Positions 1 to 64,000 of a DNA stretch of 64,000 nucleotides are shown here, in pieces. The notes beneath the pieces were generated by a model. That model had not been told where the DNA came from. It made no database searches and saw only the letters and a program-made list of their open reading frames with translations. Position 1 is the first letter of the stretch. Each line of letters opens with the position of its first letter. Origin of the DNA: Physcomitrium patens (taxonomy: Eukaryota; Streptophyta; Bryopsida; Funariales; Funariaceae). The position numbers and the translations under genes are program-made. The stretch spans positions 6,342,607 through 6,406,606 of the forward strand of contig NC_037275.1 in assembly GCF_000002425.4 (NCBI RefSeq), in the 5' to 3' direction.

Positions 1-295
1 TTGAGGTGCTTAGGTGAAAGTATACTTAGTTTGGTATGTGCCAGAAGGAGTACTTCTGTTGAAAGAATTGAAGGGATTGTGTGGGTTATCTTGTTTGTGG
101 AGGTGTTGGTACTGTATTCATGTTTAGTTTGATGAATATGCCTTGGACTTCTTCATTTGAACTTGTTTTGGTTTGTTCATACACAATGACTTCATGGAAT
201 GTCTGGCATGTTGTTTCCTGTTTTTATTTTCTGATTTTTAGGGGTTGCGGAATGTTGGGGAATTGTTTTTGGTGTAGGATAACTATTCAGTGCAG

Positions 296-532
296 CTGTA
301 TGATTGTGAAGTTATATTCTTCCTGTTGCATGGAGTTCATCCTCATTTTTTCACTCGGTTTCGCAGAGGCGTTTTCTCATTGGCATTTGTTCTTGCCGGT
401 GAACATATGACCCATTCAGCGGGTTGGTTTATTGAGGATTTGGGACTCGAGCTTGGAGGTCGTTATGGGTGCCTGGCATTCCGGTCCTGGATTTCGTTTG
501 AGGGAGAGAAGGCTGCTCTTCCTGATGAATAA
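296..532 (+). CDS. Possible last exon of an unrecognised gene
   Basis: An open frame follows a plausible splice acceptor (pyrimidine-poor, ending in CAG at 293-295) and runs to a TAA at 530-532. The encoded tail has ordinary residue composition and ends in a charged stretch (EGEKAALPDE). The surrounding 1-1200 region is richer in GC than the intergenic DNA, as expected for an island holding a gene end and its 3' UTR. I recognise no domain. It could equally be a chance frame in a transcribed UTR, so this is only a candidate. Confidence 0.15.
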   Translation: MYDCEVIFFLLHGVHPHFFTRFRRGVFSLAFVLAGEHMTHSAGWFIEDLGLELGGRYGCLAFRSWISFEGEKAALPDE

Positions 533-1500
533 GTTGATGTAATTTCCCCTCAGCTACATCTGAGATCTTATGACTCGTAGCTGTGGTTTCTACTTTTCTG
601 GTTTATGTGCATGGTACATTCTAGACAATTGTACGAGTATCTTTTGGTGCTTGTCTAGTATAAGTAGAAGGGGTTATTTTGTGTTATGGTTACCTCACTG
701 TAGAATCAGACGCAAGCTGTAGTAGGTTATTCTCGTCAGATAGACGTTCTCTTGTCTGTGAAAGAGAATGAGACCAGTGGGTGGTGGATGTCGAGTGATA
801 CGGAAAGAATCATCAGAGCAAGACACATAGTCGGCTTTGAGCTGTATATATTGCTGTACCATGCTGTGGGACTTGCACGTGGATAGAACAACTCTACGAG
901 GTGGCTGGGCTGACATTTATTGGTGTTTCACGGACCTCAAATAGTACCACTCAACAAATTTAGAGTGTGGAAGTGTACGATGATATTGTCCTGTTTCTGC
1001 TCACATAGACTGGATTAAACGTTTATTACCTTTCAGGTAGACCCCCCCCCTTTCTGAATTATTTTCGTGAGCCATATGCCTTTTCTGTGTGCTTGGGGAG
1101 TGTGCATATCTTCGAAATGTTATTTTCACAGGAGATGGCGTGTGTTGTATTTAAACAGCGTTCTTCAACGTTTTGTATAGCTGGTAATATTCTCTTTGTT
1201 TCTTTCATTCTATGACAGTCTCGTTGTGGTTTTTTTCAAACTGCTGTTTTGGTTTCCTTCTTTGAGTTTTAAAAGTGAGTGCAGATTTACCAATACCTTT
1301 AGAAGTATACCAACTCTCGAGTCTCGCAAAAACAATAACAAAAAGTATATCCTATGCATGAAGATGTGTGATCAGGGGTGTTGGGGAGGAGAAAGGGCTG
1401 AAAATAGATTCTGGAGAATAACTTAGTTGAGAGCTTTCATTTAGATTGCTTTTGGAGAATGTATTGGCTAGGGTTAAAGGAAGAGAGGAAAGTTCTTAAA
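533..1500. other. Low-copy, GC-moderate DNA, possibly a 3' UTR
   Basis: This stretch has no convincing coding frame but is clearly less AT-rich than the DNA to its right. It has T-rich runs and a short C tract near 1040-1050. It may be a 3' UTR or downstream flank of a gene extending left of the window. The minus-strand frame at 695-916 shows no recognisable motif. Confidence 0.3.
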
Positions 1501-4230
1501 GAAATATTGAAATTCAAATTACATATTTGTTCAAATTTTGAAGCAGTGAATGTTGGTGTTGCATTGTGGATTGTCCTTAATTTTTCTCCATGTATTGATT
1601 GCTTTTAGATCCTCTTTCAGCATCACATAATGAGTATAATTGGATGTTCAATTCAACTGGAAAGTGTTTACATGTTATTTTTAAAACTTACCATTGAATC
1701 CTAAAATTATTCAAATGGTGAATGTGATATATATGAACGTATAGTTTATTATAATAATCATCCATATAACACCCAAATCCCTATCATCTAATGAACAATG
1801 GTTTGGAAATTACTGGACTGAAAAGGGTGGAGAATAATGTATATCACACTAGTATGGATTTTGCATTTCTATGTGAATGCAAGAACTATGATTATGTGGA
1901 TTTTGTTATAATTTTTCATTTTGGTGTGCTTTATATGAATTACCCAATGTCAATAAAACAGTTAACTTTTTAATAAATTTATTTACACATGTAATTATTT
2001 TAAGGCTACAATATACTCATTGTAATATGATTCTGAATTCATCATACGTAGAGAATGTCTACTGATAAAAATAAAAATAAATCTATAAACATGTATTCCA
2101 TTTACTAAAAACATCACACACAATTGTACTTAAACACAACATGCGAATTTTGTAAAAAAAATCCACAAGTGTGCAATGTTCCTCATTTTTATTTAGACGT
2201 ACTAATAGAAGCTAATACTGATATTGTCGAAGGAACACCTGAATATATACTGAATGGTGTGCTCAATCAGCTTTGATTGGAGACATGAATAGCCTAAATT
2301 CCACCCCTAGTCACTAGTCACACATGAATGTCCTCGCAAACCTTTCTTTAGCTTAGTTCCAAAAAATGCATCTCACAGTTGAGACGAGAGGAGCCTTCCA
2401 TTATAACGATATCATGTACCAAATATTTGTAAAAAAGGAGCCAAATCTGCAGTCTTCTCCACGCCATGATTTGTTTTAAGTATACATTTCATGACGAAAT
2501 AAATAGAATGCATTACCCTGGATTGTTCAGACGATGATGAATACATGTAAGATTTTGAAAGGGCTCAGGAAACCTCCTCGTGTCCAACTGCTGATCAGGA
2601 AAAAAAAACATTACTGACCATTCAGTCAACGTGTTAGTATTAGAAACTCCACAGCAAGGAAGGAAATGTCTGTGCAAGATACAACACTACACACAAATAG
2701 ACATCGGCAGTCGAAGTTAGTGTTCTTTATTTAGGTCTAACCCACACACTTCAATCTGACAGTCAGCCCACCTCGTCCAAGATCATCAACTGTCGACATG
2801 AAAAAATCTCAAGCTCACCATATTAACAGTCACGAAGTGTCCCAAGTCATTGAAAGTTGTTGCAAAATTGCTTTTATACAACTACCACAGTCATATTTGA
2901 CTTTTGATACCTTGAAACAACTTTAAATAGATTCTTATGGCTTTACAAAACCTTTGAATTTGATTTGATGTTGGTCTTTATAATTAAAAATGAATCTCAT
3001 TCTATGTTGCATGACGACCAACTAATTTTAAATATATTTTTTATAAGGTGAGACTTTTTTTTTATAATTATAGATGATTTGTGATATTACATAATAAAAA
3101 ATTATATAAAAATATTAAATCAATTGAATTAAATAACATATTAAATGTATATGGCTTCTTTAGATCTTTAAACAATTGGATTCTAAGTTTAAAAGTACAA
3201 AAATAACTACAATTCTATTCAAAATCAAAAAGATAAAAAAAAAAGAAAAAAGAAAAAAGAAAAGAAAAAAGAAGCATTCACTATCATCATTATAGCACTA
3301 TATTTATGTTTATTTGTAGGGTCTTTATCAAGTCAGCCTTGCAATGCTTGAAGTGGATAACTTACAATCACCTTATAAGTTTAATTTAAATTAATAATGA
3401 GCAATTCTTCTATGATTGGCATTAGATTTACTTCTTAATATATTTATTAAAATCCAAATTATCATCTAAACATCACATATTGGTGTCATCACTTGCATTT
3501 TTTTTTTTTTTTTTTTTTTTTTTTTCTCATTGCTTATTATTAGACAATTTTTTATTATATTGATATCATTTCTAAAAAAATCATATATTTTTATTACATT
3601 TCTTACTTGCTCTAACATTCTATACTTATCCAATTACTGCGTTCTACTTGCTGTGTTGATTTGCTTATCCAATTATTGATGAAAATGTAGCTTTGCTTAT
3701 TGAGTTACTGCCTTCTTCTTTGTAACTTATTTCAACCACATTTTGCGCATTTACAATCTTTTGGATCAAAGAATAAGTCTACATTATTAAATCAAACACT
3801 ACTTCAACTTTTTTTGTAATTTACAAAGAATCAATAATACAATGTTAATAATACAATCTTCTACTCAATTTAGCTTTATACATCATTTTTTTGATCTTTC
3901 TAAAATACAATATATTTCTATTTCAAAGAATTGCAAGCACAACTTAAAAATCAAACTTTGATGCAAAATCAATAATAATAACTACATTGAAGTCAAATTC
4001 TAAATGTTTGTAATCTTTTTCTATTTTACCTAAACATTCAAGTAATGTAAAAACCCACTGGTGTAAGGTCTTTACATTCTTTGCATAGAAGTCTAAATAC
4101 ATGAAGATCTTTAACTGAAATACGTAACAACCTATATCTATGTAACACGTCTTAGCATCCAGTGTCACATGACATATTTTTTATATGTTTTAAAAAAATA
4201 ATGGTTATGTCAGTCAAAAAAATTAATGCT
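1500..4230. other. AT-rich intergenic DNA with homopolymer tracts
   Basis: No gene is seen. The region holds a purine tract near 3229-3270 (A with scattered G) and a run of about 28 T at 3498-3525. Composition becomes steadily more AT-rich towards 3-4 kb, like the decayed TE regions elsewhere, but I could not match it to any repeat family in the window. Confidence 0.5.
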
Positions 4231-5300
4231 TTTGTAATGTAACAAAATCACATGGTTTCCATCGACCTATGGGCGAGCCTTTCTGTGTTGCGAGCTTGAT
4301 TTCTCAGCACGTCCTTTGTTTTCTGTGTTCCTATTGATAATGTGCTGCACGGTGGTGCTTTGAGCTCTCTTGTCAGGTTATGGTGTGTTGCTTTTACTTA
4401 CCCGAGTGCAACTTACCAAACTTGACTGGAGGCGTCAAGAGGTGTTTTCTGACCTTCGGTTCGGACTGTTGTGCTTATAATGTTGTGATATTGCATGCTG
4501 CTAAAATCTTATGCTGTTTTGAAGTCATCGCCGATGCATGGGAGCTAAATTTCAAAATTAGAAAAACAGCACAATAGCTCACAACGCATTTGCAGATTAC
4601 CGAGGATAAACTTTCAACATAATTGTTCAACTACACAAATGAGTAGCCATCCACACCATTCTTAAGTACTCTGATAAATCCATGCAGGCATATTGAACAC
4701 ACCTCCAAAATACGAAATACAGGTAACATAACAAAAAAAGAGAAGTCTTTACTACAAAAAATGCAAGAAAATCTCATTTGATTTATTTACCCCAAGTGCA
4801 CTGTGACAACCGGCAAAGACTGTCCCTTGAGAATAACGCATGGGCATGAGCTGCACGTACCATTTTAACAAAATCTAGGGTTGCGTCGCATGATCACTAT
4901 GGTGGTGCAAACGTTGTAAAAAGGACAGCACTCGTGCAAAGCTAGAACACAACATATTTGAGGTAATGTTTTGCACGTCTAACTGGTCATCTTAGATTGC
5001 TGGGCTTTGAATGGATTGCCAAAGAGATTCATCGAAGTCATGACTCAATTTGTTTTCATGCAACAGCCGATGTGGAATGCGAGGTTTGGGTAGAGAGTGA
5101 ATGAGATGAGGATGTTTAGTGCTGTGGAACTGGGGAGCTGGTGTGTGGAACAATGCAGAGAACAAGTGTGAAGAAAAGCATGCATGTGAAGGGCGGTGTC
5201 GGTGTGCTTGTGGGAGTGTGCATCTGCTGAACTCATCTGGGATCTAGGGGGGTCGGGATGGGAATGGGAACGGAGGAGGTTGGGATGAGAGCTGGGAACG
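4230..5300. other. GC-moderate island without a recognised gene
   Basis: Composition resembles the gene islands at 13.6-16 and 42-44 kb. A 65-codon ATG frame (4380-4577, plus strand) is Cys-rich and unrecognised, and a 63-codon minus frame (5045-5236) is His/Ser/Thr-rich. Neither shows a domain. From about 5240 the DNA becomes repetitive, with many copies of GGGAAC and GGATGGAT. It may be gene-flanking DNA or part of a non-autonomous element. Confidence 0.3.
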
Positions 5301-5458
5301 AGGGGTGGTCGATTTAGTAAAAGGATGGATCACTTTAAAATTCCCCTAAAATAAAGGCATAAAGAAGCTTTCTCATTGGCTATAAATGGATGGCAAAAAA
5401 ATGGATGGATGATACTGCTAGAGATCTTTGTGCCCAACAACATGGATTTTAACTAGTA

Positions 5459-5690
5459 TCTATTATATAAGACAACTTGGTATATAATAAATTAACATAG
5501 AAGCCTTCTAATTGGCCGTAAAGAAGGGAACTCTGAGAACTTAGGGAACATGGAAAGAAATTTGGGAACCTAGGAATGAAGGAAAATGGGAACTAAGGAA
5601 TTGAAAACATGGAAAATGAGAACATGGGAACAAAGAAAATGGATGGATGAGCCAAAGATTGCACTGCTCAACAGCACTGGTTCCAGCTAG
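5459..5690 (+). mobile_element. Candidate small non-autonomous Helitron
   Basis: The segment starts with TCTATTATATAAG directly after an A and ends with CTAG directly before a T, which fits Helitron insertion between A and T. A second CTAG-ending stretch lies just upstream (to 5456) and shares the ATGGATGGATGA motif and a related tail, so two related 3' ends may be nested. The 3' hairpin is weak (4-bp stem TGCT/AGCA), and these termini are short enough to occur by chance. Confidence 0.2.
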
Positions 5691-5709
5691 TTAAATAAAT
5701 AAAGAACTA

Positions 5710-5742
5710 CAGTGACAAACAAAACCGAGTACAAAATCTGAA
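5710..5742 (+). repeat. Left TIR of the Tc1 element
   Basis: These 33 bases are the exact reverse complement of 13589-13621. Outside is the TA target dinucleotide at 5708-5709. Confidence 0.95.
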
Positions 5743-5936
5743 GTGCCAACTTTCAAGAGCAATTACAGAAATTTCAATGATTGCTTTATAAATCTGAAAG
5801 TTACATGGAATAATACACACAGTCTTGTACACATATACAAAGTTGCACATCAAATTGATAACTAAACATCCTTCTACAAAGTCAAATCAACAACTATGTC
5901 TTGTACTCAGTATTGTTCAAAGAAAATCTTCAAACT

Positions 5937-6347
5937 TCAATATTTAGTCCAATAACCTTTTGCTTCCAAAACAGCTGAAATCCTTCTTGGCATACTTTTG
6001 TGTAGTTTCTCACAATCTTTTGCATCAAAACTAGGGTAAATACTACAAACATTCTCCCACAATTCTTGAACACCTCTTGGCCTTGGAGTGACTTGGCTTA
6101 AATGCTGTTTGAGAAGGGCCCAAAAATATTCCATTGGATTCAAATCTGGAGATTGAACTGGCCATCGAAGGAGCTGAAATGGCTGTGAAGAGAGCCAAAA
6201 CTGAACACTTTTTGCCGTATGTTTGGGATCATTATCATGTTGAAAAACCACCTTAGTAGGATCTAAGTTGTAATTCTGTGTGGTACTTTGCAAGTAGGTT
6301 TCTAAATTTTTTTTGTACAAGTGTTGCTCCATTCTACCTTCAATTTG
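5937..6347 (-). pseudogene. Tc1 transposase, C-terminal third
   Basis: This frame continues the transposase beyond the LTR insertion. It carries the second catalytic Asp in QHDNDPKHTA and the Glu in SPDLNPMEYFW with 34 residues between them, defining a DD34E enzyme, then the conserved C-terminal MPRRI...KGYWTKY. Removing one ATTTG copy joins the two halves in frame with about 338 codons, the usual Tc1 transposase length. The annotated part starts at the insertion site, so it has no start codon of its own. Confidence 0.92.
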
Positions 6348-6877
6348 TGTCACGGACATACATATAATTACCTATATGAATAGATAAAAGTATGTAAAAG
6401 TAGGTTAATTGTGTAATATCTTCTAGAGAAGCTTCTTAGAAGCTTCATAGATGCTGCTTTGACTTTATAGGAGTCTATAGTTGACTTTTAGGTTAGAAAC
6501 TTGGTCAACAAGTTAGCCATGTGCCACGCATATTGGAAGCTTAAAGAACAAGCTAACTACGTGGTCCATCCATAGAAAACTTGCCTTGCAAGCAAAGGCA
6601 TGTGGCCTAGAAAGTCAACATATATTGGAGGTCTTATAGAACATCGCCACGTGGCTTCTAGTTAGATAGTATATATAGAGGCAAGAGTGAAGCCCTCTTC
6701 ACTCTTGTCAACTCCTTTCTTGCTTCTAGTCTAGTTTCAAGGGTCTCTAGTTTTCTTGTATTTTGGCAATAGCCATTCCAGTTTCTTTCTTAATATACAT
6801 ATTTCTATTTTGTCCTATTTCTTTTTGAGAAAAGTCTCACTTACTCTTTAGCTTTCATCGAGTTCTTGTCCCTGACA
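6348..6877 (+). repeat. 5' LTR of the near-intact chromovirus
   Basis: 530 bp, TGTCACGGACA...TGTCCCTGACA, with an imperfect inverted terminal motif. Two GAAnnTTC palindromes at 6428-6446, spaced by 3 nt, are a weak heat-shock-element-like cluster. A TATA box lies at 6670-6678. The LTR differs from the 3' copy at one position. Confidence 0.97.
6670..6711 (+). promoter_or_regulatory. LTR core promoter and predicted transcript start
   Basis: TATATATAGA starts at 6670, and the expected start site about 31 nt downstream falls at 6701. The 11 nt from 6701 (ACTCTTGTCAA) are the exact reverse complement of 6880-6890 just inside the LTR end. An 11-bp perfect stem with a 4-nt loop spans 6682-6707, so the predicted start lies in its right arm. 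Start position is inferred from TATA spacing and from the pairing, not observed. Confidence 0.6.
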
Positions 6878-6879
6878 GA

Positions 6880-6890
6880 TTGACAAGAGT
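6880..6890 (+). other. Putative self-priming primer-binding site
   Basis: TTGACAAGAGT lies 2 nt after the LTR end and pairs perfectly with the predicted first 11 nt of the transcript (6701-6711). This matches Tf1-type self-priming, where the mRNA 5' end folds back as primer. No tRNA-type TGG-starting site adjoins the LTR; a 9-nt match to the iMet primer site (TATCAGAGC, 6901-6909) lies 23 nt away from the LTR end and lacks its TGG. The same site is present in the decayed copies at 18590-18600, 38306-38295 and 41155-41145. Confidence 0.7.
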
Positions 6891-7089
6891 ACACTTACAA
6901 TATCAGAGCTTTGTCTTTTCTTGATTAAGAGTGGATTACCCCTTTTTCTTGATAAGACATAAGCGCATTAGAAGTTGCGGATTACCCTCTTTTAAACTGA
7001 TATTGTTCTTAGTATTTTCTTTGTTATCAATTCCTCTCTTCTATTTGTTTTGAGCGTTGTTAGACATCTTCTCTTTTCTAAGTGCTACT

Positions 7090-7956
7090 ATGGCAGAGCT
7101 TGTTGAAATGAAGAGTGCAATGGCACAGATGCAAGAACAATTGAGGGAGTTAATGCTTGCGATGCATCAACTCAATTTACCACCACAAGGAGCAACAAGA
7201 ATGGTAGGAAGTGAAGATATAGAGATGATTGGGGCTGCTTCAACATCTGCACCAAACCATGTCCCTTCTCCCAGAATGCAACACCCTTCGAGTGTTAGAG
7301 AACCGAGAGTTGCCTTGCCCGAGAAGTTTGATGGTACCAGATCCAAGTTTCGAGGATTCATCAATCAGGTCCAACTAGTGATTGAACTTCAACCCCAGAG
7401 CTATCCAACTCCAGGGTCACAAGTAAGATTCATTGGTACACTTCTTTCAGGTTCAGCATTGTCATGGTTTTCATCTTTTCTTGAACGACGAGATCCAATA
7501 TTGGATAATCTGGAGGCTTTTTTGGCGGAGTTTCGATCCATGTTTGGAGAACATGCTGCAATTCGTGTTGCAACCAACAAGATCCGTATTTTGCGACAAG
7601 GCAATCGATCAGTAACATTATATGCTTCGCAATTTCGACAACTTGTAACTGATATCAAGTGGGATGATGCCGCACTTGTGAGTCAATTTCTCTACGGATT
7701 ACAATATGAGGTAAAGAAATTGATGCTTAATTTACCTGATCCTCAAACATTGAGTCAAGCAATTGACTTTGCTGTGAAGTGCGACAATCGACTTTTTGAA
7801 TTTCGATCCGAGAGTCGCACAAGTGGGCCTCAACGTTACTACAATTCAATGGCAACACCGACGTCTCCTCAACACATACCTTCGGAAGTAGAGGATATGC
7901 AAATTGATGCGGTACGTTTCAAACCTCTTACTGAGCAAGAAAAGTCTCGTCGTTGA
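7090..7956 (+). CDS. gag: Gag of the chromovirus, ends at a premature TGA
   Basis: The first ATG in frame is at 7090 (MAELVEMKSAMAQMQ). The N-terminus is Met/Gln/Leu-rich and probably coiled coil, followed by a Ty3/gypsy capsid domain with the typical LSGSALSWF and FLYGLQYEVK-like motifs. The frame stops at TGA 7954-7956. Directly after it, in the same frame, comes a CCHC zinc knuckle (feature at 7957-8097), so the stop removes the nucleocapsid part. Decayed relatives have TGT at this codon (18-25 and 39-41 kb copies), so the stop is private to this copy. Gag packages the element RNA into particles in the cytoplasm. Confidence 0.9.
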   Translation: MAELVEMKSAMAQMQEQLRELMLAMHQLNLPPQGATRMVGSEDIEMIGAASTSAPNHVPSPRMQHPSSVREPRVALPEKFDGTRSKFRGFINQVQLVIELQPQSYPTPGSQVRFIGTLLSGSALSWFSSFLERRDPILDNLEAFLAEFRSMFGEHAAIRVATNKIRILRQGNRSVTLYASQFRQLVTDIKWDDAALVSQFLYGLQYEVKKLMLNLPDPQTLSQAIDFAVKCDNRLFEFRSESRTSGPQRYYNSMATPTSPQHIPSEVEDMQIDAVRFKPLTEQEKSRR

Positions 7957-8097
7957 CAAGAAGGATTGTGCTTATATTGTGGAGAACCCAAGCACACTGC
8001 TCAACATTGTCCAAAGAAGCAACGTAACTACAAAATGAGGAGTACGGCTGTCAAAGAAGACAGTATGTCGGAAAACGAGTACGTCCAGCTACAATAG
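7957..8097 (+). pseudogene. Gag zinc-knuckle part beyond the premature stop
   Basis: Same frame as gag. It encodes CLYCGEPKHTAQHC, a CX2CX4HX4C nucleocapsid knuckle, then a basic tail, and ends at TAG 8095-8097. It would be made only by readthrough of the TGA at 7954-7956. The pol frame is open from 8028, so this region overlaps pol by about 70 nt in the -1 frame, which is where a gag-pol frameshift would occur. I saw no canonical X-XXY-YYZ heptamer. Confidence 0.85.
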
Positions 8098-11000
8098 GGA
8101 CCGTGCGGCTGGAATCTCGTACAACTTCTAATAAAGGTCCTATCCTCTCCTCAAAACCATCTCCTTGTTTTATAATAGATGTGCGTTTAGGACCTAATAA
8201 TTACAAAGCCTCTGCCTTGGTAGATTCAGGAGCCTCATCTTGTTTTTTAGATGAAGAATTTGCTAGATGTCATAGAATATCATTAATACAAAAAACTAAA
8301 CCTGTACACGTAGAAGTCATAGATGGTCGTCCGTTGTCTTCTGGAGATGTAACTCACGAAACACTTCCTGTAGATGTAGTAATAAATGGTCATAGTAGTT
8401 GCGTAATTTTTAATATAATTAGATCTCCCTCTAATCCAGTAATTTTAGGCTTATCATGGTTAGAAAAGTATAATCCTCGAATAGATTGGATTTCTCGTAA
8501 ACTTGATTTTCCTCAGAGCATTAGTAACAGTTCTATTAACCAAGTAAAAAACCATGAGTCTAGTATAGTAAAACTCACACCTATAGGTGCAAAAGCATTT
8601 ATACACGCAGCAAAAGAAGGATCAACTTTTGCTATTTATGCTGCACCTATTTCTGAAAGCGTAAAGACTTCAAGTGGCATTCCAAGTCAATATCAGGATT
8701 ATCAAGACGTTTTTGAGAAAAAGAATGCAGATATTCTTCCTGAGCATCGCCCATACGATTGTTCAATCGATCTCAAGGAAGGAACTCAGCCACCATTTGG
8801 ACCAATTTACAGTTTATCGCAAGATGAGTTGGCTGAACTCAAGACATATATTGACGAGAATTTAGCGAAGAATTTTATACGCCATTCAAAATCTCCAGCA
8901 GGAGCTCCAATTTTATTCGTAAAGAAAAAAGATGGATCTTTACGAATGTGTGTTGATTATCGAGGACTCAACAAGATCACAATCAAGAACAGGTATCCAT
9001 TACCTTTGATATCAGGACTCCTTGACCAGTTAAATCAAGCTAAGATCTATACAAAAATAGATCTAAGAGGAGCATATAATCTAGTACGGATCAAAGAAGG
9101 AGATGAATGGAAGACTGCGTTTCGAACCAGGTACGGGCATTTTGAATATAATGTCATGCCTTTTGGACTCACGAATGCACCAGCTGCTTTTCAACATCTC
9201 ATAAATGATGTATTTCGTGAATTCTTAGACAATTTTGTCGTCTGCTACCTAGACGATATCCTGATTTATTCTAAGAATGTTGAAGAACATGAAATACATG
9301 TTCGTCAAGTATTACAAAAACTCAGAGATGCAGGATTGTACGCCAAGATGGAAAAGTGTGTATTTCACACTACTCAAGTTGACTTTTTAGGATACACCAT
9401 TTCAAATGATGGTCTTATGATGGATTCTAAGAAAGTCCAAACAATCATGGATTGGAAGATTCCAAAGACTGTGAGAGATGTCCAATGTTTCTTGGGATTT
9501 GCCAATTACTATCGGATCTTCATCAAAGACTTCTCACGAGTTGCAGCTCCACTTACACGCTTGACTAGTAAAGATAAATTCCAATGGAATCAAGAAGCGG
9601 AAGCAGCATTTGAAGCCTTGAAGACATCGTTTGTCTCTGCACCAGTCTTATATCGTGTTGATTTTTCCAAGGCATTTTTTATGGAAACAGACGCATCGGA
9701 TTTTGCCTTGGGTGCAGTTTTATCACAAATGGGAACAGATGACAAACTTCATCCGATAGCTTTTCATTCAAGAAAATTCTCAGCAGCCGAGATCAATTAT
9801 GAGATCCACGATAAAGAACTTCTTGCAATCGTGGATTCCTTTCAAGAATGGCGTCATTATCTAGAAGGCGCTTCTAGTCCAGTCACTGTGTATACAAATC
9901 ACAAGAACCTTGAGTATTTCATGTCAGCACGCGTGTTGAATCGTCGTCAAGCTCGTTGGAGTATGTCTTTGTCAAGATTCGAGTTCATTATCACTTATCG
10001 GCCAGGAAAACAACAAGGTTTGTCCAATGCCCTGTCTAGACGTTCTTATTTTGCACCAAAAGAAGGAGATGCAGCTTTTGAGCAACAAAGAACGGTCCTC
10101 TTGAAACCGGAGCAATTTCATCTCCGAGCAGTGAAATCAACATTGACTGTTGATTCAACTTTTCTCAAGCAAATCCAGTCCAGTATGTCCTCAGACCCTC
10201 TTGTTCATGATATCGAGAATAATTCTTCCAAGTCTCATGATTCTTCTAAGTTCGAGTTCAAGAATAATCTATTACATTTTGAAGGACGCCTATATGTTCC
10301 AGAAGGAAAAGCACGTTTGCGTGTTCTTCAAGCACGTCATGACTTTCCAGCAGCAGGGCACTTTGGATATAATAAGACTCTGGAACTCATATCAAGAGAT
10401 TTTTGGTGGCCACAAATGTGGAAGTCAGTCAAAGACTTTGTACAATCATGTGATATTTGTTCAAGATCAAAAACTCCTCGACATCGACCTTACGGACTTC
10501 TTCAGCCATTACCTATACCAGAACAACCATGGTCTTCTGTTTCTATGGATTTCATCACAGATCTTCCAAACTCAAGAACTTATGATTCTATATTTGTGAT
10601 AGTAGATCGTTTCACCAAGATGGCACATTTTATGCCATGTACAAAATCTATCACAGGTGAAGAAACAGCTAAGCTTTTCATTGATAATATCTATCGCTAT
10701 CATGGATTACCTAAAGTTATCATATCGGATAGGGGAACTCAATTTGTGTCGAGATTCTGGAGGACTCTTTTCAAGATTTTAAAAGTGGACATAAAGCTAT
10801 CTTCAGCTTTCCATCCTCAAACTGATGGACAAACAGAGCGCGTAAACCAAGTCTTGGAACAGTATTTAAGGTGTACCATCAACTACCAACAAGATGATTG
10901 GACAAACCTTCTGCCATTGGCAGAGTTTGCTTATAATAATACGGTACATTCTTCCACGCAACAAACACCTTTCTTTGCCAATTATGGCTATCATCCACGA

Positions 11001-11591
11001 CTTGATACTTTTGATTTTTCAAAAATTGATAATCCTGCAGCAGAAGATATGGCAAATCGGTTGTCAGAGTTACATGCAATAATGAAGGCGCAGTTGAAGA
11101 AAGCTCAAGAACGACAAAAGATAAATGCAGATGTATATCGTAAAGAGCAACCACAACTCAACGTGGGTGATAAGGTATGGCTACTTCGTCGCAATATCAA
11201 GACCACTCGACCTTGTGACAAATTGGACTATCGTAGGCTTGGCCCCTTTTCTGTTTCTGAACAGATCAACCCAGTTGCATATCGGTTACATCTACCGGAG
11301 TCAATGAAGATCCATCCTGTATTCCACGTGTCTCTTCTTGAACCATATAAGACAGTGGATATACAAGGAAGAAGACAAATGCCACCGCCTCCTATAGAAG
11401 TAGATAATAATGAAGAATTTGAGGTGGAAGAGATATTAGACTCAAGGCGGCGCCGAAATAAGCTGGAATATCTTGTTCATTGGTGCGGATATGATATTAG
11501 TGAGCGCACATGGGAGCCATCCAGGAATCTAGCAAATGCATCAGCTAAAGTCAAAGTTTTTCATCAACGACATCCATCAAAACCAAGATGA
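8028..11591 (+). CDS. pol: Pol polyprotein with chromodomain
   Basis: The frame is open from 8028; the first possible non-ATG start would be GTG 8103, so translation by -1 frameshift from gag is likelier. Domains in order: aspartic protease with VDSGASS; reverse transcriptase with MPFGLTNAPAAF and catalytic YLDD; RNase H; integrase with an HHCC finger (H...H...CDIC) and D-D-E (MDFITDLP, ISDRGTQF, TERVNQ); a GPF-type module; and a C-terminal chromodomain (FEVEEILDSRRR...YLVHWCGYD...TWEP). The RNase H has TNHKNLEYF and LSNALSRR where relatives have TDHKNL and a DALSRR-like end, so two catalytic Asp are Asn. The 33-39 kb relative still encodes Asp at both sites. Everything else looks intact. Confidence 0.95.
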   Translation, partial: LQNEEYGCQRRQYVGKRVRPATIGTVRLESRTTSNKGPILSSKPSPCFIIDVRLGPNNYKASALVDSGASSCFLDEEFARCHRISLIQKTKPVHVEVIDGRPLSSGDVTHETLPVDVVINGHSSCVIFNIIRSPSNPVILGLSWLEKYNPRIDWISRKLDFPQSISNSSINQVKNHESSIVKLTPIGAKAFIHAAKEGSTFAIYAAPISESVKTSSGIPSQYQDYQDVFEKKNADILPEHRPYDCSIDLKEGTQPPFGPIYSLSQDELAELKTYIDENLAKNFIRHSKSPAGAPILFVKKKDGSLRMCVDYRGLNKITIKNRYPLPLISGLLDQLNQAKIYTKIDLRGAYNLVRIKEGDEWKTAFRTRYGHFEYNVMPFGLTNAPAAFQHLINDVFREFLDNFVVCYLDDILIYSKNVEEHEIHVRQVLQKLRDAGLYAKMEKCVFHTTQVDFLGYTISNDGLMMDSKKVQTIMDWKIPKTVRDVQCFLGFANYYRIFIKDFSRVAAPLTRLTSKDKFQWNQEAEAAFEALKTSFVSAPVLYRVDFSKAFFMETDASDFALGAVLSQMGTDDKLHPIAFHSRKFSAAEINYEIHDKELLAIVDSFQEWRHYLEGASSPVTVYTNHKNLEYFMSARVLNRRQARWSMSLSRFEFIITYRPGKQQGLSNALSRRSYFAPKEGDAAFEQQRTVLLKPEQFHLRAVKSTLTVDSTFLKQIQSSMSSDPLVHDIENNSSKSHDSSKFEFKNNLLHFEGRLYVPEGKARLRVLQARHDFPAAGHFGYNKTLELISRDFWWPQMWKSVKDFVQSCDICSRSKTPRHRPYGLLQPLPIPEQPWSSVSMDFITDLPNSRTYDSIFVIVDRFTKMAHFMPCTKSITGEETAKLFIDNIYRYHGLPKVIISDRGTQFVSRFWRTLFKILKVDIKLSSAFHPQTDGQTERVNQVLEQYLRCTINYQQDDWTNLLPLAEFAYNNTVHSSTQQTPFFANYGYHPRLDTFDFSKIDNPAAEDMANRLSELHAIMKAQLKKAQERQKINADVYRKEQPQLNVGDKVWLLRRNIKTTRPCDKLDYRRLGPFSVSEQINPVAYRLHLPESMKIHPVFHVSLLEPYKTVDIQGRRQMPPPPIEVDNNEEFEVEEILDSRRRRNKLEYLVHWCGYDISERTWEPSRNLANASAKVKVFHQRHPSKPR

Positions 11592-11686
11592 AAACCTCTC
11601 TTATAAAAGAGACAAGATTGAGACAAGATAACATTCAATTTCCTATCCTTGTTTGTAACTTCTTTGCATTTTGTGACGCTAATTAG

Positions 11687-12109
11687 ATGGAGAGCCAACA
11701 ACCAGCGGATTCAACTCAAGAACCTTCGTTTGCTGACTTACCGGATGAGACATTGCGATTGTCACAACCTTCAAGACGACGCAACCGAAATGAAGACCCT
11801 CAAGAACGACATGTTCTTCCTCGAATAGATGGTGAGATACAACGCGTTTGGTATCACGACCTTGGAAGAGATTCTCGATGTTTGGTGATATTATTGGAGA
11901 TAGGAACGACTCCTGATGGTGTTTCAAATGTATTATTTGAAGGAAGTTATGAAGGCCTCAACAGTGATCAAATAACAGGGTGGTCTTTTCGCCCTGGAAT
12001 GGGACACTATCGATGGCTAAGAGGACCCATCAACTATCTTCGAAGAGAACAAAGATCAGAGTATGTAGCAAATACAATTCGCCGCATATTAGATTTTCTC
12101 AATATATAA
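11687..12109 (+). CDS. Third ORF of the chromovirus, unknown function
   Basis: A 140-codon ATG frame lies 95 nt after pol and 41 nt before the 3' LTR. The product has an Arg-rich N-terminal part (SQPSRRRNRNED), a central hydrophobic strand (CLVILLEIG) and a conserved C-terminal block (GHYRWLRGPINYLRREQ, then a helical tail). It has no signal peptide or membrane segment, so it is not an obvious envelope protein. A homologous frame occupies the same place in the element at the right end of the window (63818-63465), with MDSQ, RLSQPTRSRRR, LVIVFE and GHYRWLQG conserved. Traces also exist in the decayed copies. Conservation across two families argues for function, but I do not recognise the family. 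Confidence 0.8.
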   Translation: MESQQPADSTQEPSFADLPDETLRLSQPSRRRNRNEDPQERHVLPRIDGEIQRVWYHDLGRDSRCLVILLEIGTTPDGVSNVLFEGSYEGLNSDQITGWSFRPGMGHYRWLRGPINYLRREQRSEYVANTIRRILDFLNI

Positions 12110-12136
12110 TCACCGCTCCTCATGGAACTCATCCCT

Positions 12137-12150
12137 AGAAGGGGGGGTAA
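12137..12150 (+). other. Polypurine tract
   Basis: TAGAAGGGGGGGTAA-like purine run directly before the 3' LTR, the expected plus-strand primer. The decayed copy at 33808-33823 shows the same site with G replaced by A. Confidence 0.85.
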
Positions 12151-12680
12151 TGTCACGGACATACATATAATTACCTATATGAATAGATAAAAGTATGTAA
12201 AAGTAGGTTAATTGTGTAATATCTTCTAGAGAAGCTTCTTAGAAGCTTCATAGATGCTGCTTTGACTTTATAGGAGTCTATAGTTGACTTTTAGGTTAGA
12301 AACTTGGTCAACAAGTTAGCCATGTGCCACGCATGTTGGAAGCTTAAAGAACAAGCTAACTACGTGGTCCATCCATAGAAAACTTGCCTTGCAAGCAAAG
12401 GCATGTGGCCTAGAAAGTCAACATATATTGGAGGTCTTATAGAACATCGCCACGTGGCTTCTAGTTAGATAGTATATATAGAGGCAAGAGTGAAGCCCTC
12501 TTCACTCTTGTCAACTCCTTTCTTGCTTCTAGTCTAGTTTCAAGGGTCTCTAGTTTTCTTGTATTTTGGCAATAGCCATTCCAGTTTCTTTCTTAATATA
12601 CATATTTCTATTTTGTCCTATTTCTTTTTGAGAAAAGTCTCACTTACTCTTTAGCTTTCATCGAGTTCTTGTCCCTGACA
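12151..12680 (+). repeat. 3' LTR of the near-intact chromovirus
   Basis: 530 bp, equal to the 5' LTR except for one A/G difference (position 12335). It is preceded by a purine-rich primer site and followed by the ATTTG duplication. Confidence 0.97.
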
Positions 12681-13291
12681 ATTTGATACCAAGCACCCGG
12701 CCCAAAAGCAGTCATACAACCCCAAATCTTAATTGAACCACCACCATGTTTGACAGTTTGACTAACATGTTTAGGTCCAGGTCGTTCTCCTTCTCTCAAC
12801 CAACACCAAGACCTATCATTTGAGTTCATTAGGTTAATCTTTGTCTCATCACTGAAAATAATCCGTCTCCAATCATCAATGGTCCAATTTTTGTATTTAT
12901 GAGCAAAACTCAACCTTGCAAGAACATGTCTTTTGGCAAGTAGAGGCTTCTTTTGTTGCACACAAGCACCCAAACCAGCTTCTCTCAAACCACACCTCAA
13001 GGTGATGTCTGAGAAGTGTTTATCTGTTTTTTTTCGAAGTTGTTTTGCAGCTGCACTTGCCGTTTTGAGACAACCAACAGTGACAAGGTACACACCAAGT
13101 CGCTTCTCTTGCTCTCCTAAAACCTTTGGACGTCATCCTCTTTGCTTTTCTATTTCACCACTAATCTCCTTCCTCAGATGAGCTATTGAAGACTGACTCA
13201 TTCCAAGTGAGTCTGCAACTTTTCTTGTAGAAACACCACTCCTAAGCTGCATCAATGCTTGGTGCTTCAATGATTCACACAACCGAGGCAT
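12681..13291 (-). pseudogene. Tc1 transposase, N-terminal two thirds
   Basis: The frame begins with an ATG at 13291-13289 (MPRLCESLKHQ) and encodes a helix-turn-helix DNA-binding region, then the first part of the DDE domain with the first catalytic Asp in IFSDETKIN and the family motif VKHGGGSI. It is broken twice: an in-frame TGA at 13135-13133, where relatives have Gly in a GGRP-like motif, and the LTR retrotransposon insertion at 12680/12681. Its continuation is at 6347-5937. Apart from these two lesions the frame is open, so inactivation looks recent. Confidence 0.9.
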
Positions 13292-13588
13292 AGAGATACA
13301 ATTGACAAATCAACTTTCACTATAGATAGTACACAACAAGAGCAACACAACAAACAAAAAATGCCCTCAAATCTTGCAACAAGGAGTGTACATTGAAATT
13401 TCGAAATTCAGCAAGAAGAAGCAACCAAAACTGAGTACGCACTTCTACAACACTTTTCTCATAAACCCTACCTCAAATGATAATGAGTTTTTTCATCCAT
13501 GTAGAGGATTGGATGAATACACTTAATAAAAAAGTAATTCTATCAATTGACTTATGTGTCAGTTTGAAGGATCAATGAACTATGAGTG

Positions 13589-13621
13589 TTCAGATTTTGT
13601 ACTCGGTTTTGTTTGTCACTG
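13589..13621 (-). repeat. Right TIR of the Tc1 element
   Basis: Exact reverse complement of 5710-5742, followed by the TA target dinucleotide at 13622-13623. Confidence 0.95.
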
Positions 13622-13623
13622 TA

Positions 13624-14303
13624 TATATAAATACAAAATGTTTATTTCCAGAAAATGTATGTCCCCCCCCCCCCCAAGTTATGACTTTAATGGGATTCTC
13701 CCATCAAACTCTTTAGCCTCTTTTAGCAAGTTTGAACAGACCCGGCGGCAGAAAACGACGCTGAGGTTACTTGGGTAAGCAAAGCAGCACAACCCAATTT
13801 GTGTAGAAGGCAGTAACTGGATAAGAAAAGCTGCATTCATCCGCAGTAGGCGCAGCTTGGCAGCGATGAGAGAAACAGCGCGAAGAAACACGTCGAAGAC
13901 TCGGCATCGCCTTCGGATACTATTCAAGGGTAAGCAAGCGTAAGAGGAGCCATGCGTGGTGTGCAAGTTACAACCCCAGTCGGCTGGAGAGTGGATGATG
14001 GAGAGCATCTGTTCACAGCCGTACTTGGCGCAGCACCACAGCGTCGTCAACTCGGCAGCGGGCCACAAGGACGTGGTATCGAGAAGAGAATTTTAAATGG
14101 GATTGTGCGATGTTGTTCTCTTTGCGGTCGGGGGGTGTTTTTTTTTTTTTTTTTTTTTGTTTTTTTTGAATCGCAGGGAATTAATATAGTTGGGTTTTCT
14201 TAATTTTTTTGATGGCCATCTTTGGTGTTCCTGACGAACCCGATGGGCAGCTTCTGTGCTTTTGCGATAATCTTATCTCGGTGTTCATCCAACTCGGAAT
14301 TCT
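13624..14303 (+). other. Upstream region of the diphosphatase gene
   Basis: The DNA between the Tc1 element and the diphosphatase gene is GC-richer than its surroundings. It holds a run of 13 C at 13663-13675 and a T-rich tract around 14140-14170. Sequence from about 14060 onward has a decayed counterpart at 27613 onward, so the duplicated block includes this leader. A good splice acceptor (CTTTTGCTGCAG, ending 14321) suggests a 5' intron. No TATA box is obvious. Confidence 0.4.
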
Positions 14304-14516
14304 GTGTTTCTTTTGCTGCAGATCAGTCTTCCTCAAGCTCTGAGCTTCACCACGGCATTGGCTTCACCGGCATTGAGGGACTGTCCGAGTTGGGTAGGGT
14401 TTTCAAAGTGCATCTTGTCACTTAGTTTCGGTAGGATATCTAGGGTCGGTCCCGTAAGAGTTAGATGTGCGGCGGCTAGTTCACCTCGTGGGAGAGAGAG
14501 GCTTAGTGGAAAAAAT

Positions 14517-15548
14517 ATGGCGAACGAGGAGGCTCTCGCCGCGAAATTAGCTGAGATGACGCTGATGAAGAAGGAGCAATCTCCGCAAGAGAAGCCTCTA
14601 TTCTCGTTCGGAGTGATTACCGATATTCAATATGCTGACATTGACGATGGGAAATCCTTCCAAGGAGTGCCGCGGTACTACCGGCACGCATCTGAAGTAT
14701 TGGAGAGAGCAGTGGATGCATGGAACAAGCACGGCAACCTCGCATTCGCAGTCCACTTTGGTGACATTGTGGACGGATTCTGCCCCAAGGAGCAATCCAA
14801 ACAAGCGTTCGAACGCATCTTATCTGAGCTCGCCAATTTCGAAAGAGGTCCCGTCTATCATATGCTGGGCAACCACTGTCTCTACAACCTACCGCGCCAA
14901 GAGTTGAACCAATTCCTCAACATCCCCACCTCGGGCTTGCATTCTTACTACTCCTTCAGTCCCAATAATGAATTTTTGTTCGTTGTTTTAGATGGCTACG
15001 ATGTGAGCGCTCTGGGCTGGCCAGCGGACCACCCCCACACCGCGGCCGCAATGGAGCTCTTGAACACACGGAATCCCAACAAGGAGAAGAACAGTCCGGA
15101 GGGGCTCGTCGGTGTAGAGCGCAGGTTTGTGAAGTTCAACGGCGGTGTCGGGGATGAGCAGCTCGCATGGTTGGAAAACACTCTGCGCGAGGCGCAAGAA
15201 GCGCAACAGAAGGTTATCATTTGCTGCCACTTGCCAATGGACCCAGGCGCATCGTTTCCTTCCGCTCTGCTCTGGAATTACGACGCTGTGTTGGCGGTTG
15301 TGCACAAGTTCAACTGCGTGGTGGCGTGCTTTGCCGGACACGCCCATGAGGGCGGACATTCTGTGGACTCTCATGGCGTGCATCACCACGTGCTGGAAGC
15401 GGTGCTGGAGTGCCCTCCCGGCTCGGATGCGTATGGCTATGTCAACGTTTTCTCTGACCATCTCTCGCTTTGCGGGACGGATCGCATGCGTTCTTACGAC
15501 ATGAACTTCCAGAGCTCAGGAATGCACCCCTCTCATTCTTTGAATTGA
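14517..15548 (+). CDS. Mn-dependent ADP-ribose/CDP-alcohol diphosphatase-like
   Basis: From ATG 14517 the product has 343 residues, normal for this metallophosphoesterase family. Family members cleave ADP-ribose, CDP-alcohols and related compounds to nucleoside monophosphate. All metal-site motifs are present: D-I-Q (about 36-38), GDIVDG (82-87), GNH (118-120), CCHLP (His about 238) and GHAHEGG (about 274). The same frame is open upstream through 14304, past a splice acceptor at 14321, and encodes a Ser/Arg-rich stretch ending VRVRCAAASS that resembles a plastid transit peptide, so the true start may lie in an upstream exon. A decayed second copy lies at 27613-28400 and 32936-33277. The transposon pair ends 0.6 kb upstream of the leader. 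Confidence 0.92.
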   Translation: MANEEALAAKLAEMTLMKKEQSPQEKPLFSFGVITDIQYADIDDGKSFQGVPRYYRHASEVLERAVDAWNKHGNLAFAVHFGDIVDGFCPKEQSKQAFERILSELANFERGPVYHMLGNHCLYNLPRQELNQFLNIPTSGLHSYYSFSPNNEFLFVVLDGYDVSALGWPADHPHTAAAMELLNTRNPNKEKNSPEGLVGVERRFVKFNGGVGDEQLAWLENTLREAQEAQQKVIICCHLPMDPGASFPSALLWNYDAVLAVVHKFNCVVACFAGHAHEGGHSVDSHGVHHHVLEAVLECPPGSDAYGYVNVFSDHLSLCGTDRMRSYDMNFQSSGMHPSHSLN

Positions 15549-16800
15549 AGACTGTGGATTCAGCCACAGACGTGTACCATATAATGTTTCTTTCGACTTA
15601 TCGAAAACTATTGAGAATCGATCACAACGGTTTGTCAGTGGTCTTGTTTTATGCGTTTGGAAAAACACTATTTATAGGTTCTCAAAGCATCCCCTCCATG
15701 TGCTCTCAAATGCTAGAAACTTATTGATCTTCAAACCTGTGCTGGAAACTTCACGCTGCAGTGCAGAGCTTTCAAGAACCTGCAAGATTTGTGTAAGACC
15801 GTCGTTTGGTACTAAACTTGTGCCGGAAGATGCTGTCCCGTGCTTCTGTCGGAGTGTCAGCTGCAAACTGCACCCATCCACATGCTGGAAACGACACATC
15901 CAGACACCATGTTCCTGCAGCGAAACGTATTATGACAAGACCTTAAATTCTTTATTCAGTTTATTATGTGCTGCCATACCTTATGGCGCGTTCGAGTCTT
16001 CTTCAATTAAACCTGCTAGGAGTTTTATTGCTGCCAGTGTTCGGAGTCTTCAATAGTCTTCAGTTTTAGCGACACCGAAGAGCATCATCAATCTGGTGCC
16101 TTTGCAGGTCCATCTTCATGTCGTTGCTCATTTTGTGTGTCACCTGTTTCACATTTTTGTTGGTGCTCATGCTCAGTCAGTGAGTATTGACAAATGCTGT
16201 GATGTTTTACAGTTTTTGAGGATGCTTTACTCTGTTGAAATGCAACAAAAAACCTTGTAGAAGTGAATTTGAAGCCTAATGTGTTTTATTTGTATACGAT
16301 TCTGCTAGGTTGAGAGGAATAAACATACTTTTGATACAGGTAGGCTAAGGCTGAGAGGTTCGCCTTCCACCAAAACAGTTTTCTTTCTCTTTTTTCTCAC
16401 TTTTATCCTTCTAAACAAGGGGACAGATGGAGGGGTTGAGGCTGAGAGGAGGTTTGCCTAAACAAGTTTGGAGGACATCAACTTTGTATGAATCAATTTA
16501 ACAAGAGTGAAATAGAAACAATTTGGAATTTGTTTAGGCAACTACAGGGACCTGATTCAACAATTACTTTGAGATTGGAGAGGGATAACTGGAAAGGAAA
16601 TGATTTAAATATTACGTTTCTGGATATTAAGGAGGCTCACTTGATAATAGAAAGGAGGTGGATGGTGGGTCAACAAATGGACTGAAATCTAACAAAGAGA
16701 TTTAATTCTCAAGAATAAAATATGAAGATTTGAGGAAATTTTCTGAAGAGGAAGGCTAAGGAAGAAGAAGAGTAACAAAGAAGGCGATGGAGATAGAAAA
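15549..16800 (+). other. Probable 3' UTR and downstream flank
   Basis: Sequence stays GC-moderate to about 16.1 kb, then falls to AT-rich. AATAAA occurs at 16319-16324. The short plus-strand ORF at 16488-16685 (65 codons) has no recognisable domain. No second gene is evident. Confidence 0.4.
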
Positions 16801-18044
16801 TTAAGTTGGAAGAAGGAGGTTGATAAAAAATACTAAACCAATTTTGAAAAGATGATACACAAAGGACACACAATAAGTGGTTCTTCTAGATACATATTTA
16901 TTGTAAAATAATAATCTAAGATTTGTTATAGCATTATTAGTGTTTTATATTTATGGCAATCAAAATCTTATGTACAAGAATTTTATATGTAGAATAAAAT
17001 ATAGTTTTTTAAAATAACATTTTATTCACTAATAAATGTAGGTTACATAATTATTTCTTAGATTAATAAATTTAATATTTTAGATTATATTATAAAAGTA
17101 AAAATATTAACAATATAAATACAAGTTCAAATTTGAATATATATATATACATACATGTATTTAAATAATAAATTATGAATTATAACAATGATTTATTAAA
17201 ATGTATTTATGTTCCTATAATATATTTTAAATTTATGAATAAATTCATTCTAAAATAAAATTCTAAACTAAAAATTCTAAACTCAATTTATTAATCATAT
17301 TAATCCAAATAATATAATATCTATAAAATCATTAATTTTAGAGGTAAACAAAATCATTTTAAAGTAAATTCTTAAAAAAATTTAAAATTCAAATTCATTT
17401 ATTGAAAAAATATTATATTTATATATTTAATCATTAAAAATGAGAATGGCTTGGTGGACATCCACCTCTTTTATTGCTTGAATAATCCTTTATGTCACAA
17501 ATTACTACAAACACACAATAATATTTTTATTTGCATAAAAAAATTTAGAATAAATTTATAATAAAAAGCTTGTATGCAATGGAAAATGATATTTTTTATT
17601 TTTATTTTTATTATTTTTATTAAATTTAAAATAATTTAATGATATATTTCATTTATTTTTTATTTACTTAAAATTATTTATTAATTTGATTTAAGAAATA
17701 TTTTATCATAAATTTACTCTAAATATTTTTAGTAGAAATAAGATTTTTATAGTATATATACAATGGAAGGTGTCTACACAATAAAAGAGGGGGTGTCTAT
17801 CTAACAATGATCTTAATAGTTTATATCATAAAATTTATAATAAGAATTATTTTTGTAATTTCAAATTTTTTAAAATTGAGTCAAAGCTTTTTAAATATTA
17901 ACATAAGATTTAGTTTTAGAATTTGCATACTATGCTTTAGTAATTGTTTAAATAGAGCAAAGAGAAGCTTAACAATTTATAATCTAAAAATAATAATATA
18001 TTTACTTGCAACTATGATGGGCATATATATATTTATATTGAAAA
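16800..18044. other. AT-rich intergenic DNA
   Basis: Very AT-rich, with no coding frame I can support. It holds one inverted-repeat candidate, listed separately. Confidence 0.5.
17446..17808. mobile_element. Candidate MITE with short inverted repeats
   Basis: GACATCCACCTCTTTTATTG at 17457-17476 is the near reverse complement of CAATAAAAGAGGGGGTGTC at 17779-17797. The pair bounds an AT-rich, non-coding segment of about 350 bp. AATG outside both ends could be a short target duplication. Exact termini are uncertain. Confidence 0.35.
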
Positions 18045-18587
18045 TTATTAGGATTAAAAATCTAGGTATAAGTAAACATAAATAAAATTTACAATATCTT
18101 ATTAAATTACTTTTTTGAAGCTTCATAGATGCAAAATTTTTTTTCCTAGTATTTGTAAGTAATTAGTAGGGTAAAAATTTAGCCAACAAGTTGGCCACAT
18201 TTTATACATGTTGGCAACTTGTGATACAAACTGGCTATGTGGCATACATATTAGAAACTTATCTTACAACTTAGACATATGTCTCAAAAATTGGACATGT
18301 GTTGAATGATCTATAAAACGTTGTCACATAGCTCCTTAGTTAGATAGTATACATAGAGGTAAGAATAAGGCTTTCATTGCTCTTATCAACGTCTTTCTAA
18401 AGTTCTTGATTTATTTAAGAATCTTGAATATTTTTATAATTAGCAGTGATAATTCTAGTTTCTAACTTATATCTATCTTAGTTTGTTTTTGTTATTGTTT
18501 TGTTTTGTTTTGTTTTGTTTTTTTTTTTTCAATATCACAAGAGTGTATTACTTCTTTACAGATTTGTTATCATTCATGCCTTTGATA
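18045..18587 (+). repeat. 5' LTR of decayed copy 1
   Basis: Matches the 530-bp LTR, including the TATA region and transcript-start segment (GCTCTTATCAA, 18379-18389). It ends near 18587 and is followed, after 2 nt, by the primer-site equivalent TTGATAAGAAT (18590-18600). Confidence 0.8.
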
Positions 18588-20141
18588 GTTTGATAAGAAT
18601 TCTAATTTATTATATATATATATATATATATAAGTTGATGATCTTACTTCTTTTGTTGTATTTTAATATTATAAACTATCCACCTTTCAATTAATATTTT
18701 TTATTATCTAATATTGATTTTTTCTTTAATAAAAATAGAAAATCCATCTTTATTAAATTGAAATTTTTTTTCTTTTAATTTGACTTATTTATATGTTAAA
18801 ATTATTTTTTATAGAAATAAAAATTAATTATAGATATTATATTTGGTGGAAGAAAGAATAAATTTATATTTATTGCAAATCTTTACGAGCTTATTAATAT
18901 ACTTAATACAAAAATTTCATGTATTACTAATATCAACCATAAATGTATTATTTCTATGCATACAAAAGAAATCAACAAAGAGATCCAATGTCTATATAAA
19001 GAAGTTGTGCAGTTGAAAGAAGCAAGTAAATCAACTTCAAAAATAAAGACAAAAAGTCTCGTTAATACAAGTATGAATGGGAGAAAGATTAATATGTTTG
19101 AGAAGTTTAATGGAACAAGATTAAAATTTTAATTATTTTTATAATAAGTTAAGTTTTATTTAAGTTTATATCTTTGTGAATACTCTTTTGGATTTACTCA
19201 AATAGGATTTACAAGTACATTTTTATTTGGTAGTACTTTTTTTCAATTTTCACCTTTGATGGAAAAATATTCATGACTTCTACATGATCTATATTTATTT
19301 TTGGAAGTGTTTAAAAATTATGTTTGGAGTAAGTGATTAAAAAAATAACATAAAAAAAATTCATGTCATTATAACAAGAGTCATAATCAACTACTATCTA
19401 TACTATAAAAGTCCTAAATCTTGCTTGAGACATGGATAAAAATGACAAAGTTCTTATCAATCAAATGAATTAAAGGACAATGTTAAAAAATTATTATTAA
19501 TAATACCATAAATAAACTCATTAGAACAATTTATTACTCAAGCTATTGTATATAATAATCAAATTTTGAAAAGACACCAAGAACAAAGAATTGATTGAAG
19601 ATGAGTAAATCAAGTTATAATAAAAACTTATTTATTAATATAAAATTCTATGCAAATTGATGTAATATGTTTTAAAATTCTCTCATTGTAGCAAAAAAAG
19701 ACACAATGTTGTTAAGAATGATCATTGTTATATTGTGAAGAATCTAAATATAACACTCAATATTATTCAAAGAAGCATTACAACCACAAAATGAAAAGCA
19801 TGGATGTCAAAGAAGACAATGTATCAAAATAGAAGTTTATCTAGCTATACTAAGAAATATATGGTTAGAATTTAAACCAACATCTAATAAATCTCATATT
19901 TTCTTCTAAGAATCTTCATCTTGTTTTATAATAGATGTTTATTTAGGACCTAAAAATCACAAAACATCTACTTTGTTAAGTTCTTAAGCTTTACATTGTT
20001 TTTGAGATGAAAAAGTTTGTTAAACAATATAAAATACTTTTAATAAAAGAAAATATGCCAGTACATGTAGAAGTCATAGATGATCATCTTTTATCTTTTG
20101 GAAATGTTGTCAATAAAACTATTATTGTAGATATAATAACA

Positions 20142-21545
20142 AGAAAAAATATCACATATATCCTTGAAATATGTTGAAATATCAAAAAAAATCCTTGTAT
20201 TGTTGATAATAGCAAATATATCCCTCACTTTTGTAATAATTACAAATTTTTCTTTGAACTTGATAAGATATAAATTTATTTCTATTTTTTGTAAATTTAA
20301 GGTCTAAATCGTGTGTTATGTAAATTTTAGCGCATTATTTTTTTGTACAAATTGGGCCTTCTACAAATTAGATATTGATGTTATTATTGTCATGACAATA
20401 TTTCCAAAAAATCTTTATGGTACAAACTTGCTTACTTCAAGACCAAAGACAAAGTACAAAGATGCAACCAACTGCAACCAACTGCAACTAACTTCTTTTA
20501 GTTCATGTTTTGTTTTTTTATTAAGGATGCATAGCTTTTTAACTTGCATCTTCAGCAAGTGACTTAGGCTAGAAGCTAGTATCAATAAAATTAGATTGTT
20601 ACTTGGAGACCATTCAAAGCTAAATTAATACTTAAAGCAAATAGATAGGGAGGTGTTCCATGAAAATGATATAAGTGAAAATCTTGTTTAAGAATATGAA
20701 ACTATATTTGTGCATGATTTTGAGTTAAAGAAGTGTTTAATTCTTTGTATTAGAGAAAGCTTCAAAAGATAGTATATACTTGAATTAAAAAAAATATATC
20801 CTTATTAGGATATATATAATGCACATGTGTAAAAACTCTATGTTGTAGTGTGTTTACATAGTGTTTTCATTCAACATAGAGTTTTTACACATGAGTATTA
20901 CATTTTTTATTTATTTAATATGATTACTTTTCAATGATGTGATAATGGCAAAGCTAAGCAATACTTTGTAGAAAAATACTAAAGCTCCATACATCAACTA
21001 AAATATAAAAGAAGCATACAAAGTTATGCCATCATTGTAAAACGAGTTTGCATCATCTACAAAGCGGATATATTTGTCAAAGCAATACAAATCACTCTCA
21101 TTGTGGATCTGATAATAAATAGAGATATTCTTGAAAGAACTTCAGTATTTCAATGATGTTCAAATATCCTATAATTTCAAAACCAAACCTTCAATGAATA
21201 TTGATAGTGGAATTTCTTTTACAAACATTTTTTGTAATTTTAAGAAACAAAAGCTTATAGATTGATTTAGAATAAGCATTAATTATTTGATCCTACATCA
21301 TTAAGTATTTTTTTACTATGCCTTGATTAAAAAATAAGAAAATTCTTTAAAGCTCAAATTTAAGTTTACATCTCTATAATTATAACTTATGATGGTTTTT
21401 TTTATAAAATAATCTTTGATAAATATTTAAAAATTAAATTAAATAATTATTTACAAGTATTAAAATATATCAATATTAAAATTCAAACAACAAAATTTTG
21501 GATTGATTAAATTTTATTTTTGTATAAATAAAAATATTTGAATTA

Positions 21546-21577
<32 letters not shown>

Positions 21578-21950
21578 GATTGGATTTATGAATAAGATAA
21601 AAAAATCTTATAAATTTTTGTATATATTGCACTCTACTCTTAGCCTCAAAGTAAATGGATTTATATAATAAAGAGTTATTAGAAGTGTTGCTACAACATT
21701 GATGGTAGCACCAACAATGTTTAGTTCATGGGAAGATTGACTTGTGTAAAAAAGTGTTGTGCCAAAATTTATACGGAATAAAATTTGGACCTTAAATTTA
21801 TCTAAAATAGGAATAAGGTTATATCTTATGAAGCTCAAGGATAGATTTATATTTATCACAAAAGTGAGGGATATATTTTCTATTGTTAAGAATATAAAGA
21901 TATTATTAATATTTTTAGATATTTTAGGAATATTTATGATAAGTTTTTTA
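20142..21950. mobile_element. TIR DNA transposon nested in decayed copy 1
   Basis: The first ~200 bp are an imperfect inverted repeat of the last ~200 bp. For example, the run ending GACCTTAAATTT with ATATCTTAT at 21789-21822 mirrors the segment around 20266-20312, and CACTTTTGTAAT mirrors ATCACAAAAGTGAGGG. It interrupts the protease region: retro sequence resumes near 21960 and matches pol by 22020. ATAATAACA and TTAATAAAA flank the ends and could be a decayed 9-10 bp duplication, suggesting a Mutator-like element. No transposase frame is visible. Confidence 0.65.
20824..20893. repeat. Perfect 22-bp inverted repeat with 26-nt loop
   Basis: 20824-20845 and 20872-20893 are exact reverse complements (CATGTGTAAAAACTCTATGTTG and its complement). 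It lies inside the TIR transposon. Its perfection contrasts with the heavily mutated surroundings. Confidence 0.9.
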
Positions 21951-24900
21951 ATAAAAAATAATTTTAATAGCTTTGTGATATTTAATACTGTTATATCTAT
22001 TTCTAATTTAATATAATATAATTTTAGGCTTATCATGGCTAAAATTATACAACACATAAATAGACTAGATTTCTTGTAATCTCAATATTTTTTATAACAT
22101 AATTAAGACTTTTGCTAATCAAGTGGAAAGTTATGTCTAATACAACCAAACTTTTTTGTGTGGATTTATGAACTTTTATGCATGTTGTAGAAGGACCATT
22201 TTTTATTATTTATGTCACATCTATGTCTAATGGTGTAAAGATTTCATGTCCCATTCTAATCTAATATAAAGATTATTAATATGTTTTTTTTTAAAAAAAA
22301 AATAAGATTATTTATTAGAACATTTTTCTTATAATTGCTTAATTTATCTTAAAGAAGGGTTCAACCATTATTTAGACCAATCTATAACTTATTATCAAAT
22401 GAGTTGATTTTATTCAAAGAGTACATTGATAAGAACTTAGACAAGAATTTCTTACACCATTCAAAATCTTCAACAATAGTTTCTATTTTCAGTATGAAGA
22501 AAAAAAATCATTGTAGATGTATGTGGATTATGAAAAATTGAAAAAAATTACCATCAAGAATAAGTAATTTTTATCTTTGATATCAAGAATTTTTTATCAA
22601 TTAAATTAAAAAAAGAGCTATAAAAAAATAAATACACATAAAATATACAATGTGATATGCATTAATAAAAAGAGATAAATAGAAAATTAAGTTTCAAATT
22701 AGATATGAATATTTTGAATATAATATCATGCCTTTTGGCCTTATTAAAGTATTTTTTTTATTATCTTAAACTTACATTTAAAAAATAATAGATTTAAAAA
22801 AATATATCTAAAAAATATTTTAATTTATTCTAAAAACAAAAAAGCTTAAAATTTATAATTTTTATGTATTACAAAAATCTAAAGATTCAAGATTGTACAC
22901 TAAGATGTAGAAGTATGTATTTTGGATAATTTAAGTTGATTTTTAAAAATATGTCATATCAAATAAAGATCTTATGATGGATCTTAAGAAATTTTAGAAA
23001 ATTATGGATTGGAATATTTTAAAAATAATAAAAAATATATATTTTTTTAAAATTTAACATGTAATATAATTTTTTTGTTAAAAAATATTTTTTAGATTGC
23101 AGCTTTGCTTACATATTTGACTTGTAAAAACAAATTTAAGTGGAATAAAGAAGCTAATATAGCAATTGAAGCTTTGAAGTTGGTTTTTACTCTTTCACCA
23201 ATCTTACATCAAGTTGGACTGATAAAAATAAATTCATTAAACTTTGCTTTAAGTTAATTTTTATTATAAATAGGAATATATGATAGAATTTATTATGTAG
23301 TTTTTTATTTAAAATATTTTTTAATAATTAAAATTAATTATAAGATTTATAATTAAAAAAATTATAATTATAGATTCATTTAAAAAATAATATAATTATT
23401 TAAAAGGTGCTTCTAATATAATAATTATTTATATAAATTACAAGAAATTTAAGTATTTTATGTTACTACATATTTTGATATGTTGCTAAGATCATTAGAA
23501 TAAGTCCTTGTCAATATTTCTATTCAATTTGACTTATTAGCTAAAACAAAATTGCTTGTTAAATATGCTTCAAGATATTTTTATCTTGTACCAAAATAAA
23601 AAAATGTAAATTATCATCAATAATAGATAATTATTTTGAAACAAAAATAATCTTATTTTTGAGCAATAAAATCAATGATTATTTTTGATTAAATATTTTT
23701 TAAATAAATTTAATTGAGTATGTTCTAAGATCTTATTATACAAGATATTGATGATAATTCTTTTAAATTTCATGATATTTTAAGTTTGAATTCAAAATTA
23801 ATATTTTGTATTTTTAGAGATATTTATATAATCTTAAAAGTATAGTATAATAATGTGCTTCTTATATTTATTATTTTTTTAAAATAATATGATATTTTTA
23901 ATAGAACAAGACCTTAGAATTAATTTTATTATATTTTTAGTAGCTTCAATTGTGAAAGAAAGTTAATAACTTTTAAAATTTTGTGATATTGCTACAAGAT
24001 GGAAAAATACTTGTCATTGATTTTATAGACTTTTCTAACTTGTACTTGTATACGAACAGCCATAGTCATCTATTTCTATAGAATTTATTATAAACCTTTT
24101 AATTTTAATTTATTACAATTCTACATTTGTGATATTAGATTATTTTATTAAAGCATCACATTTTTTACTTTGTACAAAAACTATCACAAGTGAAGAAATA
24201 ATTAGATTTTTTTAATAATACATATTATTAATTTGAATTGAAAAGAGATATTATATAAGATAGATGGATGATATTTGTATCTAATTTTTGGAGAAATCTT
24301 TTCAAGATTTTAGAGATAGATATAAAATTATCTTTAGCCTTATATTCTTAAATAATAGACGAATAAAATATGTAAATAAAGCATTAGAAAAATATTTGAG
24401 ATGTATCATTAGCTATTACAAAGATGATTAGATAACTCTTTTATCATTGGAAATTTTTTTTATAATAATATAATACATTCTTCAATTCAATAGTTCCATT
24501 TTTATATTAATTATGGCTATCATCTACAATTTGATATTTTTTACTTTGTAAAAATTAATAATCTTGGAGCAAAAGATTTAACAAATCATTTGTAAAAACT
24601 ATAATAGACAATGAACTTGCAATTAAATGAAGTTTAAATAAAAAAAAAGATCAAAGTAGATTTCTATTATATGGAGCAACTTTAACTCTATGTTAGCAAC
24701 AAGGTATAGTTATTTTTCATAATATCAAGACTATTTGTTCTTATGAAAAGTTGGATTATTATATACTTAAATTATTTTAATTTTATTAATAGATTATTTA
24801 ATATTATTTTAATTATACTAACTAAAATATATAAAAATCCATATTTTGTTCTATTTGTCTCTTTTTGAATCATAAAATATTGTAGATATATCAAAAAAAT

Positions 24901-25290
24901 AGATAACATATCATTCTATAAAATTAGAAATTAATGAAAAAATTGAGATAGAAGAGATCTTAAATTCAAGAATGTGAAAAAATAGGTTAAAATATCTTAT
25001 ACACTAATATAAATATAATATTAATAAATAAAAATAAAATCCATCTAGTAATCTTTTAATTGTGACAAATGAAATTGATGTTTTTTTTTAAATAACATTT
25101 ATTAAAATCAAATAAAGATACAAAAAAATATTTTGCTATAAAGTAAAGTTGGTTGAATAAAGATTGCATTCTATCTTCTAACTTTTTTTTGTAGTATTTT
25201 TTTATTTGTAGTATTAAAAAGATGGAAAATCAACAACTATCAGATTCAATTAAAATATTATTTTTTTATTAAATTACTGATATTATGTTA

Positions 25291-27285
25291 TAAAACAACT
25301 ATTTGATGAAAAAAATATGGATTATATTAAAAAATAATTTAATTGAAGAGTATAGTAGCAAATTACTTTTAAAAAATATAGATAAAAGATAAGATGGTAG
25401 TAAAAAATATTTAGTGTTAATATTTCTTTGTTATAAAAAATAGCTTCTACTTATTTTGTAGAGCCATTGTCAAGGACATGAATCTCAAAGAAAGAAATTC
25501 TCAATATATTATTGTGTCACTCAAAAAGACTAGAAAATCACTCAAAGATGGTAATATATTAAATTAGGATGGATATTACCAAAGAAAAAAATAGTAAAAA
25601 GTCTTGAAACAAGTTTAAAGACTAGAAAGACATTGACAAGAGTGAAGACTTTACTCTTGCCTCCATATATACTTTTTAATTAGGAGCTATGGGAGATGTT
25701 CTATAGGACCTCCAATATGTGCTGACTTTGCAAGATATGAATCTTAACTTGCAAGGGAAGTTTTCTATATGTGTGCCACATATTTAGCTTATTCCACAAG
25801 ATAGCAACATGTATCACACATGGTTAACTTGTTGATCAAGTTTCTAACATATCAATCAACTACTAACTCATATAAAGTCAAAATTGCATCTATGAAGCTT
25901 CTAAGAAGCAATTTTAGAAGATATTATGAAATTAATTTATATGTAACTACTTCTATCTAATTATATAAGTAATCATTGAAGTAAATACGTAAGTGTATGA
26001 TAGCCATAAATAAGAAAAAATAATATAGATTATGAAAGATAATAAACTACTTCTTATCTTAAAAAATAAACATTTATATCTCAAGAAGATTGGTTGTGAA
26101 TCAAGATGAAAACTTGATTTCAATGAACAAATTATACATTTACAATAATTGTGAGGTTTTTTTGTTGATTGAATAAGAATGAAGGAGGGGACTTTACAAG
26201 ATTTGTTTAAGCATTGGTTTTAAGTAATTTGAGTATATATGGACTTTGTAAGAACTTTGCAAAGTCATGGTTGTTTTAGATGATTCATAATTTTGTGAAA
26301 TAAAATTAGATTTATATTTTTAAAAATTTCATGAACATTGTAGGAGATCAATGGATAAAGTTTTTTAGGATTGAAAATCTACTTATTCTTAATTTAATTT
26401 ATAAAACTGAGATTTATTAAGTGATTAAATTAAAATTTATTAAAAATTTAATTAGATTAAGATATCAAAAAATATATTATAAGAATCAATAAAGATTTTT
26501 ATAATCTTAAGTAATTTGTAGGTTGAATATATATATATATATATATATATGTAGTGAATTTAATTTGTAAAGAATTATTTATATTTTTAAAAAATAAAAG
26601 ATGAAATAAAAAGTTATTATTATTCATAGATTGGCATTAAGATTGGAGAGCAAGAATAATGGGATTCAAGCAAATTGAAAGCTTTTGATTTCAATTTATA
26701 AAAATAATTTTCTTTAATTTTTTTATATTTTTTAATTAAAAAATTGAAATGAAAAAAAAATTAAAGAAAATTTCATATTTTATTTGATAATTATTGGGAT
26801 TTAAAAATTATTCTAAGATTTTATTTGGTATGAATTGAATTGGTTAAAGTTTCACTGATATTTCAATAGAAATTTTTAGGTTTGGTTAGGTTTTATTTAA
26901 GATTTGATTAGGATATCTATAGGATTTTATTAAAATTTTGTTAAAATTTACTTAAAATTTGATTAAAAGTTTTTAGGATTTATTTAAGATTAATTTAGAT
27001 TTTTTTTATAATTTCATTAGTATTTTTTTAAGTATTTCTTTTAAATTTTAATGATTTTTTTAGAATTTCTTTTGGATTTTTTAAAGATTCTTTAAGATTA
27101 TTTAATATATTTTATGATATATTTAGGATTTAATTAATTTTTTATTTAGATTATTAAAGTATAATAAGAATATGATTAAGACTTTATAAGCATTGTTAGG
27201 TTCTTTATTAGTTGCAAAGTACAAACTTACCTTCTACAATTAAGTACTTGGTGCATTTTCAAACAAGAAAACTATAATATAATAC
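25291..27285 (-). mobile_element. Family-B LTR, antisense, split by a solo LTR
   Basis: Reading the minus strand, the sequence matches the family-B LTRs at 28401-30750 and 52795-54440: the start with a motif like AAAATGCACCAAGTACTT, a decayed array of TCCTAA/TTAGGA units (about 26830-27200), and the 3' part with CTACAAAATAAGTAG. It is interrupted at 25468-26002 by a chromovirus solo LTR. A (TA)n tract lies at its right edge (27306-27338). Confidence 0.65.
25468..26002 (-). repeat. Chromovirus solo LTR with GCCAT duplication
   Basis: An antisense copy of the 530-bp LTR, flanked on both sides by GCCAT (25463-25467 and 26003-26007). The flanking family-B sequence is continuous once the LTR and one GCCAT are removed. 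It is a solo LTR left by recombination between LTRs. Confidence 0.85.
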
Positions 27286-27302
27286 CAAATAAGCCATATA
27301 TA

Positions 27303-27341
<39 letters not shown>

Positions 27342-27349
27342 CTTTTTAA

Positions 27350-27612
27350 TAATCATCACTCAAGTATTTCTCCAACTTAGATATCAATGTCTTCTATTTT
27401 TATATGTGACACCTAATTGAAAAATATCAAATTACAAATCATGGGCAATGCAAATTAACCATTTGAAGTACACATCCTTCACCATGCACTTCAAGTTCAA
27501 TCTTCCTATGGTGGATAAAAGTTTCTTAAGACTCAAATTCTCCACTAAAAAATTTTCAGCTACTATGCTGAACTAAAAAACTATACCACTCATATCAAAG
27601 ACAAGAAATCTT
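27350..27612 (+). pseudogene. Decayed copy of the flank at 42000-42260
   Basis: This segment matches 42000-42260 over its whole length (for example CACTTCAAGTTCAATC and TATGGTGGATAAAAGTTTC), with mostly C-to-T and G-to-A changes. At 42 kb the sequence is the downstream flank or 3' UTR of the two-TM protein gene. Here it is joined at about 27612 to a copy of the diphosphatase leader, a junction expected from tandem duplication. Confidence 0.85.
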
Positions 27613-28400
27613 CTTAATAGCCAAATCCGACCTCACGAGACCTTTTGCAAAGAAGATTGTGCAATGTGATTCTCTTTGTGATAGGGAAGGATAAAAAATG
27701 AGGCTTTTTTAATATTTTTGGGACATTCTTTGATATTTTTGATAATCGGGACGGCATTGGTTTGAATAGAATCGAAGGACTATTTGAGTTGGGTAGAATT
27801 TTCAAAGTGTATCTTATCACTTAGTTTCGGTGGGATATCCGAGTCAATCCCCTAAGAGCTAGACATGCAGCAATTAATTCACTTTCTCGAAGAGAGAGAC
27901 TTAGAAGAAAAGATATGGTGTACAACAAGGCATGCACAGCAAAATCAAATAGAAAGATACCAAAGAAGAAGGAGGAATTTCTCCATGAAAAGCCGTTGTT
28001 TTTATTTGGAGTCATTATTGACATTCAATATGTTAATGTTGATGATAAGAATTTCCACCTAGGAATGCCACAATACTATTGACATGCACCAGAATTATGG
28101 TGGAGAGTAGTGGATGCATAGAACAGTCATAGAAACCTTGATTTTGCAGTCCACTTTGAGAACACTGTCGATGAATAATACCTCAAGGAGTAATACAATC
28201 AAGCATTTGAGTGCATCTTATCTAAGCTTTCCAACTTCAAAAACGGCCTTGTCTATCAAAAGTTTGGCAACCACTATCTCTATAACCTACTACATCAAGA
28301 ATTGAACCATTTCCTCAATATTTCTACCTCGAGCTTGCATTCTTATTACTCCTTCAGCCCCTACAATGAATTTTTGTTCATTGTTTTAAATATCTACAAC
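27613..28400 (+). pseudogene. Decayed diphosphatase copy, 5' part
   Basis: Matches 14060-15005 of the functional gene, including leader, start region and the domain up to the LDGYDVS codons. Stops and frameshifts are frequent and the pattern is C-to-T/G-to-A; the GNH region reads GNHYLYN. The match breaks at about 28400 at a family-B retrotransposon and resumes at 32936. Because the non-coding leader is included and the copy is not polyadenylated, it arose by DNA duplication, not retroposition. Confidence 0.92.
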
Positions 28401-28679
28401 ATGAGCGATGTTGTATTATATTCTCGTATTACATGACATTTGGCTTGAGAATACACCAAGCACTTGGCTATGGAAGATAAAAAGAAAATTGCAATAATAA
28501 GTCTTAACAACTCTTATAGATTCTTAAATAAATTACAATTAAAGATTAGCAAATATAATCAAACATAGATCAAATTCAATCAAAATTTCAAAAGAATTAT
28601 ATAAGAAACAGAAAGTATTCTTAGAGATCCATTAAAGAATCATAAAGAATTGATAAAGAAATTTAAAAATATATTAAAA

Positions 28680-29560
28680 TAGAAATCTTAATAAAATATT
28701 AAAATAGAAATCTTAATTAAATCCTAGTCAAAACCTAATCAAATTCTAGTCAAATCCTTGTCAAATCCTAATTAATTCCTAAATAAATCTTAATCAAATC
28801 CTAGCCAAACCCTAAACAAACTCTAATCAATCTTTAAAAAATCCTAAACAAATCTTAATCAAAATCCTAATCAAATTCTAAATAAATCCTAGTCAAATCT
28901 TAATAAATTCTAACGAAATCTTAAATAAATCTTAGTCAAATTCTAAACAAATCCTAAACAAATTCTAACCAAATCCTAAATAAATCCTAACCAAATCATA
29001 AAATAAATCCTAATCAAATCTTAAACAAATCCTAAAAAATCCTAAAAAATCCTAAAAAAATCCTAATCAAATTCTAATCAAATTCTAATCAAATCCTAGT
29101 CAAACCTTAATCAAATCCTAAATAAAACCTAATAAAATCCTAAAAAATCCTAACCAAATCCTAATCAAATCCTAAACAAACCTTAACCAAACTTTAGTAA
29201 AACTCTAAATAAATTCTAATCAATCCTAAACAAACCCTAAAAAAATCCTAAATAAATCCTAAATAAAATCTAGTCAAATCCTAAACAAATCTTAAAAAAA
29301 TCCTAAAAAAATCCTAAATAAACTCTAGTCAAATCCTAAACAAATCTTAAACAAATCCTAAAAAAATCCTAATCAAATCTTAAAAAAATCCTTAAATAAT
29401 TCTAAATAAATCCTAGTCAAATCTTAAATAAATCCTAACCAAATCCTAAAAAAATTCTAACCAAATCCTTATAAAATTCTAAAAAAAAACCTTAATAAAA
29501 TCCTAACCAAATCCTAGTCAAACCCTAATCAAATTCTAAATAATTCCAAGTAATTCCTAT
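28680..29560. repeat. AAATCCTAAN minisatellite inside a family-B LTR
   Basis: About 880 bp of imperfect tandem units, mostly 9-11 bp, of the form AAATCCTAAtC / AAATCCTAAAC. Related arrays sit at the same relative place in the copies near 50.3, 53.2 and 56.8 kb and, inverted, near 26.9 kb. It resembles degenerate plant telomeric CCCTAAA but has a different period and no pure telomeric run. Confidence 0.85.
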
Positions 29561-30951
29561 AGCATATTCAAAACTCAATAAGTAATGAATGAACCATTGA
29601 TTTTAACTCAAATTTTATGCACCTATTAATAATTAAGTTTACAACAACCAAAAAAAAAATAGAAGAAAATCGAACTCACCAAAAAGAAGATCAATCCTAA
29701 AATCTGCTTGGATGTTGGCTAGCTTCCTTCTCCAATCTGAATGTTGAATTTCTAATGCCAATATTTCCTTATAAAACTATTCAATTGATCTCAAAATTCT
29801 CATATTTGTAGAAAAACAAGTCTACTACTTGCATATATAATTTTTACTCTAATCCAACCAATAGATTGCAAGAAATCTTAGAAACTCTTATTGGACCTAA
29901 AATTCTACTTTTCGAGACCTTGATCCACTTAAACCTCAATAATCCTCAATCCAATCCTTCGATCAAGCTCAAATTCACAGCATATATTAAGCACATATAT
30001 CCACAAATCTTCATAATTTTATTTATAGATCTATTGCCAAACTTACGACATTCTTCAAAAAGTATCTCCTATTTTATTTCACAAATCTAGAGTCATCCAA
30101 AACAAACCTTGACTTTGCAAAGCTCTTACAAAGTCAATACAAATCCAAATCATCCAAAATCAATGCCTATCAACACTCTATCAAGTCTGCTCTCTAATTT
30201 CATTCTTTCATATGCCAAAGAGTCCCATAATTGTCATCAAAGCTTAGTTTTGTGCCTTAGGGTCTGATTTCAACCTTGGTTCATAACTAGCCCTCTTTCG
30301 ATATTAATATCTAGTTGTTTTAGATAATTTTTGCTAAAATCTACTTTCAACTTCTTTCCAAAGGTGTATATATTGTTTATTTTTCTAATCTACCTTATTT
30401 TTCTCTATTTGTGGTCCTACAAAGTAAGTAGAAGCCTATTTTGTAAAAAGGCAGTATTAGTATCTTTAAGTTTTTTATCCCTTGAATATTATCTATTTTT
30501 TTAAGATAATTTGTTACAATATATTTGAAATAATATCTTCAATAATATGATCTTTTCTTCACCCTTTCACCTATTAGCCATTTTACATCACAACATCTAC
30601 CTTCCTTATACTCGTGCATCCTGCAACATATACCAAGTTTTTATATCATTTTTATGTAGAATGGCCTTCATTTTGGTCAAATTCTTGATCTTCAATTTAT
30701 TCTTCTTCTTCCATCTCAATATCTCCTAATAGATTTTTTTTTTTATTAAAAAAAAAAAAAAATGTCTTCATTTCTTTGTTTAAAAATTTCGATTTGTTTG
30801 TCTGCTACAGGTATCTTTAATTCTGTACCATCAAATTCTCATAACAAATATGTTCCATTTTCATACACTTATTTCACAACATAAGGCCCAAATCATCTTT
30901 TTGTAAATTTCTTAGACGTGCTATGTTGATTGTATAAGCTACTATCATAAA

Positions 30952-31553
30952 TTAACATCCAATCACCATCTTTAATTGCCTTAGGTCGTAGTTGATGTTT
31001 TTTTTATCAAATCTTTCTTTATTTCTTTTCCTTGCTTCTTTCAACCTCATTATTTCTACTTCAATATCATTAGGTCTTCCTTCTAATTGTTGAATCCATA
31101 ATGCTAAAAGTTCTTCCGTATTGAGATCATCATTCGAAGGCAATACATTCCATATAGGCACTATTTCTTTTATTAGTATTATTGGTTTTTATCCATATAT
31201 TAATTCAAAAGACATATAATTTGTTATAAACTGAGAATTATACGATCTGTCTATAGTGCAAATAGTAATAGTCTAGGCTATTCATGTACTTTGCCATTGC
31301 ATACCTTTACTAATGTCTTAACAATAGATGAATGCCCATGCTCACTCTTTCCATTACCTTCTAGACTATATGTTGTTGTCAATGAAAGTTTAATTCCTAT
31401 TCTATTAAAGAATTTTTGTGCTTTTCTTGCATCCAATTCAATCCTATTTTTTGTAATTCTCTCAATACAACCGTAGTGACAAATAATATCTTTTAATAAA
31501 AATTGACATACACCTTCAATACTCTTTGTTCTTAATGCTCGTCCTTCAATCAT
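30952..31553 (-). pseudogene. Integrase remnant of the family-B element
   Basis: Two minus-strand frames (31553-31278 and 31161-30952) are consecutive parts of a Ty3/gypsy integrase. The first has the D-to-E part of the catalytic core (ITKNRIELDARKAQKFFNRIG and TYSLEGNGKSEHGHS, where relatives have a D in NGIEFDA-like context and NPEGNGKSERGH). The second has the following helical segment (LWIQQLEGRPNDIEVEIMRLKEARKRNKERFD). The first catalytic Asp and upstream RT are missing. This family is distinct from the chromovirus. Confidence 0.85.
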
Positions 31554-32935
31554 ATTTGATAAATCTTCTTATGCAAGTACCAAATACTTTATTTGTCTAA
31601 GTCCCATTGGCATTGCTACTCGGTTGTTTGGTTTGGGAATGCACCAGGTACCTAACTTTAGAAGGTGACATTGTGTTTCACAAGTATCCAAAAAATCTTA
31701 ATATGTTTTATCTATATGAGAAGAATATAATCCAAATTTCAATTCAAAATTACTAAAAAATACTCTTCTTAGTAGCTTCAATCAAACATAAATCTCAATC
31801 ACCTTGTTACTTTCATATTTAAGTAATTTATATTTTTCTTATAAGTCCTAATCGTAATTAATGAGATTTGAGAAGTTATAACTTCTACTTTGACTGTACA
31901 CTTGATGTGAAATTTTGTATGCAATTGCCAATGTAAGTCTTCTATATGCTCAAGAAATTTCAACCTAATTCAACTTACAGATTGTAAAAAAACCTCCAAA
32001 AACTACACTGATATCACTTGGCTGCCAACTTAAAAGGTGATGTAGAAGTTCTAATAGTGATTTCTCTTTCTTCAACCATTAACTTCAATTCAAAATTAGT
32101 CTATAGCTTGATCTTCAAGTTTTCTAATACCATGCCAAATTTCACTTTAATCCAATTAATAGATCTTGAGATATCATAGAAATCCTATTCAATCCAAAAT
32201 TACCAACTTCTGAAACTCTTTTGTGCTAAAAACCAGATATTTCTAAACCACACTATTAGATTATTACAAAAATTTTTATACACTTAGCACACCTAACAAT
32301 TCAAATAGTTCCAAATTTTGAACTATAGATGTTACACCAATTGCACGAAGTAGCCAAAATTACTAGCCCTAATTATATTATATAAAATCCAAATCACCAA
32401 TACAAACTATGACTTTGAATAGAAATTGCAAAGTCCTTAAAAATCCTAAAAAAACAACCCTTATGCTTGTAAAAAGAGCTTGAAGCTAGCTCTCTAATCC
32501 TTCTTGCCAATTATCCAAATCTCCCATATTTTGTCCTAAATTGTTGTTTTTGTGGCTAGAGGTCTAATTTCAATCTTGTCCCACAAATGGTTGACTTTTG
32601 GATACCAATCTAACCTATCCTAGGAATTTTTTAGTCTGATCTTATCTTCAACTTAATTCTAATATCAATCATATCAACTATTTACCTCTTCTATCCTGAT
32701 TTTATCAATTTATGGCCTTTCTAAGGCAATAAAAGAGTTTCTATATCCTAGAAGGTAAAAATACTAATTAACTTTTATCTACTTACTATTAAGACAAGAA
32801 AATAGGCTAAGAGGTTTTCATAAAAGCCTTATTAGAATATGTTGAATTATTATTAAACTAAGATAATAGAATATTTATTAAAAAATCATTTTTAATCATA
32901 TTTTCACCATATAGTTATATCATAACATGATAGTA

Positions 32936-33277
32936 CTCTAGATTGGCTATCGGACCACCTCTGCACTATGGCCACAATGGAGCTCTTGAATACACGAAAT
33001 TTCAACAAAAAAAAGAATAGTTCAAAGGGACTCATTGATATAGAATGTAGGTTTGTAAAATTCAATGATTGTGTCATGAATGAGCAGCTTGTATGGTTAA
33101 AAAAATACTCTACATGAGATACAAGAAGCACAACAAAAAGTTATCATTTACTACCAATTGCCAATAGATCCATGTGCATTTTTTTTTTTTCTACTCTGCT
33201 CTAGAAATATGATATTGTGTTGGTAATTGTGCACAACTTCAATTACATGGTGAAATACTTTGTCGTATACATCCATG
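32936..33277 (+). pseudogene. Decayed diphosphatase copy, 3' part
   Basis: Continues the copy from the equivalent of 15008 to 15347 (through the GHAH region), with the same decay pattern; the CCHLP motif is lost. It ends abruptly at 33277, where the LTR of chromovirus copy 2 begins after CCATG, so the retrotransposon cut the pseudogene a second time. Confidence 0.92.
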
Positions 33278-36200
33278 TGTTAAGGACATGGATCTTGAAT
33301 AAAGAAAATCCTCAACACACTATTGTATCACTAAAAAGAACTAGAAAGTCAATCAAACATGATATAATATTGAACTAAAATAGCTATTTTTAAAAACAAG
33401 AAGACTAGAAAGTCTAAAAATAAGACTAAGGACTAAAAAGGCATTAACAAGAATAAAGAAGGTTTTTCTCTTACCTCCATATATACTCTTAACTAAGAAT
33501 TATGTAGCAATGTCTTATAAGACCTCCAAAATGTGTTGACTTTGCAAAACATGTATCTTAACATGCAAGGTAAGTTTTCTATATGTGCACCACATAGTTA
33601 ACTTGTTCCACAAGTTACTAACATCTGATTAACTTGTTGATCAAGTTTCTAATCTATCAATCAATTATAAATACATATAAAATCAAAGCAATGTCTATGA
33701 AGCTTTTAAGAAGTTTCTCAAGAAAATATTATGAAATTTATCTACTTTTATCTACTTCTATATCATCATATAGATATTTACTAGAGTACGTATATATATC
33801 TATGACATTATCTTTTCTTCTAGAGATGAGTTCCACAAGGAGCAGTCATTATGTGTTGATAAAATCCAAGATACAAAAAATTATATCTACCACATACTTT
33901 GATCTTTGTTCTCTTCAAAGATGGTTGATAGGTCTTTTCAACCATTAATAGTATTCTATATTATGGCAAAAAAATCACCCTATTATTTGGTGGTTGTTGA
34001 GGCCTTTGTAACTTCTTTCAAATAAAACATTTGGAAGACCATGATGAGTTGTTCCTACCTCTAATAAAATCACCAAATATCGAAACTCTCTTTCAAGGTT
34101 ATGATACTAAATACGTTATATCTTGCCATTTATTTGAAGAAAGACATGTTATTCTTGAAAATCTTCATTTTGATTACATCATCTTGAAGGTTTTGACAAT
34201 GGCAATGTCTCATCACTAATAACATATCTACAACAATGAATAAGATATTCTAACCTATTTTGGTGCCACCTTAAATCTAAGATATCTTCTATCTTGAATT
34301 CATAATTATTATTCATTTATATAAGAAGAAGTGGCATTTTTCTTCTTCTCAAGATATTTACTATCTTACATGGCTCAAAAAGAGACATATAAAATATAAG
34401 ATGGATCTTTATAGACTCTAGTAGATATAATCGATAAGCAACAAGATTAACTTATTTACTAATAGGAAAAGATCTAAGCTTACAATAGTCTAACTTATCA
34501 CAAGGACAAGTAGTCTTGATATTCCAATAAAGTAACTATATCTTATTACCTATGTTGAATTATAGTTGTTCTTTGCAATAGGCATCTGCATTAATTTTTT
34601 GTTGTTCTTGAGTTCGCTTTAACTACATCTTTAATGTTGCATGTAGTTTTGACAAATAATTTGTCAAATCTTTTGTCGAAAAATTATGAACTTTTAAAAT
34701 GTCAAAAATATCAAATCGTGGATGATAACCATAGTTGGCAAAAAAACATATTTGTTGAGTGGAAGTATATATCAAATTATTGTATATAAACTCTGCCAAT
34801 GGTATAAGAGTGATTAATCATTTTGATAATAATTGATGATACACGTCAAGTACTACTCTAAAATTTGATTTACATGTTTCATTTGCCCATCAATCTGAGG
34901 ATGAAAAGTCAAAAAAAGCTTTATACCTACCTTTAAAATCTTGAAAAGGATCCTCCAAAATCTTGATATAAATTGAGTCTTTCTATCCAATATAATATTT
35001 TTAGGCAATCCAAGATAGCAATAGATGTTGTTAAAAAAATCTTAGCTATTTCTTCACTTTTGATAGATTTTGTACATGGTACAAAATGTGCCATCTTGAT
35101 AAAATAATCTACTAATATAAATATAAAATTATACAAACTTGAGATTGGAAGATTTGTGATAAAATCCATAGAAACGGAAGACCATGGTTGTTCTAGAATA
35201 GGTAATGGCTGAAGAAATCTATAAGGTCGATAGCAAAATATTTTGGATCTTGAACAAATATCACATGGTTGTACAAAGTCTTTGACTGCCTTTCACATTT
35301 GAAGCTACTAAAATTCTTTTGATATTAGCTCCAAAGACTTATTTTATCCAAAATGTTTGGTTGTTGAAAAGTCATGACAAGTTTGAAGAACATGTAATCG
35401 TGCTTCACCTTTTGAAATGTATAATTATCCCTCAAAATAGAATAGGTTATTCTTAAGCTCAAACTTGGAAGTATCATAAGACTTAGAAGAATTATTCTTA
35501 ATATCATCGACAAGAAGATCAAAGGATATACTTGATTGAATTTGCTTGACAAAGGTTGAATTAACAATCAATGGTGATTTTATTGTTCGAAGGTGAAAAT
35601 GCTCCAACTTCAAGAAAATCATTCTTTGTTGATCAAAAGATACATCTTGTTCTTTTGGTATAACTTAAGAACGTCTAGAAAGAGAGTCTAACAAACCTTG
35701 TTATTTTTTGAATCAATAAGCGATCTTGAAATCAAATCTTAATAAAAAACATGCTCCAATAAGCTTAGCGATAATTCAAAATACATGCTGATATGAAATA
35801 CTTGAGGTTCTTTTGATCCATATATATATAGTAATTGGACTTCATGTGTCTTCTAAATAATGGTAGCATTCTTGAAATGAATCCACAATTTCAAAGAGCT
35901 CTTTTTTGAGATTTCATAATTAATCTCAACTATTAAAAAAAATTTAGAATAAAAAGCTATTAGATGGAGTTTATTATCTACTCCCATTTGTGATAATATT
36001 GCACTCAAGACAAAATCTAATGCATTTGTTTCTATAAAAAATACCTTGGAGAAGTCAACATGATATTAGATTAGTACAAAAGTAAATTATTTTTTTAAAA
36101 TATCTTTTTTTATATTATATCATAACTAACCATTTGTTGATAAGTTAGTTTTTTAATAATTCCAAAGAAAATCTATAATCTCCTTTTAAAAATCCATCTT

Positions 36201-38850
36201 CATATCATAATTTTATTATAGCTCTATATCTCTATCTTTAACATATATATAAAGTCTTCGCTCTCAAAATTCCTTTAGTTTACATAAAATATTTATCTTG
36301 TAATTTGTATATATGATAATTGGAATAGAAGCACCTTTTAAATAATGATGCTATTCTTGAAATGAATCCATGATTGCAAGAAGCTCTTTGTCATGGATCT
36401 CATAGTTAATTTCAACTATACAATTTTTTTTTGTAGTAGAAAGCTACTAGGGCGAACTTATCATCTACTTCTATTTATGAAAAAATCACACCTATAGCAA
36501 AGTTTGATGCATTTTTTTTCATAAAAAATACCTTAGAAAAGTCAAAGCAATATAAAATTAGTACAAAAATAAATGATATCTTTAAGACTTCAAAAGATGC
36601 TTCAACTTCTTTGCTCTACTCAAGTTTGTCTTTATATGTGATACATATAAGAAGAGTTGCAACTTGAAAAAAATTCTTAATGAAGATCCAATAATAATTT
36701 ATAAATCCCAAAAAATATTGTATATCTTTGACTATTTTAGAGATTTTCCGATCCATGATAGTTTGGACCTTCTTAAGATCCATCATAAGGCAATCATTTG
36801 AAATGATGTATCTTAAAAAATAAACTTCAATAATAAAAAATTCACACTTTTTTACTTTGATATATAATCCTACATCTCTTAATTTTTATAACATGTAATG
36901 AATATAAAGTTGATATTCCTCTATGTTCTTAGAATAAATTAAGATGTTATTCAAATAACAAATGACAAAACCATCAAAAAACTCACAAAAGATATCATTC
37001 ATTAAATATTGAAAAAAAATTATATATTTTTGAGTCCAAATGGCATAACATTATATTCAAAATATCCATATTTGGTTCAAAATATAATTTTTTATTCATC
37101 TCTTTCTTTAATGCATATCAAGTTGTATGTTCTTTGTAGATCTATTTTCATTTAAATCTTTGTTTTATTGAGTTGGTCAAAAAGTCATGGCAATAGCTTT
37201 TAAGTTTATAAATTTAAACTTAGAAGCTATTGCCATGACTTGATTTATATCCCTTCAACGAAATCTTTGTTCTTAACATCTTTTAAAGAATTGATTATCG
37301 CATGCAATGGCATAAGCAATAAATTACTCCAATGAATCTGATCTTGACATTGTCAATAATGAATCTTAGACATTATTTTTTAATACATATCAAAATTCAT
37401 TAATAAGGGCCTTGTCATTCCAATCTACGTTGCAAGCAAGGTTTTTGAATTCAGTAGTATGTATGGTAGCTAAATGTGATCCTTCTTATAAAGATATAAG
37501 TTTGATCTCTACTATCTTTTTTTAATTATTTTCTCCAAATATGGTTGTGAAGACTTTCAAAAATGAATTTAAATCATAAAGTAGTTATAAATCTTTTTTC
37601 ATTAAAGATATAAATCAAGAGAGAGTATTGTCAAAGAAAAATGTTCTTATAAATCTAACTGGAGTAAATCCAATTGGAATAAATCCATCAAGGTATTGAA
37701 AAAAAATGTAATTTTAAATAGAGCTTTATTTGTTGTAAAAATCTTTAAAACTTTAATCTTATTCCATCAAAATTCTTTGATATATTTATCTTTGCCTCTC
37801 TCATACTTATAGTAGCAAGACTTCTCAAATTTAATTGTGAATTTGATCTATTTGCTTCTTTCAATTATATAACTTCTTGGTGTAGACTTTGAACTTGATT
37901 GTTGATATCTTCTATAGGCATTAGAATACTACCTCTATGATTGACATTAAAGATATTTGAGATTTCTATCTAAAAGTATTAACAAGCTTTTGAAGATCTA
38001 TAATGGTCACAAATCTATTTTCACTTCTACTAAAAAAAGTATTCATAATTTATCTTTCTATAGACAACTTAAAATAAATCTTTGAATAAAATTAGAAGAT
38101 AGTAATCCAGAACTTCTAATACCAAATAAAAATTCCTACAAAGAGAGGTAGTCTACTCTCTTTAAGGAAAAAATCACTATTAAGATATTGAAATATTAGA
38201 TTCAAGGTGGATATTCTATAACCTTCAAAACATAAAAATAGAAGTGGGATATTCTATTCATGTGTCTAAAAATAAAATAAGAACAATGAATTAGCTCTCT
38301 TATCAAATTATCAAGGACATCAATCTCAAAGAATTAAAAGATCAATACATTCTTGTATTATTTGAAAAGATTGAAGAGTTTTAAAGATGGTGTAATATTA
38401 AATTAGAATAGCTATTGCCAAAGACAAGAAAATTAGAAAGTCTTGAAACAAGAGTAAAGACTAAAAAGGCATTGAAAAGAGAGTAAAAAAGGCTTCACTC
38501 TTAGCTTTATATATATCTAATTAATTAATTAATTAGAAGCTATATGGAAACATTCTATAAGACCTCGAACACATCTTTAATTTGCAAGATACATGTCTTA
38601 ACTTGCAAAAAAAGTTTCTTATATGTGTGCTATATTATTAGCTTGTGCCACAAGCTACCAACATATACAACATATACCTAACTTGTTGGCCAAGTTTTTA
38701 ACCTATCAATCACTTATAAAAACATATAAAGATGAAATCGCATCTATAAAGCTTTTAAGAAGCTTTTCTACAAGATATTATCAAACAACTTACTTTTATT
38801 TATTGATAATATTTAGGTAATTATTAGAATAAATATATAAATCTGTAATA
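33278..38850 (-). mobile_element. Decayed chromovirus copy 2, antisense, both LTRs
   Basis: LTRs lie at 33278-33807 (3' LTR) and about 38309-38850 (5' LTR). Between them, on the minus strand, are the third ORF (about 34290-33830), chromodomain and integrase (34933-35169 gives MDFITNLP and MAHFVPCTKSI), RNase H, RT and gag remnants, all matching the near-intact element. Both RNase H Asp codons changed in the intact copy are still GAT/GAC here. Decay is C-to-T/G-to-A. The right side joins a truncated sense LTR, so a rearrangement followed insertion. Confidence 0.88.
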
Positions 38851-41490
38851 CCTAGTTAAATAGTATATATAGAAGGTAAGAATGAAGCCTTCTTCATTCT
38901 TGTCAACACCTTTTTAGTTCATAGTCTTGTTTCAAGACTTTTTAATCTTATTTTATTTAGCAATAGCCATTTGAATTTTAATACTATATTAATTTTAAAT
39001 AAATATCTATTCTTTCTAAGTGAATCAAGAGTATATTGAATTTTTGATTTTACAAGATTCATATCCTTGACAAATGCATTCATTTCTATAAGAAAAACTT
39101 TAGAAAAGCTGATACAATATAAGATTAGTGTTATAAAATCTTATATTGTATCAACTTTTCTAAGGTATTTCTTATGGTCAATAAAGGTCGTCTTTAAATT
39201 TTCAAATGTTATTTCAACTTCTTTATTTTACTCAATTTTTTCTTTAAAAGTCAAATAAATAAGTAAAGTTATAACTTTAAAAAAAACAATCTTGATAAAA
39301 TTTTGATAATACTTAGTAATTTTTTAAAAAAAAACATTAGATATCTTTTATTATTTTTGAGATCTTTTAATCCATGATAATTTGGAATTTTTTAGGATCT
39401 ATCATAAGGCCATGATTTGAAATGATGTATCCTAAGAAATCAACTTAAGTAGTATAAAATAAAAACCTTTTCATCTTAGCATATAATCTTACAATTTTAA
39501 GTTTTTATAATATATATCTAATATAAAGTTTATAATTTTTATATTTTTAGAAAAAAAAATAATATATTTATCTAAAAATTCTTTTAAAATATCATTTATT
39601 AGATATTAAAAAGTAATTGGTATATTTGTGAGTTTAAAAGGCATGGTATTGTATTCAAAATGTCTATATTTAGTTTGAAATGTAATCTTTTATTTATCTC
39701 TTTTTTTAATATGTACCAAATTGTATGCTATTTATAAATCTATTTTGTATAGATGTTAGCTTAATTCAATTGATTAAGAAGACTTGATATCAACGTAGAG
39801 GATATTTATTCTTATTGGTAATTTTATTGAGCCTTCAATAATCCATACACATTTGCAATGATTCATCTTTTTTCTTTACAAACAAAATAGGTGCTCTTAT
39901 TGGAGATTTCAAATAGCATTTGAAGATCTTAGTTAGGTATTTAAGAAATCTAATCTATTTAAAGATAATACTTATTTGGTCACAATAAATCTAAAAATAA
40001 CTAGATTAAAAAGGATTCTTGTAATATTGAATATCATTAAGCTATTATGACCATTTATTGCTTTATTTATAGGAAGGATTTTATAGATAACATCTCCAAA
40101 AGACAATAGACAACTATCTATGATTTTTATATCCATAGGTTTGATTTTTTTTTACTAAAGGTGTTTTAACAAAGTCTTCATCTCAAAAAACATATTAAGG
40201 CTTTTAAACTAGCAAGACAAAGGTTTTGTAATTTTTAGATCTTAAATAAACATCTGTTGTAAAACAAAAAAAAAAAATCTTAAAAAAGAGTAGGATCTTC
40301 ATTGGGCATTGTATAAGATTCAAGGTGCACAATTCTTATTGTAGCTAGACAAACACGTTTTTTTATATATTGTCTTTTTTGACAACTACACATTTCATTT
40401 TGTTTTTGTCTTGCTTCTTTGGACAATTTTGAGTAGTTTATTTAGATTCTTCTCAATATAAATGGAGTTCTTGACAATGTCAATTCTTTTCTTATTTACT
40501 AAGAAGTTTGAAACATATTATAATACTTTGTATGACTTACTTTTTTAAATATATGTGTTAAATAGACATTGGTGTTGCCATAGAATTGCAAAAACGTTGA
40601 GGCTTATTTATGCAATTATTAAAATTGACATTTAAAAAGACAATTGTTTTACTTTACATGAAAGTCAATTATTTAAATCAATGATCAAATAAGTTCAACA
40701 TCAATTTCTTTATTTTATATTATAATCAATAAAGAAATTGGTTGGTGAATGCATTATCATTTTATTTAATATCAATCATAAGTTGTCAAAATTACAAAAC
40801 ATATAGTATTATAGATTGATTGCCTTAATGCAATGTACAAATTTTTTTAGTTGTAAGATAAATTGCATTATATTTTACATACATGGATTGAAACTTTATC
40901 AAAAAATCCTCCAAATTATTCAATATTGGATCATATCATTGAAGAAAAATTAAAAATGATGATAAAATAGAACTTAAAAGTAGTCCTCTAATAAACTTGA
41001 CTTACAATCCTAAAATTGAATAACTTTGAGATTGAAGTTTAATGACCAATTATACTTAATTGATGAATCTAATTTCATTTACAATATTATAAGTGCACTA
41101 TATGTTTAAATGTTCTATTTATTTAATTATAATATGATAAATACACTCTTGTCAATTTGTTAAGGACAAAAATTTTAAAAACTATAATAGATTTTATTAC
41201 TAAGAAACTATAAATTCTTCAAAATTAGAATAAAAGCAAGAAAGTTAATGATGTGAATGAGAAAGGTCTCACTCTTGCCTCTATATATATTATTTAACAA
41301 GAAATTATACAGCAACATTTTATAGGACCTCCACCACTTATCAAATTTATAAAAAACATATTTAACTTAAAAGACAAGTTATATATATATATGCACCACA
41401 TGACCAACTTGTACTACAAATAGCCAACATGTGCAAAATATAACAACCTTGTTGGCCAAGTTTTTAACCTATCAATCATTGATAGATACA
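38851..41490 (-). mobile_element. Rearranged chromovirus fragments (copy 3)
   Basis: A truncated sense LTR (38851-39071) is followed by antisense pol and gag remnants (39071-40480, including a reversed zinc-knuckle match near 40395-40460) and a partial antisense 5' LTR (41158-41490). The primer-site equivalent at 41155-41145 reads TTGACAAGAGT, identical to that of the near-intact element. Parts between 40500 and 41140 align poorly. Confidence 0.7.
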
Positions 41491-42551
41491 CATAGATTCA
41501 AAAAATAAACTCTCTTATAAATCTAAAAATATACTCAATATCAAAAATAAAAAATACACTCTCTTATTTCAAAATATCAATGAACACATCTATTTAACTT
41601 TTATAAAATGTTGAGTTGCAATTTCAAAAGATATCAATCAATTTTGTGCAATTTTGATGCAACTTAGATTATACAAAAAAGATAGAAAATATCTAAAATC
41701 CAATTTCCCTTCATCTCATATTGTAGTGCAACCCTCATCCAAAAGGACATCTTCCTATTAATACAACTCTTGCTGAGTTGAATATAACTTCTTGATGACA
41801 AATGGCACACTCCTTCTGAACCGAAAATTACTAAATAAATAGATAACTACATACACCTCAGTCATGATAAATATTGATATCGTCCTCAATGTTTCGGTAC
41901 TACACCATGGCTCCACTGGTCCGCCAATCATTCAGCCACATTAAGCTAGGTTGATGAGCCATTCCAACATTGTAAAAAGAGACGATTGCAGGTTTTTGAT
42001 GTTCGTCACCCGAGTGTTTCTCCAACTTAGACATCAATGCCTTGGATCTTTATATGTGACACCTGATTGGAAAATCCCGGAATACAGATCATGCCCAATG
42101 CAAATTAACCATTTGAAATACACGTCCTTTGCCATGCACTTCAAGTTCAATCCTCCTATGGTGGATAAAAGTTTCCGGAGCCTCAATTTCTCAACTAGGA
42201 AATTTCCAGCTACAACACTGAACTAAAAAATTAAACCACTCATACCAGACACACAAGAAATCTTGTTCTGTAAGTGTGTGATACGAGCAACATTAATGCT
42301 TCTCGTCACAGGTAAAGAAAACTCTCTGACCTGTTAATTTCGATCACAGGTCCCATCGCTAAAGTATCACATAAATATTCTAAGTTGCTCACTAACCAAG
42401 GATTGAGCGCACCAAAACATACTCATCACGATTCTGGAAGAAGAACAGCTTTCAAAAGACTGAAAACGAGTTCATTAACACACTATTCCAGTCATTGCGC
42501 CCCCTTCGAACTCCGAAAACTATCCATGATTTCTGCCCCAATACTAGAATG
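41490..42551 (-). other. Downstream flank / 3' UTR of the two-TM gene
   Basis: From about 41.7 kb sequence becomes GC-moderate and undecayed. On the minus strand this is downstream of the gene at 42995-42552. The plus-strand ORF at 41951-42226 lies in the part duplicated at 27350-27612, and there it is full of stops, so it is not supported as coding. Confidence 0.45.
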
Positions 42552-42995
42552 TTATGCATCAGCATTGCTAGGTTTTCCATTTACGTTGTCATTTGGAGCC
42601 GGCACGGTCGACGGCATAGAACTCTCCATTGAGGACACTTTTCCAACAGTCGCATCCAACCTTCTCTTGTGGCCTTTTGCTCGCTTATCTGTACCCGCTG
42701 ATACTTCTTCCAATGGATTCAGATCCGGAATCAATTCTCCCTCACCTACTCTACAATTTCCACCTGTTAATGATACAGGAGCAAAGGGGCCAATAAATAA
42801 AGAGAGAGAGAGCCAGAGGCATAGAAATCGAAGCGTCCCCATCTGGAACCACGAGAGAGCCAGGAGAAGAACTCCAACGCTTGAACAGACCCCAATAAGC
42901 ACATGGTTGAGCTCCTTTTCTTCAACTTCGGATTCCAGAGGTCCAGACTGGAGTTGAAACCTCGGCTTTACATCATCTATAATGTCGAAATCCAT
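42552..42995 (-). CDS. Small two-TM protein, plant-type, unknown function
   Basis: ATG at 42995 gives a 147-residue product. The acidic N-terminus (MDFDIIDDVKPRF, then ESEVEEKEL) is followed by two adjacent hydrophobic segments at about residues 30-47 and 55-70 (VLIGVCSSVGVLLLALSWF and FLCLWLSLSLFIGPF). A Gly/Glu-rich stretch (TGGNCRVGEGELIPDLNP) and a polar, Ser-rich C-terminus follow. I cannot name the family. Both terminal regions are probably on the same side of a membrane as a hairpin. A likely 5'-UTR intron ends just upstream (acceptor CTTTCAG at about 43027). The overlapping plus-strand frame at 42385-42957 is judged a shadow. Confidence 0.7.
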   Translation of the reverse strand: MDFDIIDDVKPRFQLQSGPLESEVEEKELNHVLIGVCSSVGVLLLALSWFQMGTLRFLCLWLSLSLFIGPFAPVSLTGGNCRVGEGELIPDLNPLEEVSAGTDKRAKGHKRRLDATVGKVSSMESSMPSTVPAPNDNVNGKPSNADA

Positions 42996-43019
42996 CTTCA
43001 GTTATGTTATGAATACAAC

Positions 43020-43900
43020 CAAATATCTGAAAGCAGAGGTAAGATAGGAGAGTCAATAAAAGAGTAGATAACACAAATACGTCAAACTTCAATAACAACA
43101 GATGCTACAAGCGCGAATGTGCTATAAGACATTCTTCTCAAGCCTCCGAACTCCAGAAAAATATTCAATGCGTGCCGCAAAAAAAGAATCTGAACAGAGA
43201 ACGACTGAGGCTTCTAGTAAGTCTAGAAAACCCTAACAAAACCAGCAGAATAATCAACGCTGCTTTGAACATTTTTACAATTAACGATATTTATCGTGCA
43301 ATAGATCCTTGGAATGTAGCACCACATCCTGCTGCAACAGATAAATGAGAAGCAGAAACTTTCCTACTCATATCTTACTTTCAAAGACAAACTTGTGCTA
43401 GCATTACCGCTCAATTCAAGCCAACATTCCTCGCTCGTTTCCAAAAGAGACATTGGACGAATCACGGTAAAGTCGGGGGACTGAACACAGCGAGCGGCTA
43501 CGAGATCTCTGAAAATTTACCAATGCTAGGTCAAAAAGAGCTCTGCAGAGCACTATCACAGAATGCAGTGCGCGTTCGCCTCCAGGGCAGTCACGAAATC
43601 CCGTAGGCGACCATCTTCTCCCCGACCGAACAACCCCGAAGTAAGAGAAAACCCGGAAAAGCGCCGATCCACCGTTACGACCTCATCGCAGCCCCCAAGT
43701 GCCTCAGAATTCAACCACGCCAGCGCCGGAGGAGATCCGCAGCTCACGAAGACTAAGCTCTGCCGACGACGCGTCGACTAAAAGCTTCCGTCACGAGCAA
43801 CAGCTGACTCGGATACGGCGGACGCAAATGCGACAATGGAGGATGAGAAGCGATGGGGTGATAAGCCCGACTCAAGTCGGATCATAGGTGTGAGCCACTG
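43020..43900 (-). promoter_or_regulatory. 5' UTR, intron and promoter region of the two-TM gene
   Basis: On the minus strand, TGCTTTCAG (ending at 43027) is a good acceptor 31 nt before the ATG, and ATTG|GTAAATTTTC near 43520 is a plausible donor, giving a 5'-UTR intron of about 0.5 kb. The 43.5-43.87 kb part is the most GC-rich DNA nearby and probably holds the first exon and promoter. Transcript evidence is lacking. Confidence 0.4.
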
Positions 43901-45100
43901 CACTGCAATGGATGATACCCGGATTCATCCCAGTGTGTACAGAGGGTATATATCTATCTTCACATAGGGTATAAACCGTCACGGATTTCAGGGTATATAA
44001 ATTCCGAGTACCGTGGCCGGGATAATTCACAAGCGGTGTCCACACCAATGCCCGGTATCCATTGTAATCTGAGTGTAAACCCATAACGTCTATTAATCAA
44101 TTAAAATAATAATGTTAATCAACCCCTAATTTTTCCTGTTTGAACCTGTCTTTAAAATAGACTTTTATCCTCACAAAGCGTCAGAAGAATGAAAAATAAA
44201 TAAATAATTGTTCGTGTTTAATCATTGGCAGACGTGTGCTCGTACATGTCTCATATTCTTTGTTAATGAATGGAAAATGTTATTTATTTTTCACAATGCA
44301 AGTTTAAACGGCTTCCTTAATTTTAATATAATTGCGTAGTATGTTTCATGAATTTCTAGGTTGGTGGTTTGACAGACAAAACGTCTGTGTTTCAAATGTT
44401 TACATTGTTTTCCATATTTCCAATGTTAAATATTTATGTTTTTGAAGTTCAAACCTTAAATTGAATACTTAATGTTTAATTATAAATCCATGTCTAACTA
44501 TTTCAAATTTTAATTTATTTAAATAAAATCATTATATGTATATATATATATATATATATATTTGTAATGAACATGGCATAGCATCCAAATCCTAAATCTT
44601 TATGTTTGGTGAGTAAATGTAATATTGATTTGATTTTTTTGATATATATATATATAGATATATATATATTTGATATATCATCATCATCGTCACAGATTTC
44701 TTTTATGTCTGCTAGACTGAACAACAAAATAACCACGAATGCTTAATACTTAAGCTTTAACCAATTTAAAACAAATCAACTACATTTTCTCTTTGTATTG
44801 ATTTTGGATTGACGATTCTATGTAAATTTTTGTAAAAGGACTCATTACAACAAGTAATAGCATATAAGAAAAGTATATTCCATTTATTTTTTCATGTGAA
44901 TTTATTAATTTTACCCTTCAATCAACTGTATTCATCTTCAAAACATTATTTCTAATGGTTGTTTTGGGTTAGTTCCTTCAAAACGAATTTTTTCTTTTTT
45001 CTTTTTTCCTTTCTCCTTTTTCTATTTTACCAAAAGAATAACAATAAGTGTGAAGGTTAAGTAATATTTAACATTTCTTGTATTTTTGGTCCTTAACATA
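43900..45100. other. Intergenic DNA with GGTATA repeats and AT tracts
   Basis: Three AGGGTATA motifs occur at about 43942, 43967 and 43989. CAATGGAT...ACCCGG at 43909-43925 is roughly mirrored by CCCGGTATCCATTG at 44050-44063. (TA)n tracts lie at 44536-44561 and 44643-44668. No gene is supported. Confidence 0.4.
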
Positions 45101-45150
45101 GACAACATTTTACATGCTAAATTCTTCAAAAAGAATCTATATTAACTCAT

Positions 45151-45861
45151 CTATGAATTTTTGAACTCATTTGCATCAATCTCTGTGAGTTCTTGTACCA
45201 ACAGTGAGCTATTTTTAACCTTTTTAAGAACCATGTCTTTGCAGCTTTTCTTAATAATCTTTTTAGGGTGAATGGCATTATGAACATGGGGTTTTCTAAC
45301 AATGGGACAAGGAAACAATCCAATTGTTCTTCTACCTCTACCAAAAAGCCCATTTTTTCCATGTATTTTAATCCGCTTTCCTTTATCCCGTTCTTCCATG
45401 GTTTCTTGTGTCAAAGGTGCACATTCCATGTTCCCATCCAACACCTCATTTTCAATAGAAACTTGCGAGCCTTGCTTTGACACCATCCTTTGCATGCCAT
45501 TAGGGTTTATTTGAGAATTCCATTTCTTTGATTCTTTTGGATGCTTTGTTGGCAATGGTTGATAAGATGACAGTGTCAAGAGCTTAGGGGGCATGGCTTC
45601 CCACATGAGTTGAGGATGGATACGACCATCCCAATCTTTTGGTGGAAATATAAAGTTTGGACCAAAATTGAATTGTACACAACATTTTACTTCTGGTGAT
45701 GGTAGTGTGAACATGGATGCTGCGGGAAAATATTCTCCACCATATATATCTTTATATGCAATGCCTTGACATATACCATTTTTGAAGAAAGAAATCTCAC
45801 TTCCTATGCTCCGACAAATTTATATTAATTCCTTGTGTTAGGTTTTTGAATTCAAGATGAT

Positions 45862-45893
<32 letters not shown>

Positions 45894-46835
45894 TTTTTAA
45901 ATGGTGTTCTTAATTGTGTAGAAGGGAATATTAAGTCAAGTATTAAGAATGCAACATGGTTACAATTATGTATGTGAAGAAATAAACAAATGAATAAAAA
46001 TAACAATGTGAAAAACCCACCAGGAATACGTCTCAAAAAATTATCTTTCTTTTCAAGTGGCACTGAGAAGACATTGGTACTTGGTTTGCACACATAAAAA
46101 TCATATTTTGGTGTGTACTCAGCTCCATTTGGCAAGTTTATGTAGAACCCAATAACATCATTTTCAGAATAAGGGCTTCCATACGGCTCCCGAATGGCTT
46201 GATGAACTTTGCTTCCATCAATGTCCCTATTTTGCAACATATGATGATCATTTTACAGCTGAACAGAGATTGAAGAGATTCATTTATTTAGCTACAATTT
46301 TTATTTTTTTTTATTTTTTTTACTACATTTGTCATTTAATTACAAAACAGGAATAGATACCTGTATGCATAGCTGTTAATGTCAAATCCAACTGGAGCTT
46401 GCAAATCCCCTTCCCAAGTACTCCATCCAAGACGAGTATGGCCAGTCTGACCCAAAGCCTTTACAGTGATTTCAAAATACCAAGCACCTTCTATGACACC
46501 ACGAGTAGCTCTTACCATTCGATAACCTTTTTCACTACTAGCTTGTAATTTGTCCAAAGATAATTCAACTTTCTCAGCTTTTTGGTCCTAAATCAGTTTT
46601 TTGTTTTATTTTATTTTTTTCAATTTGTGCAATAGTATAACAAGATTGTTATTTCATGGTAGAAAACGGTATTAGTTATTTGTACAAACAAAACATGAAT
46701 TTATTGTACAACTGAAAAAATGAATATGGTAACCCACAAGACAAGTGGTTTATATATATATATATATAGATATATATATACCATTTTAATAATATTAATA
46801 ACAATACAAAAGCAAGTACTGATAGTTTTATTTCC

Positions 46836-46870
<35 letters not shown>

Positions 46871-47327
46871 AATGGAAATAAAACGATTTGTAAATCAATT
46901 TCTACCTTTGATAGTTGGATCCCATTTTTATCCTCTAATACATACTGCTGGGTTGAACCAATGTCAAATGATTCTTCTAATGTATCCTTCTTAAAAGATT
47001 TGGAGGGCGCTGATCTTTTGTTGCCTTTTCGTGTTGATGTTTTGGTCCATACATTAGTCCGTCTTTTTGGTTTTTTGATAACTTCTTTAACTGCAATGCT
47101 TTGTGAATCGTCACCCAAAATTGATTCTTCTTCATTTGATATAACTTGAATGTTTATCAATGCACCTTCATCTATCAATTTTACTTTACAAAGAGTTTAA
47201 TATAATGATAGTTGTACATTTTATTATGATAAATTATACATATGTTTTAACTTGAAATAGAAAAAATATATTATAATAGTTTAAATTGCAAAGATGAAGT
47301 GTGCATTATTACATTTGATGTGTGTGT

Positions 47328-47359
<32 letters not shown>

Positions 47360-47542
47360 TCATACTGGACAAATAAAATTTGGAGAATAAGAGCTCGTAC
47401 TGATTTCATTTCCAATGCATTCACAGTTGTTAGTAGTAGTTTTCTCTTTGTGTCTTTGAAGATTTTCTTTTTGTATAATTTTAGGCTCATCATCCAAACA
47501 ATATGGATCATCATAGGCTAAAGAATCTATTGTATTATCCAT
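45151..47542 (-). CDS. TRO: TRAUCO/ASH2 homolog, SPRY domain, five exons
   Basis: ASH2-type proteins are core subunits of nuclear COMPASS/SET1 histone H3K4 methyltransferase complexes. Minus-strand exons: 47542 to about 47366 or slightly shorter (N-terminus, boundary uncertain); about 47185-46906 (basic linker); 46587-46361; 46226-46021; 45803-45151. Introns 2-4 have clean GT-AG sites and keep phase. The SPRY domain reads [89 protein letters not shown] and VQFNFGPNF, matching plant TRAUCO throughout with no stop. Like plant members it lacks a PHD finger. About 150 residues follow the SPRY core. Total length is near 510 residues. Intron 2 contains two (TA)n tracts. Confidence 0.92.
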
Positions 47543-49985
47543 TTTAAATTGTGTTTAACAAATTAATGTTAACCTTAATTAAATTTAAAATTAGGTTAAG
47601 ATTACGGATTTGTAAAATAAATATAAATGTGTAACGTCTTAAAAACTTTGATTATAAATACCTCCTTGGTAAATACATAATATTATAAATAAATCAATTA
47701 TACATTACATTTGTCCAGGATCTAATTTAATTTACCATAGAACAAGCAGTTAAATATATGGTATTGAATGAGAAAAAGAAATGAAAAGAAAAATACAACC
47801 TAAAATTCAGTTAAAAATGCACCAAATGTTTTTAGGAAGGCATATTCTGACATTTGCTGGAACAATGACAGATTCTGACTCAACAATACTCAACAATAGA
47901 GCAGTTGCGTTTTTGAAATTCATGTGTATGTTCTTATGAATAAAATAAGTCCAAAATTAACTTTAGCCATCTTTAGTTTAAAACAATAATGTATGTGTAA
48001 ATTATATATATATATATATATATATAGATAGATAGATACACACATATACACACATTAGGCCCTTTGCTTAGTTTTGGGAATAACATGTTATGCAGTATAC
48101 ATGTAAATGTGTAAGCAGGTGAATACATTATAACACACAGTTTTTACCACTTGTTGCAAATACATCCCTCTACTTCTTTGTAGTAAAATATTAAGAATAA
48201 AAAAGAGCATTATAAATGAAAGTGGTTAAAAAATAGATTTGAAAAAATTTCACATTAATAAATTGCTAAATAGATGGATAAGTAGATATCTTGCCTTTGA
48301 AATTGATGAAAAAGAATAAAATAATAGAAAAATAATTAGATATTAATATCTTTAATATATGCAATTTTTTGATAAATATTAAAACCTTAATTTATATTTA
48401 AGATTATCTTTGAACTTATGAATATAATTTTTTTGAACATCATATATAATAATGATTTACCTGTTTTGAAATTCTCATAAATTTTATTTGATATTTAGTA
48501 GTTTATTTTTATTTTAAATTAATTTTATGTATTTTAATATCTAATTAAAATTAGTATTAATTTTTTGGTATTATACATATATTCAATCTTTGATAAAAAA
48601 TATAGCCAAAATAGAAATAAATTAATAAATGAAAAAATTATAAAGAGATCTGAAATTTGCAACTTGCTTATTATATATTGTATTACAAGTAATGCAGGGA
48701 TAGTTAGTTTTATTCTCTTAATACAATACAAGGCTTAAATTTATTGTAAGAGTTATAAAAATGAAGAAAATAAGCATTATTTTGCAAAGACCATTTGACA
48801 AAATAGAAATATTTTATATAATAAATTAGTAGAAAATTATATATAGTAATTAGAGATATAGCATTTTTATGTTATAACATGGCTATTAGGTGAAAGAATA
48901 AATGATTATCTTTATTTGAAAAGATCATTGGAAATAAACAAGATTACAAAGAGGTATTAGAAAATTTGCTTTTTTAATTAGTCTTTGGTTTTTTTAGATG
49001 TCATTAATCTAAGACATGGATACATATTGATGGATGCATCAATGACTTTAGTTTAGTCATTCAATTAATGGTGGCTAGGCCATAAATACGATTCAATGAC
49101 ATTACATGGTAGAAACCATCTACTTGCTTTAGTTCTTGTAATGGATATTCATTTTTATCAATTTGGTCCTTGAATGTACTTCATAAAAGAAAAAATAAGC
49201 ATTGATTTGGATCTTATGATATCTATAGTACTACAAACAATAATTATTGTAACTATTATATTTTTTCTATATTATTTAAATAATAAATTATTATATTATT
49301 ATGTAGCTTCAAATCTGAAATTATTGCTTTGTTTAAGAATATTTTAGAATTTAGAATCATAATTCCAATTAAAAAAGTATTTTTTTGATAATTCAAAGTT
49401 ATGACTTGTATCATACATATTTTATGTTGAATTTTGATTATTAGATTGGTAGATTTTGTTATTCTTAATTGTACCTTTTTATTAAAATCAATAGAATATT
49501 TTCAAATATGAGAAGTATCAACACACTAAATGCACCTTTAGACATATGTTTATTTACAGATAGGCTTCAATTTACTTATAGATCTAACTTCTATAAAGTC
49601 TAATAATGGTCTTTATGTTTTTTTCTTATCTTTAGTACAATTGCAAGTTTAAAAAATTAAACCATATTCTTTTAAAAAAAAATCTAAAAAAATCCATCTT
49701 CTTTACATAACACTTTAAACATTTAATAATATCTTTACCTTCAAATAAGTAAATCTTGTCCACTACCACTTATAAGGCTTTTTTTATTAGATCCTTCTTA
49801 AAATCTTGTTTTAATATTTATGTATAAATAGAGCTAATACTTCAAATATGTTTGCAAAGATTGAATCAAAGTACATATATTACTAGCTAAAAATATCTCT
49901 ATTTGCGGCTTTTCTTAAAACTTGATTTAAGATTCCATCCAAAGCTCTACTTTTAATTTTTTTACTTTAATTTTTATTATTTAAA

Positions 49986-50027
<42 letters not shown>

Positions 50028-50200
50028 TAATTTTTTCATATTTGATTCATTACTTATATTGTATTTTACGAAATTTAACTTTATAGTGCATTGGCTATTT
50101 GACTATAGAACATTTTTAATTAGCCTTAAATTTCTTTTTTATAATCCAAGAAATACATAAGATATTTAAAAGAAACTTGTCTAGAAAATCTTAATCTTCT
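47543..50200. other. AT-rich DNA upstream of the TRAUCO gene
   Basis: The first few hundred bases should include the TRAUCO promoter, but no clear TATA or other element stands out. (TA)n tracts occur at 48003-48026 and 49990-50024. No coding frame is supported. Confidence 0.45.
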
Positions 50201-51420
50201 TTAAATCCTTCATGTAGTCTATTTTTATACCTATTACTTCTAAATTATCTCACATATAATTGTAAAAAATCTAAAAAAATCCTAAATAATTTGTAAAATA
50301 TCTTAAGTATACTTTATCAATCCTAGAAAAATTCTAGATATGTCTTTTAAAAGCTTATCAATTCCAAATAGCTCCATAATAAATCTTAAGTAATCCTAAA
50401 TAATTCTTATTAAATCTAAAATATGTCTTATTAAATCCTATCAAATCTTAGAAGTATCCTATCAAATCATTATTTAATAATAAAAAATCTTAAAATATCT
50501 AAATAAATTCTATTAAAAATTAATTGAATACAAAAAAATATTTAAAAAATCTTTATTAAATTCTTTAAAATCTTAAAAAAAACTATAATTAAAAAATAAC
50601 CAAATTCTATATAAATCTAAAAAAGTCTTAATTGTTTTTTAATAATCTTTATTAATCCTTAATAAATCTAAAAAAAGATTTTTAAAATTATATAATTTTT
50701 TTAATTATTATTGATTTTACTCCAAAATTTACACATAATTTAATTTTATAGTTGAAAAACTCAAGAAAATTAAGAAAAATTGTATTGACAAATTGAAAGA
50801 AAAGGTAATCAAATTATTAGAATAGTAGAAAACCTTATTTTTTAACCTTGATGTAAAAATTTTAATACCAAAATCACTTTCTTGCACTATTAATTTGTTT
50901 TCAAAATTTTCATAAATATTGTTATTTAAGTCTACAAAATTACTTTTGAATCCAATTCAAAAATTATTAATAATATCTAAAATTCTTATCAATCATCAAA
51001 CTACCAACTATCAATATTCTAATCCACTTGAATACTTATAACTTTGAATCTAATCAACCAATTGAATTCAAATTAACATCACAAGTTTAGCACAAATATG
51101 TACAAAAACCTATAAAAATTCACTCATAGATTTGCTATAATAATCTTCCAAAATATATAATCTATTTTATTTCTGAAAAACAAAGTCACTTAAATCAAAT
51201 TTTGACTTTGTATAAGTCTCATAAAGTTTATAAAAAATACAATTTGTCCAAAATCAATTTAAAGAGAATCTTTCTTTAGTCTCTATTCTTTGAGCAACAA
51301 TAAAACCTTGTATTTACTGTAGATATACAATTTTGTGCCTTAGAATTTGGTGTCAACCTTGACTCAAAAATTATCCTATTCAAAAGAATGTACTAGCTAA
51401 TTGCATGAATTTTTTCATTG
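50200..51420 (+). mobile_element. Family-B LTR fragment
   Basis: Contains a decayed TCCTAA-type array (about 50260-50680) followed by the family's 3' part, including TTTTGTGCCTTAGAATTTGGTGTCAACCTTGACTC-like sequence near 51333. It matches the blocks ending near 30300, 54180 and 57790. Its 5' end is not resolved. Confidence 0.55.
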
Positions 51421-51794
51421 AAGGAAGAAGTAGGTTAGTCCAATATTCTTGCAAATTACACCAATGTGATGAATTCATCTTTAATATATAATGGGCAAAT
51501 TTGTGCACCAAATTTATTTTTGTAACTACCAATGAGGCTGTTGAATATCTCCAAAAAACTTAGCTTCTATACAAGAAAGAATTTATAAAATATTGGACAA
51601 ATACTACTCTCTACTTTATATATATAACCATATTGCATGGAAAGGTCAGCATTATGCTTTGAAGTTGCATGTCAAGGTTTCTACTAAAAATCTTCAAGAT
51701 GTACAAATTTTGTTGTCTCACTTTTTTAATAATGCAACTCGATAGATTAAGGCATATGGTAACTTTGAATACATTTGTATATGCTACCATCATA

Positions 51795-51833
<39 letters not shown>

Positions 51834-51949
51834 AAGTATTATAAAGAGGATATCAATGAATGCTTTAGACCTTATATTTCAGCAATTTCAATCTATTGTA
51901 GCTCCTCTAAACTCTAACAATACTTCTTATTAAAAAAAATCTATAATCA

Positions 51950-52420
51950 CAATGGATCTTTTATATAAATATTGAATTTGGATCATAGAGGAGAACAATG
52001 AAATTTTGGTAGTTGATGATTTCCATTGTCAGTATCACTTGATGAACATAACTCTATTAATGGTTGAATTAATGGCAAGGAAATTTACTACTTTTGTCAA
52101 TTTAAACCTTGCCTTTGAAAAAATTGATTATACATATGACTTACTTATATTCTACCAATATCAAAAGATATATTAGCAACTGTTGGAACTAGAATCAATA
52201 ACCATGGCATTAAAAAAATTCAATAATTAGGTGTCTAAAAGATTTGCTACATGGCACTTTAAATCGGTTAAGTTAATCTTCTCTACATAGAAAAAATTTT
52301 ACATAATATTTTCTTTCTTAATTTGGAATTCTTAAAATTGCAACTATAAATGAGTGCTTTTGTAAAAATTGCAAAGAAATTGAGCACAATACTTTTACAT
52401 GTTCTACTTGAGTTATTTTT
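51950..52420 (+). pseudogene. Decayed retroelement gag-like region with zinc knuckle
   Basis: The frame at 52349-52402 encodes NECFCKNCKEIEHNTFTC, a perfect CX2CX4HX4C knuckle. About 300 bp upstream read as broken protein-like sequence (for example GEQ..ILVVDDFHCQYHLMNI) interrupted by stops. It fits the gag or ORF1 of an old retroelement unrelated to the chromovirus; the family cannot be named. Confidence 0.45.
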
Positions 52421-52794
52421 ACTTCACAATCTATAGCAACTAGATTTTAAATTGATTTAAATTTATAAGAGATATGTTAAAAACCAATTTGAATATAATT
52501 TAGATTTATAATGGTTAATTGGCTAAGTAATCAAAATACAAGTTGAATTTAGATTATTAATCTAGCAAGCTAGTTTTTTTATATTTTGAGTTTATTATGC
52601 TAATTTGATATGTTAATTTAAGATTTTTGTGGTACTAAAAGTTATATATTTTATGAATTAATATTTTAATTCCAAAAAAAAAAAATTAAGAAAACATAAA
52701 AAAATCATATGTCAATTTGTAACATATCTAAAAAAAATATGAAAATAAAGGCATGAATAATGTAAAATACATAGTTTCAGGTGCTTTAGGACCT

Positions 52795-54440
52795 ATAGAT
52801 CATGATGTTGTATAATATGAATACTTACTTGAAAATACACTAAGCATCTAGTTGTGGAGGTTAAATAGAAAATGCAACAACAAGATTCTATGAAGTCTAA
52901 TAGAAACTTAATTAAATTCTAAATAATCTTTAATAATCCTAATCAAATTTTAATCAATTCAGAAAAAATTAAACAAAATTACAAAAAAAACATAAAGAAG
53001 TCATAAATTAATCTTAAAAAAATAATATTAAAATCCTAAAGAAATGAAAAAATAAAACCCTTAAGTAAATAACAATAATCTTTAAAAAATTATAAAAATA
53101 AAAATCTTTAAAAAATAAAAAATAATTTTTTGAAAATACTAAAAAAACAATATTAAAAAATACTAAGTAAATCCTAATCAAATCTTGATGTAGCTCTAAT
53201 CAAATTCTAATGAAAATCTAACAATCCTAAAAAAATCCTAAAAAAATCCTAATCAAATCCTAATTTAATTCTAATTAAATCTTAAATAAATTTTAAACCA
53301 AATCCTATTGAAATCTTATTGAAATTTCAACCAAATCCTAATTAAATCCTAATTAAATCTTAATTAAATTCTAAATCCTAATAAAACCTTAATGAAATCT
53401 TAATTAAATCCAAAAAAACTCTAAAAGTTCCAAAACAAATCCTAAGTAAATCTAAATTACTTCCTAAAGTTATTTTAAAATCTCAATAAATATTAATTAA
53501 ACTAATGATCTTGACTAAAGTTTCACTTATATTTTAACTTATAAGTAAGTTATAAGCATACAAAATTTGAAGAAAATAAAGCTCACTAATTGAAAGAAAT
53601 ACTCCCAAAACGTCTCGGATATTGGTTGTCATCCTTCTTTAATTTGAATATTGATTCTCCAATAGAATTTTCTCTTTCATGAATGATTAAATTGCTTAAA
53701 AAATTGACTAATGTATAGATTTCTAAGTCTAAATTGCTTTCATTAATTTTTGCTTCAATCGAATTGACCAATGTTGCAATATTGCAAAAATTATCACTGA
53801 TTCTAAATTTCAATTATTCAAGACCATAACCAACATAAATTCTCATAATCATCAATTTAATTGTTTAATTAATATCAATTTTTAAAAATATATTTAAGAT
53901 AAATATAGTTATATATTAATAAAATTTCACTTATAAATATGCTATGTTACTCATAGAATCCTTAAATTTGTGAACTTCTTTTTATTTTTCAAAATCCAAA
54001 TCCACTAAATATATCTCTTATTTTGAAAAGCCCTCAAAACCTCAATATGAGTTTAAATTATATAAAATAAAATTCTAAAAGTCTTTTCTTAAGTCTACTT
54101 TCAAATCCCACTCTCTAATCAACTAAAAAACCTTGAAGTTATTGTAGATGTGTGGTATTATACCTTGGGGTCTGATTTTGACCTTGATTCACAATTGATA
54201 CTCTTTAAATATCAATTCTTTATATTTTAAAGTGATTTTTGCTAAAATCTATTTTTAATTTCTTCTTAAAAATAACTATATTATTTATTTATTTCATTTA
54301 TTTTGATTTGGCTCACTTATACTCTTACAAAGTAAGAAGAAGTCTCTATTTCAAGAAGGTAGCATTAACATTCATTATTTTTTATTACCTTATCTATTAT
54401 CTATATTTCTAAGATAATTTTTTTAAGTATTTTCATTTAA
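52795..54440 (+). mobile_element. Family-B LTR copy
   Basis: Starts with TGTTGTATAATATG and CTTGAAAATACACTAAGCATCT, has a TCCTAA array (about 53160-53470) and ends with the family's GGGTCTGATTTTGACCTTGATTC and TACAAAGTAAG motifs. It matches 28401-30750 in order and spacing. No internal coding region adjoins it, so it may be a solo LTR. Confidence 0.7.
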
Positions 54441-54899
54441 GCTTCTCTAATATATATATATATATATTTTTAAATATTTTTTCAAATAAGAATTCAAGAA
54501 AAAGTAATATGAATAAAAATAATCTTTCTATGAAAAAGTAAAATTTGCATATTAAATTTGTAAGGCTTTTTTATATAGAAAGAAAAATATGGACATATTA
54601 ATAGTTACAAATTAGCATATAGAAGCAAGCTAGTAATATGAATAGCTGTGCAATAATGTGACAATGTGACAATAGTATGAGATCTACAATAGTGTTAAAT
54701 TTCTTTGTTCTATTGCTCATAGAAGATTGAGCCTTGAGAGATATTACATGTAAGTTAGTTGTTACTTGTAAGTGTATCAATGATGTTGAAGTAGTACTAC
54801 TCAAGTACCACAAGGTTAGAAAGATCCTTAAAGAATTAACATTAGATCTAAATCAATCATAAGTATTAAATTTTTTTACATTATCATATAATAATATAG

Positions 54900-55260
54900 C
54901 TATTAGGAGAAAGAAGAAAGAAACTATTTTAATATAGAAGAGCCTAATTAAAAAGATATAATAAAAAAATATAGATAAAAGATAAACATGTAGTAAAATC
55001 TTGTAGTATCAAAACTATCTTTTTAAAAAATGGATTCTACTTACTTTGTCTGGCCATAAATAAGGTAATATAAGATAAATTAAAAAAATAAAATATATAA
55101 GCATATATAAGAAGGCATTAGAAATTTATTTTAATAAAAAAATAGTTCAAAAAAATAAGAATCGATATCCAAAAAATATTGGTTGTCAACCAAGGTCGAA
55201 ATCAAATCCCAAGGCACAAAATTAGTCATCTATGGCAATTCTAAGGTTCTTTTGTAAATC
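54900..55260 (-). repeat. Antisense 3' fragment of a family-B LTR
   Basis: Reverse complement matches the end of the family-B LTR (CTACTTACTTTGT near 55027, and GTCGAAATCAAATCCCAAGGC near 55195). Its tail-to-tail position with the copy at 52795-54440 suggests an independent truncated insertion or an inversion. Confidence 0.6.
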
Positions 55261-56013
55261 AAAGAATAAGGGTTTGATAGCAAGGCAGATTAGGATTTTT
55301 TTATGGAATTTATTGGTAATGCTCCTCAAAAGATAAACATAAATTATTGACATATTTATAAATTTGTTTTTGAAATTATCAATCCATTTTATAATATGTA
55401 TACAAATAAATCATATCTATACTAATATTCTAAAAATATATATACTAACCATTAAATAATCTAATATATTTTTCATTATATTTTATTTTTCTATTTTTAT
55501 TTTCAGTAAATAAAAATTGATTCTTTTTTATTTATTATTATTTATTATGTTAGATTTTTATTTAATTATATCATTTTTTGTAAAAAAAATAATTAATAAA
55601 ATAAATACTAGGATATAAATTAAAATATTTAATTTAAAGATGATTGTAAAAGAAATTAATCAAAAAATATTTTCTATATGAACAAACTTAAAGCACATGA
55701 ATAAATGAACTTATAAAAAAATAAAATAAAAAAAATTATTTCTACAAGATTATATTTCAATTATCTAATTTTTTTTGTATCTAATATTATTTAATTACTA
55801 ATTATTTTATAGTTTGTGTTTGAAATTAATTTTTATTTTATTTTTTAAGTATAAAAATTGTTAGTATCACATAGTCACATGGAAAGTATAAAAAATAAAT
55901 TACAAGAGGCAAAGCTTGAACCATATATTCAGAGTGTATTGATGGCACTCATACATCAATTTAATTACCTTAACTACATTAATTACATAAACCTTGATTA
56001 GATAAATTCACAC

Positions 56014-56047
<34 letters not shown>

Positions 56048-56404
56048 TAAGCTCTTTGCTTATAGTATTTTTTTTTCTTTTTGAAATTATTATTTTTAGA
56101 TTATTTTTTAATACATTTTGTATATTTTTCATTGATATTGATTTTAATTTTATTCAAGTTTTTGTACTTTTTTAAGAATTCAATAATATCTATTATCTTA
56201 TTTTTGATGATGAAGATCACCTTTTGTACATAAGTATTCATGAAGTGGAAATTCTTCCTTAATTAGTAGTGTATTGCCAATGTCATGAGTAGTACTGATT
56301 CAAGTAATTTGTTCTTCCCTCTTTTGCTTGAAAAATTGTATGTGGTTAATATTTATAATATTAATACTTGGTAATTGTATCATGAAGCAAAAAAACAACA
56401 TAAT
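55261..56404. other. AT-rich intergenic DNA
   Basis: No coding frame or clear repeat is seen apart from a (TA)n tract at 56018-56044. Confidence 0.5.
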
Positions 56405-58050
56405 TTTGTTAGGTAATGTGAATTTTAGCATGAGAATGAACTAAGTGCTTAGTTGTAGAAGATAAATAGAAAAATGCAACAATAATATTCAAACAAGTTT
56501 AATAGAAATTTGAATAAACTCCAATTAAATCTTAACAAATCTAATCAAACTTTAACCAATCGAAATGAAGTTTAAAAGAAATTATTAAAATAATCATGAA
56601 GAAAAAATAATTTTATCTCAAAACAAATAATAAAGAATTTTTTAAAAAAATCTAAAATAAAAACCCTATAGAAGTTAAAAAAAATGAAAGAAATATTAAC
56701 TATAAAAAACTTAAAGAAATAAAAAAGAATTCTAAAGAAATATTGAAAACAAAAATCTTCAATAGATCTTAAGTAAATCCTAAGTAAATCTTAACTAAAA
56801 CTTAATATAATCCTAAATAAGTCCTAATAAAATCCTAAATCAATCTCAATCAAATCCTAATCAAATCTTAACCAAATCTTAAATCCTAAATCAAATCTTA
56901 ATGAAATCTTAACCAAATCCTAATCAAATCATAACCAAATTCTAATAAGATTCTAACCAAAAGTCTAATTAAATCCTAATAAAATTCTAAAAATTCTTAA
57001 TCAAATTTTAAACTACTTCCAATCAAATCCTAATTAAATTGTAATAAATTCTAATCAAATTCTAAACCAATCTATAAAAATCTTAAATAAATTTTAATTA
57101 ATTTTTATAAATATTTTAAATCTTAATAAATTTTAATTAAATTATTGATCTAAACTAAATTTTCATATACATTTCAATTCATGAGAAATTAACAAGCTAT
57201 AAAATTTGAAAAAATCCAACTCACCAATTAAAGAAAAAAGCTCTTGAATCTCTTAGATGCCACCTACCTTCTTTTTGCAATCTAGACGTTGATCTTTCAA
57301 TAATGATTTTACCTTGTTGAACCATTAAATTGCTTCAAAATTTAATTAGTGTGTAAATTTATAAATTCAAATTTCTGCCACCAATTTTTGCTTCAATCAA
57401 ATTGAATTTTTTTTTAAGATTATAAAAACCTTCACTAACTATAAATTTCAAATAGTCAAGATCTTAATCCAATAAAAAATTTATATCTTTTAATCTAATT
57501 TTTGATCTAGATCAAATTTTTGAAATATATTTTAAATAAGCATAGTAACAATCTCGTAAAATTTCAATTGTGAATGTACTACAACATGCATACAGTTGAA
57601 ACCATTGAATATATCTCTTACTTTAAAAAGCCTTCAAAAACTCAATATGCTTCCAAATCATATGAAAACAACTTCCAAAAAACTTTCACTAATTTGCTTT
57701 TAAATCTTCTTATTTGATTAAACAAAAAAAAACCCTAGAATTGTTATAGATCCATTGTTTTATTCCTCAATGGTTTGATTTTGACCTTAGTTCTTAATTG
57801 ATCCTATTCTTAGTATTTTGAGATAAGTTTTGCTAAAATCTATTTTCAATTCTTTCTTAAAGATGCTTATATGTTTTATTTTCTTAATGTACTTTGTTTT
57901 ATCTTATTTATGGCTTTACAAAGTAAATAGAAGCTATTTTTTATTATTTTTTATTTTTTTATAAAAATACAACATTAAAACTAAAAGTTTTTACTACCCT
58001 TCTATCATTTATCCATGTTTTTTTATTATATCTTTTTACTAGGTTCTCCT
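56405..58050 (+). mobile_element. Family-B LTR copy
   Basis: Begins near ATGAGAATGAACTAAGTGCTTAG, carries a TCCTAA array (about 56760-57110), and ends with GGTTTGATTTTGACCTTAG and CTTTACAAAGTAAATAGAAG. Same order as the copies at 28.4 and 52.8 kb. No pol adjoins it. Confidence 0.7.
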
Positions 58051-58133
58051 ATAATAAAATTCAAATTTTTATGTGTCACTAAAAGAAAACACCTCGGTAG
58101 CTTTAGACAACTAAATAGAAAGGGAACAATAGA

Positions 58134-58174
58134 TTAAAAAAAAAGGAAAAAATAAAAATAAATAAATATATATA

Positions 58175-58213
<39 letters not shown>

Positions 58214-58340
58214 CAAAGGAATAGAAGAAGAATAGATAAGAGAAAAGTAGAAAGAAAAAAAAAATAGAGAAGAAAAAAGTAGAAAGAAAAAAGAGGAGAA
58301 GCAAAGAAGGAAAAGAAGAGAAAGAAAAAAGAAAAACGAT
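58134..58340. repeat. (TA)n and purine-rich low-complexity tract
   Basis: A (TA)n/(TG)n microsatellite (about 58166-58214) is followed by about 120 bp of A/G-rich sequence. It borders the GC-rich island. The minus-strand frame over it (Phe/Leu-rich) is a low-complexity artefact. Confidence 0.8.
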
Positions 58341-59640
58341 CAGGAGGGCGAGAGGCTGCCCATGAACGGCGGCAGCCTCTTTGTCGATAGGGGTGTGGCC
58401 GTGGAATCCTTGACTCTGCTTCCTTTCGTGTTCGGTCTGGTTGTTCAAGCTCCGCAGGTTGCGTTTGTTCTGCAGCTGTGGTTTTCGTCCTGCATCAAGC
58501 TACGGTAGCGGCGGTGCTGGGGTTGACGTGGCAAGAATGGAAGACTTCGCCGTTCGTTACTAGTCTGGTTTTTTTTAGAAAAGAGCTCCAATTTTTGCAA
58601 AAGGCTGCGTTAGTACAGCGGAAATCAGGCTTGGCGTTGTCGCAGGAGGTCAAGCTGTGGATTGTCAAGTGGCGGGGGTTAGTTGCGGCTGGGTGTCGGA
58701 GGACCGCCGACTTCTTCCGAAGCGGTGCAATGTCTGTTTTTTTCCTCTCTTCACGCTTCATGAGCTCTGGGCGCTCCGGAACAGTTCTGCTATTCCCTTC
58801 GCATCGTAGGAATGCTGTGGTGCCGTAGTTTGAGTTCACGTGTGTTTTTCTTTTTTCTTTTTTTCTTTTTCTTTTTTTTTCCCCCTGTGTGTGTGGTTAT
58901 GTTGGAGTGCTGCGGTGCAGCACTCTTTTGTTTTTAATTCTTGAGATTGTTTTTTCCCCCGTTCCTGTGACGGAAGGAAGTGTCGATCCCACCGCAATTG
59001 AAGCAGCTGCTGTTGCGATGTTGGAGCTAGTTCCATTCCTGATGTTATGTGCTCGACGAGAAGAGGCAATTTACTTGCTCAATGAGCGATAAGGGAGATA
59101 TCAGCTGAGCGATAAGGGAGATATCACTGGGCTGCGGTGCAGCAGCGAATTCTTCTGTCGTGTTGTCTACACGGTGTGGCGACATCGACGTCGATTTGGA
59201 GGCGCTGGTCGTTGACGATTAGATGCCTACTTGAAAACCTGGAGCACGTAGGCTAGTTCGAAGCACAAGAACGGATCTGACATAACTGGGTAGGAGGAGC
59301 CACCGGCGCCTGGGATGTGTGAAGATCACAAGCATCGCCTCATCGGCGACCTGGTCTTGACGATGCCAAAGAGAATAGGTAGAAGGACATCAGGTCGTGA
59401 AATGCCGAAAGAGTTTTTGTTGCTGTCCTAAGGAGTTTAGCTTGAACACAAGATCAATTGATCTTGCCTTCAATTGTAAGCTGAGTTCTAAAGACTTAGT
59501 AGCTAAGACACGATTATTGAAGGACTGTCGCAGTGTTGAGAATCACCATGTAGTAGTTGTGGAATTAGGCATAGTTGTTGGCAAAGACAATGACCTTTGT
59601 GCCAAGTTGATGGTCAGTAATTAAAATTAAGCATAGTGGA
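58340..59640. other. GC-rich island, no recognised gene
   Basis: About 1.3 kb of GC-rich, undecayed sequence amid AT-rich TE remains. It contains open frames on both strands over 58478-58839, neither with a recognisable domain, a 9-bp stem with 3-nt loop followed by a T-rich run (58905-58935) and two 21-bp direct repeats at 59083-59103 and 59106-59126. It may be a first exon and promoter, a captured gene fragment, or the 3' non-coding part of the adjacent antisense retroelement. Confidence 0.4.
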
Positions 59641-59689
59641 ATTAGGTAATCAAAATTAGAGATTTGAGCCAATGATCCAGTCTTGTTAA

Positions 59690-62285
59690 TCATGCATTGT
59701 TTGTCAAGGAGCCAACAATGTGTACAAATTGCCAAACAAAATGGCAATAATATCCAATAAGGCCTAATAATGAGTGGACTTCAAAAGCATCCACGAGGGT
59801 TGGCCAATCCTTTACTCCTTTTAACTTATCATGCTCTATATGCATGTCTTTGGAAGACACAACATGCATCAAAAAGGTGACCTCCGACTTTCAAGCGAAC
59901 TATCTTGTAGGTGGCACAACACTTTCTATAGATGTTACTATCACCATTGTGAGCACAGCTGATATCTCCCTTACAATGATATTCACATTTTGATTGCTTG
60001 TAATAGAAAGGACTATCTTGTAGGTGGCACAATACTTTCGATAGATGTTATTCATACTCTTCAAGGATTTTACTATAGACTAAGATATCATCGATAAAAA
60101 TAAATATATACTTCTCTATAAGGTTTCAAAATAATCTGTTCATGTGATTCATTAAGGAGGTTGGAACATTCGTGAGGCCAAAAGATAAAATAAGCCATTT
60201 AAAATGTCCATAGCATATATGAAAGGCAGTCTTTTTTATATCATCTTTTGCAATAAGTATCTACTAATAGCCACTCCAAAGGTCCTATTTGCTAAAATTG
60301 ATTATACCTTGAAGTTGGTCAAGAAGATCATCTATACATGGAAGTGGATATGTATTCTTGATAGTCTACTTATTGAAGCTTTGATAGTTGATACAAAGAC
60401 AAAGTCCACTAATTTCTTTGAGTACAAAGGATTCATGTGATTCTTATGGTGATATGCTTTCTTCAATGAGGCCCTTCTTTAAGAGTTTGTCCAATGACTT
60501 TTGCAGTTCTATTTAAAAGGGGATACCTTTATTAAGAGACATTCTACTAAGTAAGTCAATTTGAAAGACATTCCAATATTGGCATATAAGTTGCCATGCC
60601 CGTTCTATTCTTTTAATTGTCTTTTCCACTATTAACGCAAGATTTGGAACTACTATATTTATTGGTCACTTATTTTATATTTATTTCTTTATAAAGATTA
60701 TTTCTATAAATAAGTCTTAAGTTGCACATAATTTTGCTACCTCACTCAATGTAGAGGTACAAAGAATTACCTTACATCCACCATCTTTGAAAGAGATCAT
60801 CCTAGCTAACTAATGAACTTGCTTATTTTCCACCTCTAGCTATGGCATACTAAAGATAACATCATATCTGAGCTTTGTTACCTTGAACTTTTTTCTTAAG
60901 GCGTAGGTGTCATTCAACCTCAAAGTTTCTTCTTCACATGTCTCAATCAATACATTCTTTCAATTATTTGTTAAGAATATATTCCTTCTTTTGATTATTT
61001 TGGTTTTAATCCCAAGTTAGTTGACAATCTCAATTGAAATGTAATTTTTTGCAGAGCCACAATCCACAAGCACTTGACGTGGCTATCTTCTTAGTCAATT
61101 TGTTAGACATACCAATTAAGCTTTTTGATAGTTGTCCAAGGCCATGCCATTTGTTTCTCAGAGATAGCACCTATTCCCAATATTAGTCCTTAGTGTCTTT
61201 AATACGGAGCCTCGTTTCTCTCTCCTATTTTGTTATCGTCTTAGTGAGTCTCAAAATTGTGAATTTGCCTTGATTTTTTGGTACTTGAATTTTGATGTTT
61301 TGAACAACCTCTGATTTAGTAGCCTATCTCTAGACAATAAAAACATAATCCCTTCTATGCCAATATTTGTTGTCTTTGTGATTTCAGTAATCCTTGTAAG
61401 GCATCAATCTCCATCAGCGTTGATTGTTGTACCATAATATTGAATAATAACATAAGAATTTGTGCTATAGATTATGTTCAATAATTTTTGAAATCTATAG
61501 CATCAACTATTTCTATAATCCTAATTACTTCTTCAAATGTTTGTAGATTCCTAAGTTCTACTTCTTGTTAGATTACAAGTTTCAACCCTCATACAAATCG
61601 ATTTATGATCTCTGCCTTTGAAACATTACAAATTTGAAGACATAACAACTTCAATCGAAAGACATAATCTTACACTAACTTTGATTATGTAAGATTAGCT
61701 AACTAATTGCGTACTATCTTCTCCACATTGATGGACCAAAATTGACTCCTAAATTCATTTTTAAACTCTCGTTAGTCACAAAATCTACCTTAAGTCTCAT
61801 AGCTTTGAGCTTGATATTGCCATCAAATGGCTACTATATCTCTCAAATAGTTGGTTGCATATATAATTTCATTGGTGGTATTTGTCATAGATAATTAGAT
61901 GTATTGTTGCATGCTAAAGAGCTATTGACATATATCTTCTCGCTTTGAAGTTCTAAAATATGTACCAAGCTTATTCAATTTCAGCCTAGCAGATATCGAT
62001 TCTCTTGTCCTAAAAGCTTCTATTTATCCTTGTAGAGTAGCTATTTAGCCTAAAAGATGTTGTATTTGAGTCGCTATCTAGGATTTCTTTGTTATATTCT
62101 CTATGCTATAATTTTTTTACTGAACTCTATTAATATAATACCTTCTTCTCTTCCAATTGACTTCTTTAAAGTAGCTTGTGGTAGCCTCAAAATAGTACCT
62201 GATGTAATGACAATAATTGACTTCCAACTACACAATGGCTATCAATATACTACCAAAGAACAGACTAACGTTTGCTCTGATACCA
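59690..62285 (-). mobile_element. 5' half of a decayed antisense Ty3/gypsy element
   Basis: On the minus strand, from the primer site at 62285 leftwards, come gag remnants, a protease region and RT. RT is recognisable by FGLTN and FIDDILVYSK (about 60170-60050) and by a connection segment like LKGVKDWPTLVDAFEVHSLLGLIGYYCHFV (59840-59730). RNase H and integrase are missing, so the element is truncated at about 59690. An internal duplication of about 38 bp (59898-59936 and 60013-60051) interrupts RT. It is less decayed than the chromovirus copies and belongs to another family. Confidence 0.8.
62274..62285 (-). other. tRNA-iMet primer-binding site
   Basis: The minus strand reads TGGTATCAGAGC, the 12-nt site complementary to the 3' end of plant initiator tRNA-Met, one base from the LTR end. 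Confidence 0.95.
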
Positions 62286-62286
62286 A

Positions 62287-62799
62287 TGAAATAAGACTAA
62301 ACTATTTATAAGATCTAAGATCCTTCCAATCTATACCAATATAAATCCCATCACAATGTAAGAAATGTAGATCAGAACAAAATTGAACAAAAGTAAACAA
62401 AATGGAACTTGATAGGTAAAACAAAGCTAAAGAAAATAAAACAAAATTGAACAAAAAAAATATAAAATCAAACTTTATCAAGAAAAAAAGATCAAAGCCA
62501 TATTTAATCAAATATCCAAATGGACTAGTTAATCCTATTTATATTTTTTGCAATCATCTTAGAACTTTCTAGAATGTTCATAATAATGGGCCCTACTTAG
62601 ATAACCACCTTAAATTCTTTCTAGAATGTTTCATGGTGAATCCCACATAGCTCGCCAATTTAGCCTTAATTCTAGAAACTTCTCAAACATGGCTCAGATT
62701 ACCTATTTTTATGCATCAATAATACAAATATCTTATCCATATCCTATTATAATTAGAGTCAATAAGGAATTAGAATCCTACATCATACCAAATCTTACA
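62287..62799 (-). repeat. 5' LTR of the antisense gypsy element
   Basis: About 513 bp from TGTAAGATTTGG (minus strand, 62799) to ...TTATTTCA (62287). A minus-strand TATA-like ATATAAATAGG lies near 62545. The right terminus is inferred from the TGT/CA convention and could be off by a few bases; no second LTR is available for comparison. Confidence 0.6.
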
Positions 62800-63018
62800 A
62801 AGTAAGTGATGTTAATTATTTTAGCATAGCAATTATTATAATATATTGATATGAAAGTTTTTAAGAGTGCAAATTGCATATTGATTGTTAAATTCTTACA
62901 AGTCTCAAAGATATTTTATAGAAAATATTATTAACTTAGAGTAAAAAATAGTAAGACATGTTGACCTAAGATTTAAGTAGATTATTATTAAGATAGATAA
63001 AGATATGATGAGTACTTG

Positions 63019-63414
63019 TCACGGACACAGAAATACAGACTCGAGATCTAACAAGAAGTTCAAGAAGAACTGGCAAGAACTAGATTAATCAGATGAATAC
63101 AAAAACAACACCAGAGAAGTGAGCTAGAGCTCCAAGAGATGTGTTGTCGAGTCTGAAGAACTTTTCAGCCTCGATTCTAATATATACTCCTATTTAGGAA
63201 GCTTCTCAAGCAACTTCTACTAACTAGGAAGCTTCTAGAAGGTTCCAGAGATTTACTTCTAGAAGGTTCTAGAAACTTATCTCTAGAAGGTTCTAAGGAC
63301 TATGTCCCTAACATCTTCTACTAACTAAGAAGCTTCTAGAAGGTTCTAGAGACTTGCTTCTAGAAGGTTCTAGAAACTTGTCTGTAGAAGTTTCTAAGGA
63401 CTATGTCCCTAACA
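63019..63414 (-). repeat. 3' LTR with a duplicated U3 start
   Basis: 396 bp, minus strand TGTTAGGGACA...TGTCCGTGACA. The first 101 bp of U3 are tandemly duplicated (63315-63415 and 63214-63314, plus coordinates). A minus-strand TATA box (TATATATTAG) lies at about 63186-63177, and the predicted start, AGACTCGACAA, at about 63154. The other end of the target duplication cannot be checked. Confidence 0.85.
63228..63394. promoter_or_regulatory. Six heat-shock-element arrays in U3
   Basis: Four arrays have four perfect alternating units (GAAnnTTCnnGAAnnTTC or its register): 63228-63245, 63257-63274, 63329-63346 and 63358-63375. Two shorter GAAnnTTC arrays lie at 63286-63293 and 63387-63394. They lie 40-210 bp upstream of the minus-strand TATA box. 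This is the binding pattern of trimeric heat-shock factors. Confidence 0.8.
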
Positions 63415-63428
63415 TCACCCCCTCTTTT
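63415..63428 (-). other. Polypurine tract of the second chromovirus
   Basis: Minus strand AAAAGAGGGGGTGA directly before the LTR start TGTTAGGG. Confidence 0.85.
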
Positions 63429-63464
63429 AGCTTCGAGGTCTCTGAGAAGCAAAGTTGTTGTCAA

Positions 63465-63818
63465 TCAGTACCAACGCAAGAAAATGAAGATCTGTCGCAT
63501 AATGTCTGCTATGAACTCCAACTGTTGTTCACGAGGCAAGTGGTTCATCAGCCCTTGAAGCCAACGGTAGTGGCCCACTCCTTCAACTTCTGACCAAGCA
63601 TGAACTTCTGTGTCTTCATTGTAAAATTGTCCTGCAAACACGCCTTTTGGCTAACCATCGTAAGCAGGCTCGGACTCAAATACAATCACCAGTGATCGGT
63701 TACTCGATATCCTCCGTCGTCATCGTGGTGTAGGCGATTCTTCATCTCAGGGTCGCCTTCGTGACCTAGTCGGTTGAGATAATCTGACTGGCATAGTATC
63801 TATCTCTTGGCTATCCAT
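63465..63818 (-). pseudogene. Third ORF homolog with three internal stops
   Basis: From ATG at 63818 to TGA at 63467-63465, about 117 codons stay in one frame. Two TGA and one TAG interrupt it; at least two look like CGA-to-TGA changes. The translated blocks MDSQ, RLSQPTRSRRR, SLVIVFE and GHYRWLQGLMNHLPREQQ match the third ORF at 11687-12109 in order and spacing. Preservation of frame despite stops shows that selection acted on the protein until recently. Confidence 0.85.
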
Positions 63819-63949
63819 ATCAAAAGACCAAACTATGGCTACTGAAAAAATTCTATTTTATCTTAGAGAAAATAACTAAATCAACTACGAATTTTGGTGG
63901 TACTCTCCCCTTTTCTTATATTCTTGGGAGGGCAAGCTTCAGAACGAAG

Positions 63950-64000
63950 CTATTGTCGAACCGACTTAGGTTTATGAGGATGTTGTTGATGAAACTCCTA
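63950..64000 (-). CDS. Pol C-terminus of the second chromovirus (partial)
   Basis: The minus strand ends FHQQHPHKPKSVRQ followed by TAG (63952-63950), matching the end of the near-intact Pol just after the chromodomain (FHQRHPSKPR). The remainder lies beyond the window. Confidence 0.7.

Follow-up and report, generated by a model that had tools for sequence, protein, structure and literature searches.

In Tf1 of S. pombe, the first 11 bases of the RNA are complementary to a site past the LTR and prime reverse transcription from there (PMC7175516). Tj1 of S. japonicus self-primes like Tf1 (PMC4600332), and hairpin priming has been mentioned for some chromoviruses (PMC3601003). Self-priming has also been proposed for Tcn1 of Cryptococcus neoformans (PMC7175516), the namesake of a clade that occurs in basidiomycetes, mosses and Selaginella (Novikova et al., 2010, PMC2864245). 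For most moss and club-moss members of the clade, which have been linked to Tf1/sushi, self-priming has been predicted from matches of at least 10 bp located 0-5 nt after the LTR; an aromatic-cage chromodomain is present in 95% of Tcn1 elements (Neumann et al., 2019, PMC6317226). For SM-Tcn1 of Selaginella, the part of the description drawn on here reports that neither a tRNA nor a self-priming site was found (PMC2864245). PpatensLTR2 has been placed in a tree, Tf1/sushi elements have been reported in nonseed plants, and a folded 'pretzel' leader has been described (PMC10085805). Physcomitrium patens itself contains RLG1, an abundant chromodomain element that is expressed in protonema and may have a fungal origin (PMC7466625).

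The window, the whole 64,000-nt stretch of P. patens DNA that was analysed, contains at 6343-12685 what is very probably a recently inserted moss chromovirus of the Tcn1 clade (Tf1/sushi type) whose own RNA serves as the primer of reverse transcription. Its two 530-nt LTRs (6348-6877, TGTCACGG...CCTGACA, and 12151-12680) are identical at 529 of 530 positions, the sole difference being A/G at 6532, and comparison of the flanks reveals the target-site duplication ATTTG at 6343-6347 and 12681-12685. All features of the element lie on the plus strand. The gag frame (7090-7956) has 288 codons followed by TGA and matches Retrotrans_gag, Ty3_capsid and DUF4939; a PDB search to E = 1 matched PEG10 alone. 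In eight other copies the gag frame has 335 codons (three copies) or 148-180 (four), and in one its start was not found. The pol open frame (8028-11591, 1187 aa) encodes protease, RT, RNase H, integrase, SH3_Tf2-1 and a chromodomain (PF00385, E=2e-14, residues 1131-1181), which has F, W and Y at what we take to be the three aromatic-cage positions, as judged by eye. Downstream of a polypurine tract (AGAAGGGGGGG, 12137-12147) lies the 3' LTR. The TG...CA LTRs, the duplications, the polypurine tract and the PR-RT-RH-IN order make the element a Ty3/gypsy (Metaviridae) LTR retrotransposon, and the chromodomain at the integrase C-terminus makes it a chromovirus. An extra 140-aa ORF located 3' of pol (11687-12109) has no Pfam match; the matches listed include six full-coverage predicted proteins of P. 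patens (81-89% identical) and, beyond the moss, unnamed relatives that are ~38-52% identical.

The original prediction singled out an 11-nt complementarity, and this is exact: TTGACAAGAGT at 6880-6890 is the reverse complement of ACTCTTGTCAA at 6701-6711. The site begins 2 nt past the end of the 5' LTR (LTR end 6877, spacer GA), no TGG-type tRNA site adjoins the LTR, and 31 nt separate the first T (6670) of the TATA box TATATATAG (6670-6678) from the primer start at 6701, all as had been claimed. The primer start coincides with a C|A step, and from this step and the TATA spacing we infer that the RNA starts at 6701. An RNA with A6701 as its 5' end would fold its first 11 bases back onto 6880-6890, RNase H would cleave after base 11, and the freed 3' end would be extended through U5. 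Plus-strand synthesis would later copy the primer, so that each new site would be templated by it and the two would stay matched. In RNA folds the primer end pairs with the site end, with further pairing just 5' of the site. The fold z-scores are modest (-1.99 and -2.28; -1.28 and -1.33 for longer pieces), and no clear third duplex of the Tf1-type 'pretzel' was seen in the folded 5' leader.

The chance level of such a match was estimated in three ways. In dinucleotide shuffles of the LTR, with sites starting 0-5 nt past it, a match of at least 11 nt anywhere in the LTR appeared in 42 of 20,000 trials (0.0021), and the real LTR matched 20,000 random places of the window at a rate of 0.00625. 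When the primer had to lie 25-37 nt after a TATA and the site to start 0-5 nt past the LTR, a 264-kb region yielded a match in 128 of 300,000 random draws, those with N being skipped yet kept in the denominator. A single match is thus unlikely but possible by chance, and it is the changes seen in relatives that carry the argument. One old copy, e92683, provides an example of a chance match, as the 11-mer pair that the scan found there does not involve its LTR+2 site.

Six loci, L001-L006, were found when prokaryote genome contigs were scanned with the pol protein. In L001, whose pol is 69% identical to the focal one over the best segment, an LTR-like end (GTCCCTGACA) is followed by a 2-nt spacer and then by TTGTCGAGACTG, the exact complement of an upstream CAGTCTCGACAA; with the C|A step as the starting point, the L001 primer is the 11-nt AGTCTCGACAA. 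It differs from the focal primer at three of 11 positions, all three of which are compensated in the site. Thus L001 pairs with itself at 11/11 positions (12/12 including the preceding C), whereas crossed pairing with the focal element gives 8/11 both ways. Over the stretch from the TATA box to the LTR end, only 138 of 226 aligned columns match between the two. The L001 contig (CADCWO010000091.1), which encodes this moss-like chromovirus, is binned to a Synechococcales genome and is probably contamination from a moss or a moss-like plant. No primer/site pair (at least 10 nt, upstream of pol) was found in L002, L003 or L006, and L004 and L005 gave just a 10-mer overlapping open reading frames; all five contigs may lack LTRs. 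No relative was confirmed among the viral contigs scanned. Because the match is exact, its place and promoter spacing fit, and the changes in this pol-found relative are compensated, self-priming is the best reading, and the proposal of a self-priming lineage is supported.

Copies in the moss genome give a second view of the pair. A search of 470,438,890 bases (101 contigs) with 6701-6890 yielded 394 first-look candidates; all 40 of the places scored are 100% identical to the query over its length, and eight of these, read as loci, have eight different 5' flanks. Searches with gag, covering 264 kb (4,290 N) in which the window lies, gave nine loci, the focal one (A) included. A site is located at LTR+2 in all nine, recognized by scan in A, D, e91026, e182142 and e196171 and by eye in B, C, G and e92683. 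None of these sites, nor that of L001, starts with TGG, and no gag locus joined an intact tRNA site to the loss of the 11-nt match, the combination that had been named as evidence against self-priming. The focal site pairs with its own primer at 11/11 positions. In G, an L001-like element on the minus strand whose 3' LTR is at 63017-63414 and whose 5' LTR lies beyond the window, the site of the 5' copy pairs at 10/11 positions with its own primer and at 7/11 with the focal one. Pieces resembling the extra ORF are visible by eye behind G, at ~63468-63857 (minus strand). Copy C, old and related, has a primer (ACTCTCTTTTCAA, 38484-38472, minus strand) and a site (TTGATAAGAGAGC, 38306-38294) that are each 2 nt longer and form 11 of 13 pairs, and the first 11 bases of its site pair with the focal primer at 9/11 positions.

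The remaining copies are decayed and of the focal type. The site pairs at 10/11 positions with its own and 11/11 with the focal primer in e182142, at 10/11 with both in e196171, at 9/11 and 10/11 (by eye) in e92683, and at 8/11 and 9/11 in e91026. In the 5' LTR remnant of copy B (41145-41501, minus strand), the LTR+2 site is TTGACAAGAGT itself (41155-41145), which pairs with the focal primer at 11/11 positions, while its own primer is decayed (6/11 at best). Copy D (primer GCTCTTATCAA, 18379-18389; site TTGATAAGAAT, 18590-18600; plus strand) was considered as a covarying example and rejected, since both counts are 9/11. Because none of these decayed sites pairs better with its own primer than with the focal one, the copies speak for common descent and a common place, without covariation. 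The expectation that the two 11-mers covary therefore stands for the focal type against the L001/G type, together with copy C, and the decayed focal-type copies do not discriminate. The LTR copies between 18069 and 41501 (18.07, 25.98, 33.78, 38.82, 38.85 and 41.50 kb) form a nest of old insertions of the same and related families.

The primer is also part of a palindrome. At 6680-6709, a 13-bp stem with one G.U pair is formed by a left arm (6680-6692), a loop (6693-6696, CCCT) and a right arm (6697-6709) that includes the first nine of the 11 primer bases; the left arm, in U3, thus forms the stem with bases -4 to +9 counted from the predicted start of the RNA. The 3' LTR carries a second copy of the palindrome (12483-12512) and primer (to 12514). 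L001 has the same 13-bp stem and 4-base loop at its positions 108-137, and its three primer differences are compensated in the left arm too, one of them replacing the G.U pair. The hairpin has computed energies of -18.2 (A), -21.0 (L001), -18.9 (G), -17.0 (e182142) and -13.5 kcal/mol (e196171), and those of the primer:site duplex, in the same order, are -14.4, -16.2, -14.1, -10.6 and -14.2 kcal/mol. The stem appears decayed by eye in several other old copies. Stem length is weak evidence, as 27 stems of 13 bp were counted in the window, LTR ones included, and here too the compensated changes carry the argument; in a palindrome scan based on TATA geometry, TA repeats drowned the signal. Templating would explain why primer and site match but not why the U3 arm follows them, which makes a function of the arm probable. 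An RNA starting at 6701 would lack the left arm at its 5' end and contain it in the 3' LTR, where the hairpin would lock the second primer copy, so that only the 5' copy would pair with the site and be cut, an end-specific switch. That primer, LTR+2 site and U3 arm form such a three-way covarying set, with the 3' LTR hairpin masking the second primer copy, is put forward tentatively and is rather unlikely as it stands. At title and abstract level, with partial journal coverage, no hairpin covarying with a self-primer was found in the literature, and the 13-bp hairpin is possibly new.

Two other explanations of the inverted repeats can be weighed against self-priming. The match might be fortuitous, with a half tRNA, or a tRNA that pairs deeper in the leader, as the real primer. 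An 11-mer somewhere in the LTR is expected by chance at ~0.002-0.006, which leaves some room for this, and the leader near 6900 contains TATCAGAGC, nine letters of the usual initiator-Met tRNA site, which is also present at 62.28 kb. However, a tRNA 3' end requires TGG, and it is CAA that immediately precedes TATCAGAGC. This nine-letter stretch is not conserved in L001, G, C or D, and it was rejected as a relic initiator-Met site on its absence from these four. Moreover, the LTR+2 site keeps its place and changes with the LTR between the focal and L001 types, which is unexpected for a tRNA site. This first explanation is highly improbable. Rfam and ARAGORN gave no match over the window. Alternatively, the repeats might serve transcription or DNA structure, as a palindromic promoter reaching from the TATA box to the start, with the LTR+2 site as a by-product. 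Relatives do share the 13-bp palindrome at 6680-6709, but a promoter element would leave a third matching copy, at LTR+2 and hence at the place of a primer site, unexplained in nine of nine gag loci, and this too has very little probability.

The suggestion that the lineage came from a fungal-type chromovirus is supported by the domains (SH3_Tf2-1, chromodomain, PEG10/Ty3-like gag) and by the literature, and by the tree only in part, with few taxa. That tree, computed by a quick method with a root set by the analyst and a warning of long-branch joining, has 39 RT-RH-IN rows, among which Tf1, Cryptococcus Tcn1, Tekay, CRM, Reina and Galadriel are absent, so the Tcn1-clade assignment leans on the literature. 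The protein search scored 7,969 candidates and covered the best 120 of them. The focal row groups with L001 and unnamed rows, and moss-like and fungal rows stand apart from algal ones. A feature of the Tcn1 clade, a site complementary to the predicted start of R with no tRNA site, is seen here. It is nevertheless possible, if somewhat doubtful, that both the element and its priming are of plant origin and were inherited vertically in mosses and lycophytes rather than acquired from fungi. Published work favours horizontal transfer from fungi, yet the same paper leaves transfer versus descent open and keeps descent possible (PMC2864245). Two partial rows from the amoeba Planoprotostelium (51-52%) match as closely as the basidiomycete rows do, and the missing Tekay, CRM, Reina and Galadriel rows leave further room for descent. 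Against it, Tcn1 and Tf1/sushi elements form one cluster and have the same kind of priming (PMC6317226). In the tree, the fungi Microbotryum, Ustilago and Berkeleyomyces and a single amoeba row fall on the focal side of the split from the algae Closterium (charophyte) and Haematococcus (chlorophyte); this split has an SH-aLRT of 99, with long branches and the analyst-set root, and identities among the matches listed decrease from basidiomycetes (50 and 52%) to the ascomycete (47%) and algae (43%, or 48% for one partial row).

By eye, the element interrupts a Tc1/mariner-like transposase remnant (~5940-6341 and 12686-13136, minus strand). Fungal-like mariners have been reported in P. patens (PMC7466625). 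A tRNA-primed gypsy element had been proposed at 62.3 kb: an LTR-like end, TTTCA, is indeed followed by an initiator-Met tRNA site, TTGGTATCAGAGC (62274-62287, minus strand), while the gypsy-type RT remnant further on was typed by eye. With this site at 62.28 kb, tRNA priming exists beside self-priming. Internal repeats ~77% alike occupy 28638-29559 and are partly common to ~53.2 and 56.7 kb. The ORF at 14271-15548 looks like a Mn-dependent ADP-ribose/CDP-alcohol diphosphatase from the names of its matches, the best named one being from the moss Ceratodon purpureus (70% over 93%). That the contig might be fungal, a thought prompted by the gag and the Tc1/mariner flanks, was rejected on this moss match and on the 470-Mb size of the assembly.

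Set beside the described systems, the focal element shares with the Tcn1 clade, to which PpatensLTR2 and the Selaginella element SM-Tcn1 belong, a moss host, a chromodomain, Tf1/sushi affinity, a predicted self-primer and the lack of a tRNA site; no distinguishing feature was found in a comparison by description with the parts of the sources drawn on here (PMC6317226; PMC2864245). Cryptococcus Tcn1, likewise compared by description, has a fungal host (PMC7175516). Tf1 and Tj1 share the chromodomain but have yeast hosts, and Tf1 differs further in that its mechanism was shown by experiment and in its three-duplex 'pretzel', which is not clearly seen here. RLG1, the most abundant gypsy element of P. 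patens, likewise has a chromodomain, and its young copies are expressed and polymorphic (PMC7466625). Host, abundance and chromodomain suggest that the focal family is RLG1, which is known here by description. The original prediction presented self-priming in a plant chromovirus as a surprise, a view that does not hold for a moss, since mosses are known hosts of such chromoviruses and a prediction of self-priming for these elements is already in print (PMC6317226). The focal element is a good instance of the published prediction, to which the covariation test is an addition.

Self-priming in a land plant means that not all plant chromoviruses rely on tRNA primers; as a shared character, it also ties the moss elements to the fungal and vertebrate Tf1/sushi elements. 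If functional, the covarying hairpin would show how the element distinguishes the 5' from the 3' primer copy. As Physcomitrium patens is a laboratory moss with a transcribed gypsy element of top abundance, the mechanism is testable in a plant.
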